The notes below the pieces were generated by a model that saw only the letters and a program-made list of their open reading frames with translations, ran no database searches and was not told where the DNA came from. A program made the translations under genes and the position numbers. From Cellulomonas sp. KRMCY2 (GTDB lineage Bacteria; Actinomycetota; Actinomycetes; Actinomycetales; Cellulomonadaceae), in assembly GCF_000526515.1 (NCBI RefSeq), contig NZ_JAGF01000001.1, positions 3,162,001-3,226,000 of the forward strand: 64,000 nucleotides of DNA, written 5' to 3'. Position 1 is the first letter of the stretch. Each line of letters begins with the position of its first letter. Shown here piece after piece: positions 1 through 64,000 of the stretch.

Positions 1-1534
1 CGCCGTGGCCCGGACCGGTGCCGCGCCGGGTGCGCCGAGCCTGCTCGCGGCCTTCGACGCGCGGCTGCCGTTCACGCTGACCGGCGGGCAGCGGGAGGTC
101 GGCGGCCAGATCGCCGAGGACCTGGCCCGGCCGCGGCCGATGCAGCGCCTGCTCCAGGGCGAGGTCGGCTCCGGCAAGACGGTCGTCGCGCTGCGCGCCA
201 TGCTCCAGGTGGTCGACTCCGGTGGCCAGACCGCCCTGCTGGCGCCCACCGAGGTGCTCGCGTCCCAGCACCTGCGCACGTTGCGGTCGCTGCTCGGACC
301 CCTGGCCGAGCAGGGCATGCTCGGCGGTGCGGAGAACGCCACCCGGATCGCGCTGCTGACCGGGTCGCAGTCGACGGCGGCCCGCCGCGAGGCGCTGCTG
401 GACGCCGCCTCGGGCCGTGCCGGCATCGTCGTCGGCACCCATGCGCTGCTCGGTGAGAAGGTCCAGTTCGCCGACCTCGGCCTCGTGGTGGTCGACGAGC
501 AGCACCGGTTCGGGGTCGAGCAGCGCGACGAGCTGCGGACCCGTGGCGCGACGGTCGTGCACCTGCTGGTGATGACGGCGACGCCGATCCCGCGCACGGT
601 CGCGATGACTGTCTTCGGTGACCTCGAGGTGTCGACCCTCGCCGAGGTCCCCGCCGGACGACCGGGTGTGACGACCCATGTCGTCCCGTCCGGCAACGTC
701 GCGTGGACGGCGCGGACGTGGCAGCGGGTCCGCGAGGAGATCGACGCCGGCCATCGCGTCTACGTGGTGTGTCCCCGGATCAGCCCGGACGACCCGGCCT
801 GCGTCGGCGACGCGACCGATGACGCCGACCTGGTCACCGATCTTGTCGGCCCCGGTGACGGTGCCGACGACGGCTGGGAGCCCATGGTCGCCCCGGCGGC
901 TCAGGAGCCCGAGCGCCGGTCGCTGCGCGCGGTGCTCGAGGTCGCGCAGGAGCTCGCCGCCCATCCGGCGCTGTCCGGGATCCGGATCGGCGTGCTGCAC
1001 GGCAGGCTGCCCGCGGGGGAGAAGGACGTCGTGATGGCCCGGTTCGCCGCGGGCGAGGATCAGCTGCTGGTCAGCACGACGGTGATCGAGGTGGGCGTCG
1101 ACGTCCCCGAGGCGACGGTGATGGTCGTGCTCGACGCCGACCGGTTCGGCCTGTCCCAGCTGCACCAGCTCCGCGGACGGGTCGGTCGTGGCACTGCCCC
1201 GGGGCTGTGCCTGCTGGTCTCGGAGGCGCCGGAGGGCAGCGACGCGGCGACCCGGGTCCAGACGCTCGCCGAGACGACCGACGGCTTCCGGCTGGCCACC
1301 GTCGACCTGGAGCTGCGCCGCGAGGGCGACGTCCTGGGTGCGTCGCAGTCCGGTGGTGCGAGCTCGCTGCGGCTGCTGCGGGTCGTACGCGATGCCGACG
1401 TGATCGCCGAGGCCCGCGAGGACGCCGCCGAGATCGTGGCGCAGGACCCGGACCTGGCAGCGTCGCCGGCCCTGCGCAGCGCGATCGAGACCTGGCTCGA
1501 CCCGACGCGCGAGGAGTTCCTCGACCGGGCCTGA
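1..1534 (+). CDS. recG: ATP-dependent DNA helicase RecG, C-terminal part
   Basis: The window opens inside this gene, so the N-terminal wedge domain is missing. RecG unwinds branched DNA and regresses stalled replication forks. Visible in order are the Walker A loop GEVGSGKT, the DEQH-type Walker B (VVVDEQHRFG), the MTATPIPRT motif III, and the second RecA-like domain with the QLRGRVGRG motif VI. The tail (SLRLLRVVRDADVIAEAREDA) is the usual RecG C-terminus. The 509 residues seen are about two thirds of the usual ~700. It is followed by rsmD and coaD, as is common in Actinobacteria. The assignment is firm; only the 5' end is unknown. Confidence 0.95.
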   Translation, partial: AVARTGAAPGAPSLLAAFDARLPFTLTGGQREVGGQIAEDLARPRPMQRLLQGEVGSGKTVVALRAMLQVVDSGGQTALLAPTEVLASQHLRTLRSLLGPLAEQGMLGGAENATRIALLTGSQSTAARREALLDAASGRAGIVVGTHALLGEKVQFADLGLVVVDEQHRFGVEQRDELRTRGATVVHLLVMTATPIPRTVAMTVFGDLEVSTLAEVPAGRPGVTTHVVPSGNVAWTARTWQRVREEIDAGHRVYVVCPRISPDDPACVGDATDDADLVTDLVGPGDGADDGWEPMVAPAAQEPERRSLRAVLEVAQELAAHPALSGIRIGVLHGRLPAGEKDVVMARFAAGEDQLLVSTTVIEVGVDVPEATVMVVLDADRFGLSQLHQLRGRVGRGTAPGLCLLVSEAPEGSDAATRVQTLAETTDGFRLATVDLELRREGDVLGASQSGGASSLRLLRVVRDADVIAEAREDAAEIVAQDPDLAASPALRSAIETWLDPTREEFLDRA

Positions 1535-1611
1535 CCGTCGCTCCCGCGCCTGCGGCCCGCTCGGGCCCCGCCGGGCGGACGTCGCGCTCGTGCCGGCGGC
1601 GACGTGGGGCC

Positions 1612-1617
1612 TAGCCT
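1612..1617 (+). promoter_or_regulatory. -10 hexamer for leaderless rsmD
   Basis: TAGCCT lies 7 nt before the rsmD GTG. With this spacing transcription should begin at or next to the start codon, and no Shine-Dalgarno is present. No convincing -35 is visible. Confidence 0.45.
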
Positions 1618-1624
1618 GGTGGCC

Positions 1625-2284
1625 GTGACGAGGATCGTGGCCGGAGCGGCGGGTGGGCGCACCCTGCGGGTCCCGGGCACGGGCACCCGCCCGACGAGCG
1701 ACCGGGTCCGCGAGGCGCTGTTCTCCCGGCTCGAGCACTCGGGCGTCCTCGAGGGCGCCCGAGTGCTCGACCTCTACGCGGGGTCGGGGGCGATGGGCCT
1801 CGAGGCGGCGAGCCGCGGCGCGCGGGACGTCGTCCTGGTCGAGTCGGCGCGTGCGGCTGCTGAGGTGTGTCGCCAGAACATCGCGACGCTCGGGCTGCCC
1901 GGCGTGCGCGTCGTCGTCGAGAAGGTGCTCCCGTTCGTGTCCCGCCCCTCCGGCGACCCGGTGGACCTCGTGCTCGTCGACCCGCCGTACGAGCTGGCCG
2001 AGGACGACCTGGCCGCCGTGCTCGCCGCCGTGGCGGGGCACCTGGCGCCCGATGCCGTCGTCGTGGTCGAACGCTCGGTGCGATCGCCCGAGCCGACCTG
2101 GCCCGGTGCCCGGGGCGCGGGGCGATCCCCGGTCGGGCCGCGGCAGCGCGACGTGACGGGTCTGGTCAGGACCGACGAACGACGCTACGGGGAGACGGTC
2201 CTGTGGTTCGCCGCACCCGCACCGGCGCCGACGCCGGACCTGGCTCGTGCGACCGCCGACCACCCCGGCGCAGCAGGGTCCTAA
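1625..2284 (+). CDS. rsmD: 16S rRNA (guanine(966)-N(2))-methyltransferase
   Basis: RsmD methylates G966 of 16S rRNA in the small subunit using S-adenosylmethionine. The protein opens with the family signature RIVAGAAGGRTL, followed by RPTSDRVREALF, the SAM-binding LDLYAGSGAMGLEA motif and the catalytic DPPY motif. About 219 residues, slightly longer than the usual ~190 because of a Pro/Ala-rich tail. I chose GTG 1625 over the in-frame ATG at 1604 because the family starts just before RIVAG and a -10 hexamer sits 7 nt upstream. Its TAA stop overlaps the putative -10 of coaD. A strong hairpin lies inside the gene (1731-1770). Confidence 0.92.
   Translation: MTRIVAGAAGGRTLRVPGTGTRPTSDRVREALFSRLEHSGVLEGARVLDLYAGSGAMGLEAASRGARDVVLVESARAAAEVCRQNIATLGLPGVRVVVEKVLPFVSRPSGDPVDLVLVDPPYELAEDDLAAVLAAVAGHLAPDAVVVVERSVRSPEPTWPGARGAGRSPVGPRQRDVTGLVRTDERRYGETVLWFAAPAPAPTPDLARATADHPGAAGS
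1731..1770 (+). repeat. Inverted repeat within rsmD coding sequence
   Basis: The arms 1731-1745 and 1756-1770 are perfect reverse complements (15 bp). The stem can extend inward by one G-U and two G-C pairs to a TCGA loop. It lies in codons 36-49 of rsmD. There is no T-run, so it does not look like a terminator. Confidence 0.8.
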
Positions 2285-2287
2285 GGT
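2282..2287 (+). promoter_or_regulatory. -10 hexamer for leaderless coaD, sharing the rsmD stop
   Basis: TAAGGT sits 6 nt before the coaD GTG at 2294, and its first three bases are the rsmD stop codon. No ribosome-binding site lies in the 9-nt gap between the genes, which favours a leaderless coaD transcript. Confidence 0.45.
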
Positions 2288-2293
2288 GACGGG

Positions 2294-2857
2294 GTGAGCA
2301 TCGCCGTCTGCCCGGGATCCTTCGACCCCATCACGCTCGGTCACCTGGACGTCATCGGACGTGCCGCGCAGCTCTTCGACGAGGTGGTCGTCGCGGTCGC
2401 GACGAACGCTACCAAGCGCATGCTCCTGAGCGTCGACGAGCGGGTCGACCTGGCGCGCCAGGCCCTGGCGGGCCATGCCTCGGTACGGGTCGAGCGGGTG
2501 CCGGGACTGCTCGTCGACTTCTGCCGGGAGATCGGCGCGGACGCCATGGTCAAGGGTCTGCGGTCCGGTGCCGACTACGACGCCGAGCTGCCGATGGCCT
2601 TGATCAACCGTCACCTGACGGGCATCGAGACGGTCTTCGTCCCGGCGGACAGGTCCGTCGCGCACATCGCGTCGTCGCTGGTCAAGGACGTGGCACGGCA
2701 CGGTGGCCGGATCGACGACCTCGTGCCGGACGGCGTCGCGGACGTGGTCCGTGCCCGCCTGGCCGCGCTGGGGGCAGACTCGGTGCCGGGGGCAGACTCG
2801 GTCCTGGGGGCAGACTCGATGACGTCCGCTTCGGACCGACCAAGGAGAGCGACATGA
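2294..2857 (+). CDS. coaD: Phosphopantetheine adenylyltransferase
   Basis: CoaD transfers AMP from ATP to 4'-phosphopantetheine, the penultimate step of coenzyme A synthesis. The nucleotidyltransferase motif GSFDPITLGHLD is at residues 8-19, and the conserved KGLRSGADYDAE and SSSLVKDVARHGG segments follow. The core ends near residue 160. The rest of the 187 residues is an extra tail holding three copies of a six-residue unit (GADSVP-like) encoded by an 18-bp tandem repeat. The stop overlaps the next gene by 4 bp (ATGA), implying coupled translation. Confidence 0.95.
   Translation: MSIAVCPGSFDPITLGHLDVIGRAAQLFDEVVVAVATNATKRMLLSVDERVDLARQALAGHASVRVERVPGLLVDFCREIGADAMVKGLRSGADYDAELPMALINRHLTGIETVFVPADRSVAHIASSLVKDVARHGGRIDDLVPDGVADVVRARLAALGADSVPGADSVLGADSMTSASDRPRRAT
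2770..2823 (+). repeat. 18-bp tandem repeat, 3 copies, in coaD 3' end
   Basis: Three consecutive 18-bp units begin GGGGGCAGACTCG (2770, 2788, 2806); the third diverges after 13 bases. They stay in frame and add repeated Gly-Ala-Asp-Ser residues to the CoaD tail. Confidence 0.85.
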
Positions 2858-3342
2858 GCGAGCTGGACGACGAGCGCAGGCAGCCGGAGGGCCTGACCGG
2901 GATCCTCGATGCTCTCGAGAACGTCCTGGCGCAGGCGCGGAGCATGCCGATGTCCTCCTCGGTGCTGGTCAACCGGGCCGAGGTGCTGGACCTGCTCGGG
3001 CAGGCCCACGCGGTGCTGCCGACCCAGCTCAGCCAGGCGGACGAGGTCCTCGCCGGGGCCGACGACGTCCTGGCCCAGGCGCGTGCCGAGGCCGAGCAGA
3101 TCATCGCGACGGCACGGCGCCGGGCCGAGGAGCTGGTCAGCGCCGAGCAGGTGGTCGTGGCCGCACGGGTGCGGGCCGACGAGATCCTCGCGGACGCCGA
3201 TCGGACGGCTGCCGGGCTGCGCCGGGACGCGGACGACTACTGCGACCGGCAGCTCGCGGACTTCGAGATCGACCTGGGCAAGGTCATCGCCCAGGTCCAG
3301 GCCGGTCGCGCCAAGCTCGCCGACCGCCTGGACGAGGTGTAG
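2854..3342 (+). CDS. Coiled-coil protein, ATP-synthase-b/DivIVA-like
   Basis: A 162-residue, highly charged protein. From about residue 60 to 130 it is a continuous Ala/Glu/Arg heptad-type helix (ADEVLAGADDVLAQARAEAE and RRAEELVSAEQVVVAARVRA), so a long coiled coil is expected. There is no signal peptide or membrane segment. Proteins of this type, often annotated as ATPase or DivIVA-like, commonly lie between coaD and yceD in Actinobacteria. Their job is not established; a scaffold or cell-division role is only a guess. The start overlaps coaD by 4 bp. Confidence 0.75.
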   Translation: MSELDDERRQPEGLTGILDALENVLAQARSMPMSSSVLVNRAEVLDLLGQAHAVLPTQLSQADEVLAGADDVLAQARAEAEQIIATARRRAEELVSAEQVVVAARVRADEILADADRTAAGLRRDADDYCDRQLADFEIDLGKVIAQVQAGRAKLADRLDEV

Positions 3343-3392
3343 GCGCGCACGTCGCCGCACAGCGGGCGACGCGCGCGGCGCCCGTCCGGCGT

Positions 3393-3421
3393 TTGGGCAC
3401 CCGGAGCCGATGCCGTAGCAT
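3393..3421 (+). promoter_or_regulatory. Promoter for yceD-rpmF-rnc-mutM
   Basis: The -35 TTGGGC (3393-3398), a 17-bp spacer and the -10 TAGCAT (3416-3421) form a good sigma-70 type promoter. The -10 ends 6 nt before TTG 3428, matching the leaderless spacing seen at other genes in this window. Confidence 0.6.
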
Positions 3422-3427
3422 TGCCGG

Positions 3428-4066
3428 TTGGTCCTGCCGCTCGTGGCGTGGACCGAGACCCCTCGACCTTGGACCGACGCCGTGGAGCGCCCGATCACCC
3501 TCGATCCCCGTTCGCCGCTAGTGCTCGACACACATGAGCTCAGTCGCCGACCGGGGACGATGCGCCCGTTGCTGCTCACTGTTCCTGCGCCGGAGGATCT
3601 CGGTACCGCCGTGATCGGCATCCCCGCCGGTGACGACCTCGAGCTCGCACTTCGCCTCGAGGCCGTGATGGAGGGGGTCCTGGTCTCCGGATCCGTCCGT
3701 GGCCGGGCGGTCGGGGAGTGCGTCCGGTGCCTCGCAGAGATCGTCGAGGACATCGACGTGGACCTGCAGGAGCTGTACGTCTACCCCGAGCGTGCCCAGG
3801 TCGCAGTCGAGGACGGGGACGACGAGGAAGACGTGCGTGAGCTGGAGGGCGAGCTGATCGACCTCGAGCCCGCACTGCGCGACACGGTGGTGCCTGCGCT
3901 ACCGTTCCGCCCGGTGTGCTCGTCGGACTGCCCTGGTCTGTGCCCGCAGTGCGGGGCGCGCCTGGCAGATCCGGAGAACACCGAGCACACGCACGAGGTC
4001 CTTGACCCCCGGTGGGCCGAGCTCGACCGGATGAAGAACATGTTCGACGACACGAAAGAGAGCTAG
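3428..4066 (+). CDS. yceD: YceD family protein (DUF177)
   Basis: YceD/DUF177 proteins are linked to 23S rRNA accumulation and are almost always encoded just before ribosomal protein L32, as here. The diagnostic segments are LDPRSPLVLDTHELSRRPG near the N-terminus, LEAVMEGVLVSGSVRG in the middle and a C-terminal Cys cluster (CSSDCPGLCPQCG) that may bind zinc. The start is uncertain. TTG 3428 fits a leaderless transcript from the promoter at 3393-3421, but GTG 3443 and GTG 3482 are also in frame and 3482 fits the family N-terminus well. rpmF starts 2 nt after the stop. Confidence 0.85.
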   Translation: MVLPLVAWTETPRPWTDAVERPITLDPRSPLVLDTHELSRRPGTMRPLLLTVPAPEDLGTAVIGIPAGDDLELALRLEAVMEGVLVSGSVRGRAVGECVRCLAEIVEDIDVDLQELYVYPERAQVAVEDGDDEEDVRELEGELIDLEPALRDTVVPALPFRPVCSSDCPGLCPQCGARLADPENTEHTHEVLDPRWAELDRMKNMFDDTKES

Positions 4067-4068
4067 CC

Positions 4069-4266
4069 GTGGCTGTTCCGAAGCGCAAGATGTCGCGCAG
4101 CAACACCCGTGCGCGTCGGTCGCAGTGGAAGACGACCGCCGCGACCCTCACGACCTGCCCGCGCTGCAAGGCCAACAAGCTGCCGCACATCGCGTGCCCG
4201 GCCTGCGGTGCCTACAACGGCCGGCAGTACGCCGAGGCGCTGCGCACCGAGCACGAGTCGCGCTGA
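4069..4266 (+). CDS. rpmF: 50S ribosomal protein L32
   Basis: A 65-residue basic protein of the large ribosomal subunit. It starts [14 protein letters not shown], the family signature. It carries the four-cysteine zinc ribbon (CPRC and CPAC), so it is the zinc-containing form. The start is GTG 4069, 2 nt after the yceD stop with AGAG just upstream. rnc follows 37 nt later. Confidence 0.97.
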
Positions 4267-4303
4267 CCGCTCAGGTCGTGGCGCGTACGCGGGGCAGCGG
4301 TCG

Positions 4304-5026
4304 ATGATCGGCGCACCTGCGACCCAGCTGATCGAGAAGCTCGGGGTCCACCTGGACCCCGAGCTTCTCGTGCTGTCCCTGACCCACCGGTCCTTCGCGC
4401 ACGAGGCGGGCGGCATCCCGACCAACGAGCGCCTCGAGTTCCTCGGCGACACCGTGCTCGGGCTCGTCGTGACCGAGGCCCTCTACCGGCGCCACCCCGG
4501 TCTGTCCGAGGGCGAGCTGGCCAAGATGCGTGCGGCCACCGTGTCCCAGCGTGCCCTCGCGGCGATCGCGCGTGAGCTCGGACTCGGTGCGTACGTCCTG
4601 CTCGGCAGGGGTGAGCTGACCACGGGTGGCCGGGACAAGGACTCGATCCTCTCCGACACGCTCGAGGCCGTCTTCGGCGCGGTCTACCTGACCCACGGCC
4701 TCGACGGTGCGCGCGACGTCGTCGAGCGCCTGGTCGACCCGACGCTCGCGGTCGCCGCCGACCTGGGCGCCGGACTGGACTGGAAGACGTCCCTGCAGGA
4801 GCTCGCTGCGCGCCTGGGGCTCGGCGGGCCGGAGTACCTGTGCGACGGCGAGGGTCCGGACCACGCGCGGATGTTCACGGCCCGCATCGTGCTCGCCGAC
4901 GAGGTGCGGGGGACCGGGTCCGGCTCCGCCAAGAAGGTCGCCGAGCAGGAGGCTGCTGCCAACGCCTACCGCGCACTGCTGGTCCTGGCCGCGGAGCGGT
5001 CCGAGGACCCCAGGGGCGATGCCTGA
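4304..5026 (+). CDS. rnc: Ribonuclease III
   Basis: RNase III cuts double-stranded RNA and matures rRNA precursors. The nuclease signature [12 protein letters not shown] is at residues 41-52, and the second acidic cluster ([14 protein letters not shown]) follows. The C-terminal third is a double-stranded RNA-binding domain ([13 protein letters not shown] to [14 protein letters not shown]). At 240 residues the length is normal. ATG 4304 is the start. Residues 10-23 are encoded by a perfect inverted repeat (4333-4370). The last 8 bp overlap mutM. Confidence 0.96.
4333..4370 (+). repeat. Perfect 18-bp inverted repeat inside rnc
   Basis: Arms 4333-4350 and 4353-4370 are exact reverse complements around a CC centre; a folded RNA would be a ~17-bp stem with a 4-nt loop. 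It begins 29 nt after the rnc start codon. There is no T-run, so it is not a typical terminator. Confidence 0.9.
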
Positions 5027-5960
5027 GCTGCCAGAGGTCGAGACCGTCCGTGACGGTCTTGCTCGGCACGTGCTCGGCAGCACGGTCGCCGGGGTCGAGG
5101 TCCGCCGGGCCTCGAGCGTCCGGCGCCACCTGCCGGGTCCCGCGGACTTCCGCAACCGGCTCGTCGGACGGACCCTGACCGCAGCCGTGCGACGTGGCAA
5201 GTTCCTGTGGCTCCTGCTGGACGACGCCCGCAGCGGTGAGGCACTGCTCGCCCACCTCGGCATGAGCGGCCAGCTGCTCGTCCGCGACACGCCCGGAGCG
5301 ACCGAGGACCACCCGCATCTTCGGACGCGGCTGGTGCTGGACGGCCCGACGGGCGCGCGGGTGCTCGACTTCGTCGACCAGCGCACCTTCGGCCACCTGT
5401 CGGTCGCCGACCTGATGCCGACGCCGGACGGAGCGCCGGCCGGACGCGGCAGCGACCTGGCGGAGCTGCCGGAGCCGGTGGCACACATCGCACGGGACCT
5501 CCTGGACCCGTACCTGGACCGCCCGGCGCTGGTCGCTGCGGTGCGGCGGCGGCGTACCGAGATCAAGCGGGCCCTGCTGGACCAGACCCTGGTCTCGGGG
5601 ATCGGCAACATCTACGCGGACGAGGCGCTGTGGCGGGCGGGTCTGCACGGGGCCCGGCCCACCGGGGCGCTGCGCCCGGTGGAGGTCGGCCGGGTGCTCG
5701 ATGCCGCAGACCAGGTCATGCGGGCGGCCCTGGTGGTCGGCGGGACGAGCTTCGACGCGCTCTACGTCGACGTCAACGGTGCATCGGGGTACTTCGACCG
5801 GTCCCTGGCGGTCTACGGTCAGGCAGGTCGGCCGTGCCCGCGATGCGGCACACCGGTGGTCCGCGAAGCCTTCATGAACCGCTCGTCGTTCCGTTGCCCG
5901 CACTGTCAATCACGACCGCGTCCGGCACGCCTGCCGGTGACCCGCCGACGAGTTCCCTAG
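5019..5960 (+). CDS. mutM: Formamidopyrimidine-DNA glycosylase
   Basis: MutM (Fpg) removes oxidised purines such as 8-oxoguanine and nicks the abasic site. The mature N-terminus [10 protein letters not shown] supplies the catalytic proline and glutamate. The H2TH region ([20 protein letters not shown]) and the C-terminal zinc finger ([11 protein letters not shown] to CPHCQ) are complete. At 313 residues the length is normal. ATG 5019 overlaps rnc by 8 bp, the usual rnc-mutM coupling in Actinobacteria. The TAG stop forms the first half of the -10 of the next gene. Confidence 0.96.
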
Positions 5961-5963
5961 GAT
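5958..5963 (+). promoter_or_regulatory. -10 hexamer for the response regulator, sharing the mutM stop
   Basis: TAGGAT begins with the mutM stop codon and ends 6 nt before GTG 5970. There is no Shine-Dalgarno, so a leaderless mRNA is likely. Confidence 0.45.
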
Positions 5964-5969
5964 GGGCCC

Positions 5970-6650
5970 GTGGTAGCCAACGTCCCGCCCCCGCTCACCG
6001 GGCGCCCCGCTGACATTGCCGTGATGATCATCGATGACCACGAGGTCGTCAGGCGTGGGATCGCCGAGGTGGTCGACCGTTCAGAAGGCATGGGCGTCGT
6101 CGCCGAGGCGGGCTCCGTCGCCGAGGGTGTCAGGCGCGCGACGCTCGTCCGCCCCCAGGTGATGCTGGTCGACCTGCAGCTGCCCGACGGCACCGGGATC
6201 GACCTGATGAACGCGTTGCGCGAGACCCTTCCCGAGGCGCGGGCGATCGTCCTGACCTCGTTCGACGACGACGACGCCCTTGCTGCGGCGCTGCAGGCCG
6301 GTGCGGCCGCGTACGTCCTCAAGAGCGTCCGGGGCGCGGAGATCGCCGACGTCATCCGGTCGGTCGCTGCGGGGCGCACGCTGCTCGACGAGCGGACCGT
6401 GACCCGGCGCCGGGCCGACCACGACGACCCGACGGCCGACCTGACACCGAGCGAGCGCAAGGTGCTCGACCTCATCGGCGAGGGGATGTCCAACCGGGAG
6501 ATCGCCGAGCGCCTCGGCGTGGCCGAGAAGACCGTCAAGAACCACATCACCTCGCTGCTGTCCAAGATGGGGCTGCAGCGCCGGACCCAGGTCGCCGCCT
6601 GGGTCGCCGGTCACAAGCACAGCTCCTGGCGCAGCGAACCGGGCGACTGA
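5970..6650 (+). CDS. NarL/DevR-type response regulator
   Basis: A two-component transcription factor of 226 residues. The receiver domain has the acidic pair Asp22-Asp23, phospho-acceptor Asp68 (VMLVDLQLPDGTG), Thr/Ser at 96-97 and Lys118. The C-terminal LuxR helix-turn-helix (LTPSERKVLDLIGEGMSNRE) covers roughly residues 148-208. The architecture is that of DevR/DosR and NreC. It ends 30 bp from a convergent GAF sensor kinase that is the natural partner and is encoded with cydABDC. I infer control of respiration by oxygen or redox state. Confidence 0.88.
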   Translation: MVANVPPPLTGRPADIAVMIIDDHEVVRRGIAEVVDRSEGMGVVAEAGSVAEGVRRATLVRPQVMLVDLQLPDGTGIDLMNALRETLPEARAIVLTSFDDDDALAAALQAGAAAYVLKSVRGAEIADVIRSVAAGRTLLDERTVTRRRADHDDPTADLTPSERKVLDLIGEGMSNREIAERLGVAEKTVKNHITSLLSKMGLQRRTQVAAWVAGHKHSSWRSEPGD

Positions 6651-6658
6651 GCCCGGGG

Positions 6659-6680
6659 CGGCTCGGCGTCGCCGGAGCCG
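6659..6680. terminator. Hairpin between convergent regulator and kinase genes
   Basis: CGGCTCGGCG pairs with CGCCGGAGCCG with one bulged base, in the 30-bp gap between the two convergent genes. It could end transcription from both sides. There is no T-run. Confidence 0.4.
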
Positions 6681-8387
6681 TCAGTGGATCGCGCGGCCCT
6701 TCACCGGCGCCTGCCAGGTCAGCAGGGTGCCGCGACCGGAGCTGGTCGCACCGAGGGTGAACGTCCCGCCGTGCCGACGGGCGCGTGCCGCCAGGTTGTC
6801 CGTGCCGGACTTCCGGTCGCGTGCCGGCGGAAGGCCGCTGCCGTCGTCCTCGACCTCCACGACGACCGATCCCGCCGGGCCGTCGCCCTGGAGCTCGACC
6901 CGGACAGCGACGGCTGTCGCGCGCGCGTGGCGTGCGGCGTTCGCCAGCCCCTCGCGGACCACAGCCACGACGTCGTCGGCCATGTCCTCTCCCACCCGGT
7001 CGTCCAGGACGCCGGCGTCGCCGTCGAAGGCCTCCACGGAGTCGAGCACGCGGTGGTCGACGATGATCACGAGTGACGGGGCGAAGCCGAGGCCGGTGCG
7101 TGCGAGGGAGGCCTCGCGGCGCAGCCGCTCGGCCAGCGGCGCCGAGGCGTCCGGGTCACGCAGGGCGTGCACGATCGAGCGGATCTGGCGCACGGTCGAG
7201 TCGACGTTGTCCAGGGCGTCCTCGACGATCCCGGTGAGCTCGGAGGGGTCGACGCCGCGGGCGGCCCGCCGGCGCACGGTCTCGAGCTGCATGCCGGTCG
7301 CGAAGAGCTGCTGGATGGCCAGGTCGTGCAGGTCGCGCGCAATGCGCTCGCGCTCGTCGAGCAGCGCGGCGATGTCCTGGGCGTGCCGGGCCTCGGCCAG
7401 CACGAGGGCGAGGGCCGCCTGGGCGGCATAGGACTCCGCCGTCGCGAGGTCGTTGGGCCCGAACGGGGCCGACCCGACGCGACGCAGCAGGACGAGCACG
7501 CCCACGCCCCGACCGTCGGACTGCATCGGCGCGTAGAGCGCCGGACCGAACTGACGCATCGCGTCCACCCGCATCGCCCGTGAGCGGGACAGGGAGTCGA
7601 CGACCAGGCCGTTGCCGTCGCGCAGCACGGTGCGCGCACGGCCGTCGTGCGGCATGACGGTGCCCATCAGCTCGTCCGCCCCGACACCGTCGACGATCTC
7701 CATCACCCACGTGTCGGCGACGCTGGGCAGCACCAGTGCTGCGGTGTCCGCGCCGGCCACCTCCCGGGAGGACGCCGCGATCTGGGCCAGCACGTCCTCC
7801 TCCTCGGCGCCGGAGAGCAGCATCGTGGTGATCTGCTGGCCGGCCTGCAGCCAGTGCTCGCGCCGCTTGGACTCGGCGTACATCTGGGCGTTCTGGATCG
7901 CCACGGCAGCCGCTGCCGCGAGGGTGATGACGATCTCGTCGTCCTCGTCGGTGAAACCGCCGGCCTTCTCCGACAGGTACAGGTAGCCGAAGACCCGGTC
8001 CCGGACCCGGACGGCGGTGCCGAGGAAGGAGCCCATCGGCGGATGGTGGGCCGGGAAGCCCTTGAAGGTCGGGTGGTGGACCAGGTCGTCGAGCCGCAGG
8101 GTCCCGTGCGACGGGATGGAGCCCAGCACCCCGATGGCGTGCGGAGGCCGGCCGAGCAGGGCCGCGAGCCGGTCGTCGACGCCGGTGTGCACGAAGGTCG
8201 TGGAGCGCCCGCGTGCATCGAGGACGTTGATCGCGGCGAAGCGCGCACCGGTCAGGTCCGCGCTCGCGGCGACGAACCGGTGCAGCACCGTCGGCAGGTC
8301 GAGGTCGGACGCCAGGCCGAGAGCGGCCTGCAGCAGGTCGGCGGCAGCGAGCGAGCCGTCGTGGTGGTCCGTACCCCTCGAGGTCAT
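6681..8387 (-). CDS. GAF-GAF sensor histidine kinase, DosS/DosT-like
   Basis: A soluble 568-residue kinase: two GAF domains (about 25-170 and 190-335), a HisKA_3 dimerisation domain with phospho-acceptor His354 (ERERIARDLHDLAIQQ) and an ATPase domain (N-box EGLANAARHA, G-box DDGSGLP). The first GAF domain has FPAHHPPM; His115 aligns with the proximal haem ligand His149 of mycobacterial DosS, where the motif is FPPYHPPM. Haem binding is therefore likely but inferred. ATG 8387 was chosen over 8414 because it has an AGGAGA site and overlaps the cydC stop by 4 bp. It is thus the fifth gene of the cyd operon. Confidence 0.9.
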   Translation of the reverse strand: MTSRGTDHHDGSLAAADLLQAALGLASDLDLPTVLHRFVAASADLTGARFAAINVLDARGRSTTFVHTGVDDRLAALLGRPPHAIGVLGSIPSHGTLRLDDLVHHPTFKGFPAHHPPMGSFLGTAVRVRDRVFGYLYLSEKAGGFTDEDDEIVITLAAAAAVAIQNAQMYAESKRREHWLQAGQQITTMLLSGAEEEDVLAQIAASSREVAGADTAALVLPSVADTWVMEIVDGVGADELMGTVMPHDGRARTVLRDGNGLVVDSLSRSRAMRVDAMRQFGPALYAPMQSDGRGVGVLVLLRRVGSAPFGPNDLATAESYAAQAALALVLAEARHAQDIAALLDERERIARDLHDLAIQQLFATGMQLETVRRRAARGVDPSELTGIVEDALDNVDSTVRQIRSIVHALRDPDASAPLAERLRREASLARTGLGFAPSLVIIVDHRVLDSVEAFDGDAGVLDDRVGEDMADDVVAVVREGLANAARHARATAVAVRVELQGDGPAGSVVVEVEDDGSGLPPARDRKSGTDNLAARARRHGGTFTLGATSSGRGTLLTWQAPVKGRAIH

Positions 8388-10225
8388 CTGGTCTCCTGCA
8401 TCTGAGCCTGCCACGCGGTTCGGTACGCGGCAGCGCCGTCCGAGTCGCCTGCGCCCGCGATCAGGTCCGCGTGCCGACCGCGTGCCCGCACGCTACCCGT
8501 CCGATCGAGCAGGATCACCTCGTCGGCCGCCTGCACGCCGTCGAGGCGGTGCGTGACCACGACGACGGCGCGTCCGGACGCCAACGAGCCGTCGAGCAGG
8601 CCGTGCAGCAGGGTGCGTGCCCCGGCGTCGTCGAGGTGCTCGGTCGGCTCGTCGAGCAGGAGGACCGGAGCGGCGCTGAGCAGCGTCCGGGCCACCAGCA
8701 GCCGGCGGCGCTCCCCGCCGGAGACCCTGGCCGCGTCGCTGCCGAGCGCGGTGTCCAGCCCCACCGGCAGCCCGGCGAGCCAGTCGCCCAGCCCGACCTG
8801 CTCGAGGGCTGCGCGCGCCTGGGCGGGGTCGACGTCACCGCGGGCAACCCGCAGGTTCTCCAGGACGGTGGTGTCGAAGACGTGCGCGTCCTCGGCGGTC
8901 ATCACCACGTGCGCTGCGGCCTGCGTCCTGCCCAGCGACGCGATCGGTCGGCCGGTGACCAGCACGTCGCCCGCGACCGGGGGGATGAGCCCCGCGAGGG
9001 TGAGCAGGAGGGTCGTCTTGCCCAGCCCGCTCGGCCCGACGACGGCGACCGTCCGGCCCGGCTCCAGGGTGAGGTCCAGCCCGGTGAGCAGGGTCCGGCC
9101 GCCGGGCCACCCGCAGGCCAGCGCACGGGCCTCGAGGAGCGGTCCGGCGGAGTGGTCGGCGGCAGGGAGGGCTGCTTCGGGGGGCGTGCCCTCGGGGACC
9201 ACCGGAGCGGTCACGGCCGGGTGCTGGGCGAGGGCTCCGGTCGCCACGGCCGCGCCGTCGAGCAGCTCCATCACGCGACGGGCGGCCTGGCGCGAGCGCA
9301 GCAGCGCCACCCCGGCACCCGGCAGCAGGGCGGCGGCCTCGAAGGCCGCGAGCGGGGTCAGGACGATGACGGCGAGCTCGACCGGCGCGAGCAGACCGGC
9401 CGTGGTCGCGGGGATGCCCAGGGCCAGCGAGGCCAGCACGGCTGCGCCCATCGCCAGCGGGCCGAGGGTCGCGGCGACCGCTGCCGGCCGTGCACCGGCG
9501 TCGGCAGCGTCAGCCAGGCGCTGGTCGGTGGTCCGCAGGATCTGCAGGGTCGTCCCGACCCGGCCGGCGACGGTCAGCTCGCCGGCGCCGTCGAGCAGGG
9601 TCATCGTCACGGCGGCCATCTCCGCCCTCGCCGTGGCCGAGCGACGCTCGATGGTCGTGGTGGCGCGCACCGACCACCAGGGCGCGACGACCCCGGCGAC
9701 GAGCAGGCACCCGCCCAACGCTGCCCCCGCGCTGGGCAGGAAGGCCCCGACCAGGACCACGCTGCCCACGCCGAGGACGGCCGCGACGGCGACCGGCAGC
9801 AGACCACGGACCACCACGTCGCCGACGGCGTCGACGTCGGCTCCCACCCGGGCGAGCAGGTCGCCGCGACGTAGCCGGACCAGGGCACCGGGGGAGCCCG
9901 AGGCGAGCCGCTCGTACATCCGGACCCGCAGGGTCGCCATCCCGCGCAGCGCCACCTCGTGCGAGACGAGCCGCTCGACGTAGCGCAGCAGCCCACGGGA
10001 GATGCCGAGCGCACGGACCGCGACGGCGGCGACGTTGAGGTACATCACCGGCGGCATCTGCGAGGCGCGGGCGATCAGCCAGGCCGAGACCGCTGCCAGG
10101 CCGACGGCGCTGCCCAGGCCCCCGGCACCGGCGAGGACGGCCAGGACGAACCTGCGTCGGTCGACCTCGAGCAGCGCAACGGCACGCCACAACGGGTCGG
10201 AGCGCAGGCGCTCCCACCGGCTCAT
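8384..10225 (-). CDS. cydC: Thiol reductant ABC exporter subunit CydC
   Basis: One half of the heterodimeric CydDC ABC transporter, which exports cysteine/glutathione or haem-related reductant and is needed to assemble cytochrome bd. The N-terminal half is a six-helix membrane domain. The C-terminal half has Walker A GPSGLGKTTLL, signature VSGGERRRLL and Walker B VLLLDEPTEHLD. 613 residues. ATG 10225 overlaps the cydD stop by 4 bp, and the stop overlaps the kinase start by 4 bp. Assignment to CydC rather than CydD rests on operon order. Confidence 0.9.
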   Translation of the reverse strand: MSRWERLRSDPLWRAVALLEVDRRRFVLAVLAGAGGLGSAVGLAAVSAWLIARASQMPPVMYLNVAAVAVRALGISRGLLRYVERLVSHEVALRGMATLRVRMYERLASGSPGALVRLRRGDLLARVGADVDAVGDVVVRGLLPVAVAAVLGVGSVVLVGAFLPSAGAALGGCLLVAGVVAPWWSVRATTTIERRSATARAEMAAVTMTLLDGAGELTVAGRVGTTLQILRTTDQRLADAADAGARPAAVAATLGPLAMGAAVLASLALGIPATTAGLLAPVELAVIVLTPLAAFEAAALLPGAGVALLRSRQAARRVMELLDGAAVATGALAQHPAVTAPVVPEGTPPEAALPAADHSAGPLLEARALACGWPGGRTLLTGLDLTLEPGRTVAVVGPSGLGKTTLLLTLAGLIPPVAGDVLVTGRPIASLGRTQAAAHVVMTAEDAHVFDTTVLENLRVARGDVDPAQARAALEQVGLGDWLAGLPVGLDTALGSDAARVSGGERRRLLVARTLLSAAPVLLLDEPTEHLDDAGARTLLHGLLDGSLASGRAVVVVTHRLDGVQAADEVILLDRTGSVRARGRHADLIAGAGDSDGAAAYRTAWQAQMQETR

Positions 10226-11898
10226 CGGTCCACCTCCGGGCCGGGGAGCTGCGCGCTGCGCACGGTCACGACGGTGTCGGCGCAGCGCAACAGCGAGGGG
10301 CGGTGGGCCACGAGCAGCACGGTGCGCCCGGCCGTGCGCAACCGCTCGACGGTGGCCAGGACGACGGCCTCGCCGTCGGCGTCCAGGTGGGCGGTCGGCT
10401 CGTCCAGGACGACGAGCTGCGCCGGGTCGAGCAGGGCACGGGTCAGCGCGACCCGCTGACGCTGGCCGAGGCTCAGCCCCACCCCGCCCTGACCGACGAG
10501 GGTGTCCCAGCGTCCCGGGAGCGTGGCGAGCACCTCGTCGAGGCCGGTGAGCGCGGCCGCGCGGTCGAGGTCGACCTCGGCCACCTCGCGGCCGCGGGTG
10601 ACATTGGCGCGCACGGTCCCTGGCTCCAGGACGGGTCGCTGGGGGACCCAGGCGATCTGGTCCCACCAGCTCCGCGGCTCCACCGCGGTCAGCGGGACGG
10701 CAGGGCCCTCAGCGGGCTCGAGCAGCACCTCGCCGGCCGCGGGTTCCAGCAGGCCGAGCAGCACGGCGACGGCGCTGGACTTGCCCGCCCCGTTGTGCCC
10801 GGCCAGGGCCAGCACCTGTCCGGGCCGCAGGTCCAGCGCGAGGCCGGCCGGCGCGAGCGTCGCCCGGTCCGGGGCCTCGACGTCCACGTCGACCAGCCGG
10901 ACCGTCGTACCGGCGAGGTCGGGGGCCGGCGTCGTGCCGCGAGCCGGCAGCGGCACCTCGAGCACCGCGAAGGCAGCCTCCGCCGCGGCGACGCCGTCGG
11001 CCGAGGCGTGGAAGTGGGCGCCGACCTGCCGCAGCGGCAGGTACACCTCCGGTGCGAGGACCAGCACGGCCAGACCGGTCTGCAGGTCCAGGCCGCCGCT
11101 GACCAGCCGGAAGCCGACTCCGACGGCGACCAGGGCCACGGACAGCGTCGTGAGCAGCTCCAGCACCATCCCGGACAGGAAGGCCACCCGCAGGGTGCCC
11201 ATCGTGGCGCTGCGGTGCGCGTCACCGAGCTCGCGCACCCGCACGGCCGGGCCCTGCTCGCGACCCAGGGCCCGCAGGGTGGGCAGGCCCGCGAGCAGGT
11301 CGAGCACCTGGTGGCCGAGCCGCTGCATCACGGCGAGCCGCTGGTCGGCGTAGCGCTGGGTGAGCCGGCCGATGAGCATCATGAACACGGGGACCAGGGG
11401 GAGGGTCACGAGGATCGTCACGGCGGCGATCCAGTCGTACCCGAGCACGACGAGCAGGGCACCGGGGGTCACGGTGGCTGCGAGCAGCAGCTGGGGCAGG
11501 TACCGGACGAAGTACGGCTCGAGGGCGTCGAGCCCGCGGGTGGCCAGCGTGGCCACGCCGGGGTTCGAGGCGAGCCACCGAGGCCCCAGCCCGACGGCGT
11601 GCGCCACGACCTGCTCGCGCAGCTCGGCGACGGCGCGGGTGGCCGAGCGGTGCGCCCAGCGCTCCTGGAGCCCGGCGACCAGCGCACGGACGACGACGAC
11701 GACGGCGAGCAGGCCGATGGTCGGGGCGACGTCGGGCCAGTCGGCCGTGCGGGTGACCACGGGGGCCACCGCGGCTGCCAGCAGGACGGCCTGGGCCACC
11801 ACGAGCAGCGCGGTCAGCGCACCGAGCCCCGCGGTGAGCAGGACGTACCGCCGCGCCGACCGCGCGCGACGCAGCAGCCGCGGGTCGAGCGGCTTCAC
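10222..11898 (-). CDS. cydD: Thiol reductant ABC exporter subunit CydD
   Basis: Partner of CydC. The membrane domain (ARSARRYVLLTAGLGALTAL onward) is followed by an ATPase domain with Walker A GHNGAGKSSAV, signature LSLGQRQRVALTRALL and Walker B LVVLDEPTAHLD. 558 residues from GTG 11898, which overlaps the cydB stop (GTGA). A longer reading to 11976 would overlap cydB by ~80 bp and adds a non-conserved, Pro/Arg-rich stretch, so I rejected it. Confidence 0.9.
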   Translation of the reverse strand: MKPLDPRLLRRARSARRYVLLTAGLGALTALLVVAQAVLLAAAVAPVVTRTADWPDVAPTIGLLAVVVVVRALVAGLQERWAHRSATRAVAELREQVVAHAVGLGPRWLASNPGVATLATRGLDALEPYFVRYLPQLLLAATVTPGALLVVLGYDWIAAVTILVTLPLVPVFMMLIGRLTQRYADQRLAVMQRLGHQVLDLLAGLPTLRALGREQGPAVRVRELGDAHRSATMGTLRVAFLSGMVLELLTTLSVALVAVGVGFRLVSGGLDLQTGLAVLVLAPEVYLPLRQVGAHFHASADGVAAAEAAFAVLEVPLPARGTTPAPDLAGTTVRLVDVDVEAPDRATLAPAGLALDLRPGQVLALAGHNGAGKSSAVAVLLGLLEPAAGEVLLEPAEGPAVPLTAVEPRSWWDQIAWVPQRPVLEPGTVRANVTRGREVAEVDLDRAAALTGLDEVLATLPGRWDTLVGQGGVGLSLGQRQRVALTRALLDPAQLVVLDEPTAHLDADGEAVVLATVERLRTAGRTVLLVAHRPSLLRCADTVVTVRSAQLPGPEVDR

Positions 11899-12917
11899 AC
11901 CTTCGCGAGGGGCAGACCCACGTGGTCGGGGATGTGCTCGACGGTCAGGCGCTTCCGGAAGACCCAGTACGTCCATGCCTGGTAGGCAAGCACGACCGGG
12001 GTGAGGACGACAGCCACCCAGGTCATCACGCCGAGGGTGTAGGACGAGGACGACGCGTTGTCGACCGTGAGCGAGTGCACCCCGTCGAGCGCGGGCATGA
12101 CGTCCGGGTACAGCGACCCGAAGATCAGCACGACGGCGGCGAGGATGGCCACGGCCGAGGCGACGAACGCCCAGCCCTCACGGCCGATCCGGGTCAGCAG
12201 GACGACCGCCACGAGGGCCACAGCGGCGAGCAGGGTCGCGCCCCAGGTCCACGCCGCGTCGGAGTAGGCCAGCTGCAGCCACACCGCGAACGCGCCCGCG
12301 ACGACGACCGTCACCATCGAGAGCCTGACCGACAGCGCGCTCGCCCGGGCCCGGATGTCGCCGTCGGTCTTGAGCGACAGGTAGATGGCACCGTGCGTGA
12401 GGAAGATCAGCGTCGTGGTGGCCCCGCCCAGCAGGGCGAACGGGTTGAGCAGGTCGAAGAAGGTGCCCGTGTACCCGAAGCCCTCGCCGAGGTTGACCCC
12501 GCGCACCAGGTTGCCGAACGCGACACCCCACAGCACGGACGGGAGCCACGAGCCGAAGATGATGGCCCGGTCGGCCCACGCCCGCCACCGCTCGTCGTTG
12601 AACTTGCTGCGCCACTCGAACGCCACGACCCGCACGATGAGCGCGACGAGGATGAGCAGCAGGGCCAGGTAGAACCCGGAGAACAGCGTCGCGTACCACT
12701 CCGGGAACGCGGCGAACGTCGCGCCACCCGCCGTGAGCAGCCAGACCTCGTTGCCGTCCCACACTGGACCGATCGTGTTGATCATCACCCGGCGGTCGGC
12801 CCCCTTGCGGCCCAGCACGGGCAGCAGCATGCCGACACCGAAGTCGAAGCCCTCCAGGACGAGGTAGCCGGTCCAGAGGACCGCGATGAGCAGGAACCAG
12901 ACTGTCGACAGCTCCAT
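11895..12917 (-). CDS. cydB: Cytochrome bd ubiquinol/menaquinol oxidase subunit II
   Basis: CydB is the second membrane subunit of the bd-type terminal oxidase that reduces oxygen to water with quinol at low oxygen. The start MELSTVWFLLIAVLWTGYL, the FDFGVGMLLPVLG segment and GPVWDGNEVWLL are family hallmarks; about eight hydrophobic helices are visible. 340 residues. It lies 15 nt after cydA and is coupled to cydD. Confidence 0.96.
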   Translation of the reverse strand: MELSTVWFLLIAVLWTGYLVLEGFDFGVGMLLPVLGRKGADRRVMINTIGPVWDGNEVWLLTAGGATFAAFPEWYATLFSGFYLALLLILVALIVRVVAFEWRSKFNDERWRAWADRAIIFGSWLPSVLWGVAFGNLVRGVNLGEGFGYTGTFFDLLNPFALLGGATTTLIFLTHGAIYLSLKTDGDIRARASALSVRLSMVTVVVAGAFAVWLQLAYSDAAWTWGATLLAAVALVAVVLLTRIGREGWAFVASAVAILAAVVLIFGSLYPDVMPALDGVHSLTVDNASSSSYTLGVMTWVAVVLTPVVLAYQAWTYWVFRKRLTVEHIPDHVGLPLAKV

Positions 12918-12932
12918 GACCTTCCCGCTCTC

Positions 12933-14411
12933 TCAGTAGGCGAAGGACAGCGGGCGGTCGTCGCTCGCGTCCTCGGCGTTGTCGGGGCTGACGTCGGGCT
13001 CGGAGTCGGCTACGCCGTGGGCGGCATAGCGCGTCATGAGCTTGTACCAGAGCACGGCGAGCACGCCGTACAGCGCGGTGAAGACGACCAGCGAGATGAT
13101 CACGGACAGCGGGCCCACCGAGGTCGAGACGCCTTGGGACGTGAACATCCACACCCCGTCGATGCCGGTCGGGTTGGGCGCGACGATCCACGGCTGCCGG
13201 CCCATCTCGGTGAAGATCCAGCCGAAGGCCGCACTGAGGAACGGTGTGGGGATCGCGATCAGTGCGAGCCTGCCGAACCACGGCTTGTCCATGACCTTGC
13301 CCTTGCGGGTGAACCACAGGGCGGCCAGCGCGAGCGCTGCCGATCCGATGCCCAGGCCGATCATCAGCCGGAAGCTCCAGTACGTCACCGCCAGGTTCGG
13401 GACGTAGTCCTCGGTGTCGCCGTACTTCTCGGTGTACTGCTGCTCGAGGTCGTTGACCCCTGTGATCGGCGCGTTGACGTCGCCGGTCGCCATGAAGGAC
13501 GTCAGCCCAGGGATCTCGATGAGGTGCGTGACGCCCTCGCAGGAGTTCGACAGGTCGCCGACGGTGAGGATCGAGAACGAGGCGCCGTCGGCGCTGTCGC
13601 ACAGCGCCTCGGCCGCTGCCATCTTCATCGGCTGCTGCTCGAACATCATCTTGGCCTGGCTGTCGCCGGTGACGGCAACTCCGATGCCGGAGACCAGCAT
13701 GACGACAAGGCCGAACGTGACGGCCGGGCGGTAGATGTCGCGCGCCCGGTCCAGCTTGCCGGAGCGGGCGTCCTTGACCATCCACCAGGCGGCGATCCCG
13801 ACGATGAACGTGCTCGCGGTGAGCAGGGCCGCGGTCAGGGTGTGCGGGAGGGTGACCAGCACTGTCGGGTTGGTCAGCACGGCACCGATGTCGACCATCT
13901 GGGCGCGGTCGGCCATCGACAGGTCGCCGCGGTCCGTGAGCTCAGCGCCCACCGGGTGCTGCATCCACGAGTTGGCCGCGAGGATGAAGTACGCGGACAG
14001 GTTGGTCGCGAAGGCCACCAACCAGATCGTGGCGAGGTGGATCTTCTTGGGCAGCCTGTCCCAGCCGAAGATCCACAGGCCCAGGAAGGTCGACTCGACG
14101 AAGAAGGCGGCGAGCGCCTCCATCGCGAGCGGGGCGCCGAAGATGTCGCCGACGAAGCGCGAGTACTCGCTCCAGTTCATCCCGAACTGGAACTCCTGGA
14201 CGATGCCGGTCGCGACCCCGATCGCGAAGTTGATCAGCAGGAGCTTGCCGAAGAACTTCGTCAGACGCAGCCACCGCTCGTTGCCGGTCCGGACCCAGAA
14301 CGTCTGCATGAGCGCGACGAGCGGTGCGAGTCCGATGGTGAGCGGAACGAAGATGAAGTGGTAGACGGTGGTGATGCCGAATTGCCATCGAGCCAGGTCG
14401 AGCGCGTCCAC
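12933..14411 (-). CDS. cydA: Cytochrome bd oxidase subunit I
   Basis: CydA carries haems b558, b595 and d. His18, His190 and Met350 are the probable haem ligands, Glu98 and Glu106 are the proton-channel acids, and GWIFTEMGRQPW (395-406) is the conserved quinol-side motif. The Q-loop is the short form. 492 residues. The start is GTG 14411 with a good GAGGAGA site 5 nt upstream. It is first in the cydABDC-kinase operon. A DosR-box-like palindrome lies about 80 bp upstream (14488-14501). Confidence 0.96.
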   Translation of the reverse strand: MDALDLARWQFGITTVYHFIFVPLTIGLAPLVALMQTFWVRTGNERWLRLTKFFGKLLLINFAIGVATGIVQEFQFGMNWSEYSRFVGDIFGAPLAMEALAAFFVESTFLGLWIFGWDRLPKKIHLATIWLVAFATNLSAYFILAANSWMQHPVGAELTDRGDLSMADRAQMVDIGAVLTNPTVLVTLPHTLTAALLTASTFIVGIAAWWMVKDARSGKLDRARDIYRPAVTFGLVVMLVSGIGVAVTGDSQAKMMFEQQPMKMAAAEALCDSADGASFSILTVGDLSNSCEGVTHLIEIPGLTSFMATGDVNAPITGVNDLEQQYTEKYGDTEDYVPNLAVTYWSFRLMIGLGIGSAALALAALWFTRKGKVMDKPWFGRLALIAIPTPFLSAAFGWIFTEMGRQPWIVAPNPTGIDGVWMFTSQGVSTSVGPLSVIISLVVFTALYGVLAVLWYKLMTRYAAHGVADSEPDVSPDNAEDASDDRPLSFAY

Positions 14412-14875
14412 GGTCTCTCCTCGGTGCAGGGCGAGGCGGGCAGAGCGGCCCGTGATCAGAACCTAGAAGTGGGCCGCGAGTCAGACTAGGACCTTGGTCC
14501 CGATCCGCTGACCATCCGTCATCTCGTGGCGGCGCACCGGCCCGCGGCGGCGCATCGGCCCCGGGTCGGCGGCTGCGCCGGCCGGCCACCCCGTGCCGCG
14601 CCGTGTCGCCGGGCGCTCGGCGGGCTCTGTGCGATACTGACGACGGCAGAGCGGGTCGCCACACCGTCCCGTTCGCCGACGACGTTTCCGCTGGACAGGG
14701 TCCGCGGCACGCCGGGCGCCGCCGTCATCAACCGATGACTGGGCAGGCGCCGGCGCCGCCCGCCCGTGCAGCCTGACGACACCGACGACTTCCGTCGCGG
14801 AGCGCGCCGCGCCTGTGACGACCGAACCGCCCGATGGCCGGCGAGTGTGGACAGCCAGCGGGCCTGGAGCATCTC
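14412..14875. other. 464-bp divergent intergenic region between cydA and rne
   Basis: Holds the cydA promoter (palindrome 14488-14501, weak -10 14460-14465 on the minus strand) and, toward rne, a GC-rich leader. No conserved ORF is visible. The right part should hold the rne promoter and a 5' leader, but I cannot define a clear promoter there. Confidence 0.6.
14460..14501 (-). promoter_or_regulatory. Putative cydA promoter with DosR-box-like operator
   Basis: On the minus strand GGGACCAAGGTCC (14489-14501) has the palindrome GGACC-AA-GGTCC. It matches the core of the DosR/DevR consensus GGGACTWWAGTCCC except at three positions. A possible -10, TAGGTT, is at 14465-14460. If used, transcription would start near 14453 and the operator would centre at about -42, the usual class II position. 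Confidence 0.5.
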
Positions 14876-17800
14876 GTGACGAACGAGCACACCCCGACCG
14901 ACCAGAACAGCCCCGGCGCCGACGAGCGTTCCGCCGAGGCAGCGCCCGCTGCTCGACGGACCCGGGCGCGAAGGGTCGCCACCTCACCGGCGACGACGCC
15001 CACCGCCGCTGTCGAGCCCACCACCGCCGTCGTTGCCCGCGCCGTCACCGAGCCGAGCAGTCCGATCGCTACCTCGTCCGACCCGACCACCGGGCCTGAG
15101 CGGACCGAGCAGACCGATCAGCCCGATCAGCCGCGCAGCCGCAGCCGTCGAGCCACCTCGTCCGGGAAGCGGACACCCCAGGCTGGTCCGACCACCGATG
15201 TGGTCGACGCCGCCCCGGTGGTCGCACCGACCGAACCGGTCGCACCGGTCGCCGCCGAGGCCGCGCCGTCCCGTGCCCGCCGCAGTCGCCGGGCGACGTC
15301 GTCCGGCGCGGCGACCGCCGCGACCGAGCAGTCCGAGGCCCTAGCCGTGGTGACCCCGATGCCTGAGCCCGCTGAGCCTGCCGAGCCGGCCGCCGGCGCG
15401 ACGGGGCGGCCCACCCGCAAGCGGGCCACGCGCTCCGCCGGCAAGGGCACCACGGTGAGCCCGGACAGCGACGCAGCACCGGTCGAGGCAGCAGCGACCG
15501 AGGCAGCGCCGGTCGACGACGCGCCCGCCGACGCAGCACCGGCGCGCACCGGGCGCAGCCGCCGCACGTCGCGTGCCGCAGCGCCCACCGACGGGCTCGA
15601 CGTGATCGCCGAGCTGGGTGGCGAGCGTCCCGCGGCCACCCGGACCGAGGGCGACGCGCCCCGCCTCGCCACGACGGCACTGCTCTTCCAGGCCCCCGAC
15701 CCGGCGAACCGGCCCAAGCGTCGCCGTGCCCAGGCACCGGCCGGGCCCCCGAAGCACATCGACGAGATCACCGGTGAGGAGATTCTCGACGAGGACGAGA
15801 TCGCTGCGCTCGACGCGGCGGCCGCTGTGTCGGCGGAGGCCGACCAGGCCGTCGACGCGGACCTCATGGGCGACGAGACCGACGACGGTGAGGACGAGGG
15901 CGCCCCGCGCCGGCGTCGTCGTCGTGGTGGCCGCGGACGGCGGGGCCGCTCCGGCACCGGCGAGCAGGGCGAGCAGGGCGAGGACGAGGGCGCCGACGAC
16001 GAGGGCGTGGAGGTCGAGGCCCCGGCGCCGAGCAGGCGGTCGCGTCGTGGCGGTGGCTCGCCGGGTCCGGATCGCTCAGCGGTGCCGACGGGCACCGGCG
16101 GTGACGAGGCCGGTGAGCCCGAGGAGGACGAGGAGTCCGACGAGACCGACGAGGGTGGGGAGCCGACCGGTTCCTCGAGCCGTCGCCGCCGTCGCCGTCG
16201 TCGGGGTTCCCGCGGCGACTCGAGCGGTGGGGAGGAGCAGGCCGCACCGGCCGCGAGCACGCGGACCCGCTCGCGCAGCGGACGGACGGCCAGCGACGAG
16301 GTCACGGCGCTCAAGGGGTCGACGCGCCTGGAGGCCAAGCGTCAGCGCCGCCGGGAGGGCCGCGACGCAGGGCGCCGCCGCACGATCGTGACCGAGTCCG
16401 AGTTCCTGGCGCGCCGGGAGTCCGTCGAGCGGTCGATGGTGGTGCGCGAGTCGGGCGGCCGCGTGCAGATCGCTGTCCTGGAGGACGGTGTCCTGGTCGA
16501 GCACTTCGTGTCCCGATCGGCGCAGAACGCGCAGAGCTCGATGGCCGGCAACGTCTACCTCGGCCGGGTGCAGAACGTGCTGCCGAGCATGGAGGCGGCC
16601 TTCGTCGACGTCGGCAAGGGCCGCAACGCCGTGCTGTACGCCGGTGAGGTCAACTGGGACGCCGCCGGGCTCGAGGGGCAGCCGCGCCGGATCGAGCAGG
16701 CGTTGAAGTCCGGCGACTCCGTGCTCGTGCAGGTGACCAAGGACCCGATCGGGCACAAGGGTGCACGACTGACCTCGCAGATCACCCTGGCCGGCCGCTA
16801 CCTCGTGTATGTGCCGGCCGGTGGCATGACCGGGATCTCGCGCAAGCTGCCCGAGAACGAGCGGGCCCGCCTCAAGAAGCTGCTCAAGGAGATCGTGCCG
16901 GACGCCGCGGGTGTCATCGTGCGCACGGCCGCCGAAGGTGCGTCCGAGGACGAGCTGCGCAACGACGTCCAGCGGCTGCAGGACCAGTGGGCGGCGATCG
17001 AGAAGAAGGCCAAGAGCGCGTCCGCGCCGGCCCTGCTGCAGGGCGAGCCCGACCTGGCGATCCGGGTCGTGCGGGACATCTTCAACGACGACTTCAGCTC
17101 GCTCGTGGTCCAGGGCGACGACGCCTGGTCGATGATCTCCGAGTACGTCGGGGCGATGGCTCCCGATCTCGCCGCGAAGGTCAGCCGGTGGACCGGCCAG
17201 GGTGACGTCTTCGGTGCCCACCGGATCGACGAGCAGCTGGCCAAGGGCATGGACCGCAAGGTCTACCTGCCCTCCGGCGGCTCGCTCGTCATCGACCGCA
17301 CGGAGGCGATGACGGTCGTCGACGTCAACACCGGCAAGTTCACCGGCTCCGGCGGAACCCTCGAGGAGACCGTCACGCGGAACAACCTCGAGGCCGCGGA
17401 GGAGATCGTCCGTCAGCTCCGGCTGCGCGACATCGGCGGCATCATCGTCATCGACTTCATCGACATGGTCCTCGAGTCCAACCGCGACCTGGTCCTGCGC
17501 CGTCTGGTGGAGTGCCTCGGCCGCGACCGGACCAAGCACCAGGTGGCGGAGGTCACCTCGCTCGGTCTCGTGCAGATGACGCGCAAGCGGGTCGGCCAGG
17601 GCCTGGTCGAGGCCTTCAGCGAGACCTGCCAGCACTGCAACGGTCGCGGTTTCATCGTGCACTCCGAGCCGATCGAGGCCAAGGGCTTCGAGCAGGAGGC
17701 CGGGCATCTGGCGGCCGACGTCGAGCCGGAGGGTGAGCCCAAGCGCTCGCGGCGCAAGAAGGCGTCGAGCGTCTCGGCCCCGGTGACCGTCCCGGTGCTG

Positions 17801-18109
17801 CCCGAGGCGCGTGAGGCCGTCAAGGCGACCCTCGCGACCATCGCGGCGGCGGCAGCGCACGCGCACGACCACGGGCACGAGGCCGACCACGGGTACGAGA
17901 ACGACCAGGAGAGCACCCCGGTGCCGCTCGGGTCGGACGAGGGCCCGCAGACCGACGTGGTCGTCGTCGAGCAGTCCGCCGGTACGTCACCGGTCGACAT
18001 CCCGCCGGCAGCCGACCATGAGCTGGCCGAGGTCGAGCCGAGCGACGTGAGCGTGGGGGACCATGACGGCAGCCCTGCGGACGAGGGTCGCGACGCGCCG
18101 AGCGACTGA
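14876..18109 (+). CDS. rne: Ribonuclease E/G family protein
   Basis: Endoribonuclease of the RNase E/G family. The first ~480 residues are disordered: Ala/Pro/Arg/Glu-rich with RRRRRRGGRGRR-type patches that probably bind RNA. The S1 domain follows (NVYLGRVQNVLPSMEAAFVD), then the RNase E catalytic core (VYLPSGGSLVIDRTEAMTVV, DVNTGKF, IIVIDFIDM) and the zinc-link cysteines (CQHCNGRG). A second disordered, acidic, His-rich tail ends the 1077 residues. The layout with long N-terminal and shorter C-terminal tails is usual for actinobacterial RNase E. GTG 14876 was chosen for its GGAG 8 nt upstream; ATG 14834 is also in frame. Confidence 0.93.
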   Translation: MTNEHTPTDQNSPGADERSAEAAPAARRTRARRVATSPATTPTAAVEPTTAVVARAVTEPSSPIATSSDPTTGPERTEQTDQPDQPRSRSRRATSSGKRTPQAGPTTDVVDAAPVVAPTEPVAPVAAEAAPSRARRSRRATSSGAATAATEQSEALAVVTPMPEPAEPAEPAAGATGRPTRKRATRSAGKGTTVSPDSDAAPVEAAATEAAPVDDAPADAAPARTGRSRRTSRAAAPTDGLDVIAELGGERPAATRTEGDAPRLATTALLFQAPDPANRPKRRRAQAPAGPPKHIDEITGEEILDEDEIAALDAAAAVSAEADQAVDADLMGDETDDGEDEGAPRRRRRRGGRGRRGRSGTGEQGEQGEDEGADDEGVEVEAPAPSRRSRRGGGSPGPDRSAVPTGTGGDEAGEPEEDEESDETDEGGEPTGSSSRRRRRRRRGSRGDSSGGEEQAAPAASTRTRSRSGRTASDEVTALKGSTRLEAKRQRRREGRDAGRRRTIVTESEFLARRESVERSMVVRESGGRVQIAVLEDGVLVEHFVSRSAQNAQSSMAGNVYLGRVQNVLPSMEAAFVDVGKGRNAVLYAGEVNWDAAGLEGQPRRIEQALKSGDSVLVQVTKDPIGHKGARLTSQITLAGRYLVYVPAGGMTGISRKLPENERARLKKLLKEIVPDAAGVIVRTAAEGASEDELRNDVQRLQDQWAAIEKKAKSASAPALLQGEPDLAIRVVRDIFNDDFSSLVVQGDDAWSMISEYVGAMAPDLAAKVSRWTGQGDVFGAHRIDEQLAKGMDRKVYLPSGGSLVIDRTEAMTVVDVNTGKFTGSGGTLEETVTRNNLEAAEEIVRQLRLRDIGGIIVIDFIDMVLESNRDLVLRRLVECLGRDRTKHQVAEVTSLGLVQMTRKRVGQGLVEAFSETCQHCNGRGFIVHSEPIEAKGFEQEAGHLAADVEPEGEPKRSRRKKASSVSAPVTVPVLPEAREAVKATLATIAAAAAHAHDHGHEADHGYENDQESTPVPLGSDEGPQTDVVVVEQSAGTSPVDIPPAADHELAEVEPSDVSVGDHDGSPADEGRDAPSD

Positions 18110-18142
18110 CGTCGGACGGGCGGTTGCGCCGGGCGTCGTCAT

Positions 18143-18171
18143 TTGACCCTGCCTGGCGCGATCCGTACTCT
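18143..18171 (+). promoter_or_regulatory. Strong promoter for rplU-rpmA
   Basis: TTGACC (18143-18148), a 17-bp spacer and TACTCT (18166-18171) make the best sigma-70 consensus match in the window. It leaves a leader of about 110 nt before rplU, where an L21 leader structure could sit. Confidence 0.75.
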
Positions 18172-18291
18172 AGGACGTCGGCGCGTTTTGGCACGTGCCG
18201 GTTGTGCGTGCCCCGAGACCGAGGTCTGCGAGCGGCGCCTCCACCGTAACGAGCACGCCCCATACGTGTGACTGAAGATCGTCGAGTAGAG

Positions 18292-18612
18292 ATGAGCATC
18301 AACGTGGTGTACGCGATCGTCAAGGCTGGTGGCCGCCAGGAGAAGGTGTCGGTCGGCGACGTCGTCGTCGTGGACCGGCTGTCCGGCAACGCCGGCTCGA
18401 CAGTCCAGCTGCCCGCGCTGCTGCTCGTCGACGGGGAGAAGGTGACCTCGGACGCCGCCACGCTGGCGAAGATCACGGTCACCGCCGAGATCGTCCGGGA
18501 CGAGAAGGGTCCGAAGATCGAGATCCTCAAGTTCAAGAACAAGACCGGCTACCGCAAGCGCATGGGTCACCGCCAGAAGCTGACCCGCCTGAAGGTCACC
18601 GACATCAAGTGA
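18292..18612 (+). CDS. rplU: 50S ribosomal protein L21
   Basis: Large-subunit ribosomal protein. [18 protein letters not shown] at the N-terminus and [14 protein letters not shown] near the C-terminus are signature segments. About 106 residues from ATG 18292; GTG 18307 would give the shorter form common in relatives, so the start is not certain. It is transcribed from the promoter at 18143-18171 and followed by rpmA after 66 nt. Confidence 0.95.
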
Positions 18613-18678
18613 GTCGTGAGCCTGCGGCTCCGGCTGCAGGATCGTGTCCCCCGAACTGAGAACGAAAGCAGGTCTGTC

Positions 18679-18939
18679 ATGGCACACAAGAAGGGCGCCA
18701 GCGCCTCGCGGAACGGCCGCGACTCGAACGCCCAGCGCCTCGGCGTCAAGCGGTTCGGTGGCCAGGTCGTCAACGCGGGCGAGATCATCGTGCGCCAGCG
18801 GGGCACCCACTTCCACCCCGGCGTCAACGTCGGCCGTGGCCGGGACGACACGCTGTTCGCGCTGGCTGCGGGTGCCGTGCAGTTCGGCATCCGTCGTGGC
18901 CGCAAGGTCATCGACATCGTCGTGACGGCCGACGCCTGA
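18679..18939 (+). CDS. rpmA: 50S ribosomal protein L27
   Basis: 86-residue ribosomal protein. [21 protein letters not shown] is the conserved N-terminus that reaches the peptidyl-transferase centre; no cleavable N-terminal extension of the Firmicutes type is present. A strong hairpin follows at 18951-18985. Confidence 0.97.
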
Positions 18940-18950
18940 CCACACTCTCC

Positions 18951-18985
18951 ACGAAGGGGCGCACCGGTGCGGTGCGCCCCTTCGT
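18951..18985 (+). terminator. Terminator hairpin after rpmA
   Basis: A perfect 15-bp inverted repeat (arms 18951-18965 and 18971-18985) with a 5-nt loop, beginning 12 nt after the rpmA stop. No T-run follows, as is common for actinobacterial hairpins. It separates the ribosomal genes from obgE. Confidence 0.8.
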
Positions 18986-19022
18986 CGTCCTGGCAGTCTG
19001 ACCACCGAGAAAGGAGCACGCC

Positions 19023-20546
19023 GTGGCTACATTCGTCGACCGCGTCGTCCTGCATGCCCACGGTGGGGACGGCGGTAACGGTTGTGCCTCGATCCGCCGG
19101 GAGAAGTTCAAGCCGCTCGCAGGGCCGGACGGTGGCGACGGCGGCAACGGCGGGGACGTCGTGCTCGAGGTGGACCATCAGGTCACGACGCTGCTCGAGT
19201 TCCACCACTCGGCGCACCGGCACGCACCGTCCGGCACCCAAGGCATGGGCGACTACCGGCAGGGCGGCAGCGGTGCGGATCTCGTGCTCAAGGTCCCGGA
19301 CGGCACCGTGGTCAAGACCGCCGAGGGCGAGGTCCTGGCCGACCTCGTCGGCGAGGGGGCGCGCTACGTGATCGCCGCCGGCGGGCGCGGCGGGCTCGGC
19401 AACTTCGCCATCGCCTCGCCGCGGCGCAAGGCACCCGGCTTCGCGCTCCTCGGCGAGCCCGGTGCGACCCGCGACGTCGTGCTGGAGCTCAAGACGATCG
19501 CCGACGTTGCCCTGGTCGGGTACCCGAGCGCGGGCAAGTCGAGCGTCGTCGCCGCGATCTCCGCTGCCCGGCCCAAGATCGCCGACTACCCCTTCACGAC
19601 GTTGGTGCCGAACCTCGGCGTCGTCCAGGCCGGCTCGGCGAGGTACACGGTTGCCGATGTGCCCGGGCTCATCCCCGGTGCGAGCGAGGGCAAGGGCCTC
19701 GGCCTGGAGTTCCTGCGTCACATCGAACGGTGCGCGGTCCTCGTGCACGTGCTCGACTGCGCGACCCTCGAACCCGACCGTGACCCGATCAGCGACCTCG
19801 ACGTGATCGAGGCGGAGCTCGCGGCCTACGCCGGCGACCTGGAGATCCGGGGTGGCGAGCTGCCGCTGACCGAGCGGCCCCGTCTCATCGTGCTCAACAA
19901 GATCGACGTCCCGGAGGCCCGCGACCTCGCCGAGCTCGTGCGCCCCGAGCTCGAGGCCCGTGGTCTGCGGGTCTTCGAGATCTCCGCGGTCAGCCACGAA
20001 GGGCTGCGTCCGCTGACCTTCGCCCTGGCGGAGCTCGTCGCCACGGCGCGCGCCGCCGCGCAGAGCGTCACACCGCTGCGCACCGTCCTGCGGCCCAAGG
20101 CCGTCGACGACGCCGGGTTCACCGTGACCCGCCACGAGAGCGGTGAGCGGGTGTGGTTCCAGGTGCGTGGCTCCAAGCCCGAGCGGTGGGTCCGCCAGAC
20201 CGACTTCACGAACGACGAGGCCGTCGGCTACCTCGCCGACCGCCTCGCACGGCTGGGTGTCGAGGAGCGTCTCTTCGCTGTGGGCGCGACGCCCGGTGCG
20301 GAGGTCGTCATCGGGGGGGTCGACGACGGGGTCGTCTTCGACTGGGAGCCGACGCTCCTGACCGGCTCGGAGCTGCTCGGCGGACCGCGCGGCACCGACC
20401 TTCGGATGGAGGACTCGGCGCGCCCGACCCGCACGGCGAAGCGCGAGGAGTACAAGGGACGCATGGACGCCAAGGCCGAGGCCCGTGCCGAGCTGTGGAC
20501 AGAGCGCGAGGCCGGCCACTGGACCGACCCCGAGAAGGACGCGTGA
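19023..20546 (+). CDS. obgE: GTPase ObgE/CgtA
   Basis: Essential ribosome-associated GTPase that acts in 50S assembly and stress control. The N-terminal Obg fold has glycine-rich stretches ([19 protein letters not shown]). The G domain has GYPSAGKSS (G1), DVPGLIPGA (G3) and NKID (G4). A C-terminal OCT domain ([18 protein letters not shown]) and a charged tail complete 507 residues. GTG 19023 has an AAAGGAG site. It overlaps proB by 4 bp. Confidence 0.96.
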
Positions 20547-21664
20547 TCTCAGAGCGGTCCGGACTGCCCACTGCCAGTCGCATCGTCGTCAAGGTCGGTT
20601 CGTCGTCCTTGACGGGGGCCGACGGACGGCTCGACGTCGATGCCCTGCGTGCCCTGGTGGCCGTCATCGCGGAGCGTCGCAAGGCCGGCGGACAGGTCGT
20701 GCTGGTCACGTCCGGTGCCATCGCGGCCGGTCTGGCACCCCTGGGTCTGCACAGACGCCCGCGGGACCTTGCGACGGCTCAGGCCACGGCGTCGGTCGGC
20801 CAGGGCATCCTGGTCGCGCGCTACACCGAGGCGTTCGCCGCGCACGGGCTGCGGGTCGGGCAGGTCCTGCTCACCGCTGAGGACACCGTGCGGCGCAGTC
20901 ACTACCGCAACGCGCAGCGGGCGCTCGACCGCCTGCTGAGTCTCGGCGTCGTGCCGATCGTGAACGAGAACGACACCGTCGCGACCGACGAGATCCGGTT
21001 CGGCGACAACGACCGGCTCGCGGCGCTGGTGTCCCACCTGGTCCGGGCCAGCGCGCTCGTCCTGCTGACGGATGTGGACGCGCTCTACGACGGGCCGCCG
21101 TCCCTTCCGGGCTCCCGGCGGATCACGGACGTCGCCGGTCCGGCGGACCTCGACGGCATCGACGTGACCAGCCGGGGCAGCTCGGTGGGCACCGGTGGCA
21201 TGGTGACCAAGCTGGCGTCGGTGGCCATCGCGACCGGGTCCGGCATCCCGGTCGTCCTGACGTCGGCCGCCCTGGCCGCCCAGGCCCTTGCCGGTGACCA
21301 GGTGGGCACCTGGTTCGCGGCCACCGGGCGTCGTCGGTCGACCCGCATGCTGTGGCTCGCGCACGCTGCGAGCACCCGCGGGCGTCTGGTGCTCGACGAC
21401 GGCGCGGTGCGGGCCGTCGTCGACCGGCGGATGTCCCTGCTCCCGGCCGGCATCACCGCCGTGCAGGGCGACTTCGAGGCAGGTGACCCGGTCGAGCTGG
21501 TCTCGACCGCCGGGAAGGTCGTGGCACGAGGGCTGGTGGCCTTCGGCTCGGCCGAGCTCCCCGACCTGCTCGGTCGCTCGACCCACGAGCTCCGCGAGCA
21601 GCTCGGCGCCGGGTACGACCGCGAGATCGTGCACCGCGACGACCTGGTGCTCGTGCGGCGCTGA
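20543..21664 (+). CDS. proB: Glutamate 5-kinase
   Basis: Catalyses the first step of proline synthesis, ATP-dependent phosphorylation of glutamate. The kinase domain has [21 protein letters not shown] and VNENDTVA; a C-terminal PUA domain ([21 protein letters not shown]) is present, giving 373 residues. The GTG start overlaps the obgE stop (GTGA), the common obg-proB coupling. Confidence 0.95.
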
Positions 21665-21680
21665 CCCGCGTCCTCGGATC

Positions 21681-21726
21681 GCCCCGCCGCGCCCCGCCGC
21701 GCCCCGCCGGGCCGGGCCGGGCCGGG
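21681..21726 (+). repeat. Short GC tandem repeats between proB and proA
   Basis: Three copies of GCCCCGCCGC-type 10-mers followed by GCCGG units fill most of the 75-bp gap, right up to the proA -10. Confidence 0.7.
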
Positions 21727-21727
21727 T

Positions 21728-21733
21728 TATCCT
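21728..21733 (+). promoter_or_regulatory. -10 hexamer for leaderless proA
   Basis: TATCCT ends 6 nt before the proA ATG and there is no ribosome-binding site, so proA is probably leaderless and has its own promoter despite lying behind proB. Confidence 0.5.
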
Positions 21734-21739
21734 GCGCGC

Positions 21740-23059
21740 ATGACAACGGCCACGACCTCCGCTGATGCCCAGCCGACAGGTGTCGTCGTCCCGCCCGATG
21801 TCCAGGAGGCTGTCCTGGACGTCGCGCGCCGGGCGCGGCTCGCCGCCCGGCAGCTCGCCCGCACGACGCGCGCGGCCAAGGACGCCGCCCTGCTCGCGAT
21901 GGCCGACGCGCTCGTCGCAGCCACGCCCGAGATCGTCGCGGCGAACGCCACCGACCTCGAGCGGGGGCGGACCGACGGGATCTCCGCGGGTCTCCTGGAC
22001 CGCCTGGCGCTGACACCCGAGCGGATCGGGGCGATCGCCGAGGCGCTGCGCGAGCTCGCGGCCCTGCCCGATCCGGTCGGTGAGGTCGTCCGTGGATCGA
22101 CGCTGCCCAACGGGCTGCGGCTGCGTCAGGTACGGGTGCCGATGGGTGTGGTCGGGATGATCTACGAGGCGCGGCCCAACGTGACTGTCGACGCCGCGGG
22201 GCTCGCGCTCAAGAGCGGCAACGCGGCCATCCTGCGCGGTGGCTCCGCCGCGGCGGCGTCGAACACGGTGATCGTCGAGGTCCTGGCCCGGGCGCTCGAG
22301 GCGGTCGGGCTGCCGGCCGATGCCGTGCAGTCGATCGACGCGTACGGACGGGCTGGTGCGGTGGCTCTGATGCACGCGCGCGGACTCGTCGATCTGCTCG
22401 TCCCGCGCGGTGGGGCGGACCTGATCCGCACCGTCGTCCGCGAGGCGACGGTTCCGGTGGTCGAGACGGGTGTCGGCAACTGCCACGTCTATGTCGACGC
22501 AAGTGCCGACCCGGCGATGGCGCTGCCGATCGTGCTGAACTCCAAGACCCAGCGCGTCGGCGTCTGCAACGCGGCCGAGACGCTCCTGGTGCACGTGGCG
22601 GCCGCCGACGCCTTCCTGCCCGACGCCCTCACGGCGCTCGACGCTGCCGGTGTGGTGGTGCACGGCGACGCGCGGACCGCTGCCCTCGCGCCTCCCGGGG
22701 TGGACGTGGTGCCCGCCACCGACGAGGACTGGGCGACGGAGTACCTGTCGCTCGACCTCGCCGTCCGCGTCGTCGACGACCTCCCGGCGGCGCTCGAGCA
22801 CATCCGGACCTGGACCTCGGGGCACACCGAGGCGATCGTGACCAGCGACCTGGCGGCCTCGGAGGCGTTCGTCGCGGGGCTCGACTCCGCCGTCATCATG
22901 GTCAACGCATCGACCCGGTTCACCGACGGCGGCCAGTTCGGTCTGGGCGCCGAGATCGGGATCTCCACCCAGAAGATGCACGCGCGCGGTCCGATGGGTC
23001 TGACCGAGCTCACCACGACGCAGTGGATCGTCAACGGACAGGGCCAGGTGCGCCCCTGA
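21740..23059 (+). CDS. proA: Glutamate-5-semialdehyde dehydrogenase
   Basis: Second step of proline synthesis, NADPH reduction of glutamyl 5-phosphate. The conserved [20 protein letters not shown] segment, the [11 protein letters not shown] motif, and the catalytic cysteine in [16 protein letters not shown] are present. 439 residues. ATG 21740 is set by the -10 hexamer 6 nt upstream. Confidence 0.96.
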
Positions 23060-23201
23060 GCGCGTCCGGCCGGCCCGGACAGGAGGCGCAGGTCACCCGT
23101 GTGCGCGTCGTGCATGACACCTCGTCAACCTAGGACGTGCGACACTGGACAGACCGTTGCGCCTGCCCGCGCGCGGTGAGCCGAGAACCCAGGAGGTCGA
23201 C

Positions 23202-23354
23202 GTGCACGCTGCCCTGCTCGCCGCCGAGGAGTCCGCCGAGGCTGTGGCCCATCTCCCCATCCCGCCCGCCGGAATCGGTCTGGTCGCCTTCGGCGCGCTC
23301 ATGGCGCTGCTCGCGGTGACGTACGCCTTCCGCAGCATCGGGACCCGGCACTAG
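23202..23354 (+). CDS. Small single-span membrane protein, 50 aa
   Basis: A short gene starting at GTG 23202 behind a perfect AGGAGG site 5 nt upstream. The product has an acidic/Ala N-terminal half and one hydrophobic segment (about residues 24-42, [19 protein letters not shown]), ending in RSIGTRH. It would be an N-out/C-in single-span protein. It sits between proA and nadD. I recognise no named family or function. Confidence 0.7.
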
Positions 23355-23412
23355 GCACCAGTCGCAGGCCACGGGGACGACCAACCACGTGCGGCACGGA
23401 GGAACGCAGCGG

Positions 23413-24015
23413 ATGACTCAGCAAGGGCCCAGGATCGGAGTGATGGGCGGAACGTTCGACCCCATCCATCACGGTCACCTGGTTGCCGCGAGCGAGGCTG
23501 CCGCGGAGCTGGCCCTCGACGAGGTCGTCTTCGTGCCCACCGGCCGGCCGTCGGGCAAGCAGCACGCGGGTGTCACGGCCGCGGAGCACCGGTACCTGAT
23601 GACAGTCATCGCCACGGCGTCCAACCCGCGATTCACGGTCAGCAGGGTCGACATCGACCGGCCGGGCCTGACGTACACCGTCGACACCCTGCGCGACCTG
23701 CGCGCCGCGCGCCCGGGCGCCGACCTGTTCTTCATCACCGGGGCCGACGCCATCCAGCAGATCTTCACCTGGAAGGACGTCGAGAGCCTGTGGACGATGG
23801 CGCACTTCGTCGCCGTCACACGCCCCGGCCACACCCTGTCGATCGAGGGCATCCCGCCGTCGTCGGTCACCCAGCTCGAGGTCCCCGCGCTGGCGATCTC
23901 CTCGACGGACTGCCGTGCCCGGGCCGAGGCCGGTGAGCCCGTCTGGTACCTCGTACCCGACGGCGTCGTCCAGTACATCACCAAGCACGGTCTGTATCGA
24001 GGTCAGGATGTCTGA
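23413..24015 (+). CDS. nadD: Nicotinate-nucleotide adenylyltransferase
   Basis: Converts nicotinate mononucleotide to deamido-NAD in NAD synthesis. The nucleotidyltransferase motif [12 protein letters not shown] lies at residues 11-22, and the ISSTDCRAR motif near the C-terminus matches the ISST/SxTxxR signature. 200 residues. ATG 23413 follows GGAGGA by 10 nt. It overlaps the next gene by 8 bp. The nadD-x-rsfS-phosphatase order is typical of Actinobacteria. Confidence 0.95.
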
Positions 24016-25672
24016 GCAGTCCCCGGAGTGGGGTGAACGCCGACGGCGCCGCGAGGAGGAGCGCCTGCGCGCGCTCGCCGCCCAGGAGGCAGCCGTCCGC
24101 CAGAACGCAGGCCACGGCTCGTCGCCCGCGTCCGGTGGGCGGGCCGTCGAGTCGAGCGCACCGCCGCAGCACCAGCGCTCCCGGCGCGAGCTGCGCGAGC
24201 AGGCTGACGCCGCTGCCGCGAAGGCCGCGCCCCCCGCCGCCGAACCGGCGCGCCAGCTCTCCCGACGCGAGATCCGGGCCGCGGCGACCGGCGAGTCCGT
24301 GCCCGTGGTCAGGGCTCCGCAGTCCCAGCGCCCGGTGGTCAGCACGCCGGCTCGGCCGGCCGAGGAGAGCCGGCGCGCTGCGTCGACCGCAGGTCAGGGC
24401 CACGGCGCGGCCGGTGCTCCGCCGACGCTCTCGCCGCAGGCCCGTGCCGCGGCCATCAGGGCGCAGGCGGCTCGTGCCCAGGCCGAGCGCGAGGAGCAGG
24501 CCCGGGTCAACGCCGAGCGCGCCCAGGCCCAGCGCCAGCAGAGCCAGCGTGCCGAGCAGGAGCGTGCCGAGCAGGAGCGGGTCGAGCAGCTGCGGGTCGA
24601 GGAGCAGCGCCTCGAGCAGGAGCGACACCGGAGCGTCGAGCAGGAACGACTCCGCCTGAAGCGGGCCGAGCACGAACGGGTCCAGCAGCAGCGGGCCGAG
24701 CACGAGCGGACCCAGCAGCGGTTCGAGCAGGAGCGGGCCCGGCTCCAGCGGGCCGAGCAGGAGCAGGCCGAGCTGCGGTTCGAGCAGGAGCGGGCTCAGC
24801 TCCGCCGAGCAGATCAGGAACGGGTCGCGCAGGCGCGGGCCGGGCTCGCCGTGCCGACCGCACGCGACGGTCACGGCCAGGACCTGGCGTCCACCGCCGG
24901 GCAGGGGCGCCCCGGTCAGCCGGGTCAGCCGCAGCCGTCGGTCCGCACCCACCACGCGGTGCGACCCCAGGAGGTCGTCCGGGCGAGCCATGGGGCGGCG
25001 TCCGAGGCTGCGGGTCAGCATGCCGGCACGCGACCCGCCCAGCCGTGGACGCAGGGACCAGGCCCGGACCAGGCCCTCCAGAGTCAGGCCGGCCAGAGCC
25101 AGGCCCACGTCGTTCCGGCGTCGGCGCCCGCCACGACGACCGACGGCCGCAGTGCTCCGGAGCCGACGGCCCTCGCGCCCGCCGGCCGGGTCCCGAGGAT
25201 CGGCGAGACGTTCGGGCGGGTCTCTCTGCGGTCCACGCGCACGCCGGCCCCCGGCGGGCCGCGAGCGGACGGCGCGGCGAGCAGCGAGGCGGTGCCACGG
25301 TGGTCGAGCATCTCGCCGACCACCACGGCCTGGAGCCCCGGGGCGCCGCACGACGGCGCGGGGGCTGCCGAGGTCGACCAGGCCGCGGTGGCCGCCGAGG
25401 TCGACGCGGATGCTCAGGTCGACGCGGATGCTCAGGTCGACGCGGACGCCTCCGCGGCGGATGTCGACCAGGACGACACCGACGCCTGGCAGGACGCTCC
25501 TCGTGCCCACCCGTACACCTGGCTGCACATGATCGTCCTGGTGCTGGTGGCCTTCGTGCTCGGCATGCTGATCTTCATGATCGTGATGAACGACACCGGG
25601 CCCGGGTCGGCGGGCGCCGCGGACGGTCAGGTCGTCGAGCTCTGGGCGCACGACACGACCCGCTCGACCTGA
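24008..25672 (+). CDS. Coiled-coil membrane protein of unknown function
   Basis: 554 residues starting [20 protein letters not shown]. Residues ~150-280 are an extremely regular Glu/Gln/Arg helix of AEQER/EHERxQQ units, expected to be a rod-like coiled coil. A Pro/Gln/Gly-rich disordered middle follows, then an acidic section with a tandem (VDADAQ) repeat, one membrane span at 505-527 ([19 protein letters not shown]) and a short ~27-residue outside tail. It is thus a large cytoplasmic rod anchored by its C-terminus. The start overlaps nadD by 8 bp. In other Actinobacteria this slot often holds a LytR-CpsA-Psr gene; that domain is absent here. Function unknown. Confidence 0.75.
25400..25450 (+). 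repeat. 18-bp tandem repeat in the coiled-coil membrane protein gene
   Basis: Units starting GTCGACGCGGATGCTCAG at 25400 and 25418, with a diverged third at 25436, encode VDADAQ repeats just before the membrane span. Confidence 0.8.
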
Positions 25673-25675
25673 CCG

Positions 25676-25760
25676 CTTCGAACCACTGACTGCACCACCT
25701 GACTGCACCACCGACGGCACCACCGACCGAACCACCCACCGAACGACCGACCCGACAGAG
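25676..25760 (+). repeat. Degenerate CACCACCGAC-type repeats ahead of rsfS
   Basis: The 93-bp gap before rsfS is mostly short repeats (CTGACTGCACCAC twice, then CACCGAC/CCACCGAAC variants). No ORF or promoter is evident; GAGGATCC just before GTG 25766 may serve as ribosome-binding site. Confidence 0.6.
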
Positions 25761-25765
25761 GATCC

Positions 25766-26158
25766 GTGCCAGCAACCGAACGCGCCCTGGACATCGCCCT
25801 GGCGGCGGCTCGCGCCGCCTCCGGGCTCAAGGCCCAGGAGATCATCGCCCTCGACGTCAGCGAACGTCTCGTCCTGACCGACGTCTTCCTGATCGCCTCC
25901 GGCACCAACGAGCGCCAGGTCTCGGCGATCGTCGACGCCGTCGAGGAGGCCCTGCACAAGCGCGGCGTGAAGGCCATCCGCCGAGAGGGCATGCGGCAGG
26001 CGCACTGGGTGCTGCTCGACTTCGGCGACGTCGTCGTGCACGTGCAGCACGCCGATGACCGCGTGTACTACGCGCTCGAGCGCCTGTGGGCCGACTGCCC
26101 CGTGATCGAGCTTCCCGAGGACGCGCGGGGCGGCGACGGCACGGCAGACCAGGCATGA
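25766..26158 (+). CDS. rsfS: Ribosomal silencing factor RsfS
   Basis: RsfS binds protein L14 and blocks subunit joining in starvation. The family signature is clear: DVSERLVLTDVFLIASGTNERQ, then GVKAIRREGMRQAHWVLLDFGDVVVH and the YYALERLW motif. 130 residues. It overlaps the phosphatase gene by 4 bp. Confidence 0.95.
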   Translation: MPATERALDIALAAARAASGLKAQEIIALDVSERLVLTDVFLIASGTNERQVSAIVDAVEEALHKRGVKAIRREGMRQAHWVLLDFGDVVVHVQHADDRVYYALERLWADCPVIELPEDARGGDGTADQA

Positions 26159-26853
26159 CCGCCCGGGCCGTCGTCCTGTGGCGACACGGGCGCACGGAGT
26201 ACAACGCCACCGCCCGCCTGCAGGGACAGGTCGACATCCCGCTCGACGGGGTCGGCCGCTGGCAGGTCGAAGCGGCTGCACGGCACATCGCGCAGCGGCA
26301 CTCGCCGACCCGGATCGTCAGCTCGGACCTCAGCCGCGCGGCGGCCACGGCGCATGCGCTGGCCGACGTGTGCGGGCTCCCCGTGCGCCTCGACCCGCGG
26401 CTGCGGGAACGCGGCTTCGGCGAGTGGGAAGGCCTGACGGCACACGAGATCTCCGAGCGCTGGCCGGACCAGTACGCCGTCTGGCGTTCCGGTCGCGACC
26501 CCCAGCGCGCGGGCTCCGAGAGCCGCGCATCGGTGGGTGCCCGGGTGGCGCAGGCTGTGACCGAGCTCGCCGACGAGGTCGACCCGGACGGCACGCTCGT
26601 CGTGGTCTCGCACGGTGCGGCGATCACCCTGGGCATGGTCGCGCTCCTCGGCCTGGACCCGACGGCCTGGCGCGGTCTCGGCGGTCTGCACAACGCGCAC
26701 TGGGCGTTGCTGCGACCAGGCGGGCACCGCGAGACCACGCCCTGGTTCATCGAGGCGCACAACCTGGGGCCCGCCGTCGTCGTCGACGACTGGAACGCCG
26801 GTGTCCCGGCCGACGCCGTGCCGAGCAGCACCGCGGACGCACTGCGTCCCTGA
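26155..26853 (+). CDS. Histidine phosphatase family protein
   Basis: Phosphoglycerate-mutase-like phosphatase. The catalytic RHG motif (LWRHGRTEYN) is at residues 8-17, followed by SSDLSRAAATA, the acidic GEWEG and the second catalytic His in VVVSHGAAI. 232 residues. The gene is coupled to rsfS by ATGA. Actinobacterial homologues in this place include glucosyl-3-phosphoglycerate phosphatase, but the substrate cannot be read from sequence. Confidence 0.88.
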   Translation: MTARAVVLWRHGRTEYNATARLQGQVDIPLDGVGRWQVEAAARHIAQRHSPTRIVSSDLSRAAATAHALADVCGLPVRLDPRLRERGFGEWEGLTAHEISERWPDQYAVWRSGRDPQRAGSESRASVGARVAQAVTELADEVDPDGTLVVVSHGAAITLGMVALLGLDPTAWRGLGGLHNAHWALLRPGGHRETTPWFIEAHNLGPAVVVDDWNAGVPADAVPSSTADALRP

Positions 26854-26911
26854 GCAGCGCTGCGGACGTGCGTCCCTGAGCAGCCGGCGTCTGTGGTGCG
26901 GGCCGTGTCGA

Positions 26912-26942
26912 TTGGAACTCGGGAGCAGGTTCCGCCTAGACT
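26912..26942 (+). promoter_or_regulatory. Promoter of tRNA-Ala
   Basis: TTGGAA (26912-26917) and TAGACT (26937-26942), separated by 19 bp, lie about 22 nt before the mature tRNA 5' end. The spacer is longer than ideal. Confidence 0.45.
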
Positions 26943-26963
26943 GCTCACGCCCTTCGGGGCACC

Positions 26964-27038
<75 letters not shown>

Positions 27039-27042
27039 GGAT

Positions 27043-27072
27043 CGAGAGGCCGTCCTTCGGGGCGGCCTCTCG
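27043..27072 (+). terminator. UUCG-loop terminator hairpin after tRNA-Ala
   Basis: A 13-bp stem (one G-U) closed by an exact TTCG tetraloop (27056-27059), starting 6 nt after the tRNA. No T-run. Confidence 0.8.
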
Positions 27073-27087
27073 TGCGTCCGGCAGGCA

Positions 27088-27115
27088 GTGCGCCGTGCGC
27101 CGTGCGCCGTGCGCC
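27088..27115 (+). repeat. 7-bp tandem repeat (GTGCGCC)x4
   Basis: Four exact copies of GTGCGCC lie in the gap between the tRNA terminator and the next gene. Confidence 0.85.
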
Positions 27116-27237
27116 GTCGGCCACCGGGCGGTCCCGCGGGCACCTGACTCCTGCGGTGATCTTCTCAGGACCGGACATACCGGGCTAGCGTGGGTCGATC
27201 CGGGGCAGCCCGCGCCGGAGGTCTCGGGGGGCGACCG

Positions 27238-29877
27238 ATGCGGACCAGGCGGCGAGAGCGCGAACCCGACGTCCTCGAGCTGCGGATCCACGGGGTCAAC
27301 AACACGGCCCCGCACGATCTGCTCGACCTGCCGCAGCCCGACGTCGAACGGGTCGCCGGGGACGCGCTCGGCAGCTTCTGGCGTCCCACGCCTGCCGCGC
27401 GAGCCCGGGCGCGCGAGGGTGAGCGGGGCCACGTCCCGAGCGGGATCGTGCGCGAGGCCTACTCCTGGGGTGGCCTGGCGCGCACGACGCCGACGGTCGG
27501 CTCGGGCGCCGTCGGGACCGTCGTCGGCGCGCTCGGGCGGATCGGCTGGGCGCTGCTGCTCCCGTTCGGCCTGGTGAACGTCGCGTTCTGGAGCCGACGT
27601 CTCGACAGCGAGGGGTGGTCGCGCGGGTGGCAGGCCGGCGGAGCGGCGGCCGCGCTGCGGGTCTACGCCCTGCTGCTCACCCTCCTGATGCTCGGCTCGG
27701 TCTCGGTCGTGAGCCTCGACCTGGTCGCGACCCAGTGCTTCGCCGACTCGGATCGCTGGTGCGCGAGCCTGCCGGCTGCGCTGGACGGGCTCGCCGCGAT
27801 GAGCCACGGCCGGCGGCTCGCCCTGCTCTCTGCCGTGCCGCTGCTCGTCCTGCTGCTGCTCGTCGGCCTCTCGGCGATCTCCCGCACGCGGTACGAGCAG
27901 CTCGCTGCCATGCCGGTGGGGGACCCGGCCCAGGTCGCCGCCGGCACACCGCTCCTGGCCACGCCGGGCTTCTGGTCCAACGCGCGCCTCACCGCGACGC
28001 TCGGGCGCATGCACATCGCCGGCGGCCTGTGCTTCCTGGTCGTCGCGACGGCCTGGCACCAGGTCTTCGGCACCGGCCCGGCCTGTGCCGATCCGGCCCT
28101 CGCCCCGGGTGCTGCGCGCGGCGACTGCTGGGCGCAGGTGTTCCCCCTCAGCTCCACGGCGTGGCCGTTCGCCGTCACTCTCCTCCTCGGCGCGGTCGGA
28201 CTCATCGGGATCATCGTCGCGCTGTGCTCCGCAGTGTGGGCACAGGCGGCGGAGCTGGGCTCCCGGCGTGCGCTCGTGGTGCATCGTCGGGTGGCCCGGG
28301 TGGTCGCGGTCTGCGGTGCGCTGTTCGTGGCGCAGACCCTGCTCCTGTGGTTCGTCCCGCACAGCACTGCCGTCGAGGTTCCGCTGCTCGGGCTCGTCGC
28401 GATGCCGATGGTGCTGACGGTCGTGCTCCTGGCCATCGCCCTCGCCGCACGGGGCTGGCGCCGTGGTGGTGACCGCCGTCATGAGGCATGGGGCGGCCGA
28501 GCGCCGTCGGTCTTCCTGCTCCTGGCCCTCGGCGTCGCGCTGACGCTGTCGACGCTCGTCGTCATCACGGTCGGGGACTGGCTCAACGGCGGCCTGTCGG
28601 CCGGGCAGCTCGTCCGGCAGACGGTCGGACTGCCGGGGACGGCGCCGCTCGCGCCACGCGAGACGTGCGGATCGGGCTGCCCGACGCCGGACCCGCACCT
28701 GGTGATCCCGACCGTGTACGTCTGGTTCGGTGCGGCGACGGCTGTCGCGCTGGTCGTGGTGCTGGCGATCGCCCTCGTCGCCGCGGTGCGGACCTCGGCG
28801 ACGCTCGTGGCGGCGGGGGTCCCACGCGTCCTGCTGGACCTGCGTCGTCGCGGCGGCTCGGCGACCGAGCTCGCTCGGCGTGACGGCGCCGCCGACGCCG
28901 GCCGACGCGCTCGCCGGGCGGCGGCCGTCGCGCACCGGGCCGAGCCGGTGGTGCGGGTGCTCGCCGAGGCGACGCTCGTCTGCACGAGTCTCGCCGTGCT
29001 CGTCACGGCACTGACGTCGGCCGTACCCCGGCTCGGACCGCCGCAGCTGCGCGGCGTGACGGATCTCTCCATGGGCTTCGGGGCGCAGGCCTACCGGGCG
29101 TTCGTCGACGGCGCCGTCTGGGGGGCCGGTGTCACAGGTCTGCTCGTGGTCGGTGGTCTGGCCGGCGGTGCGCTGACCGGTCGGACCCGCCCGCTCGGGC
29201 TGGTCTGGGACCTGATCTGCTTCCTGCCACGCACCGGCCACCCCTTCGGGCCGCCGTGCTACGCCGAGCGTGTGGTCCCTGAGCTCGTCCGGCGCTACGA
29301 CGAGTGGCTCGACCAGGGACCGAGCCGGCGAACCGTCGTCAGCGCGCACAGCCTCGGCGCGGTCCTCGCTGTGGCGAGCCTCTTCGCCGCCCAGGCGGAG
29401 CTCGGCCGCGCCGCCGTCGACCGCATCGCGCTGCTGACCTACGGCATCCAGCTACGGCCGTACTTCGGCCGGATGTTCCCCGAGCTGCTCGGACCGACGG
29501 TGCTGGGCACGGCGCCCGGTCGCGGAGCGCGGCTGCTGACCCCCGATCCTTGGCAGGATGCGGTCGCCGACGACCACCGGCGTGACGCCACGGTCCCTGG
29601 CGCAGCCGACCAGCCGGGCCGGGGCGCCGCGCAGTCGTCCGGCATGACGGTCCATGGCCTGCTGACCGGTCACGGCGGCACGAGGTGGCTCAACCTGTGG
29701 CGGCGGACCGACTACCTGGGCTTCCCGGTGGACAGCTACGGCGCGAGCACTGTCGACCGGCCGGCCGAGGAGATCGACACCAGCGGATACCTGCCGGAGA
29801 TCGCGACCCACGGCGGCTACCCGCGAACTGTCGCCTACGCCGCCGCTCTGCGGACCCTGCTGGGCCGTAGCCGCTGA
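27238..29877 (+). CDS. Multi-span membrane protein with lipase-like motif
   Basis: An 879-residue integral membrane protein. Near the N-terminus is ELRIHGVNNT, like the first strand and oxyanion HG of alpha/beta hydrolases. About ten hydrophobic segments fill residues ~100-650. The C-terminal part has RTVVSAHSLGAVLAVASLF (about residue 700), a nucleophile elbow with Ser in the form AHSLG. This suggests a hydrolase fold split by a membrane domain. ATG 27238 was preferred to the upstream start at 27190 for its position after GGGGGG. It is not in an obvious operon, though the oxidoreductase follows on the same strand. Substrate unknown. Confidence 0.7.
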   Translation: MRTRRREREPDVLELRIHGVNNTAPHDLLDLPQPDVERVAGDALGSFWRPTPAARARAREGERGHVPSGIVREAYSWGGLARTTPTVGSGAVGTVVGALGRIGWALLLPFGLVNVAFWSRRLDSEGWSRGWQAGGAAAALRVYALLLTLLMLGSVSVVSLDLVATQCFADSDRWCASLPAALDGLAAMSHGRRLALLSAVPLLVLLLLVGLSAISRTRYEQLAAMPVGDPAQVAAGTPLLATPGFWSNARLTATLGRMHIAGGLCFLVVATAWHQVFGTGPACADPALAPGAARGDCWAQVFPLSSTAWPFAVTLLLGAVGLIGIIVALCSAVWAQAAELGSRRALVVHRRVARVVAVCGALFVAQTLLLWFVPHSTAVEVPLLGLVAMPMVLTVVLLAIALAARGWRRGGDRRHEAWGGRAPSVFLLLALGVALTLSTLVVITVGDWLNGGLSAGQLVRQTVGLPGTAPLAPRETCGSGCPTPDPHLVIPTVYVWFGAATAVALVVVLAIALVAAVRTSATLVAAGVPRVLLDLRRRGGSATELARRDGAADAGRRARRAAAVAHRAEPVVRVLAEATLVCTSLAVLVTALTSAVPRLGPPQLRGVTDLSMGFGAQAYRAFVDGAVWGAGVTGLLVVGGLAGGALTGRTRPLGLVWDLICFLPRTGHPFGPPCYAERVVPELVRRYDEWLDQGPSRRTVVSAHSLGAVLAVASLFAAQAELGRAAVDRIALLTYGIQLRPYFGRMFPELLGPTVLGTAPGRGARLLTPDPWQDAVADDHRRDATVPGAADQPGRGAAQSSGMTVHGLLTGHGGTRWLNLWRRTDYLGFPVDSYGASTVDRPAEEIDTSGYLPEIATHGGYPRTVAYAAALRTLLGRSR

Positions 29878-29982
29878 CGGCCCGTACGCGCCAGGCGGGC
29901 AGCGTCGGGTGCTGCCGGTCGGTCGGCTCGCGTCGTAGCCTGACGCGAACGCCAACGGCCGTCCACATCCCCAGGAGACGTC

Positions 29983-30771
29983 ATGACCCGACCGGTACGC
30001 ATCGGTGTCCAGATCCAGCCGCAGCACGCCGACTACGCCGACATCCGGCGGGCGGTGGCGGCCGTCGAGGAGGCCGGCGCGGACATCATCTTCAACTGGG
30101 ACCACTTCTTCCCGCTCTATGGTGAACCGGACGGCAAGCACTTCGAGTGCTGGACGATGCTCGGAGCCTGGGCCGAGGCGACCGAGAGCGTGCAGATCGG
30201 CGCGCTGGTCACCTGCAACAGCTACCGCAACCCCGACCTGCTGGCGGACATGGCCCGCACGGTCGACCACATCAGCGGTGGCCGGCTCGTGCTGGGGATC
30301 GGCGCCGGGTGGTTCGAGCGGGACTACGCAGAGTTCGGCTACGAGTTCGGGACGCCCGGCTCGCGGATCGCCGACCTGGGCGCGGCGCTGCCGCGGATCA
30401 AGGCCCGGTGGGCGGCGGCCAACCCGGCACCGACGCGGGACATCCCCGTCCTGATCGGCGGCGGGGGCGAGCGGAAGACCCTGCGGGTCGTCGCGGAGCA
30501 CGCCACCGTGTGGCACTCCTTCGGCGACGCCGAGACGGTCGCCCGCAAGTCCGCGATCCTCGATGAGCACTGCGCGGTGGTGGGACGCGATCCGGACGAG
30601 ATCGAGCGGTCGGTCGGCGTGGGGCGGTCGGGGACGCCGGGCGACGCCGCAGCGAGGATGCGTGACCTCGGTGTGAGCCTGTTCACCGTCGACGTCTCGG
30701 GTCCCGGCTACGACCTCGGCCGGCTCCGGCACTGGCTCGCCTGGCGGGACGAGCAGAACGCCACCGTCTGA
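29983..30771 (+). CDS. LLM class F420-dependent oxidoreductase
   Basis: Luciferase-like TIM-barrel protein of 262 residues. VRIGVQIQPQHADYADI at the start, DHISGGRLVLGIGAGWFERDY in the middle and IPVLIGGGGERKTLRVVAEHA toward the end are typical of F420-type members. It would use reduced F420; the substrate is not apparent. ATG 29983 has AGGAG 5 nt upstream, and TAGCCT (29936-29941) is a likely -10 giving a ~35-nt leader. Confidence 0.88.
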   Translation: MTRPVRIGVQIQPQHADYADIRRAVAAVEEAGADIIFNWDHFFPLYGEPDGKHFECWTMLGAWAEATESVQIGALVTCNSYRNPDLLADMARTVDHISGGRLVLGIGAGWFERDYAEFGYEFGTPGSRIADLGAALPRIKARWAAANPAPTRDIPVLIGGGGERKTLRVVAEHATVWHSFGDAETVARKSAILDEHCAVVGRDPDEIERSVGVGRSGTPGDAAARMRDLGVSLFTVDVSGPGYDLGRLRHWLAWRDEQNATV

Positions 30772-30785
30772 GGCCGGGCTCCGCC

Positions 30786-30830
30786 CTGCTGGGTCTGCTG
30801 GGTCTGCTGGGTCCGCTGGGTCTGCTGGGT
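30786..30830 (+). repeat. 9-bp tandem repeat (CTGCTGGGT)x5
   Basis: Five copies, the fourth with one change, immediately after the oxidoreductase stop and before the metallophosphoesterase control region. Confidence 0.85.
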
Positions 30831-30875
30831 CTGCTCGATGTGCCGAGCCGCACGATGTGGCCGAGCTGCTCCGTC

Positions 30876-30894
30876 TGTTCGCTCAGAGCGAACA
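30876..30894. promoter_or_regulatory. 19-bp palindrome upstream of the metallophosphoesterase
   Basis: TGTTCGCTC-A-GAGCGAACA is a perfect odd palindrome centred about 75 bp before ATG 30960. It looks like an operator for a dimeric repressor. The arms run GTTC...GAAC, opposite to the actinobacterial LexA box. Confidence 0.6.
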
Positions 30895-30959
30895 CACTCG
30901 CAGCGGTCCTGATGTGCGCGGTGGTCCCGCACGGGTCGATGGGTGAGGCTAGGAGGGTC

Positions 30960-32795
30960 ATGAACCTGAGCGAACGCCCGGCCGAGCCGGATCCGACGGC
31001 GCCTGCCGGTCCGGGTCCGGTCGGGTCCGCGACGGCACGGCTCCGGGCCTGGCTCACCGGGCCGTTCGCCGAACGCGTCCGCGGCACGGTCCGTCGGGCC
31101 GTCGCAGCCCTCCCGTCCGGGCGGACCGTGCTGCGCATCCTGCTGCTGGCCGTCGTCGTGGTCGTCCCATGCCTCGGCTGGGGCGTCGCGACCGCCTCCG
31201 CCGAGGCGAGCCTCGGACCACACCTCGCCCGCTACGAGGTCACCGTCGACGACGAGGTCACCGTCGACCTGGGGCCGCTCGGCACCCTCGTCATCGACTC
31301 GCCACTGCCCCTGACGCTCGGTCTGCGCGTCGTCGTCCAGGAGATCCCGCGCGAGGTCACCGCCGTCGAGGAGGCCGACACGCTCGCGGCGCTGGGCGCA
31401 GACCTCGAGGGCTACGTCCAGTTCTTCAACGGGCCGGAGGTGACCATGCGCGGCGTGGTCCAGGCCCTCGTGGTCGATGCCGTCCAACGTGGCCTCCTGG
31501 CAGCGGCCCTCGTCGGCCTCGCCGCCTGGGGTCTGAGGTCAGCCCTCGGATCGGCGCGGCGGGCCGAGCTCGCGGCGCTCGTCCGCCCGTACCGGGCGCT
31601 CGGCGTCGCGGCGACCGTCGTCGTGGTCGTCGTGGCCGGCACCGTGACCGCGAGCGGCCCGACCGCGGCCACCACGACGAACGACCAGCCCGCCTCGGCC
31701 GTCTTCGCGGGCACGCCCCTGGAGGGTGCACGGATCACCGGCCGGCTGGCCGGCGTGATCGACACCTACGGCGGCTACGTCGTGGACGCCTACCGCGACA
31801 ACGAGCGGTTCTACGACACCGTCGTCACGGGGGTGGAGGGCGCCTGGGCGGAGCGTGCCGCCACGGACGCCGAGGCAGCGGCTCGGCACGACGCGGTGCA
31901 GGTGGCGGGCCCCAGGCCGGCTGCCCCTTCGGCGTCGCCGGCCGTGAGCGCGACGCCCGGCGGTCCGGGTGACGGCGACTCCGACGAGACCGACGACCAG
32001 GCCGAGACCGACGACGAGGCCGCTGAGCCCGTCGTGCTGCTCGTCGTCAGCGACCTGCACTGCAACGTCGGCATGGCCAGGGTGATCCGGTCGGTCGCCG
32101 AGCTCTCCGGGGCGACTGTCGTGCTCAACGCCGGTGACTCGACGATCAACGGGACCGCGGTGGAGTCCTACTGCGTGCGAGCATTCGCGGACGCGGTACC
32201 CGACGGCGCCGAGCTCGTGGTGGTCGACGGCAACCATGACAGCGAGGAGACCAGCGCCGAGGAGCGCGCGGTCGGCGCCCAGGTGCTCGACGGCGAGGTC
32301 GTCGAGGTCAGCGGCATCCGCATCCTGGGCGACAGCGACGCCATCGCGACCAGGATCGGGGTCGGCACCACGCTGGTCGGCGACGAGACGATCACCGAGG
32401 CGGGCGAGCGGCTGGCGGAGGTCGCCTGCCAGGACGAGGACGGTGTCGACCTGCTGCTCATCCACAACCCCAGGGCCGGTGACGCCACCCTGGAGCAGGG
32501 CTGCGCACCCGCCCAGATCTCCGGCCACCTGCATCGCCGGATCGGCCCCGTGCGCGAGGGCGAGGGTGTCCGGTACGTCAGCTCGAGCACGGCGGGCGCC
32601 GTGCTCGGTGCGGTGACCGTCGGGCCGCTCAGCGGGACCGCCGAGCTGACAGTCCTGCGGTTCGACCCGGACAGCCGGCGGTTCATCGACTACCGGCTGG
32701 TCCGCGTCAGCCCGGACGCGCAGGTCACTGTCGGGTTCGCCGTCGCATGGCCGGGCGAGCGGGTGGACCTGTCCGACCCCGGCGGGCCCCGTTGA
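30960..32795 (+). CDS. Membrane-anchored metallophosphoesterase
   Basis: 611 residues. A cytoplasmic N-terminus is followed by a membrane span (~63-82, RILLLAVVVVVPCLGWGV), an extracytoplasmic part, a second hydrophobic pair near 165-220, a Thr/Asp-rich linker, and a calcineurin-like phosphoesterase domain with VVSDLHC, AGDSTI, DGNHDSEE and SGHLHR, supplying the usual metal ligands. ATG 30960 has a perfect AGGAGG. Topology suggests the active domain is outside the cell. Substrate unknown. A 19-bp palindrome upstream may regulate it. Confidence 0.8.
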   Translation: MNLSERPAEPDPTAPAGPGPVGSATARLRAWLTGPFAERVRGTVRRAVAALPSGRTVLRILLLAVVVVVPCLGWGVATASAEASLGPHLARYEVTVDDEVTVDLGPLGTLVIDSPLPLTLGLRVVVQEIPREVTAVEEADTLAALGADLEGYVQFFNGPEVTMRGVVQALVVDAVQRGLLAAALVGLAAWGLRSALGSARRAELAALVRPYRALGVAATVVVVVVAGTVTASGPTAATTTNDQPASAVFAGTPLEGARITGRLAGVIDTYGGYVVDAYRDNERFYDTVVTGVEGAWAERAATDAEAAARHDAVQVAGPRPAAPSASPAVSATPGGPGDGDSDETDDQAETDDEAAEPVVLLVVSDLHCNVGMARVIRSVAELSGATVVLNAGDSTINGTAVESYCVRAFADAVPDGAELVVVDGNHDSEETSAEERAVGAQVLDGEVVEVSGIRILGDSDAIATRIGVGTTLVGDETITEAGERLAEVACQDEDGVDLLLIHNPRAGDATLEQGCAPAQISGHLHRRIGPVREGEGVRYVSSSTAGAVLGAVTVGPLSGTAELTVLRFDPDSRRFIDYRLVRVSPDAQVTVGFAVAWPGERVDLSDPGGPR

Positions 32796-32943
32796 GCACC
32801 CACGCCCGGTGGCTGCGCGGCACGGTGACGGTCACACCGGCGGCCCGGCGCGGCGTACGGTAGTGCGGCTGTCTGCCTCGACGGCGCCCGGGTGGTCCGG
32901 CGTCGGCCGCCCCCGGCGGGGGCAGACCCGAGAGAGGAGCGCT

Positions 32944-33666
32944 GTGCAGCACCGCCCGTCCGACCCAGGCCGTCGACCACACGGCACTCGTCCGACGGCG
33001 ACGAGAGCCGTGCGCAGGTTCGCGACCCTCGGTGCGTCTGCCCTCGCTGCTCTCGTGATCGTGCTCGGCCCCGGGTCCACCGCCGCCGACGCGCACGACG
33101 CGCTCGTCGGGAGCGACCCCGCCGACGGCGCCGTGCTGACCGTCGCGCCGCAGCAGGTCGTCCTGACGTTCACGGCCGACCAGCTCGAGGTGGGAGCAGT
33201 CGTCGAGGTGACCGGCACCGACGGCAGCCGGTGGACGGCAGGTGAGCCTGCGGTGTCCGGCCCCACCGTGACCCAGCCGCTCGCGCAGTCGATGCCGTCC
33301 GGCGCCTTCCAGGTCGTGTGGCGGTCGGTCTCCGCCGACGGCCACCCCATCAGCGGAGAGCTCGGGTTCAGCATCGAGGCACCCGAGGCTGCACCGACGC
33401 CGGAGCCCTCCGCCGCACCGGCGAGCACCGACGAGCCGGGCACGGACGTGTCCGGCACCGAGTCCAGCACGGAACCCAGCGCCGAGCCCAGCACGGAACC
33501 GCGCGCCGACGAGCCGGGCACGGCAACCCCGACCCCGGTGGCCGACGACGACCGGTCACGCCTGCGTCCCTCGACGAGCAGCTGGCTCCTCGCCGGCACG
33601 GCAGTGGTCGCAGCGGCCGTCGTCGCGGGTCTGGTCGCGCAGCGCCGAGGGGAGGCCCGCCGATGA
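32944..33666 (+). CDS. copC: CopC domain copper-resistance protein
   Basis: Exported copper-binding protein of 240 residues. A basic N-terminus and hydrophobic core (LGASALAALVIVLGPGSTA) form a signal peptide. Cleavage after ADA would leave His as the new N-terminus (HDALVGSDPADG), the usual Cu(II) ligand. The second ligand region is SADGHPISGELGF. A Thr/Pro/Glu-rich linker and a C-terminal membrane helix followed by RRGEARR anchor it. GTG 32944 has GAGGAG. It overlaps the yceI-like gene by 4 bp. Confidence 0.9.
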   Translation: MQHRPSDPGRRPHGTRPTATRAVRRFATLGASALAALVIVLGPGSTAADAHDALVGSDPADGAVLTVAPQQVVLTFTADQLEVGAVVEVTGTDGSRWTAGEPAVSGPTVTQPLAQSMPSGAFQVVWRSVSADGHPISGELGFSIEAPEAAPTPEPSAAPASTDEPGTDVSGTESSTEPSAEPSTEPRADEPGTATPTPVADDDRSRLRPSTSSWLLAGTAVVAAAVVAGLVAQRRGEARR

Positions 33667-34412
33667 GCGCCGTCGCGCCGCGATCCGGTGACCTCCCGCC
33701 CGAGCACCGCCGGCGGTGGCTGATCCGGACGTTGGTGGCGCTCGTCGTGGCGGTCGCGCTGATCGTCGGGGGACCGTGGCTGTACGCCAAGGTGATCGCC
33801 CCGGAGGCCCGCGACCCGCTGGCGCTGAGCACGCCGACGGCCGAGCCCGGCGACCCGACCGGCGCCGCCCAGGCCGACGAGGTGCCGCCGCCGATCGATG
33901 TCAACGGCACGTGGCAGATCGGCGCAGGCTCGGAGGCCGGCTACCGGCTCGGCGAGGTGCTCTCGGGTGCGGCGGTGACCGTGACAGGTCGCACCGAGCA
34001 GGTGACCGGGACGATGGTCGTCGAGGACGGGGCGCTGACCCAGGCGGAGCTCGTCGTCGACACCGGGTCGATCGCCACCGACGAGTCCGCACGGGACGCC
34101 TACTTCCGGCGAGCGCTGGACACCTCCACGTACGCGGACGCTACGTTCCTGCTCAGCGAGCCGGTCGACGTCGCGGAGGTCGGCTCGGCCGACGGCCCGG
34201 TCACGGTGACCGCGCCGGGCACCCTGACCTTCCACGGCATCAGCCAGGCGGTGACGGTGGACCTCGAGGTTCAGCGGACGCTCGCCGGGGTCGAGGTCGT
34301 CGGCCAGGTCCCGGTCGACCTCGAGACCTACGGGTTGGCCGCGCCGGACCTGGGCTTCGTGACCGTCGAGCCTGCCGGCTCCATCGAGTTCCTGCTCGTC
34401 CTGACCCGCTGA
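33663..34412 (+). CDS. YceI-like lipocalin-fold protein, membrane anchored
   Basis: 249 residues with an N-terminal membrane span (~20-42) and an exported YceI domain. GTWQIGAGSEAGYRLGE, TGSIATDESARDAYFR and GTLTFHGISQAVTVDLEV are hallmarks of this isoprenoid- or lipid-binding beta barrel. The ATGA overlap with copC indicates one transcript, so it may work with CopC at the cell surface. Its stop lies 14 bp from the broken end of the HerA-like fragment on the other strand. Confidence 0.88.
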   Translation: MSAVAPRSGDLPPEHRRRWLIRTLVALVVAVALIVGGPWLYAKVIAPEARDPLALSTPTAEPGDPTGAAQADEVPPPIDVNGTWQIGAGSEAGYRLGEVLSGAAVTVTGRTEQVTGTMVVEDGALTQAELVVDTGSIATDESARDAYFRRALDTSTYADATFLLSEPVDVAEVGSADGPVTVTAPGTLTFHGISQAVTVDLEVQRTLAGVEVVGQVPVDLETYGLAAPDLGFVTVEPAGSIEFLLVLTR

Positions 34413-34425
34413 CCCGACCGGCCCC

Positions 34426-34918
34426 GGCCGGCCGACGAGAGGCCCTCGGTCATCACCTGGAGGGTCTTGGTCTTGCCGGTGCCGGTCGCGCCGGCCACCA
34501 GACCGTGCCGGTTCATCATGGCCAGCGGCAGACCGACCTGGGCGTCGGGGGACGCCGTGCCGTCCTCGACGAGTGCGCCGAGGGGGAGCGAGCCGTCCGC
34601 GAAGGCGTAGGCCGCACGCACCGTCTCGGACCACTGCGACGGTGCGACGGCAACCGGGACCGACGCCGAGGCCGGGGTGCCCGCGATCTCCGACGCGGTC
34701 GTCGCCGGTGCGGCGGTGGGGCCGGCGCCGCCGCCTGCCGCTGCTGCCGCTGCCTTCGCCTCGAGTGCCACGGCACGGGCCTCGGCCGCCTCGGCGACCG
34801 CCTGGGCGGCCGCTGCCCTGGCCTCCGCCGCCTCCGCGCGAGCCTGCGCTGCTGCTGCTGCTGCACCTGCCTCGTCGGGTGTGCCGCCAGGGCCCGGTAC
34901 GCCGAACTGCTGCGTCAT
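34426..34918 (-). pseudogene. Truncated HerA-like ATPase (DUF853-type) fragment
   Basis: Reads on the minus strand from ATG 34918. After an Ala-rich, coiled N-terminus (~20-65) comes the conserved start of the HerA/DUF853 ATPase: AYAFADGSLPLGALVEDG, PLAMMNRHGLVAGATGTGKT with a complete Walker A (143-150), then LQVMTEGLSSAG. Homology stops at residue ~164 (near 34427). The frame then runs on antisense to the yceI-like gene as Arg/Ser-rich nonsense to 34328. Full-length proteins exceed 500 residues and carry a Walker B, so this is a 5' remnant. A deletion or an insertion of copC-yceI could have cut it. Confidence 0.8.
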
Positions 34919-34988
34919 GGCCTGAGCCTAGTGAGCACGACAGGTGCGCGCGCAGGCGGTCGGCCTGTCGGTTTCCGGCCCAGCAGGT

Positions 34989-35000
34989 TACGCTTGCGTA
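34989..35000. promoter_or_regulatory. Palindrome TACGC-TT-GCGTA upstream of the desaturase
   Basis: A 12-bp palindrome in the intergenic region 133 bp before the desaturase ATG, overlapping possible -10 sequences (TACGCT, GTAGGT). Such TACG...CGTA sites are typical for TetR-family regulators of lipid genes; the cognate regulator is not in the window. Confidence 0.45.
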
Positions 35001-35132
35001 GGTCCGCCGCCATACCACACCCATGGAGCGGACCCGTGGGACCACGTGTGCTGCCGTGTCCCAGTGTCACAGCGTCACAGCGTCATCGGCACGACTCAGA
35101 CAGACCGCCCCGAGAGACTGGACGCACACCGC

Positions 35133-36233
35133 ATGGACGTTGCCACCACGCCGTACGAGAACGCACCCGAGGCCCCGATGTCGCCTCGAGAGCGGCAGGT
35201 CAGCGAGTTCACCGCGCTGACCAGGACCGTCCAGGAGGCCGGCCTCATGCGACGGCGGTACGGGTACTACTGGACGCGCTTCGTCGTCCTGACCCTCCTG
35301 CTGGCGGGCATCGGCGTGGCGTTCGTGCTCATCGGGGACTCGTGGTGGCAGCTGGCCCTCGCCGCCGTCCTCTCGCTCGTCCTCGGCCAGGTCATGTTCC
35401 TCGGTCACGACGCCGCACACCGGCAGATCTTCCGGTCGGGGCGCTGGAACGACTGGGCGAGCCTGGTCATCGCCAACCTGTACGCGGGCATGAGCTACGG
35501 CTGGTGGAACCACAAGCACAGCCGGCACCACGCCAAGCCGAACCAGGTCGGCGCCGACCCGGACATCGACTCCGGTGCGCTCGTGTTCACCACCGAGGAC
35601 CTGCCCGAGGCGCGCACCGGCATGGCCGCGTGGTTCGCCGAGCGCCAGGGCTGGCTGTTCTTCCCGCTGCTCCTCCTCGAAGGCCTGAACCTGCACGTCT
35701 CCGGGGTCAAGACGATCTTCGGGCGCGGTGAGGTCAAGCGTCGTCCGGTCGAGATGGTGTTCGTGACCCTGCGCCTCGGCGGCTACCTCGCCCTGGTCTT
35801 CTGGGTGCTCCCCGTCGGCATGGCCTTCGCCTTCCTCGGCGTCCAGCTCGCGCTCTTCGGCCTCTACATGGGTGCTGTCTTCGCCCCGAACCACAAGGGC
35901 ATGCCGATCGTGCCGAAGGACGCCAAGATCGACTTCCTGCGGCGGCAGGTCCTGATGAGCCGCAACGTCAAGGGCGGCCGGGTCATCGACGAGTTCATGG
36001 GTGGCCTGAACTACCAGATCGAGCACCACCTGTTCCCGAACATGGCGCGGCCCCACCTTCGCCGCGTGCAGCCGATCGTCCGCGAGTTCTGCGCGAGCCG
36101 CGGCATCGCCTACAGCGAGACCACGATGCTCAAGTCCTACGGCATCGTCATCCGCTACCTCAACCGGGTCGGTCTCGCCGCCCGCGACCCGTTCCAGTGC
36201 CCGCTGACCCTGGAGTACCGCTCGGCGCGTTGA
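35133..36233 (+). CDS. Membrane fatty acid desaturase (acyl-CoA desaturase family)
   Basis: 366-residue di-iron desaturase that would introduce a double bond into membrane acyl chains. The three histidine boxes are GHDAAH, HKHSRHH and QIEHHLFP, the last of the QxxHH type seen in front-end/linoleoyl-CoA desaturases. Two pairs of hydrophobic helices flank the boxes. ATG 35133 begins the conserved part; the leader holds an 8-bp direct repeat (GTCACAGC at 35066 and 35074). Monocistronic. Confidence 0.9.
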   Translation: MDVATTPYENAPEAPMSPRERQVSEFTALTRTVQEAGLMRRRYGYYWTRFVVLTLLLAGIGVAFVLIGDSWWQLALAAVLSLVLGQVMFLGHDAAHRQIFRSGRWNDWASLVIANLYAGMSYGWWNHKHSRHHAKPNQVGADPDIDSGALVFTTEDLPEARTGMAAWFAERQGWLFFPLLLLEGLNLHVSGVKTIFGRGEVKRRPVEMVFVTLRLGGYLALVFWVLPVGMAFAFLGVQLALFGLYMGAVFAPNHKGMPIVPKDAKIDFLRRQVLMSRNVKGGRVIDEFMGGLNYQIEHHLFPNMARPHLRRVQPIVREFCASRGIAYSETTMLKSYGIVIRYLNRVGLAARDPFQCPLTLEYRSAR

Positions 36234-36264
36234 CCGGTGTGCACGGCCGGTCGTCCGGCGTGCG

Positions 36265-36287
36265 GGCACCGGAAGGTGGCCGGTGCC
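36265..36287 (+). terminator. Possible terminator after the desaturase gene
   Basis: GGCACCGG and CCGGTGCC form an 8-bp stem with a 7-nt loop, 31 nt after the desaturase stop and before the leuS promoter. Confidence 0.4.
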
Positions 36288-36302
36288 GGAGGCGGCCGAC
36301 GG

Positions 36303-36308
36303 TAGCCT
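36303..36308 (+). promoter_or_regulatory. -10 hexamer for leaderless leuS
   Basis: TAGCCT ends 6 nt before GTG 36315; no Shine-Dalgarno is present. Confidence 0.5.
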
Positions 36309-36314
36309 GATCCG

Positions 36315-39263
36315 GTGCAGACGAAGGACAGCCCAGCCGCCCCCATCCCTTCGGACCCGGCCGCCGCGACGACCCCGTCGGACGATCGCGCCACGCCGTA
36401 CCGGTACACCGCTGCGCTCGCCGCTGAGCTCGAGTCGCGGTGGCAGGACCGCTGGGACGAGCGAGGCACGTTCTACGCCGCCAACCCGTCCGGCCCGCTG
36501 ACCGACGCGAACGGTCGGCACGCCGACCCGACGACCCCGTCCTTCTTCATCATGGACATGTTCCCGTACCCGTCCGGGTCGGGCCTGCACGTCGGCCACC
36601 CCCTGGGGTACATCGCCACCGACGTCGTCGGCCGCTACCGGCGGATGTGCGGGGACAACGTCCTGCACGCCCTCGGGTACGACGCGTTCGGTCTGCCCGC
36701 CGAGCAGTACGCCGTCCAGACCGGCCAGCACCCGCGCGCCACGACCGAGGCGAACATCGCGACCATGCGGCAGCAGCTGCGGCGTCTCGGGCTGGCCCAT
36801 GACCCGCGGCGCAGCTTCGCCACGACGGACTCGCAGTACGTCCGCTGGACGCAGTGGATCTTCCTGCAGCTCTTCAGCTCCTGGTACGACGAGTCCGCGC
36901 CGCGTCCGGACGGCGGCACCGGCCGTGCGCGACCCGTCAGCGAGCTGGTCGCGGCCTACGAGGACGCCACACGCGACCTTCCTGCGGACCTGGTCGACGC
37001 GGGACGCTCATGGGCGGATCTCGACGCCGTCGAACGCCGCCGGCTGATCGACCCGCAGCGTCTGGCCTACGTCTCCGAGACGCCGGTGAACTGGTGCCCC
37101 GGTCTGGGCACGGTCCTGGCGAACGAGGAGGTCACTGTCGACGGCCGCTCCGAACGCGGCAACTTCCCGGTCTTCAAGCGCAACCTGCGCCAGTGGAACC
37201 TCCGGATCACCGCGTACGCCGACCGGCTGGCCGACGACCTGGACATGATCGACTGGCCGGAGAAGGTCCGCGCGATGCAGCGCAACTGGATCGGCCGGTC
37301 GGAGGGCGCCCAGGTCCGGTTCGACGTCATCGGCGGCAACGACATCGAGGTCTTCACGACCCGGCCGGACACCCTGTTCGGTGCGACCTTCGTCGTCGTC
37401 GCTCCCGAGCACCCGCTGCTGGACGAGGTCCCCGCGCAGTGGCCCGACGGGACACACCGGAGCTGGACCGGGGGCCACCGCACCCCGCTCGCCGCCGTTG
37501 CTGCCTATCGCGTCGAGTCCGCCGCGAAGTCCGCGATCGAGCGGCAGGCCGACGCCGGCCGCAAGACGGGCGTCTTCACCGGGCACCTGGCAACGAACCC
37601 GGCCAACGGCGACCTCGTGCCGGTCTTCACGGCCGACTACGTGCTGATGGGCTACGGCACCGGCGCGATCATGGCAGTACCCGGCCAGGACACGCGCGAC
37701 TGGGACTTCGCGACGGAGTTCGAGCTGCCCATCGTGCGGACAGTCCAGCCGCCGGCGGACTTCGACGGCGACGCCTTCGTCGGCGAGGGACCCGCGATCA
37801 ACTCGGCGAACGCCGAGATCAGCCTGGACGGCCTGGGGGTCGCCGAGGCCAAGTCGACGATGACCGCCTGGCTCGAGCAGAAGGGCTTCGGGACGGGCTC
37901 CGTCACCTACCGGCTGCGCGACTGGCTGTTCAGCCGGCAGCGGTACTGGGGCGAGCCCTTCCCGATCGTCTACGACGAGCACGACCTGCCGCTCGCGCTG
38001 CCCGACGCGCTGCTGCCGGTGGACCTGCCGGACGTGCCCGACTACGCCCCGCGGACCTTCGCTGCGGACGACGCGCACTCGACCCCCGAACCGCCGCTCG
38101 GCCGGAACGAGGACTGGGTCCATGTCACGCTCGACCTCGGCGACGGACCGCGCACCTACCGCCGGGACACCAACACGATGCCCAACTGGGCGGGGTCCTG
38201 CTGGTACTACCTGAACTACCTCGACCCGACCCGCCGCGACGTCCTGGTCGACGACGAGCTCGAGCAGTACTGGCTGGCCCCCGACCACAACGCCACGGCC
38301 GGCGCGAGCGGCGGGGTCGACCTGTACGTCGGCGGGGTCGAGCACGCCGTCCTGCACCTGCTGTACGCGCGGTTCTGGCACAAGGTCCTGTACGACCTGG
38401 GCCACGTCTCGGGTGTCGAGCCCTTCCGCAAGCTCTTCAACCAGGGCTACATCCAGGCGTACGCCTACGCCGACGTGCGGGGCCAGTACGTGCCGGCCGC
38501 CGAGGTCGTCGAGGACGCCTCGGTGGCGAGCGGCCACACGTGGCAGGGTCAGGAGGTCTTCCGGGAGTACGGGAAGATCGGCAAGTCGCTGAAGAACAGC
38601 GTGACCCCGGACGAGATCTACGAGGCGTACGGGGCCGACACGTTTCGGGCGTACGAGATGTCGATGGGTCCGCTGGACATCTCACGGCCGTGGGACACCC
38701 GCGCCGTCGTCGGCTCGCAACGGTTCCTGCAGCGGCTGTGGCGCAACGTCGTCGACGAGATCACGGGCGCCGTGACGGTCGTGGACACCGAGGCCGACCT
38801 CGACACCACCCGGCTGCTGCACCGGACCATCGCGGACGTCCGCACCGAGCTGGACGGGATGCGGTTCAACACCGCGATCGCCCGGCTGATCGTCCTGAAC
38901 AACCACCTGACCTCCTTGACCGAGGTGCCGCGCACGGTGGCCGAGCAGATCGTGCTCCTGGTCGCGCCGATCGCCCCGCACATCGCCGAGGAGCTGTGGG
39001 AGCGGCTCGGCCACGCCGAGAGCCTCATCCGCGAGCCGTACCCAGTGGCGGACCCGGCCTTCCTGGTCGAGGACACCGTGACGTGCATCGTGCAGGTCCA
39101 GGGCAAGGTGCGTGACCGCCTCGAGGTCCCGCCAGGGATCGGCGAGGACGAGCTGCGCGAGCAGGCGCTCGCCACCGCGGGTGTGCAGCGGGCGCTCGAC
39201 GGCCGGGCGATCCGGACCGTCATCGTGCGGGCACCGAGGCTCGTCAACGTGGTTCCGGTCTGA
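36315..39263 (+). CDS. leuS: Leucine-tRNA ligase
   Basis: 982-residue class I synthetase charging tRNA-Leu. The HIGH motif is in [13 protein letters not shown]. The CP1 editing domain includes [11 protein letters not shown] and [17 protein letters not shown]. The KMSKS loop is [11 protein letters not shown], and the anticodon-binding and C-terminal domains are complete. GTG 36315 is supported by the -10 hexamer 6 nt upstream. The DegV gene starts 2 nt after the stop. Confidence 0.97.
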
Positions 39264-39265
39264 TC

Positions 39266-40126
39266 GTGCCCTCGGCCCGCGAGCGGCGCGAGCTCGCCGT
39301 CGTCACCGACTCGACCGCGTCGCTGCCCGCCGCGCTGGTCGAGGCGGCGGACGTCGTCGTCGTGCCGCTGCAGGTCGTCGTGGACGGGGTCGCGTACCGC
39401 GAGGGTGTCGACCTGAGCCCGGCGCGGCTGGTCGAGGTGTTGCGCAGCGGGGCGACCGTCACGACGTCCCAGCCGGGGCCGGAGGCGTTCGCGCGGGTCT
39501 ATGCGCGGGTCGCGGCACGTGGGGCCCGCGCGATCGTCTCGGTGCACCTGTCCGGTGAGCTCTCCGGGACGGTGACCGCGGCGGAGCTCGCGGCCCAGAG
39601 CGCGGGGGTCCCGGTGCACGTCGTGGACTCGCGGACGGTCGGGATGGCCCTCGGCTTCGCGGTGCTCGCCGCTGCAAGGTCCGCGGGAGCCGACGGCGAC
39701 GCGGCCGCTCGCGCCGCGCTGGCACGGGCTGCCGGCAGCACTGTCCTGTTCGCCGTCGACTCGCTCGAGCACCTGCGACGGGGCGGACGGCTCGGACCCG
39801 TCGCCGCGGCGTTCGGCACCCTGCTGGGGCTTCGGCCCGTTCTCGGCGTGCGCAACGGCCGGCTCGACGTGATCGAGAAGGCGCGTACCGCCGGCCGCGC
39901 GCGGGAGCGGATCGTCGAGCTCATCGTGGCCGACGTCGCACGTCGCGACCGCTTCGACCTCGCGGTGCACCACCTGGGTCAGCCGGAGGTCGCTGCGGCA
40001 TTCGCCGAACGGCTCACGGCGACCTGCGGCGCGGGCCTGCGCTCCGTGCACGTGGCCGAGATCAGTGCCGTCGTGGGAGCGCACGTCGGTCCCGGCCTGC
40101 TCGCCGTGGTCGCCGCCGACGCCTGA
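39266..40126 (+). CDS. DegV family fatty-acid-binding protein
   Basis: 286 residues with the DegV/FakB fold: AVVTDSTASLPAALVE at the start, TVTTSQPGPEAF, SVHLSGELSGT and VVDSRTVGMALGF. These proteins bind a fatty acid between two domains and, with FakA, supply acyl phosphate; no fakA is nearby. GTG 39266, 2 nt behind leuS, suggests cotranscription. Confidence 0.9.
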   Translation: MPSARERRELAVVTDSTASLPAALVEAADVVVVPLQVVVDGVAYREGVDLSPARLVEVLRSGATVTTSQPGPEAFARVYARVAARGARAIVSVHLSGELSGTVTAAELAAQSAGVPVHVVDSRTVGMALGFAVLAAARSAGADGDAAARAALARAAGSTVLFAVDSLEHLRRGGRLGPVAAAFGTLLGLRPVLGVRNGRLDVIEKARTAGRARERIVELIVADVARRDRFDLAVHHLGQPEVAAAFAERLTATCGAGLRSVHVAEISAVVGAHVGPGLLAVVAADA

Positions 40127-40254
40127 GGCGCGCGCGGGCCGCTCGGGCGCGGGCCCTGCTCGGACCACCGGGCAGGTTCGCACACAGGCCCTCGATCGGG
40201 CTGCCCTGTCACAGCGACCCCGAACCCTCGCCCGAGCGCTCGCGGCGCCGGTCC

Positions 40255-40260
40255 TAGCGT
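40255..40260 (+). promoter_or_regulatory. -10 hexamer for leaderless comEA
   Basis: TAGCGT ends 6 nt before GTG 40267 with no ribosome-binding site. Confidence 0.45.
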
Positions 40261-40266
40261 CCCGGT

Positions 40267-41358
40267 GTGGCAGCAGACGGGGCTCGGGCGGAGACCAGGG
40301 CACGCCTCGACCGGATCGCGGTGCGGGCCGGACCGGGCCTGAGCCGTGGGCCGGCGCAGCGGTCGTCGACGATCGTCGGCGCCGCGGACGTGGCGGATGA
40401 CGGCACCGGGCTCGGTGCGGTCGGGGGCGTCGGCGGGTTCGCGGACGCCGACGGGTTCGCGGACGCCGACGGGTTCGCGGACGCCGACGGGTTCGCGGAC
40501 GCCGATCCGGAGGCGTCCTGGCCGATGCGCCAGGGCTGGGTCCCGGCTCCGCCGGCCGGTGGTCCCAACGCGCCGTGGCCGGTCGCCCCGGGTGACGGTG
40601 CCGAGCCGACCTCGCAGGCCTCGGAGATCCGCCGGCGGGCCCTCGCCTCGGCGCTCACGGCGTACTCCGCGGCACACGGTCACCCGCTCGATCACCCGGC
40701 CGTCGACACCGGTCCGGGGAGCGTGCGGTGGGCGACGCGGGGCCGGGTGGCGCTCGCCTCCGCCCTCGTGCTCGCAGTGGTCACCGGGTTCGTCGTGGTC
40801 AGGACGCTCGACCAGGTCCCGTCGGCCGTCGTGCGGACCGGGCCGGACGGCACCGGGAGCAGCGCCGACGGTGAGGTCACCGCTGCCGGGTCGCCCGGTG
40901 TGGCGGGCGAGCCAGGCGGGACGACGACGACCGACGACGGCGCGGTCGTCGTCCACGTGGTGGGGCAGGTCGCGCTGCCGGGGGTCGTCACGCTGCCCGG
41001 AGGTTCACGGGTCGCCGACGCGATCGAGGCCGCCGGCGGTGCCGGGCCCGAGGCGGACCTCGCCGCCCTCAACCTCGCCCGGGTGCTCGCCGACGGCGAG
41101 CAGGTCCTCGTGCCGCGGCCCGGTGAGCCACCACCGGTGGTCCCGGGCGCGACGGCCGCGCACGGTGGCCCGATCGACCTCAACGGTGCTGACGTCGCCG
41201 CGCTCGACGCCCTGCCGGGGATCGGTCCGGTGCTCGCGCAGCGGATCGTTGACTGGCGAACGGACAACGGTCGCTTCACCTCGGTCGAGGAGCTGGGCGA
41301 GGTGACCGGGATCGGCCCAGCGGTCCTGGCCGGCCTGCGTGACCTCGTCCGTGCCTGA
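40267..41358 (+). CDS. comEA: ComEA family helix-hairpin-helix DNA-binding protein
   Basis: DNA receptor of the uptake machinery. The cytoplasmic N-terminus (~155 residues) contains four GFADAD repeats. One membrane span (~163-180, VALASALVLAVVTGFVVV) leads to an outside part with an SLBB domain (VVVHVVGQVALPGVVTLPGG) and a C-terminal double HhH (IDLNGADVAALDALPGIGP, VTGIGPAVLAGLRDL). 363 residues, longer than Gram-negative ComEA but usual for Actinobacteria. It overlaps comEC. Confidence 0.93.
   Translation: MAADGARAETRARLDRIAVRAGPGLSRGPAQRSSTIVGAADVADDGTGLGAVGGVGGFADADGFADADGFADADGFADADPEASWPMRQGWVPAPPAGGPNAPWPVAPGDGAEPTSQASEIRRRALASALTAYSAAHGHPLDHPAVDTGPGSVRWATRGRVALASALVLAVVTGFVVVRTLDQVPSAVVRTGPDGTGSSADGEVTAAGSPGVAGEPGGTTTTDDGAVVVHVVGQVALPGVVTLPGGSRVADAIEAAGGAGPEADLAALNLARVLADGEQVLVPRPGEPPPVVPGATAAHGGPIDLNGADVAALDALPGIGPVLAQRIVDWRTDNGRFTSVEELGEVTGIGPAVLAGLRDLVRA
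40435..40506 (+). repeat. 18-bp tandem repeat x4 in comEA
   Basis: Four nearly exact copies of GGGTTCGCGGACGCCGAC encode GFADAD repeats in the cytoplasmic N-terminus of ComEA. Confidence 0.9.
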
Positions 41359-43855
41359 CGCGCCCTCGGTCACCGACCTCCGACTGGTACCCGCCGCGCT
41401 GGCGTCGTGGGTCTGCTGCGCGATCGCGGTCGGTGCCGACGCGCGAGACGTCGCCATCCTCGGAGTGACGCTCACGGGCGTGGTGGTCGCTGCCCTGGCG
41501 TCGGCGGCCCGATGGTCCGCGCGGCGCCGCAGCGACCTGGTGCGATCGGACCGGGCGGGTTCGTGGAAAGCAGGAGGTACGGCACTCGGGACCGCATGGC
41601 TGACGTTGGCTGCCGTGATCGCGGTGACCACCTCGTGCGCGGTCCAGCTGCACCTGCGGCAGGGCGGTCTGCTGGGCGAGCTCGTCGCGGCTCGGGCCGT
41701 CGTCGAGGTCGTGGGCGTCGTGCGGGCCGAGGTCGTCCCGGTACCCGACCCGTGGCCGGACCCGGACCTGCCGGTCGGGACCGCTGCGGACGCCGACCCG
41801 GCCACCGACGACGGTTCGGCGTCCGACGACTCGAGGCGCTACCGGACGGTCGTCGCCGTCGAGCAGGTGACCGGACGAGGTCGCACCGGCGGCGCCGGAG
41901 CAGGACTCCTCGTCCTCGGCGGACCTCAGTGGACCGATGTCCCGTACGGCACCCGTGTCCGGGTCTCGGGCCGCCTCGGGACGGTCGACGGTGGTGAGCT
42001 GCGTGGTCTGATCAGCACGTCGGGGGACGTCCGGGTGCTCGATCGGGCCGGTGCGGTCGATCGAGCGGTCACGCGCCTCCGGTCTGCGCTCCTCGAGGTC
42101 ACGGACGACCTGGCGCCGGACGCCCGCGGTCTGGTTCCGGGAGCGGCCATCGGGGACACCTCACGCCTGCCCGCGGACCTGGACCAGGCCATGCGGGACG
42201 TGAGCCTCACCCACGTCACGGCAGTCTCCGGTGGGCACTTCGCCGTGCTGTCGCTCAGCGTGCTCCTCCTGACCTCCCTCCTGCGGCTGCCGCGTCCGCT
42301 CCGTGCGCTCGTCTCCGTGCTGGTGATGGCGGGCTTCGTCCTGCTCGTCCACCCCGAGCCGAGCGTCGTCCGTGCCGCGGCGATGGGTGCCCTGGCCGCC
42401 CTCGGTCTGCTGATCGGACGGCCCTCGCGCGCTGCACCGGCCCTCGGTGGTGCCGTGGTCCTGCTGCTCGTACTGGACCCGTGGCTGGCCCGGTCCTTCG
42501 GGTTCGTCCTGTCGGTGCTGGCGACCGGTGCGATCGTCCTGCTCGCACCGCCGCTCGCCGAGGCCCTCGGCCGACTGGTCCCGCGGTGGCTCGCGGTCGC
42601 GGTGGCGGTGCCGGCCGCGGCGCAGGCGGTGTGCGCTCCTGTCATCGTCCTGCTCGACCCTGCCGTCTCGGTCTACGCGGTGCCGGCCAACCTCGTCGCC
42701 GCTCCGGCCCTGCTGCCCGCGACGCTGCTGGGCGTCGCGGCGACGCTCACGGCGCCGGGGTTCCCAGGGCTGGCCGGTGTCCTGGCACACGGGGCGGGCT
42801 GGGCGACCTGGTGGATCGCCGAGGTCGCACGGTTCGGTGCCGGGTTGCCGGGTGCGCGGCACGGCTGGCCGGCGGGGCCGGCCGGGCTGGTCCTGCTCCT
42901 CGGGCTGACCGCGGCAGCCCTCGTACTGGTGCTCGGTGCCCACCGGGTGCCGAGCGGGAGGCGGCGACTCGTGCTGGCAGCGGCTCTGTGCCTGGCCCTC
43001 CTGCTGGTACCGGAGGTCCGTGCCCGGGTGCTCGGCGTCCTGCCGGACGGCTGGCCACCGCCGGACTGGCGGGCAGCGCTGTGCGACGTGGGCCAGGGCG
43101 ACACCCTGGTGGTGCGGTCGGGGCCGAGCGCCGCCGTCGTGATCGACGTGGGTCCGGACGGGCGGGCGGCCGACGACTGCCTGGAGACGCTGGGGATCGA
43201 TCGGATCGACCTGCTGATCCTCACGCACTTCCACGCCGACCACGTCGGCGGCCTCGATGCGGTGCTCGGCGGTCGTCAGGTCGCCCGGGCCGTCGTCAGC
43301 CCGTTCCGGGCACCGGCCGGTCAGGTGAGCCGGGCCGAAGGTGCCCTCGGCGCGGCTGGTGTGCCGACCGAGCTCGGCCTGACGGGTGGCTCGGGTCAGG
43401 CGGGGGAGGTCCGCTGGACGGTCCTGTGGCCCGATCGTGCCCCCGGCGGCCCGGTCCAGGACGCGACGGGACAGGAGATCAACGACGCCAGCGTCGTCGT
43501 GCTGCTCGAGGCGCCGGACCTGACGGTGCTGGCGCTCGGCGACGTCGAGCCGACAGCCCAGGATGCCCTGCTGATCGGCCTCCAGCAGTCGATGGTCGAG
43601 CCGCCCGACGTGGTCAAGGTCGCACACCACGGCTCGGCCAACCAGTCCGAGGAGCTGGCCGACTGGCTCGGCGCCCCGTTGGCGCTGGTCAGTGCGGGCG
43701 CCGACAACACGTACGGGCACCCGGCCGCGTCCACGATCGACCTGTACCGCTCGGCGGGCTCCGTCGTCCTGAGCACCCACGTCTGCGGAGACATCGGGGT
43801 CTCGGGCGAGCTCGGTGGGGGCAGGCTGCGGGTCACCGCACGGTGCCTCGGGTGA
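41339..43855 (+). CDS. comEC: ComEC/Rec2 family DNA uptake channel
   Basis: Membrane protein predicted to carry single-stranded DNA across the membrane. N-terminal helices and a DUF4131-like outside domain are followed by the multi-span competence domain (VSLTHVTAVSGGHFAVLSLS) and a C-terminal metallo-beta-lactamase domain (LILTHFHADHVGGLDAV, KVAHHGSANQSEEL) that may degrade the non-transported strand. 838 residues from GTG 41339. GTG 41351, overlapping comEA by 8 bp, is an equally good start. Confidence 0.93.
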   Translation: MTSSVPDAPSVTDLRLVPAALASWVCCAIAVGADARDVAILGVTLTGVVVAALASAARWSARRRSDLVRSDRAGSWKAGGTALGTAWLTLAAVIAVTTSCAVQLHLRQGGLLGELVAARAVVEVVGVVRAEVVPVPDPWPDPDLPVGTAADADPATDDGSASDDSRRYRTVVAVEQVTGRGRTGGAGAGLLVLGGPQWTDVPYGTRVRVSGRLGTVDGGELRGLISTSGDVRVLDRAGAVDRAVTRLRSALLEVTDDLAPDARGLVPGAAIGDTSRLPADLDQAMRDVSLTHVTAVSGGHFAVLSLSVLLLTSLLRLPRPLRALVSVLVMAGFVLLVHPEPSVVRAAAMGALAALGLLIGRPSRAAPALGGAVVLLLVLDPWLARSFGFVLSVLATGAIVLLAPPLAEALGRLVPRWLAVAVAVPAAAQAVCAPVIVLLDPAVSVYAVPANLVAAPALLPATLLGVAATLTAPGFPGLAGVLAHGAGWATWWIAEVARFGAGLPGARHGWPAGPAGLVLLLGLTAAALVLVLGAHRVPSGRRRLVLAAALCLALLLVPEVRARVLGVLPDGWPPPDWRAALCDVGQGDTLVVRSGPSAAVVIDVGPDGRAADDCLETLGIDRIDLLILTHFHADHVGGLDAVLGGRQVARAVVSPFRAPAGQVSRAEGALGAAGVPTELGLTGGSGQAGEVRWTVLWPDRAPGGPVQDATGQEINDASVVVLLEAPDLTVLALGDVEPTAQDALLIGLQQSMVEPPDVVKVAHHGSANQSEELADWLGAPLALVSAGADNTYGHPAASTIDLYRSAGSVVLSTHVCGDIGVSGELGGGRLRVTARCLG

Positions 43856-43942
43856 CGTGGTGCCGCGCCTGGCGCCGCGCCAAGCTCTGCGCCCGGCTCT
43901 GGGTCACGCTCTGACGCGTCCGCGCCTGACGGACCGCCGTGG

Positions 43943-43948
43943 CAGGCT
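43943..43948 (+). promoter_or_regulatory. Possible -10 hexamer for leaderless holA
   Basis: CAGGCT ends exactly 6 nt before ATG 43955, the same spacing as the other leaderless genes, and supports that start over GTG 43949 or ATG 43985. Confidence 0.35.
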
Positions 43949-43954
43949 GTGCTC

Positions 43955-44956
43955 ATGCCTCCAGCTCCTCGACGCCCGGCCGGCATGACGACGAGCTGGG
44001 ACCAGGTCGAACCCGCCCCCCTCGTGCTCATCACCGGGACCGAGGCGCTGCTCGCCGAGCGGGCCGTCGAGCGGCTCATCGCCCAGGCACGGCAGGCGGA
44101 TCCTGCTGTGGAGGTCACGCGGCTCGAGGGCGCCGCCTACGAGGCAGGTCGGCTCCGGGTCGCGACCAGCCCTTCACTCTTCGGCGAGGCACGAGTCGTC
44201 GTGCTCACGGACCTGAACACCGGGACGGAGCAGGCGCTGGCCGATGTCGTCGCCTACGTCGACGAGCCGTCGCCCGACGTCGTGCTGGTGCTGCAGCACG
44301 GGGGAGGGGTGCGCGGGAAGAAGACCCTCGACGCCGTCCGGGCCGCCGGGGCGGTCGTGGTGTCCTGTGAGCCCGTGAAGCGGGATGCCGACAAGTACGC
44401 CTTCGCGGTCGCGGAGCTGAGCCGCAGCGGCCGCAAGGCCGAGCCGGACGCCCTTCGTGCCCTCGTCGAGGCGTGCGGTGCCGACCTGCGCGAGCTCGCA
44501 GCCGCGTGTCTCCAGCTGGTCGCGGACACTGCCGGCAGGATCTCGCTGGATGTCGTGACCCGCTACTACGCGGGCCGGGTCGAGGCGAGCGGCTTCCGGG
44601 TGGCCGATGCAGCGGTCGAGGGGAACGCGGGCCAGGCGGTCGCCCTCTTGCGGCATGCGCTGGCCACCGGCTCGGACCCGGTCCCGATCGTCGCAGCCCT
44701 CGCAGCCAAGCTGCGGAGCCTCGCCAAGGTCGCCGCCGCACGTGGGCGCGGGCTGGACCCGGTGCGTGACCTCGGGCTGGCGCCGTGGCAGGTGGACCGG
44801 GCCCGCCGTGAGCTCCACAGCTGGACGCCGGAGTCGCTCGCCTCGGCCATCGTCGCCGTCGCTCAGGCCGACGCCGAGGTCAAGGGCGCCGGTCGCGACC
44901 CGGTCTTCGCCGTCGAGCGGGCCGTCCTACGTGTCGCGGCCGCCTCAGGTCGCTGA
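43955..44956 (+). CDS. holA: DNA polymerase III subunit delta
   Basis: Clamp-loader delta subunit that opens the sliding clamp. LVLITGTEALLAERAVERLI, the central CEPVKRDADKYAFAVAEL and the C-terminal KLRSLAKVAAARGRG segments match actinobacterial HolA. 333 residues. The gene lies between comEC and rpsT, the standard neighbourhood, with the XRE locus inserted between it and rpsT. Confidence 0.92.
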   Translation: MPPAPRRPAGMTTSWDQVEPAPLVLITGTEALLAERAVERLIAQARQADPAVEVTRLEGAAYEAGRLRVATSPSLFGEARVVVLTDLNTGTEQALADVVAYVDEPSPDVVLVLQHGGGVRGKKTLDAVRAAGAVVVSCEPVKRDADKYAFAVAELSRSGRKAEPDALRALVEACGADLRELAAACLQLVADTAGRISLDVVTRYYAGRVEASGFRVADAAVEGNAGQAVALLRHALATGSDPVPIVAALAAKLRSLAKVAAARGRGLDPVRDLGLAPWQVDRARRELHSWTPESLASAIVAVAQADAEVKGAGRDPVFAVERAVLRVAAASGR

Positions 44957-45000
44957 CCGAACGTCGGCCACCCGCCCTGGCGTCCGCCCCGTGCCCGTCC

Positions 45001-45071
45001 GTCGACCAGCCCGTCGACCGGCCGTCACGATGCCGGCGACCGCCCGTCGACCAGCCCCGTCGACCGGCCGT
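45001..45071 (+). repeat. Imperfect 25-bp direct repeat
   Basis: Unit 1 (45001-45025) and unit 2 (45046-45071) differ by one inserted C; each holds two GTCGAC palindromes. Confidence 0.8.
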
Positions 45072-45268
45072 CTCGAGCCCGACGACGACCCCCGAGAGTC
45101 AATCCGGCTGTGACAGACCGGGCGGGTCCGGGCGGCGCTGTCGGCCAGGAGCGGGGCGAGCGCCGACGATGCCGGCGCGGATTGCGAAGAATGTGTTAAA
45201 TGTGCCGCTGACCTGGGCAAAGACCATGGACAGATGGCCGTGCGCTCGTGGCGAACCTGCTCGTATCG

Positions 45269-45287
45269 TGTCATAGTGATCGTGACA
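45269..45287. promoter_or_regulatory. Inverted half-sites TGTCA-N9-TGACA at the peptide promoter
   Basis: The half-sites lie 32 bp before the peptide ATG, with a possible -10 (CATAGT) at 45272-45277. The same half-sites, 19 bp apart, surround the -10 of the downstream XRE gene. Confidence 0.45.
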
Positions 45288-45318
45288 GCGACCAACCCCC
45301 AGCAATGAGGAGATCATC

Positions 45319-45447
45319 ATGAACCGCACCGTCAAGGCTCTCGCCGCCGCCATCCTGACCCTCGGACTTGCCGTCGCCGGCCTCCCGCTCGGCGCCGGCG
45401 GGGCCACGACGCTCGGTGGCACCGGCTGCTGCCGTACCGCCGTGTGA
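45319..45447 (+). CDS. Small secreted peptide precursor, 42 aa
   Basis: Starts at ATG 45319 with GAGGAG 6 nt upstream. MNRTVK is followed by a hydrophobic Ala/Leu stretch (LAAAILTLGLAVAGLPL) and a small-residue region, as in a signal peptide. The remainder is short and ends TTLGGTGCCRTAV with an adjacent Cys pair. Third codon positions are almost all G/C, supporting real coding. It lies 130 bp before, and on the same strand as, an XRE-TPR regulator. A pheromone precursor is the hypothesis that best fits; a short secreted or leader peptide of other function is possible. Confidence 0.6.
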   Translation: MNRTVKALAAAILTLGLAVAGLPLGAGGATTLGGTGCCRTAV

Positions 45448-45554
45448 GATAGGTCGAGCAGTCGCCCGCCAGGTCTGGTCGGGGCCGTCGTCGTCGGCGG
45501 CCCTGCCGACCCTTTCACCCGATCGGATGGCTCCACCCCCTGCCGGTACCTGGT

Positions 45555-45583
45555 TGTCAAGGATAGGATGACCGACTGTGACA
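45555..45583. promoter_or_regulatory. XRE promoter with TGTCA-N19-TGACA half-sites
   Basis: The -10 TAGGAT (45564-45569) lies between the half-sites TGTCA (45555-45559) and TGACA (45579-45583), and ends 8 nt before GTG 45578. The second half-site is inside the first codons, so the site could serve autorepression of a leaderless gene. Confidence 0.45.
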
Positions 45584-46942
45584 GAACTCTCGGATCGCCT
45601 TCGGGCCGAACGAACCCGTGCCGGCCTCTCGCAGACCGCGCTGGCAGGTGACGACTTCTCGCCCAGCTACATCTCGCTGATCGAGGCCGGGCGTCGCGTG
45701 CCGACGGACGGTGCGCTGAAGATCCTCGCCGCGCGGGTCGGCACCACCGCCGACTACCTGCGGCACGGCGACAAGGCGCCGAGCGAGGAGCGCGCGCGGA
45801 TGGAGATCGGCTTCGCGCGGCTCGCCCTGGCGAACGGCGCGGCTGCCGAGGCCCGCGACCGGCTGCTCGCGCTCGACCTCTCGACCGTGGCGCCCCGGCA
45901 CCACGCGGAGGCCCTGCGTGCCCTCGCGCAGGCCCATGAGGCGCTCGGCGACCTCGAGGAGTCCGTCGCCGTGCTCGAGCCGCTGCTCGCCGACGCCCGC
46001 TCGCACGGCCGGTCGCTCGAGGCGGCCGCCCTGGCCAGCGACCTCGTGGCGTCCTATCACGAGGCCGGCGACGTCTCGCACAGCATCGAGCTCGGTGAGC
46101 AGGTGCTCGCCGAGATCGAGAAGGACGGGATCGCGGCGACCGACGAGCACCTTCGCCTGGCGTCGACCATCCTGTGGTCCTACTACGAGCGGGGCGACCT
46201 GCTCTTCGCGACGCACCGGGTCGCGGAGCTGATCGAGCTCGCCGAGTCCAAGGGCTCGATGCGAGGTCGCGGCAGCATCTACTGGAACGCGGCGATGATC
46301 GCCGAGGGTCGTGGCGAGTTCGCCGAGGCGCGACGGCTGACCGAACGCGCTCTGGCGTACCTCAGCGAGGGTGCAGCCAGCCGGGACCTCCCGCGACTTC
46401 GCCTGCACTACGGCTGGTTGCTGCTGCGCAGCGCCCCGCCCGACCCCGTCGCTGCGCTCGAGCAGCTGGGTCACGCCGCCAAGGACCTCGAGTACGTCGG
46501 CTCGGAGAACGAGCTCGCGCGCTGCTCGTACGAGTCGGGGCGGGCGTACCTCATGCTCGGCGACCCGCACCGGGCCGAGGAGCTCGCCCGCGAGGGTCTC
46601 GCGCACCTGGGTGATACCGGCGGCTACGACGCGTGCGACGGCCAGATCGTGCTGGGCGACGCGCTGGCGGCGCTCGGCGACGTCGAGGGCGCCAAGGCCG
46701 CGTACAGCTGGGCCGCCGACCGGCTCGCCATGATGTCGGCGGGTCGCCAGGCAGCGTCCGTCTGGCGATCGCTCGCCGATCGGATGATCGAGCAGGGCGA
46801 CACCGCCGGGGCAGCCAAGGCCTACGAGACCGCTCTGCGGGAGGCCGGGATCCGTCCGACGACCTTCCCGGTGATCGCCCCGCAGGCGGTCACTGCGGGC
46901 TTCGCGGAGACGCTCGAGTCCTGGGAGGCGTCGGACTCCTGA
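45578..46942 (+). CDS. XRE-family regulator with TPR domain
   Basis: 454 residues. A helix-turn-helix of the XRE/Cro class covers ~5-60 (LRAERTRAGLSQTALAG, SPSYISLIEAGRRVPT). From ~70 to 430 there are about nine helical pairs of TPR type (AEALRALAQAHEALGDLEES, ARCSYESGRAYLMLGDPHRA, DGQIVLGDALAALGDVEGA). This HTH-TPR layout is that of RRNPP peptide receptors such as Rgg, PlcR and NprR. The GTG start is set by a leaderless -10. A 42-aa secreted-peptide gene precedes it. Whether it binds that peptide is inference. Confidence 0.85.
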   Translation: MTELSDRLRAERTRAGLSQTALAGDDFSPSYISLIEAGRRVPTDGALKILAARVGTTADYLRHGDKAPSEERARMEIGFARLALANGAAAEARDRLLALDLSTVAPRHHAEALRALAQAHEALGDLEESVAVLEPLLADARSHGRSLEAAALASDLVASYHEAGDVSHSIELGEQVLAEIEKDGIAATDEHLRLASTILWSYYERGDLLFATHRVAELIELAESKGSMRGRGSIYWNAAMIAEGRGEFAEARRLTERALAYLSEGAASRDLPRLRLHYGWLLLRSAPPDPVAALEQLGHAAKDLEYVGSENELARCSYESGRAYLMLGDPHRAEELAREGLAHLGDTGGYDACDGQIVLGDALAALGDVEGAKAAYSWAADRLAMMSAGRQAASVWRSLADRMIEQGDTAGAAKAYETALREAGIRPTTFPVIAPQAVTAGFAETLESWEASDS

Positions 46943-47009
46943 ACGGCGCTCGGCTGAGCGCGACGACCGGGGCTGGCGAGCAGGGGGCGCCAGCGCTGGA
47001 AGGTCGGGT

Positions 47010-47690
47010 TCAGCGGGCCACGGGCGCGCGCGGCGACGGGATCGTCGCAGCTGTGCTCGCCGCCGTCCTTGCCGACGACGTCGTCCCCCCCACCGTCTTG
47101 GGGGTCCAGGAGCGTGCGACGGGTCGACGGCTCATGATCGGTGTGCGGTTCAGGACCTGCGTCGCCTCGAGGTGGTTGCCCTGGAAGAGGTCGAAGCCGA
47201 GGGCGCGGCAGCGCTCCCACTCGGCAGCGGTCTCGATCCGCTCCGCGACCAGTGTCGCGCCGTACGTCCTGGCCAGGTCGACCAGAGCCGGCCCACGGAC
47301 GAGGTCCCGCCGGTCGATCGTGACGTAGTCGGCGTAGGGCAGGAGCGGGAGCTGGCTGTCGAGCCCGACGAAGTCGTCGATCGCGATCCGGAAGCCTTGG
47401 GCACGGAGGGTCGCGACACCACGGACGACGGCCGCGTCCGCGCGGACGGACTCGACGACCTCGATCACGAGGTGCCCGGGCCGGGGCGGAACGGGGAGGT
47501 CGGAGACCAGGAGCGACCGTGTGAGGCTCACGAAGACCAGCGCGTGGGCGGCGACCGACTGCACGCCGGTCCCGCTGAAGGTCGCTTCGAGCACCCGGAG
47601 CGTCGCGCGATCCTGTGCCGCGGCCGACCAGCGGTCGACCCGCAGGGTGTGCTCGCGGCCGGCTCGGTACAGGAACTCGTAGCCGTGCAC
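47010..47690 (-). CDS. EAL-domain-like protein, start unclear, probably degenerate
   Basis: Resembles the EAL half of YuxH-type EAL-HDOD proteins (VHGYEFLYRAG, LVIEVVESVRAD, FRIAIDDFVGLDSQ, TLVAERIETAAEWERC, GFDLFQGN). Catalytic features are altered: EFL stands for EAL and DDFV for DDFG, so cyclic-di-GMP hydrolysis is unlikely. The HDOD domain is missing and the last ~45 residues are Thr/Ser/Arg-rich without family likeness. Domain-like coding (RRFVGRQGIFTESGD) continues upstream to about 47780, but no in-frame ATG, GTG or TTG exists there. It may be a decaying gene or use CTG 47798. Confidence 0.55.
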   Translation of the reverse strand: MHGYEFLYRAGREHTLRVDRWSAAAQDRATLRVLEATFSGTGVQSVAAHALVFVSLTRSLLVSDLPVPPRPGHLVIEVVESVRADAAVVRGVATLRAQGFRIAIDDFVGLDSQLPLLPYADYVTIDRRDLVRGPALVDLARTYGATLVAERIETAAEWERCRALGFDLFQGNHLEATQVLNRTPIMSRRPVARSWTPKTVGGTTSSARTAASTAATIPSPRAPVAR

Positions 47691-47895
47691 GTCACCGCTC
47701 TCGGTGAAGATCCCCTGCCTACCGACGAAGCGGCGCGGGCTGATCCCGGTGGCGGGGTGCGAGAAGGCGCCGTCGACGACCGTCGGGCCAGGAGTCAGGG
47801 ACGCAGGGCTCTGCGCGGCTGATGAGACACCGACGGCGCCACCGCATGACGCGTGTGACGCCGTCGACTTCTCGCGGACCTGCTGCGAGGTGCGC

Positions 47896-48156
47896 TCAGA
47901 GCGCGCTGACCTGCTTCGCGAGGGCCGACTTGCGGTTCGCAGCCTGGTTGGCGTGGATGACGCCCTTGCTCACTGCCTTGTCGATCTTTGTCGATGCGCT
48001 GCGCAGTGCCTCGCTCGCCGCGTCCTTGTCGCCTGCGGCGACGGCCTCGCGAACCCGACGCACGTGCGTCTTGAGCTCGGACTTGACGGCCTTGTTGCGG
48101 ACGCGCGCCAGCTCGTTGGTGCGGATGCGCTTGATCTGGGACTTGATGTTCGCCAC
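47896..48156 (-). CDS. rpsT: 30S ribosomal protein S20
   Basis: 86-residue basic protein of the small subunit. [20 protein letters not shown] and the [15 protein letters not shown] tail are signature segments. The GTG start at 48156 follows a GAGAG element. The ~210-bp region upstream (48157-48366) holds its leader and promoter; ATAACAT near 48295 on the minus strand is a possible -10. Confidence 0.97.
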
Positions 48157-48366
48157 GTGTGGACTCTCTTGTGCGTTCGCCGAAGCGATCTGACAGGTCT
48201 AGAGGGCGCGTCCAGCTCCGGGACTGGGGCGTGGGGACACCCGCGGAGAGGAGCTGGGGTTGTGCCCGCCGACCTGGGCGGACACGCGAACTCGGATGTT
48301 ATCAGCAGACCGCTGCCAGGGGCGATTCCGCGCCTGGCAGGCGGCCCGACGACGGGTTCTGCGCCG

Positions 48367-48891
48367 TCATCCGAGCCGGTCGGAGATCATCGCGAACCGG
48401 GTGCGGTCGAGGACGGAACCCTCCCGTCGGACCGCCGCCGGGTCCAGCCGCAGGATCCGGTCGAGGCGGACCTCGCTCGGCCGGCGCCGGGAGTCCCAGT
48501 CGCCCACGCCGAGGTCGATCCAGGTCTCGCCGTTACGGGCGGGCTGGGCGTCGTGGTCCCGGCTGCTCAGGATGAGACCGAGCAGCCAGTCCCCGTCGTG
48601 CCCCACGAGGAGGACCGGCCGGTCCTTGCCGCGGGTGGCGTCCTCCTCGTAGGGGACCCAGGTCCAGACGATCTCGCCCGGGTCCGGTGAACCGTCCCGA
48701 TGCGGCGCGTAGACCGGATGGACGACACCGGTGAAGTCGCCCGGGTAGCCGGCGGCAGCAGCACGGCCGACCGGCTTCGCCTTGCTGGCACGCCCGTCGC
48801 CGGACGACCCGCGCCGATCCTTCGCGGTGACCCCGGACAGACCGCGGACCGTAGCCCCGAGCAGCCGGGCGACGAGGGAGGAGGTGCTCAC
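48367..48891 (-). CDS. PemK/MazF-like protein
   Basis: 174 residues. After a basic, non-conserved N-terminus (~45) comes the MazF-like barrel: GEIVWTWVPYEED, GKDRPVLLVGHDGDWLLGLILSSR, then RRPSEVRLDRILRLDPAAV. MazF toxins cut mRNA at specific sequences. No antitoxin gene adjoins it; the gene upstream on the same strand is dodecin, 24 nt away. Orphan homologues next to lepA are common in Actinobacteria, so a housekeeping role is possible. Confidence 0.75.
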   Translation of the reverse strand: MSTSSLVARLLGATVRGLSGVTAKDRRGSSGDGRASKAKPVGRAAAAGYPGDFTGVVHPVYAPHRDGSPDPGEIVWTWVPYEEDATRGKDRPVLLVGHDGDWLLGLILSSRDHDAQPARNGETWIDLGVGDWDSRRRPSEVRLDRILRLDPAAVRREGSVLDRTRFAMISDRLG

Positions 48892-48915
48892 CCGCGCCAG
48901 GCTAGCGGTGGCGCC

Positions 48916-49119
48916 TCAGTCCAGGACGAAGGTGACCTCGAGGACGACCTGGAAGGAGGTGATCCGGCCGTCGGTGACCTCGACCTTCTGCTCCTTGACC
49001 CACGCTCCCGAGACGTTGCGCAGCGTCTGGGCGGCGCGCTCGACGCCGCCACGGACGGCGTCCTCGAAGCTGGTCTCGGAGCGGGAGCTGATGTGGGTGA
49101 TGCGGGCGACGGATGCCAT
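48916..49119 (-). CDS. Dodecin family flavin-binding protein
   Basis: 67 residues starting [22 protein letters not shown] and ending [13 protein letters not shown], with the [11 protein letters not shown] segment. Dodecins form hollow dodecamers that store flavins. ATG 49119 has an AGGAGG site 9 nt upstream. It is divergent from lepA and followed by the MazF-like gene. Confidence 0.93.
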
Positions 49120-49415
49120 CGTCTGGTCCTCCTCGTCGAGGTGTGCACGGAACACCCAGCGTCGTGCGAGCCGACCCGGCCCGCAACCGGAACGTCCTCG
49201 CGGTGCTCGACCGTCGGGTGAGCCGACGGACACGTGCGGGGCCCAGGTCGGTCCGGCGCCCAGCCGTCGGCGGCGGGGCGCGGTCGCCGGTGGTCGCGCG
49301 GTGCACGGGTCGTGGGACCATGGTGGGCGCGCCACCCGCACCAGGGCAGACCCTGCGTTCGTGGCTCGGCCGCAGTGAGACCCGCCCGCCCCTCGAGTCC
49401 CGGAGCACCCTGTCT

Positions 49416-51305
<1,890 letters not shown>

Positions 51306-51357
51306 GCGTCGTCGGGCCCCGGAGCCGTCCCGGTCCGCCAGGCCCGAGCGCCCCGGC

Positions 51358-52368
51358 TCAGGCGCCGTCCAGAGTTGCGAGCTGGTGCGGGTCCAGCGTG
51401 ATGTCCAGCGCCGCCAGGGCCTCCTCGTACCGCTGCAGCCGCGTGGTGCCGATCAGGGGGACGACCTGCGGTGAGTCCTGGGCCAGCAGCCACGCGAGAA
51501 CCACCTGGCTCGGCCGCACGCCGAGCTCCCCGGCCACCTGGTCGACGGCGGCCAGGCGGGCGCGGGCCGGTTCCCCGGCGTACGGCTCGTAGGTCCACAG
51601 CTGCTCGCGCTGCTCCGCCGGGGTGTCGTAGAGGCCCTTGAGCACGGGGGAGTACGCGACGAGGGTCAGGTCGCGGTGGGACCGGAGGTAGTCGAGCTGC
51701 TCGTCGTCGACGATCGAGGCGTTGACGAGACCGACGCGCCGCTGCAGGTAGCTGTGCTGCTGCTGCAGCGCCACCGGCATCGGCCATCCGTTGCGCAGGC
51801 AGAGGCCACGGATGCGCTCGAGCCGCCAGGTGTGCACGTTGGACCAGCCGAGGTAGCGGACCTTGCCCTCCGTGACGAAGGACGCGAGCGTCTCCAGGGT
51901 CTCCTCGAGCGGGGTCGTCCGGTCGTCGACGTGGACGTAGTACAGGTCGATGCGGTCCGTGCCCAGCCGCCGGAGGCTTCCTTCGAGGGACTCGCGCAGG
52001 CTGGTCGAGCCGGCGCCCACGAAGGTCTGCCGCGCCAGGTCCCAGTCCGGATCCTGGCTGCCCGCCGGCCACACGCGACCTGGGTCGGTGAGCCGAGCCG
52101 TGCCCTTGGTGGCCAGGAACACTGTGTCCCGCGCGCCCGATCGGCGCAGCCAACGACCGAGGAGCTCCTCGCTCTGCCCGCCGTTGGTGCCCTGGGCGCC
52201 CCACCATGCGTAGCAGTCCGCCGTGTCGACGAAGGTGCCACCGTCGGCGATGAACCGGTCGAGCAGGGCGAACGACGGCTCCTCGCCCGCCGCTGCGCCC
52301 ATCCCCATGGCGCCGAGCGCGATCCGGCTCACGTGCTCACCGGTGGTGCCCAGCTCGATCGTCCTCAT
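51358..52368 (-). CDS. Aldo/keto reductase
   Basis: 336-residue NADPH-dependent TIM-barrel oxidoreductase. VDTADCYAW gives the catalytic Asp and Tyr, LATKG the Lys, and YYVHVDDRTTPLEETLE the active-site His. The cofactor site is VVPLIGTTRLQRYEEAL near the C-terminus. It overlaps the merR-like gene (ATGA) and is therefore cotranscribed with, and probably controlled by, that regulator. Confidence 0.9.
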   Translation of the reverse strand: MRTIELGTTGEHVSRIALGAMGMGAAAGEEPSFALLDRFIADGGTFVDTADCYAWWGAQGTNGGQSEELLGRWLRRSGARDTVFLATKGTARLTDPGRVWPAGSQDPDWDLARQTFVGAGSTSLRESLEGSLRRLGTDRIDLYYVHVDDRTTPLEETLETLASFVTEGKVRYLGWSNVHTWRLERIRGLCLRNGWPMPVALQQQHSYLQRRVGLVNASIVDDEQLDYLRSHRDLTLVAYSPVLKGLYDTPAEQREQLWTYEPYAGEPARARLAAVDQVAGELGVRPSQVVLAWLLAQDSPQVVPLIGTTRLQRYEEALAALDITLDPHQLATLDGA

Positions 52369-52784
52369 GTGCTCTCCTGTGTGGTCCGTCCGATGCCCGC
52401 GGGTGCGGTCCCGAGCATGGTCCGGTAGACGGCGATCTTGTGGTCCAGGGCGTGGAGGTGCTGCTGCATGAGCTCCAGGCGGGCGACGAGCTGCTCGCGG
52501 TGCCCGGTGAGCACCGCCACGCGGCCGGGGACTGTTGCGTCACCCGCTCTGGTCAGCTCGATGAACCGCTGCATGTCACGGATCGGCATGCCGGTCTGGC
52601 GCAGCAGCGTGAGGAAGCCGACGGCCCCGAGGTCCGCGTCGCTGAACCGGCGGTGCCCGCCGGGCCCGCGGGGAACCGGCGCCAGCAGCCCGATGCGCTC
52701 GTAGTACCGCAGGGTGTGCGCGGAGACGCCGGTGCGCTCGGCGGCCTCCTCGATGCTGCAGCCCTGGCCGAGAACGGTGGTCAT
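52365..52784 (-). CDS. MerR family transcriptional regulator
   Basis: 139 residues. The winged-helix domain (SIEEAAERTGVSAHTLRYYE, GHRRFSDADL) is followed by a coiled-coil dimerisation helix (REQLVARLELMQQHLHALDHKIA). No cysteine cluster for metals is present, so a small organic or aldehyde signal is more likely. ATG 52784 lies 7 nt after a -10 hexamer, so the mRNA is probably leaderless. Confidence 0.92.
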   Translation of the reverse strand: MTTVLGQGCSIEEAAERTGVSAHTLRYYERIGLLAPVPRGPGGHRRFSDADLGAVGFLTLLRQTGMPIRDMQRFIELTRAGDATVPGRVAVLTGHREQLVARLELMQQHLHALDHKIAVYRTMLGTAPAGIGRTTQEST

Positions 52785-52791
52785 GCCCCCG

Positions 52792-52822
52792 ACCGTAGGA
52801 GTTCGAGTGCACTCGAAGTCAA
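52792..52822 (-). promoter_or_regulatory. MerR-type promoter with 19-bp spacer and operator
   Basis: On the minus strand TTGACT (52822-52817) and TACGGT (52797-52792) are 19 bp apart, and the perfect palindrome TTCGAGTGCACTCGAA (52817-52802) fills the spacer. An overlong spacer with a central dyad is the hallmark of promoters twisted open by MerR proteins. Confidence 0.8.
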
Positions 52823-52936
52823 GATCTGGCCCGATGTCAGCACCTGGCTCGACGTCTGCCGGTCGCCATCTCGCACCGGGCGGGGTGCGACGATGGAGCC
52901 CATGTCCGTCATGACCGCACCCGCCGGCTGAGCCGG

Positions 52937-54181
52937 ATGGTCCCCAGCGCTCTCCCGGACGGTGTGCCGGTGCCCGACGACGGCGCCCTGCCGGACTGGG
53001 TCGGCCAGTCGCCGCCGTCGGAGCAGGGCTTCGGCGTGTACATCCACGTGCCGTTCTGCACGGTGCGGTGCGGCTACTGCGACTTCAACACCTACACCGC
53101 GACCGAGCTCGGTGGCGGGGCCAGCCAGGCTGCGTACGCGGACACCGCGCTGCGGGAGATCGCCCTGGCGGCGCGCGTCCTGGACGACGTCGGGCGCGGT
53201 GGCCGTCCGGTGGGCACCGTCTTCGTCGGTGGTGGCACACCGACGGTGCTGCCGGCCGGCGACCTGGCGCGGATGCTCGACGCCGTGCGGACCACCTGGG
53301 GGCTGGCACCCGACGCCGAGGTCACGACGGAGGCCAATCCCGACTCGGTGACGCCCGCGTCCCTCGCGGCCCTCGCAGGTGCAGGCTTCACCCGGGTGTC
53401 CTTCGGCATGCAGTCGGCGGTCCCGCACGTGCTGGCCACCCTCGAGCGGACGCACGATCCGGCCCGCATCCCCGACGTCGTGCGGTGGGCCCGCGACGCC
53501 GGTCTCGCGGTCTCCCTCGACCTGATCTACGGCACGCCCGGCGAGTCCGTCGCCGACTGGCAGCGCTCGGTCGAGGCCGCCCTGGCCTGCGGCGTCGACC
53601 ACGTCTCGTCCTATGCCCTCGTCGTCGAGGAGGGCACCAAGATGGCCGCCCAGGTGCGACGTGGCGTGCTGCCCATGCCGGACCCGGACGACGAGGCGAC
53701 GAAGTACGAGATCGCCGACGACCTGCTCTCCGCGGCCGGGCTGCAGTGGTACGAGGTCAGCAACTGGGCTCGCACGCCCGATGACGCGTGCCGGCACAAC
53801 CTCGCCTACTGGCGTGGCGTGGACTGGTGGGGGATCGGCCCGGGGGCGCACTCCCACCTGGGTGCCGGGGACCGGGCGGTGCGGTGGTGGAACGTCAAGC
53901 ACCCGCGCGCCTACGCCGATCGGCTCGTCGCCGGCCGGAGCCCCGCCGCGGCGCGCGAGCTGCTGGGTGCGGCCGACGTCCGCCTGGAGCGCGTACTGCT
54001 CGGCGTGCGGATCCGCCAGGGCCTGGACCTCGACGAGCTCTCGCCGCGCGGCCGGACGGCTGTGGCCGGCCTCGTCGCGGACGGTCTGCTCGACGGCGTC
54101 GCGGCGGTGCGTGGCCGCGCGGTCCTCACCGGCCGCGGCCGCCTCCTCGCGGACACCGTCGTCCGCTCCCTCACCGACTGA
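52937..54181 (+). CDS. hemW: Radical SAM protein HemW
   Basis: 414 residues. The radical-SAM cluster CTVRCGYC binds the 4Fe-4S cluster. FVGGGTPTVLPAGDLARML, RVSFGMQS and the C-terminal HemW domain (NLAYWRGVDWWGIGPGAHSH) are typical. HemW is a haem chaperone long annotated as coproporphyrinogen III oxidase. ATG 52937. lepA-hemW-hrcA-dnaJ order is common in Gram-positive bacteria. Confidence 0.94.
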   Translation: MVPSALPDGVPVPDDGALPDWVGQSPPSEQGFGVYIHVPFCTVRCGYCDFNTYTATELGGGASQAAYADTALREIALAARVLDDVGRGGRPVGTVFVGGGTPTVLPAGDLARMLDAVRTTWGLAPDAEVTTEANPDSVTPASLAALAGAGFTRVSFGMQSAVPHVLATLERTHDPARIPDVVRWARDAGLAVSLDLIYGTPGESVADWQRSVEAALACGVDHVSSYALVVEEGTKMAAQVRRGVLPMPDPDDEATKYEIADDLLSAAGLQWYEVSNWARTPDDACRHNLAYWRGVDWWGIGPGAHSHLGAGDRAVRWWNVKHPRAYADRLVAGRSPAAARELLGAADVRLERVLLGVRIRQGLDLDELSPRGRTAVAGLVADGLLDGVAAVRGRAVLTGRGRLLADTVVRSLTD

Positions 54182-54239
54182 CGCCACGCCTGGGAGCCGT
54201 CGGACCCATGCCCCTGACACAGGCGGGCGCAACGACGGG

Positions 54240-54267
54240 GGGCCGGTGACCTGGTGGTCACCGGCCC
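54240..54267. terminator. Bidirectional terminator between hemW and the DUF4870 gene
   Basis: A perfect 12-bp stem (54240-54251 with 54256-54267) and a 4-nt loop, midway in the 114-bp gap between two convergent genes. Confidence 0.75.
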
Positions 54268-54295
54268 TCCGGACGTTCAGCGTGTGCTCAGCGAC

Positions 54296-54858
54296 TCACT
54301 TGATAAGGCGCAGGGTGATGGGGTAGCGGTACGCCACGCCCTTGTTGGCGGCGATACCAGCCAAGATCATGAAGACGAGCCCGCCGATGCCGACAGCCAC
54401 CAGGATGAGGATCCCGATGCCGATGAAGCTCGTGATCCAGCCGACGACGTAGGCGATCGTCAGCAGGATCTGGAAGTTGAGCGCCTCCTTGGCCTGTTCC
54501 TCGACGAACTGGCCTCGGCCCTTGAAGACGAGCCAGATGACGAGCGACGGCACGAACCAGAAGAGGATGCCGCCGACGTGCGACAGCGTCGCCCACAGTC
54601 GCTGGTCCGAGTCGCTCAGGGGTGCGCCGGGTGCGGCCGCGTAGGCGGGCTGCGGTGCGTAGCCCCCGGGCGGGGGGGTGTAGCCGGGCGGCGGTGTTGC
54701 GCCGTAGGCCGGGGGAGGCGCGGCGCCGTAGGCCGGCGGCGGCGGTGTGGCGCCGTACGCGGGCGGGGGGCCGGCGGGGCCGGCGGGGCCTGCGGCGGAG
54801 GGGTCGCGTCGGCCGGGTCGCCGCTCGGGACCTGGGGCTCGTCGGGAGTGGTCGTCAT
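54296..54858 (-). pseudogene. DUF4870 membrane protein with frameshift
   Basis: Starting at ATG 54858 the frame gives MTTTPDEPQVPSGDP and a Pro-rich stretch, then runs out as Arg/Pro nonsense to 54616. The continuation lies in another frame: PPPAYGATPPP-type repeats, LSDSDQRLWATLSHVGG, then the DUF4870 core with hydrophobic helices (VPSLVIWLVFKGRG, FIGIGILILVAVGIGG) to 54296. The second frame has no ATG, GTG or TTG before position 54553, inside the domain. The frames join if one C is added to the C6 run at 54770-54765. Sequencing error, true mutation or slippage are all possible. Confidence 0.8.
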
Positions 54859-54978
54859 GTCACTTCACCAGCTCAATCGAGAAGGGGTACGGGACAAAGA
54901 CCGTGCACCGGCCTGATGCACAGAGGGGACTCGCCGATCGGCGGGACCACCGTGCACTCGAAACACTAGCGAAGCCGC

Positions 54979-55851
54979 TCAGACCGTGGGGGGATCTTCC
55001 ACGGTCACGAAGTCGATCAGCTCTTCCATCCGACCCAGGAGGGCGGGTTCGAGGTCTCGGTAGTCGCGCACGGTGGCCAGGATCCGCTGCCAGGCGCGCG
55101 CGACGTCGGTCTGGGTCGCAGCAGGCCAGTCGAGCTCGCGCAGGATCCCGCGCTTCCACTCCGTGTCGCGCTCGATCGTCGGCCATCGGGCCAGGCCGAG
55201 CCGCTCGGGCCGCACCGCCTGCCAGACGTCGACGTAGGGGTGACCGAGCACGCGCACCGTCCCGGGCCGCGCGGACCGCACCGCGTCCGCGGCGATCCGG
55301 GACTCCTTGGAGCCCGGCACGAGGTGGTCGACGAGGACGCCCAGCCGCCGGTCGCGCCCGGGCGCGAAGTCCCGGACCGCCTCGGTGAGGTTGTCGACGC
55401 CGTCCAGCAGCTCGACCACGACACCCTCGACCCGCAGGTCGTCGCCCCAGACCTTCTCGACCAGCTCGGCGTCGTGCTTGCCCTCGACCCAGATCCGGCT
55501 GCCGCGTGCCACCCGGGCCCGCGCGCCGTGCACCGCCACCGAGCCGGACGCCGTCCGGGTCGGTGGCGCCGGCGCGCCGGGCCCCGCCGGGGCGGTGAGC
55601 TCGACCGGCCGGCCGTCGACCCAGAAGCCCGGCCCGAGGGGGAAGGTCCGGGTGCGTCCCTTGCGGTCCTCGAGCACGACGACGTGCATGCCGCCGGACT
55701 TCTCGACCCGCACGACGGCCCCGACCCAGCCGGTGGTGACCTCCTCGACGACCAGCCCGTCCTGCGCGACCTGCGGTCGTGACGTGGGGTGCCGTGGTCG
55801 GTGGCCGCCCGGGTCGCGCAGCACGTCGTTGCCGTATCTGTCCTGGCTCAT
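54979..55851 (-). CDS. DUF3097 family protein
   Basis: 290 residues with clear likeness to actinobacterial DUF3097: TTGWVGAVVRVEKSGGMHVV, TFPLGPGFWVDG, then a Toprim-like part GSRIWVEGKHDAELVEKVWG and LGVLVDHLVPGSKESRIA. The second half would bind metal and nucleic acid if the Toprim likeness is right. No experimental role is known to me. ATG 55851. It is divergent from hrcA. Confidence 0.85.
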   Translation of the reverse strand: MSQDRYGNDVLRDPGGHRPRHPTSRPQVAQDGLVVEEVTTGWVGAVVRVEKSGGMHVVVLEDRKGRTRTFPLGPGFWVDGRPVELTAPAGPGAPAPPTRTASGSVAVHGARARVARGSRIWVEGKHDAELVEKVWGDDLRVEGVVVELLDGVDNLTEAVRDFAPGRDRRLGVLVDHLVPGSKESRIAADAVRSARPGTVRVLGHPYVDVWQAVRPERLGLARWPTIERDTEWKRGILRELDWPAATQTDVARAWQRILATVRDYRDLEPALLGRMEELIDFVTVEDPPTV

Positions 55852-55951
55852 CCGCCGTCCTGCCCTTCGTCGGCCCGTCGTCGGCCCTTCGTCGCGCCCC
55901 GATGATGCCAGCGGTCGTCGCGCACATCTGGGGCGCCGCGCCAGGCACGGG

Positions 55952-55983
55952 TAGGATTAGCACTCGGATCCCCGGAGTGCTAC
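55952..55983 (+). promoter_or_regulatory. hrcA promoter with CIRCE operator
   Basis: TTAGCACTC (55957-55965), a 9-bp spacer and GAGTGCTAC (55975-55983) form CIRCE, the HrcA operator, with only the final A changed to C. The -10 TAGGAT (55952-55957) abuts it, so HrcA would block transcription start. Confidence 0.92.
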
Positions 55984-56022
55984 GTCCGTGGACGAGGACC
56001 CCATCGCCGGACAGGAGGTGCC

Positions 56023-57042
56023 ATGAGCGACGACCGACGGCTCGATGTCCTGCGCGCGATCGTCGAGGACTACGTCCAGACCCACGAGCCGGTCGGTTCA
56101 CGCGTCCTCGTGGAGCGGCACGGGCTCGGCGTCTCACCCGCGACGATCCGCAACGACATGGCAGCGCTCGAGGAGGCCGGGTACATCGCCCAGCCGCACA
56201 CCTCGGCCGGGCGCGTCCCGACCGACAGGGGCTATCGCCTCTTCGTCGACAAGCTCTCGACGATCAAGCCGTTGTCCGCGCCGGAGCGCAAGGCGATCCA
56301 GGTCTTCCTGGAGGACGCTGTCGACCTCGACGACGTCGTGGACCGAGCCGTTCGCCTGCTCGCCCAGCTCACCCAGCAGGTCGCCGTCGTGCAGTACCCG
56401 TCGCTGCGCCGGTCGGCGCTGCGCCACCTCGAGCTCGTGCCCGTCGGTGAGACCCGGCTGCTCGTGGTGATCATCACGGACAACGGCCGGGTCGAGCAGC
56501 GTGTCCTCGAGCTCGACGACCCGGTGCCCGACCACATCGTCCCGGAGCTCCGCGCGCGGCTCAACGCGACAGTCGCGGGCCGGCGCCTGATCGACCTGCC
56601 CGAGCCGCTCGAGGAGATGGCCACCGGGTTCGCCGTCGTGGACCAACCGCTGGTCCAGCGCGTCGTGCACGTGGTCGAGGACACGCTCGCGGAGGCCACC
56701 GAGGAGCGCATCGTGCTGGCCGGGACCGCGAACCTCGCCCGGAGCGGGACGGACTTCACCCAGACCATCCGTCCGGTCCTCGAGGCGCTCGAGGAGCAGG
56801 TCGTCCTGCTTCGCCTGCTGTCGGAGATGGCCGAGGACTCGGCCGGCTTCACGGTCCGGATCGGCCGGGAGAACCAGCACGCCGGACTCGCCGAGACGTC
56901 GTTCGTCGCGGCGGGCTACGGATCGCAGAGCGAGCCGGTCGCCCGCATCGGTTCGCTCGGACCCACCCGGATGGACTACGCCGGGACGATCGCCTCGGTC
57001 CGGGCGGTCGCCCGGTACCTGTCCAGGATCCTGGCCGGATGA
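56023..57042 (+). CDS. hrcA: Heat-inducible transcription repressor HrcA
   Basis: 339 residues. An N-terminal winged helix ([36 protein letters not shown]), a dimerisation domain and an inserted domain are present, with the ending [20 protein letters not shown]. It represses chaperone genes through CIRCE, found just upstream, so it is autoregulated. ATG 56023 has an AGGAGG site. Confidence 0.96.
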
Positions 57043-57088
57043 CCCGCACCGCAGACCGCAGCCCGTACGCCACCGCAGAGAGTGATCA

Positions 57089-58228
57089 GTGAGCAGCAAC
57101 TTCTACGACATCCTCGGCGTGAGCCATGACGCCACGCAGGACGAGATCAAGAAGGCGTACCGCAAGCGCGCCCGCGAGCACCACCCGGACGTCGCGTCGG
57201 GCGACGGTGCCGAGGACCGCTTCAAGGACGTCTCGCGCGCCTACGAGGTGCTGTCGAACCCCGAGAAGCGCCAGATGTACGACCGCGGGGTCGACCCGAC
57301 CGCGCCGGGCGGCGGCGCTGCGGGCGGGTTCGGCGCGGGCTTCGGCTTCCAGGACATCTTCGAGACCTTCTTCGGTGCCGGCCAGGGTGGTGGCGCCCAG
57401 CGCGGTCCGGTGCCCCGTGCCCGACGCGGCCAGGACGCGCTCGTCCGGCTCGACCTCGACCTGGCCGAGGCGGCCTTCGGCGTCCACCGCGACGTGCAGG
57501 TCGACACGGCTGTGGTGTGCGGTACGTGCCAGGGCAGCTGCTGCCGCCCCGGGACGTCGCCGCGCACGTGTGACGTCTGCGGCGGGCGCGGCGTCGTCCA
57601 GCGGGTCGCGCGCTCCTTCCTGGGCCAGGTCATGACCTCGAGCCCGTGCGCCGCGTGCCACGGCTTCGGCACGGTCATCCCCGAGCCGTGCCCCGAGTGC
57701 TCCGGCGAGGGCCGGGTCCGCAGCCGGCGGACGTTGAGCGTCGACGTACCGGCGGGCGTCGACACCGGGACCCGGATCAAGCTCACCGGACAGGGCGAGG
57801 TCGGCCCGGCCGGCGGCCCGGCCGGCGACGTCTACCTCGAGGTCCGCGAGCGCAACCACGAGATCTTCGTGCGGCGGGGCGACGACCTGCACTGCACGCT
57901 CGAGATCCCGATGACCGCGGCCGCCCTCGGCACCCTCGCCGAGCTCGAGACCCTCGACGGGGTCCGCGAGGTCGACATCCGGCCGGGCACCCAGCCGGGC
58001 GACGTCATCGTCGAACGCGGCCTCGGGATCGGCCACCTGCACGTCGGTGGTCGCGGCGACCTGCACGTCCACATCGACGTCCAGGTGCCGACGACGCTGG
58101 ACGCGGAGCAGGAGCGCGTGCTCCGCGAGCTCGCCGCCCTGCGGGGCGAGGAGCGACCTGCCTCGAGGCTCGCGCCCGCCCACCCCGGCGTGTTCTCCAA
58201 GCTGCGCGACAAGCTCTCCGGCCGGTGA
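57089..58228 (+). CDS. dnaJ: Molecular chaperone DnaJ
   Basis: 379-residue Hsp40. J domain with HPD (REHHPDVAS), a Gly/Phe-rich linker, a zinc-binding region of four Cys repeats (CGTCQGSC, CDVCGGRG, CAACHGFG, CPECSGEG) and the C-terminal substrate-binding part. The first Cys repeat ends in SC in place of the usual xG. Location after hrcA identifies it as the DnaJ2-type copy. GTG 57089; rsmE starts 10 nt after the stop. Confidence 0.95.
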   Translation: MSSNFYDILGVSHDATQDEIKKAYRKRAREHHPDVASGDGAEDRFKDVSRAYEVLSNPEKRQMYDRGVDPTAPGGGAAGGFGAGFGFQDIFETFFGAGQGGGAQRGPVPRARRGQDALVRLDLDLAEAAFGVHRDVQVDTAVVCGTCQGSCCRPGTSPRTCDVCGGRGVVQRVARSFLGQVMTSSPCAACHGFGTVIPEPCPECSGEGRVRSRRTLSVDVPAGVDTGTRIKLTGQGEVGPAGGPAGDVYLEVRERNHEIFVRRGDDLHCTLEIPMTAAALGTLAELETLDGVREVDIRPGTQPGDVIVERGLGIGHLHVGGRGDLHVHIDVQVPTTLDAEQERVLRELAALRGEERPASRLAPAHPGVFSKLRDKLSGR

Positions 58229-58238
58229 CGGTCCTCCG

Positions 58239-59012
58239 GTGAGCGCACCCGTCTTCCTGGCCGGACCAGGCCTGCTCGACGGGCACGGCGCCGGTTCCAG
58301 CTACGTCCTCGAGGGCGCCGAGGCCCGGCACGCGGGCGTCGTCCAGCGACGCCGAGCAGGTGAACGTGTCGATGTCGTCGACGGCGCCGGCGTGCGGCTG
58401 AGCTGCACGATCGCAGACGTCGAGCCGGGGCGGCTCGTGCTGACCGTCGCCGAGCGGCACGACGAGCCGGCGCCGACCGTGCGGATCGTCCTGGCCCAGG
58501 CACTCGCCAAGGGCGATCGGGACGAGCTCGCGATCGAGGCGGCGACCGAGGTCGGGGTCGACGCCGTCGTCCCGTGGCAGGCCTCCCGGTCGGTCGTGGT
58601 GTGGCGCGGCGAGCGCGCGGCCAAGAGCCGGGCCAAGTGGAGGGCCACGGTCCGTGAGGCGGCGAAGCAGTCCCGACGCGCGTGGGTCCCCGACGTCGCC
58701 GAGCCGGTCGACGGCCGGGGGCTCGAGGCACTCGTGCGCAGCGTCGTGGCGGCCGGCGGGCTGGCCGTCGTGCTGCACGAGGAGGCCGCCCAGCCGCTCG
58801 CGACCGTGCCGCTGCCCGCCGCCGACGTGCCCGGCACGCCGGCAGTGCTGCTCGTGGTCGGTCCGGAGGGCGGGATCTCGCAGGACGAGCTCGAGCTGCT
58901 GGTCGGGGCGGGGGCCGTCTCGGTGCGGCTGGGCCCGCACGTGCTGCGCACCTCGACAGCGGGTCCCGTTGCTGTCGCGCTGGTCGCCGAGCGCCTCGGC
59001 CGTTGGTCCTGA
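58239..59012 (+). CDS. rsmE: 16S rRNA (uracil(1498)-N(3))-methyltransferase
   Basis: Methylates U1498 of 16S rRNA. An N-terminal PUA-like part is followed by a SPOUT knot with AEAARHAG-like GAEARHAGVVQRRR, DRDELAIEAATEVGVDAVVPW, VVGPEGGISQDE and LGPHVLRTSTAGPVA. 257 residues from GTG 58239 (SAPVFLAGPGLL). Confidence 0.95.
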   Translation: MSAPVFLAGPGLLDGHGAGSSYVLEGAEARHAGVVQRRRAGERVDVVDGAGVRLSCTIADVEPGRLVLTVAERHDEPAPTVRIVLAQALAKGDRDELAIEAATEVGVDAVVPWQASRSVVVWRGERAAKSRAKWRATVREAAKQSRRAWVPDVAEPVDGRGLEALVRSVVAAGGLAVVLHEEAAQPLATVPLPAADVPGTPAVLLVVGPEGGISQDELELLVGAGAVSVRLGPHVLRTSTAGPVAVALVAERLGRWS

Positions 59013-59064
59013 CCGGTCCTCTCGTGACCCGTCCGGCCGCGACCCACAGGTCCTGAGCGCGCCG

Positions 59065-59577
59065 TCAGGCGACGGTGATGTCGATCTCGACGAGGTTGAG
59101 GTACGGACCGGCCGCGCCCTCGCCGTCGGACATGTCCGGCTCCCACACCCGCACGGTGTACGCGCCGGGCTCGAGGTCGACGTCGAAGCTGTACGGGCCG
59201 ACCTCGCCGTTGGCGCCGGCCGTCGTGAAGCCCTCGAGCACGACGTCCTCGGTGCCGCCGACCAGCACGGCGTAGCTCAGGGTCGCCTCGAAGGCCGTCC
59301 CCTCGCCGGTGACCGTCACCGCGGGACCGGTGACCGTCTGGCCGTCGCGCGGTGACGTGATCGAGTTGGGGCCGTTGACGGCGGGTTCCGCGGCCGTCTC
59401 CTGCGGGGCAGGCTCGGTGGCCTCGGGCGCGGCGGTCGGCTCGGCCGAGGCCTCGGCTGTCGTCGGGGACCCTGCGCCGTCGGCCGGGTCGGTGCTGGTC
59501 TGGCATGCGGCGAGCAGCATCAGGCTGCCGCCGAGCGCCAGGGCACGCAGTCCGGTCCGGGTGTCGGGGGTGCGCAT
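59065..59577 (-). CDS. Lipoprotein with Gmad2 immunoglobulin-like domain
   Basis: 170 residues. A signal peptide ends in the lipobox LLAAC; the Cys would be lipidated. A Thr/Ala/Glu/Pro linker leads to a Gmad2 domain (NSITSPRDGQTVTGPAVTVTG, EATLSYAVLVGG, GAYTVRVWEPDMSDGEG) first described in spore germination proteins. It is probably a surface lipoprotein; role unknown. ATG 59577 has GGAGA. It is the only minus-strand gene between hrcA and era. Confidence 0.85.
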   Translation of the reverse strand: MRTPDTRTGLRALALGGSLMLLAACQTSTDPADGAGSPTTAEASAEPTAAPEATEPAPQETAAEPAVNGPNSITSPRDGQTVTGPAVTVTGEGTAFEATLSYAVLVGGTEDVVLEGFTTAGANGEVGPYSFDVDLEPGAYTVRVWEPDMSDGEGAAGPYLNLVEIDITVA

Positions 59578-59643
59578 CGGGTCTCCATCCGTCGGTCGAG
59601 CGTTCCATCGCCATCTTTGCAGGACGGACCGCCAGGTCAGCAC

Positions 59644-59649
59644 TAGCCT
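59644..59649 (+). promoter_or_regulatory. -10 hexamer for leaderless HIT gene
   Basis: TAGCCT ends 6 nt before ATG 59656, with no ribosome-binding site between. Confidence 0.5.
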
Positions 59650-59655
59650 GGCCGT

Positions 59656-60024
59656 ATGTCGACGTCGGACCTCACGCCCGTGACAGCACCCGACTGCCTC
59701 TTCTGCCGGATCGTCGCGGGCGACCTGCCGGCGACGATCGTCGCGAGCACTCCGCGGGTCGTGGCCTTCCGGGACATCGCCCCGAAGGCTCCGCTGCACG
59801 TCCTCGTGGTGCCGCGCGACCACCACGCCGACATCGCGCAGCTGGCCGCCGCCGACCCGGCACTCCTGGCCGATCTCGTCAGGCTCGCGCACGAGGTCGC
59901 GCAGTCCGAGGCGGACGGGCAGTTCCGGCTCGTGTTCAACACGGGCGTCGACGCAGGTCAGTCCGTCTTCCACGTGCACGCCCACCTGCTGGCCGGGGCA
60001 CGCCTGGGCTGGTCGCCCGGCTGA
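59656..60024 (+). CDS. HIT family nucleotide-binding protein
   Basis: 122 residues with CLFCRIVAGDLPATIV at the start and the histidine triad HVHAHLL near the end. HIT proteins hydrolyse nucleoside phosphoramidates or dinucleotides. The gene sits between rsmE and phoH as in many Actinobacteria. Confidence 0.94.
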   Translation: MSTSDLTPVTAPDCLFCRIVAGDLPATIVASTPRVVAFRDIAPKAPLHVLVVPRDHHADIAQLAAADPALLADLVRLAHEVAQSEADGQFRLVFNTGVDAGQSVFHVHAHLLAGARLGWSPG

Positions 60025-60142
60025 CGGATCGGCCCGTGGAGCGGACCAGCCGACCGGACCTCGGTACGATGGGGACCCCGCCGTGGTCAACGGCGGACCA
60101 GCATCCGTGCGACGAGGAGAGTCCGGGCCCGCAGCCCTTCCC

Positions 60143-61147
60143 ATGGCAGAGACACCCGCGCGCAGGCCACGTGACCCGGCCGACGTCGAGCACCGGATCG
60201 TGGTCCCGACGCACGTCCCTGCGGTTGCCCTGCTCGGACCGGGCGACGAGATCCTGCGTGCGCTCGAGGACGGCTTCCCGTCGATCGGCATCCACGCCCG
60301 GGGCGACCAGATCACGATCCAGGGCCCGCCGGCGGACGTCGCCCTCGTCTCGCGTCTCGTCGACGAGCTGCTCGAGGTCGCAGCGAGCGGAACCCCGCTG
60401 ACCGCGGACGTCGTCGGTCGGGCGGTCCGGATGCTCAGTGCGGCGACGGTCAGCCATCCGGCCGAGGTCCTGACCCACGACATCCTGTCCAGCCGCGGTC
60501 GGACCATCCGGCCCAAGACGGTCGGTCAGAAGGCATACGTCGACGCGATCGACCGGCACACGATCACCTTCGGCATCGGCCCGGCCGGCACCGGCAAGAC
60601 GTATCTCGCGATGGCCAAGGCGGTCCAGTCGCTGCAGGCCAAGCAGGTCAACCGGATCGTGCTCACCAGGCCGGCTGTCGAGGCGGGGGAGCGGCTCGGG
60701 TTCCTGCCCGGCACCCTGAGCGAGAAGATCGACCCGTACCTGCGCCCGCTGTACGACGCCCTGCACGACATGGTCGACCCCGACTCGATCCCACGGCTGA
60801 TCGAGATGGGGACCATCGAGGTCGCGCCGCTCGCGTACATGCGTGGTCGCAGCCTCAACGACGCCTTCATCATCCTCGACGAGGCGCAGAACACCTCGGC
60901 CGAGCAGATGAAGATGTTCCTGACCCGGCTGGGCTTCGGCTCGCGGATGGTCGTCACGGGCGACGTCACCCAGGTCGACCTGCCGGGCGGTACGGCGTCC
61001 GGGCTGCGCGTCGTCGAGGGCATCCTCGGCGGCGTCGACGACGTCCAGTTCTGCCAGCTGACCTCGGAGGACGTCGTCCGCCACCGGCTCGTCGGTGACA
61101 TCATCGACGCCTACGCGATGTGGGACCGCCGACGGGGGAGCGCCTGA
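60143..61147 (+). CDS. phoH: PhoH family ATPase
   Basis: About 334 residues. An N-terminal KH-like region precedes the PhoH ATPase with Walker [12 protein letters not shown] and Walker [12 protein letters not shown]. PhoH is tied to RNA metabolism and usually paired with YbeY, which here starts within its stop codon. The start is uncertain: ATG 60143 fits relatives; GTG 60083 is in frame and a -10 (TACGAT, 60065-60070) lies upstream. Confidence 0.92.
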
Positions 61148-61599
61148 TGAGCATCGAGGTCAACAACGAGTCCGGTCACCCGGTCGACGAGGCGGAGTTC
61201 GCGGCCCTGGGTCGGCACGTCCTGGATGCGATGAACGTCCACCCGCAGACCGAGCTGTCGATCCTGCTCGTGACCAGCGAGGTGATGGCCGAGCTGCACG
61301 TGCAGTGGATGGACGAGCCCGGCCCGACCGACGTGCTGTCCTTCCCGATGGACGAGCTGCGGCCCGGCTCGGAGACCGAGCCGTCACCACCCGGCCTGCT
61401 CGGCGACGTCGTGCTCTGCCCTGAGGTCGCCGCCCGGCAGGCGATCGAGGCAGGGCACTCGACCACCGAGGAGCTGCTGCTCCTGACGACGCACGGGATC
61501 CTGCACCTGCTCGGCTTCGATCACGCCGAGCCCGAGGAGGAGAAGGAGATGTTCGCGCTGCAGCGTCGGCTCCTGCTCACCTTCCTCGCCGGTCGATGA
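61147..61599 (+). CDS. ybeY: Endoribonuclease / rRNA maturation factor YbeY
   Basis: 150 residues with the zinc motif [11 protein letters not shown]. It acts in 16S rRNA 3' maturation and ribosome quality control. The start ATG shares its A with the phoH stop (TGATG), and the stop overlaps the next gene (ATGA). Confidence 0.96.
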
Positions 61600-62888
61600 C
61601 CGGCGCCCCCAGCGGAACGCTCGCAGCGATCGCCCTGCTCGCGATCGTCCTCGCCGCGCTGCTGAGCGCAGGCGAGACCGCCGTCCTGCGTCTGGGACGG
61701 TCGGCACTGGCCGAGCTCGGTGGCTCGACGCTGCCCAGCGCCCGTCGCGCACGGCGGATCATGACCGACCCCCGACCTGCCGCCGCAGCCGCAGGGACGG
61801 TCCGGGTCGTCGCCGAAGGTCTTGCGGCCGTCTGCGTGACAGTCGCGCTCGGTGCCCTCTGGCCGCGCTGGTGGCAGGGCGCCCTGGCGTCGTTCGTCCT
61901 GGTCGCAGCCGTCGGCCTGACAGTCGTCCGGCTCGGCCCGCGCACGTTCGGCCGACGCCATCCCGTCGGCACGCTGCTCGTGACGTCGGCCCTGGTGCTC
62001 GGGGCACGGTCCCTGACCGCACCGCTGCACCTCGCCACCGGTGCCGCCACCGACCAGCACGAGCTCACCGACGACGAGATCCGCGAGATGGTCGACCGGG
62101 TGAGCGAGTCCGACCACATCGAGGACGACGAGCGCGAGATGTTCAGGTCCGTCCTCGAGCTCGGCGAGACGATCACGAGGGCCGTGATGGTGCCACGCAC
62201 CGAGATGATCACGCTGCCCAGCGGGACGCCGCTGCGCAAGGCGCTGTCGCTCTTCCTTCGCTCGGGCTACTCGAGGGTGCCCGTCGTCGGCGAGTCGGTC
62301 GACGACCTGATCGGCGTGCTCTACCTCAAGGACGTCGTCCGCCACCGGCACACCGCACCGGAGTCCGACGTCGAGCCGGTCGACGCACTGGTCCGTCCAC
62401 CGGTCTTCGTCCCGGAGTCGAAGCCGGTCGACGACCTGCTGCGCGAGATGCAGAAGGGCGCGTTCCACATGGCGATGGTCGTGGACGAGTTCGGCGGGAT
62501 CGCCGGGCTCGTCACGATCGAGGACGCGCTCGAGGAGATCGTCGGCGAGCTGACCGACGAGCACGACCACTCGGGCCCCGAGGTCGAGGACCTGGGCGAC
62601 GGGACGCTGCGGGTGCCGTCGCGGCTCCCGCTCGACGAGCTCGGCGAGCTCTTCGAGGTCGTGGTCGTCGACGACGACGTCGACACCGTCGGCGGTCTCC
62701 TGGCCAAGGTGATCGGCAAGGTCCCGCTCGCCGGGTCGCGCGCGGAGGTCGGCGGGCTCGAGCTCGTCGCCGACCGGGTCGAGGGCCGACGCAAGCAGGT
62801 CTCGACCGTCCTGGTACGACGAACGTCCGACCCCGACCGACCCGAGCCGACCCCCCACACGTCGTCCGAACAAGGAGCACACCGATGA
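61596..62888 (+). CDS. CNNM/CorC-like transporter (DUF21-CBS)
   Basis: 430 residues. The DUF21 membrane domain (residues ~1-140; hydrophobic stretches at ~8-27, 65-90 and 92-108) is followed by two CBS domains ([40 protein letters not shown]) and the CorC/HlyC ion-binding domain. Relatives export magnesium or cobalt. Both ends overlap neighbours by 4 bp, so it belongs to the phoH-ybeY-era transcript. Confidence 0.92.
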
Positions 62889-63820
62889 CCGCCTCGCCGG
62901 AACCCTTCCGCTCGGGTTTCGTCTGCGTCGTCGGGCGTCCCAACGCCGGCAAGTCGACGCTGACCAACGCCCTGGTCGGCCAGAAGGTCGCCATCACCTC
63001 GGGCCGGCCGCAGACGACCCGCCACGTCATCCGCGGCATCGTGCACCGGCCGGACGCGCAGCTGGTCCTGGTGGACACCCCCGGCCTGCACCGCCCGCGC
63101 ACCCTGCTGGGCGAGCGTCTCAACGACCTGGTGCGCGGCACGCTCACCGAGGTCGACGTCGTCGTCTTCTGCATGCCGGCCGACCAGCGCGTCGGGCCGG
63201 GGGACCGCTACATCGCCCAACAGCTCTCCGAGCTGGGCCGGGACGGTGAGCGCACGCCGGTCGTCGCGGTCGCGACGAAGTCCGACCTGGTTCCGCGGGG
63301 ACGGCTCGCCGAGCACCTCATGGCCATCGCTGCCCTGGGCGACTGGGCCGACGTCGTCCCGGTCAGTGCTGTCGACGGCTACCAGGTCGACACGCTCATC
63401 GACATCCTCGTCGGCCACCTGTCGCCGGGACCTGCGCTCTACCCGGACGGTGAGCTCACCGACGAGCCGGAGGCCGTGATGGTCGCCGAGCTCGTCCGTG
63501 AGGCCGCGCTCGAAGGTGTGCACGACGAGCTGCCGCACTCGCTCGCCGTCGTCGTGGACGAGATCACCCCGCGTCCTGGCCGCGACGGGTCGGACGGTGA
63601 GCCGCCGTTCCTCGACGTCCGGGTCCAGCTCTTCGTCGAGCGGGACAGCCAGAAGGCCATCGTGATCGGCAAGGGCGGCGCCCGGCTGCGTGACGTCGGG
63701 AGCAAGGCCCGGCAGGGGATCGAGGCGCTGCTCGGTGCACGGGTGTACCTCGATCTGCACGTGAAGGTGGCCAAGGACTGGCAGCGCGACCCCAAGCAGC
63801 TGCGTCGCCTCGGGTTCTGA
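62885..63820 (+). CDS. era: GTPase Era
   Basis: 311 residues. GTPase with GRPNAGKST (G1), DTPGLHRP (G3) and TKSD (G4), followed by a KH domain with GKGGARLRDVG that binds the 3' end of 16S rRNA. It acts in 30S assembly with YbeY, whose gene is just upstream. Confidence 0.96.
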   Translation: MTASPEPFRSGFVCVVGRPNAGKSTLTNALVGQKVAITSGRPQTTRHVIRGIVHRPDAQLVLVDTPGLHRPRTLLGERLNDLVRGTLTEVDVVVFCMPADQRVGPGDRYIAQQLSELGRDGERTPVVAVATKSDLVPRGRLAEHLMAIAALGDWADVVPVSAVDGYQVDTLIDILVGHLSPGPALYPDGELTDEPEAVMVAELVREAALEGVHDELPHSLAVVVDEITPRPGRDGSDGEPPFLDVRVQLFVERDSQKAIVIGKGGARLRDVGSKARQGIEALLGARVYLDLHVKVAKDWQRDPKQLRRLGF

Positions 63821-63894
63821 CCGCGGGGCGGCGCGCGACGCCACCGGCGGAGCGGCGCCCGGGCGGGTTCGACCGTCCGGGCTGCGCCAGTGGC

Positions 63895-63900
63895 TAGACT
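63895..63900 (+). promoter_or_regulatory. -10 hexamer for the last, partial gene
   Basis: TAGACT ends 6 nt before GTG 63907, again the leaderless arrangement. Confidence 0.45.
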
Positions 63901-63906
63901 CCGCCC

Positions 63907-64000
63907 GTGCGCTACCGGATCGTCCTGACCAGCGCCGCAGCCGTGGTCGGTCTCGGCCTGCTGGGCGCGATCTCCGGACCGGGCTGGGATCCGGTGCCGA
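63907..64000 (+). CDS. Partial gene, N-terminus with hydrophobic segment
   Basis: Opens at GTG 63907 and is open to the window end. The 31 residues seen (MRYRIVLTSAAAVVGLG, then LLGAISGPGW) look like a signal peptide or first membrane span. Too short to name. Confidence 0.5.
   Translation, partial: MRYRIVLTSAAAVVGLGLLGAISGPGWDPVP

Follow-up and report, generated by a model that had tools for sequence, protein, structure and literature searches.

The closest described systems are the RRNPP(A) pairs of Bacillota, i.e. PlcR-PapR, NprR-NprX, Rgg-SHP, Rap-Phr and AimR-AimP. As far as its accessible portion goes, the RRNPP_Detector paper (PMC10075063) describes the signals of Actinomycetota as typically enzyme-made small molecules and assigns peptide signals to Bacillota, and the accessible portion of a review from 2016 on quorum sensing in actinobacteria deals with butyrolactones and, in general terms, with cyclic or modified peptides. 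The text of the RRNPPA evolution paper contains no word beginning with "actino". Among the partially available open-access literature, preprints aside, no report of such a peptide-receptor system in Actinomycetota was found, and an RRNPP-like way of working, the most likely reading of the present data, is one for which we found no description in that phylum.

By examining the window, i.e. the whole stretch of 64,000 nucleotides from Cellulomonas sp. KRMCY2 analyzed here, we found that a small secreted-type peptide, as judged from sequence comparison, is real, conserved and paired with an HTH-TPR regulator (Table 1). The locus quite probably constitutes a peptide-receptor regulatory circuit working like the RRNPP systems of Bacillota. 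The initial annotation had described a short ORF with a good ribosome-binding site, G/C-rich third positions and a product ending in GTGCCRTAV, located 130 bp before an HTH-TPR regulator on the same strand. Sequence and translation bear out the ORF, the ribosome-binding site and the ending; the third codon positions are indeed the richest in G+C (0.88 vs. 0.71 in the first and 0.67 in the second); and the ORF map together with Pfam confirms the regulator, whose GTG follows the end of the peptide ORF after 130 bases. The N-terminus of the precursor is signal-peptide-like, with a Sec-type look, the export signal of all precursors being judged by charge and hydropathy alone. The pair also lies between holA and the gene that we take, from its product name, to be rpsT, as had been claimed, but the claim had left out a stand-alone EAL-domain gene situated between the regulator and rpsT. 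No known RNA element was found in Rfam at gathering scores for positions 44900-48300, and an NCBIfam scan of four peptides and the EAL protein returned one weak, meaningless peptide match and nothing else.

Table 1. Features of the peptide-regulator locus, with positions numbered as in the window.
Feature	Position	Strand	Description
holA, upstream neighbor	43949..44956	+	Pfam DNA_pol3_delta
O1, operator-like inverted repeat GTCA-N9-TGAC	45098..45114		GTCAATCCGGCTGTGAC; pattern match
O2, operator-like inverted repeat, peptide promoter	45270..45286		GTCATAGTGATCGTGAC; pattern match
-10-like box CATAGT inside O2	45272..45277	+	Inferred peptide-gene promoter; read from sequence
Ribosome-binding site GAGGAG	45307..45312	+	Six bases 5' of ATG; read from sequence
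Peptide precursor gene	45319..45447	+	42 codons, ATG start, product MNRTVKALAAAILTLGLAVAGLPLGAGGATTLGGTGCCRTAV
Cys codons of peptide gene	45427-45432	+	Within C-terminus GTGCCRTAV
O3, operator-like inverted repeat, regulator promoter	45556..45572		GTCAAGGATAGGATGAC; pattern match
-10-like box TAGGAT inside O3	45564..45569	+	Putative; read from sequence
HTH-TPR regulator, proposed peptide receptor	45578..46942	+	454 codons, GTG start; Pfam HTH_31/HTH_3 and TPR
Stand-alone EAL-domain gene	47010..47690	-	Pfam EAL 3.3e-16
rpsT, downstream neighbor	47896..48156	-	Named from product

A match to the regulator was found in all 19 genomes of the genus, the match in one of them being truncated by the end of its contig. 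Further genera of the family likewise gave high-scoring matches, the named relatives including Actinotalea and Cellulomonas strains. In the family search, 77 out of 150 genomes passed an E-value of 1e-3, many of them by virtue of nothing more than a short HTH match. At each of the 32 distinct loci L007-L038, an upstream ORF on the same strand encodes a product that is hydrophobic in its N-terminal part and has GCC close to its end; a small ORF with GCC is found in 37 out of 37 when L046-L050 are included, and it recurs in four more family orthologues (L158-L160, L258). The pair that the initial annotation had proposed, naming orthologous regulators without a nearby small ORF or with one not conserved in frame as the refuting outcome, therefore came through this comparison: in 41 out of 41 family orthologues read, the ORF is intact and in frame, and the conserved C-terminus that had been looked for is present as an invariant GCC, mostly GCC[KR]. 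An alignment of 37 family small ORFs has no frame break and an invariant Cys-Cys, followed after GCC by 2, 4 or 5 residues, the first of which is R in 18, K in 17, T in 1 and L in 1. Such an alignment speaks against a chance ORF or an annotation artefact, an explanation otherwise favored by the abundance of spurious ORFs in GC-rich genomes, 55 ORFs of at least 25 codons being listed in the 5 kb around this locus.

Purifying selection, another check suggested with the original claim, is weak over the whole small ORF (pN/pS 0.83 in the genus and 0.96 in the family), perhaps from saturation in GC-rich DNA, with lower values for the final eight residues (0.56 and 0.60, respectively). In the genus, pN amounts to 0.18 in the tail vs. 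0.34 in the rest, i.e. the tail is more constrained, and AxA-type cleavage sites were seen by eye before the tail in many precursors. The chromosomal place is also conserved within the family: out of 41 loci (six of them second copies), 35 have holA on the upstream side, the six others having short flanks, and 39 have rpsT on the downstream side. It is on account of these three features that we regard a unit of a small membrane-active toxin and an XRE antitoxin-like repressor as very unlikely, even though a small hydrophobic ORF does adjoin an XRE-type gene here; to our knowledge, a long TPR domain is no antitoxin feature. Outside the genus, an EAL gene precedes the peptide gene in divergent orientation in 16 out of 18 family loci, and the same order was seen in L008 (tblastn, oriented loci); in the window the EAL gene is located downstream, convergent with the regulator.

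The search for homologues beyond the family covered 396 order-level and 394 class-level genomes, of which 23 and 62, respectively, match at 1e-25. In first readings of L046-L097, CC endings were found to adjoin most regulators. A detector for such peptides (28-85 codons, an N-terminus that is hydrophobic and carries a net positive charge, CC among the final eight residues) was fixed before the 39 loci L098-L136 were read, and was run on L098-L137. Out of the grand total of 123 distinct HTH-TPR loci, 101 had a signal-like CC ORF at most 1.3 kb from the regulator according to the detector, or 99 when two doubtful matches (L124 and L133) are left out. Outside the 37 orthologous loci the figure is 65 out of 86 (63 without these two), and among the loci unread before the detector it is 22 out of 39 (20 without them). 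The Cys-Cys that the initial annotation had pointed out in the candidate signal, invariant in the family, is shared by most of these 123 loci. Only one detector match occurred in 400 kb of control DNA, taken as arbitrary stretches from 14 genomes, and this was a GTG ORF without a ribosome-binding site; in the 64-kb window the single match is the peptide ORF itself. The chance expectation is about 0.8 loci (123 x 2.6 kb x 1/400 kb), and on this comparison a chance ORF was rejected, its probability being practically negligible.

Distributed over families, the detector matched in 36/37 loci of f1, 5/5 of an f1 paralogue, 7/9 of f15, 1/1 of f16, 3/3 of f18, 2/3 of f27, 5/5 of f32, 9/18 of f35, 20/21 of f38, 1/1 of f39, 8/11 of f45, 1/1 of f46, 3/5 of f54 and 0/3 of f35q. 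These counts include as misses two loci cut by contig ends (L070 and L071) and one in which the peptide is nevertheless visible (L027). Second copies (L001-L006 and L039-L045) were not counted, nor were two further G225 matches inside L137, which overlaps L056/L065; the 8.5-kb stretch of L137 contains one CC peptide. Loci L158-L175 and L258-L273 fall outside the 123, and include another class locus with a CC peptide (L175) as well as a second f1 paralogue (L259) with a CC peptide ending in ASPCCKAM. No recognizable peptide was found in L100-L102, nor in any of the 17 loci of the f35q-kind paralogue group (L134-L136 and L161-L174). Fourteen of the latter, L161-L174, match the regulator in its N-terminal half only.

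PF01381 and PF00496 were searched in the genome of the window only, where four SBP_bac_5 oligopeptide-binding-type proteins and 26 HTH_3 loci were identified. A CC peptide occurs at just one of these 26, namely the present locus, and the CC pairing is therefore not general to XRE genes in this genome. The Cys codons of the class set are TGC-TGC in 103, TGT-TGC in 6 and TGC-TGT in 1 out of 110, a dominance of TGC-TGC that is expected in GC-rich DNA. Less simple configurations were also found, e.g. tandem receptors with a peptide each (L054/L062) and a receptor followed by four tandem precursors (L066 and L067). Seven out of 17 plasmid matches were opened. Three showed a CC ending, i.e. the hypothetical protein WP_008741297.1 of Streptomyces goshikiensis (DIPLCC), WP_331750220.1 of Streptomyces sp. 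NBC_01707 (LPLCC; separated by another gene and located about 1.9 kb downstream) and an unannotated ORF of Nonomuraea gerenzanensis (TGDAGCC), and no CC ending was seen in the other four (L178, L179, L181 and L182). A phage-borne system, considered for one unannotated faecal contig (MT836207), was discarded, as the match reaches near the contig end and the stretch is without a detectable peptide.

The peptide ORF may be located upstream, downstream, divergent or convergent with respect to the regulator, and the pairing is kept in all four configurations. A FastTree phylogeny was built from 140 regulators, 119 with a peptide (102 CC, 17 aromatic-Pro) and 21 with none; eleven loci (L025, L065, L070, L071, L100-L102, L134-L136 and L207) were omitted, as was L226 because of a stop. 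Parsimony on this tree requires at least seven changes of orientation and at least 13 changes of peptide type, its long branches making deep placements unsure, and precursor endings are alike within receptor clades. With so many orientation changes, which a cis leader would hardly survive, the peptide most likely acts in trans. For the same reason we rejected the possibility that the small ORF is a Cys-responsive attenuator, in which ribosome stalling at the two Cys codons would exert cis control on what lies downstream, as polycysteine short ORFs in mycobacteria, in work by Canestrari and co-workers from 2020, reportedly do. The consecutive Cys codons near the stop and the upstream, same-strand position in this family (f1) would suit such a leader, but most other families have the ORF downstream of the regulator or in divergent or convergent orientation, where it cannot lead the regulator mRNA; moreover, the regulator has its own operator and -10-like box behind the ORF, the signal-like N-terminus is kept, and some relatives are without the Cys pair, all of which makes an attenuator hardly credible.

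Relatives with other endings were found in the group-B clade of f35, where all seven loci have a divergent ORF with the same kind of signal sequence and no terminal CC. Six of these end in an aromatic-Pro motif (SFGWNHPG, AGPWGYPI, SAWNGPW, GWGWPG, SPWQWPI and GWVYPG), and L120 is without it. In a sample of the phylum, 38 out of 396 genomes matched at 1e-30, giving 43 places besides the window's own. Among the first 29 of these loci, 15 had an adjacent signal-like ORF with an aromatic-Pro or CC ending, 13 of them with a ribosome-binding site, while the control for such ORFs gave one with a ribosome-binding site in 400 kb. The other 14 loci, four of them cut by contig ends, added five ORFs, four with a ribosome-binding site (L260, L263, L265 and L268) and one, in L269, without it and looking doubtful. 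Altogether, 20 out of 43 phylum loci have an aromatic-Pro or CC ORF, and no recognizable peptide was found in 23, at least four of which are cut by contig ends. The phylum precursors are tiny, with endings such as GYPWPK, ANWPHH, APWPHCC and APFPGCCG. Endings combining both features, namely APWPHCC, NWPKCC and DWPGMCC, link the CC and aromatic-Pro kinds, and the two may be homologous. A common downstream ORF ending in WSDGH or WSDGHL was seen in L217 and L218 and was not counted.

One precursor, divergently encoded in L265 (another family of the same order), carries the ending IGNWPDPM three times. A signal repeated in this way within one precursor is not readily accounted for by an effector or a leader. 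It thereby bears on a further alternative, i.e. that the peptide, once exported, is itself an effector with antimicrobial, metal-binding or membrane activity, and is controlled by a regulator that senses something else. XRE repressors do often adjoin genes of exported effectors, and a signal-like N-terminus with a Cys pair would suit an exported metal-binding peptide. On the other hand, very little sequence follows the signal, Cys-free endings in relatives (GYPWPK, GWGWPG, ANWPHH, NWPDPM) exclude metal binding by the Cys pair as a general function, repeated endings within one precursor suit a released signal, and the likeness of endings within receptor clades is what is expected of a ligand. 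We therefore consider an effector improbable, though less so than an attenuator or a toxin, and prefer a secreted peptide signal.

Putative binding sites for the regulator are provided by the inverted repeat GTCA-N9-TGAC, which has three matches in the 64-kb window, all in this locus and within 475 bases; three or more matches were obtained in 16 out of 100 shuffled windows, a comparison of their count and not of their clustering. In family loci, O2 is found in 33, O3 in 28 and O1 in 25 out of 37, and the control contained 12 such repeats in 400 kb. The O1-type site lies 142-193 bp upstream of O2 in 25 out of 37 loci, at a spacing of 164-165 bp in 10 of these 25. In the O2 box the last T is present in 33 out of 33 sites, other positions being less constant, and in the O3 box the first T is found in 27, the A in 28 and the last T in 28 out of 28 sites; a scan of the locus for the sigma-70 consensus found no promoter. 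Since only eight bases separate the O3 box from the GTG of the regulator, its mRNA is likely to be leaderless.

The stricter pattern TGTCA-N9-TGACA occurs at the peptide promoter in 18 out of 19 genus genomes and is near-unique per genome. Six genomes have one extra site, and as this equals the six matches of the reversed control, no wider regulon was seen with the exact operator pattern in the 19 genomes. Because of the pairing and the presence of sites at its own promoter, the regulator is the inferred binder of these predicted operators. In several loci outside the genus, the minus strand of O1 reads like the genus O2 (GTCATAG...CATGAC), and for this reason the EAL gene may be a target of the system. 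In f38, the gap between the divergent genes is strongly conserved and reads, by eye, as the inverted repeat GGACT...AGTCC.

The domains HTH_3 and TPR_12 were identified by Pfam in all 70 regulator homologues analyzed. AlphaFold2 predicts a confident HTH-TPR superhelix both for the window regulator (pLDDT 91.2, pTM 0.80) and for a distant homologue from the phylum (pLDDT 93.9). Among the best 50 PDB matches, PlcR-PapR7-DNA takes rank 36 for the window regulator model, and for the distant homologue Rap-CSF takes ranks 43 and 47 (target TM 0.69-0.70) and PlcR rank 46. Within these best 50, consensus TPR, LGN and other TPR proteins outrank the RRNPP members in both searches, so that the predicted fold alone is not diagnostic of RRNPP; a viral fold library likewise returned mostly generic TPR and repeat proteins. 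As for RRNPP-type sequence matches, a PDB sequence search gave only the HTH of ComR (E 9.4e-4). Pheromone-receptor models were absent from the NCBIfam lists for nine regulators and from the 25 out of 39 Pfam families listed for the homologues, libraries that may hold no fitting model. Asparagines are linked to peptide binding in RRNPP receptors, and by analogy one might guess at such a role for W236 and N237 (window-protein numbering), which are kept in 100% and 94% of the 70 homologues, respectively. A conserved receptor Cys as partner of the peptide Cys pair was rejected, as the aligned part is entirely free of Cys in 9 out of 70 regulators.

Both the operator pattern and the changes in orientation are consistent with a peptide that acts in trans as partner of the regulator. 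The latter is probably an autorepressor relieved by the matured peptide, derepression and activation both being conceivable. In the circuit we propose, a regulator dimer would bind GTCA-N9-TGAC and hold down both the peptide gene and itself. Export and trimming of the precursor would leave a C-terminal fragment with the Cys pair, which might re-enter the cell through an oligopeptide permease and dock on the concave side of the TPR superhelix. The resulting change in DNA binding could then bring about positive feedback on the peptide gene and switch neighbors such as the EAL gene.

Taken over all loci, sequence comparison suggests a widespread and overlooked kind of peptide signaling in Actinomycetota. 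The chances seem evenly balanced that this amounts to a phylum-wide lineage that has a receptor family of its own and a signal core of C-terminal [W/F/Y]-P and/or Cys-Cys, the Cys pair being perhaps redox- or metal-tunable. The endings cited for this lineage are APWPHCC, NWPKCC, DWPGMCC, GSTGCCK, GWGWPG and the threefold NWPDPM. If the circuit works as proposed, many such pairs, also in antibiotic-producing Streptomyces, would be unrecognized pheromone systems and form a new layer of control in Actinomycetota, perhaps over development and specialized metabolism, with named candidate signals available as synthetic peptides. It would also raise the chemical question of why an adjacent Cys pair is placed at the end of a signal.

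Several known groups resemble this system in part. HTH similarity is common to RamB and other XRE/HTH_3 regulators, but the 25 further HTH_3 loci of this genome are without a CC peptide. Weak similarity to the NsdA family (NF053720) was found in five out of nine regulators (36.2, 34.0, 22.8, 17.3 and 15.9 bits), all five scores being far below the 75-bit cut-off, and the window regulator gave no match. The polycysteine leaderless short ORFs of mycobacteria are likewise short and contain consecutive Cys codons, but those are cis-acting leaders, whereas the present ORF changes orientation between loci and retains a signal-like N-terminus. From the RRNPP(A) systems, the present one differs in its host phylum Actinomycetota, in the C-terminal vicinal Cys pair of most members, and in the lack of any pheromone-receptor model among the Pfam and NCBIfam matches listed. 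It shares with them the side-by-side genes for a short precursor of secreted type and a TPR receptor, the HTH-TPR architecture (the RRNPP transcription-factor members having an N-terminal HTH), the conserved part in the precursor C-terminus, whose ending is aromatic or hydrophobic in some clades, the occurrence of precursors in tandem and of an ending repeated within one precursor, and the appearance of both PlcR and Rap in the top 50 PDB fold matches. Of the actinobacterial RRNPP equivalent that the initial annotation had envisaged, it is the likeness in the way of working, rather than family membership, that is supported by the conserved pairing in the family and beyond, the predicted operators and the varied orientations.

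Two further genes of the window encode products with Pfam matches (see the table). The match of the stand-alone EAL-domain protein spans only profile positions 113-233 of 236. Some of the residues that we take to mark active phosphodiesterases seem, as judged by eye, to be missing from it, and the protein may therefore be non-catalytic. Relatives of its gene in other genera are divergent neighbors of the peptide gene. In the PemK/MazF-like protein, the match covers residues 70-172.

Pfam-matched protein genes in the window
Feature	Position	Strand	Match
Stand-alone EAL-domain protein gene	47010-47690	-	Pfam match
PemK/MazF-like protein, 174 codons	48367-48891	-	Pfam 6.1e-8

Among the 17 loci of the paralogue group found in Streptomyces-sized genomes (L134-L136 and L161-L174), none was found to have a CC peptide, i.e. 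a precursor with a C-terminal Cys-Cys. The similarity of these regulators lies in the N-terminal half, and the group may sense something else. Tiny ORFs downstream of two distant regulator homologues of family f97 (L217 and L218) share the ending WSDGH/WSDGHL, possibly a third kind of precursor ending.

On the Streptomyces goshikiensis plasmid NZ_CP108058 (L176), a BTAD-domain regulator and sugar-metabolism-like genes lie near the peptide/regulator pair, a setting suggestive of a role in controlling specialised metabolism. A signal-like start was also seen in the next small ORF.

Genome G290 has two tandem regulator copies with a CC peptide near each (L054/L062), and genome G225 has four tandem stretches homologous to the regulator, with one CC peptide seen (L137). 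Four f38 loci (L081, L087, L090 and L092) carry, in addition to the divergent precursor, a convergent one behind the regulator, ending in GGSDFCC, GGSDYCC or GGSLYCC. At L066 and L067, a single receptor, a regulator paralogue, is followed downstream by a tandem array of four precursor genes whose endings resemble one another (ASPCCKQAIR, LSPCCKSAIR, ASPCCKSAGQ). Lastly, at L265 (genome G156), the regulator homologue has, 379 bp upstream, a divergent precursor that contains the unit IGNWPDPM three times and resembles a multi-copy pheromone precursor.
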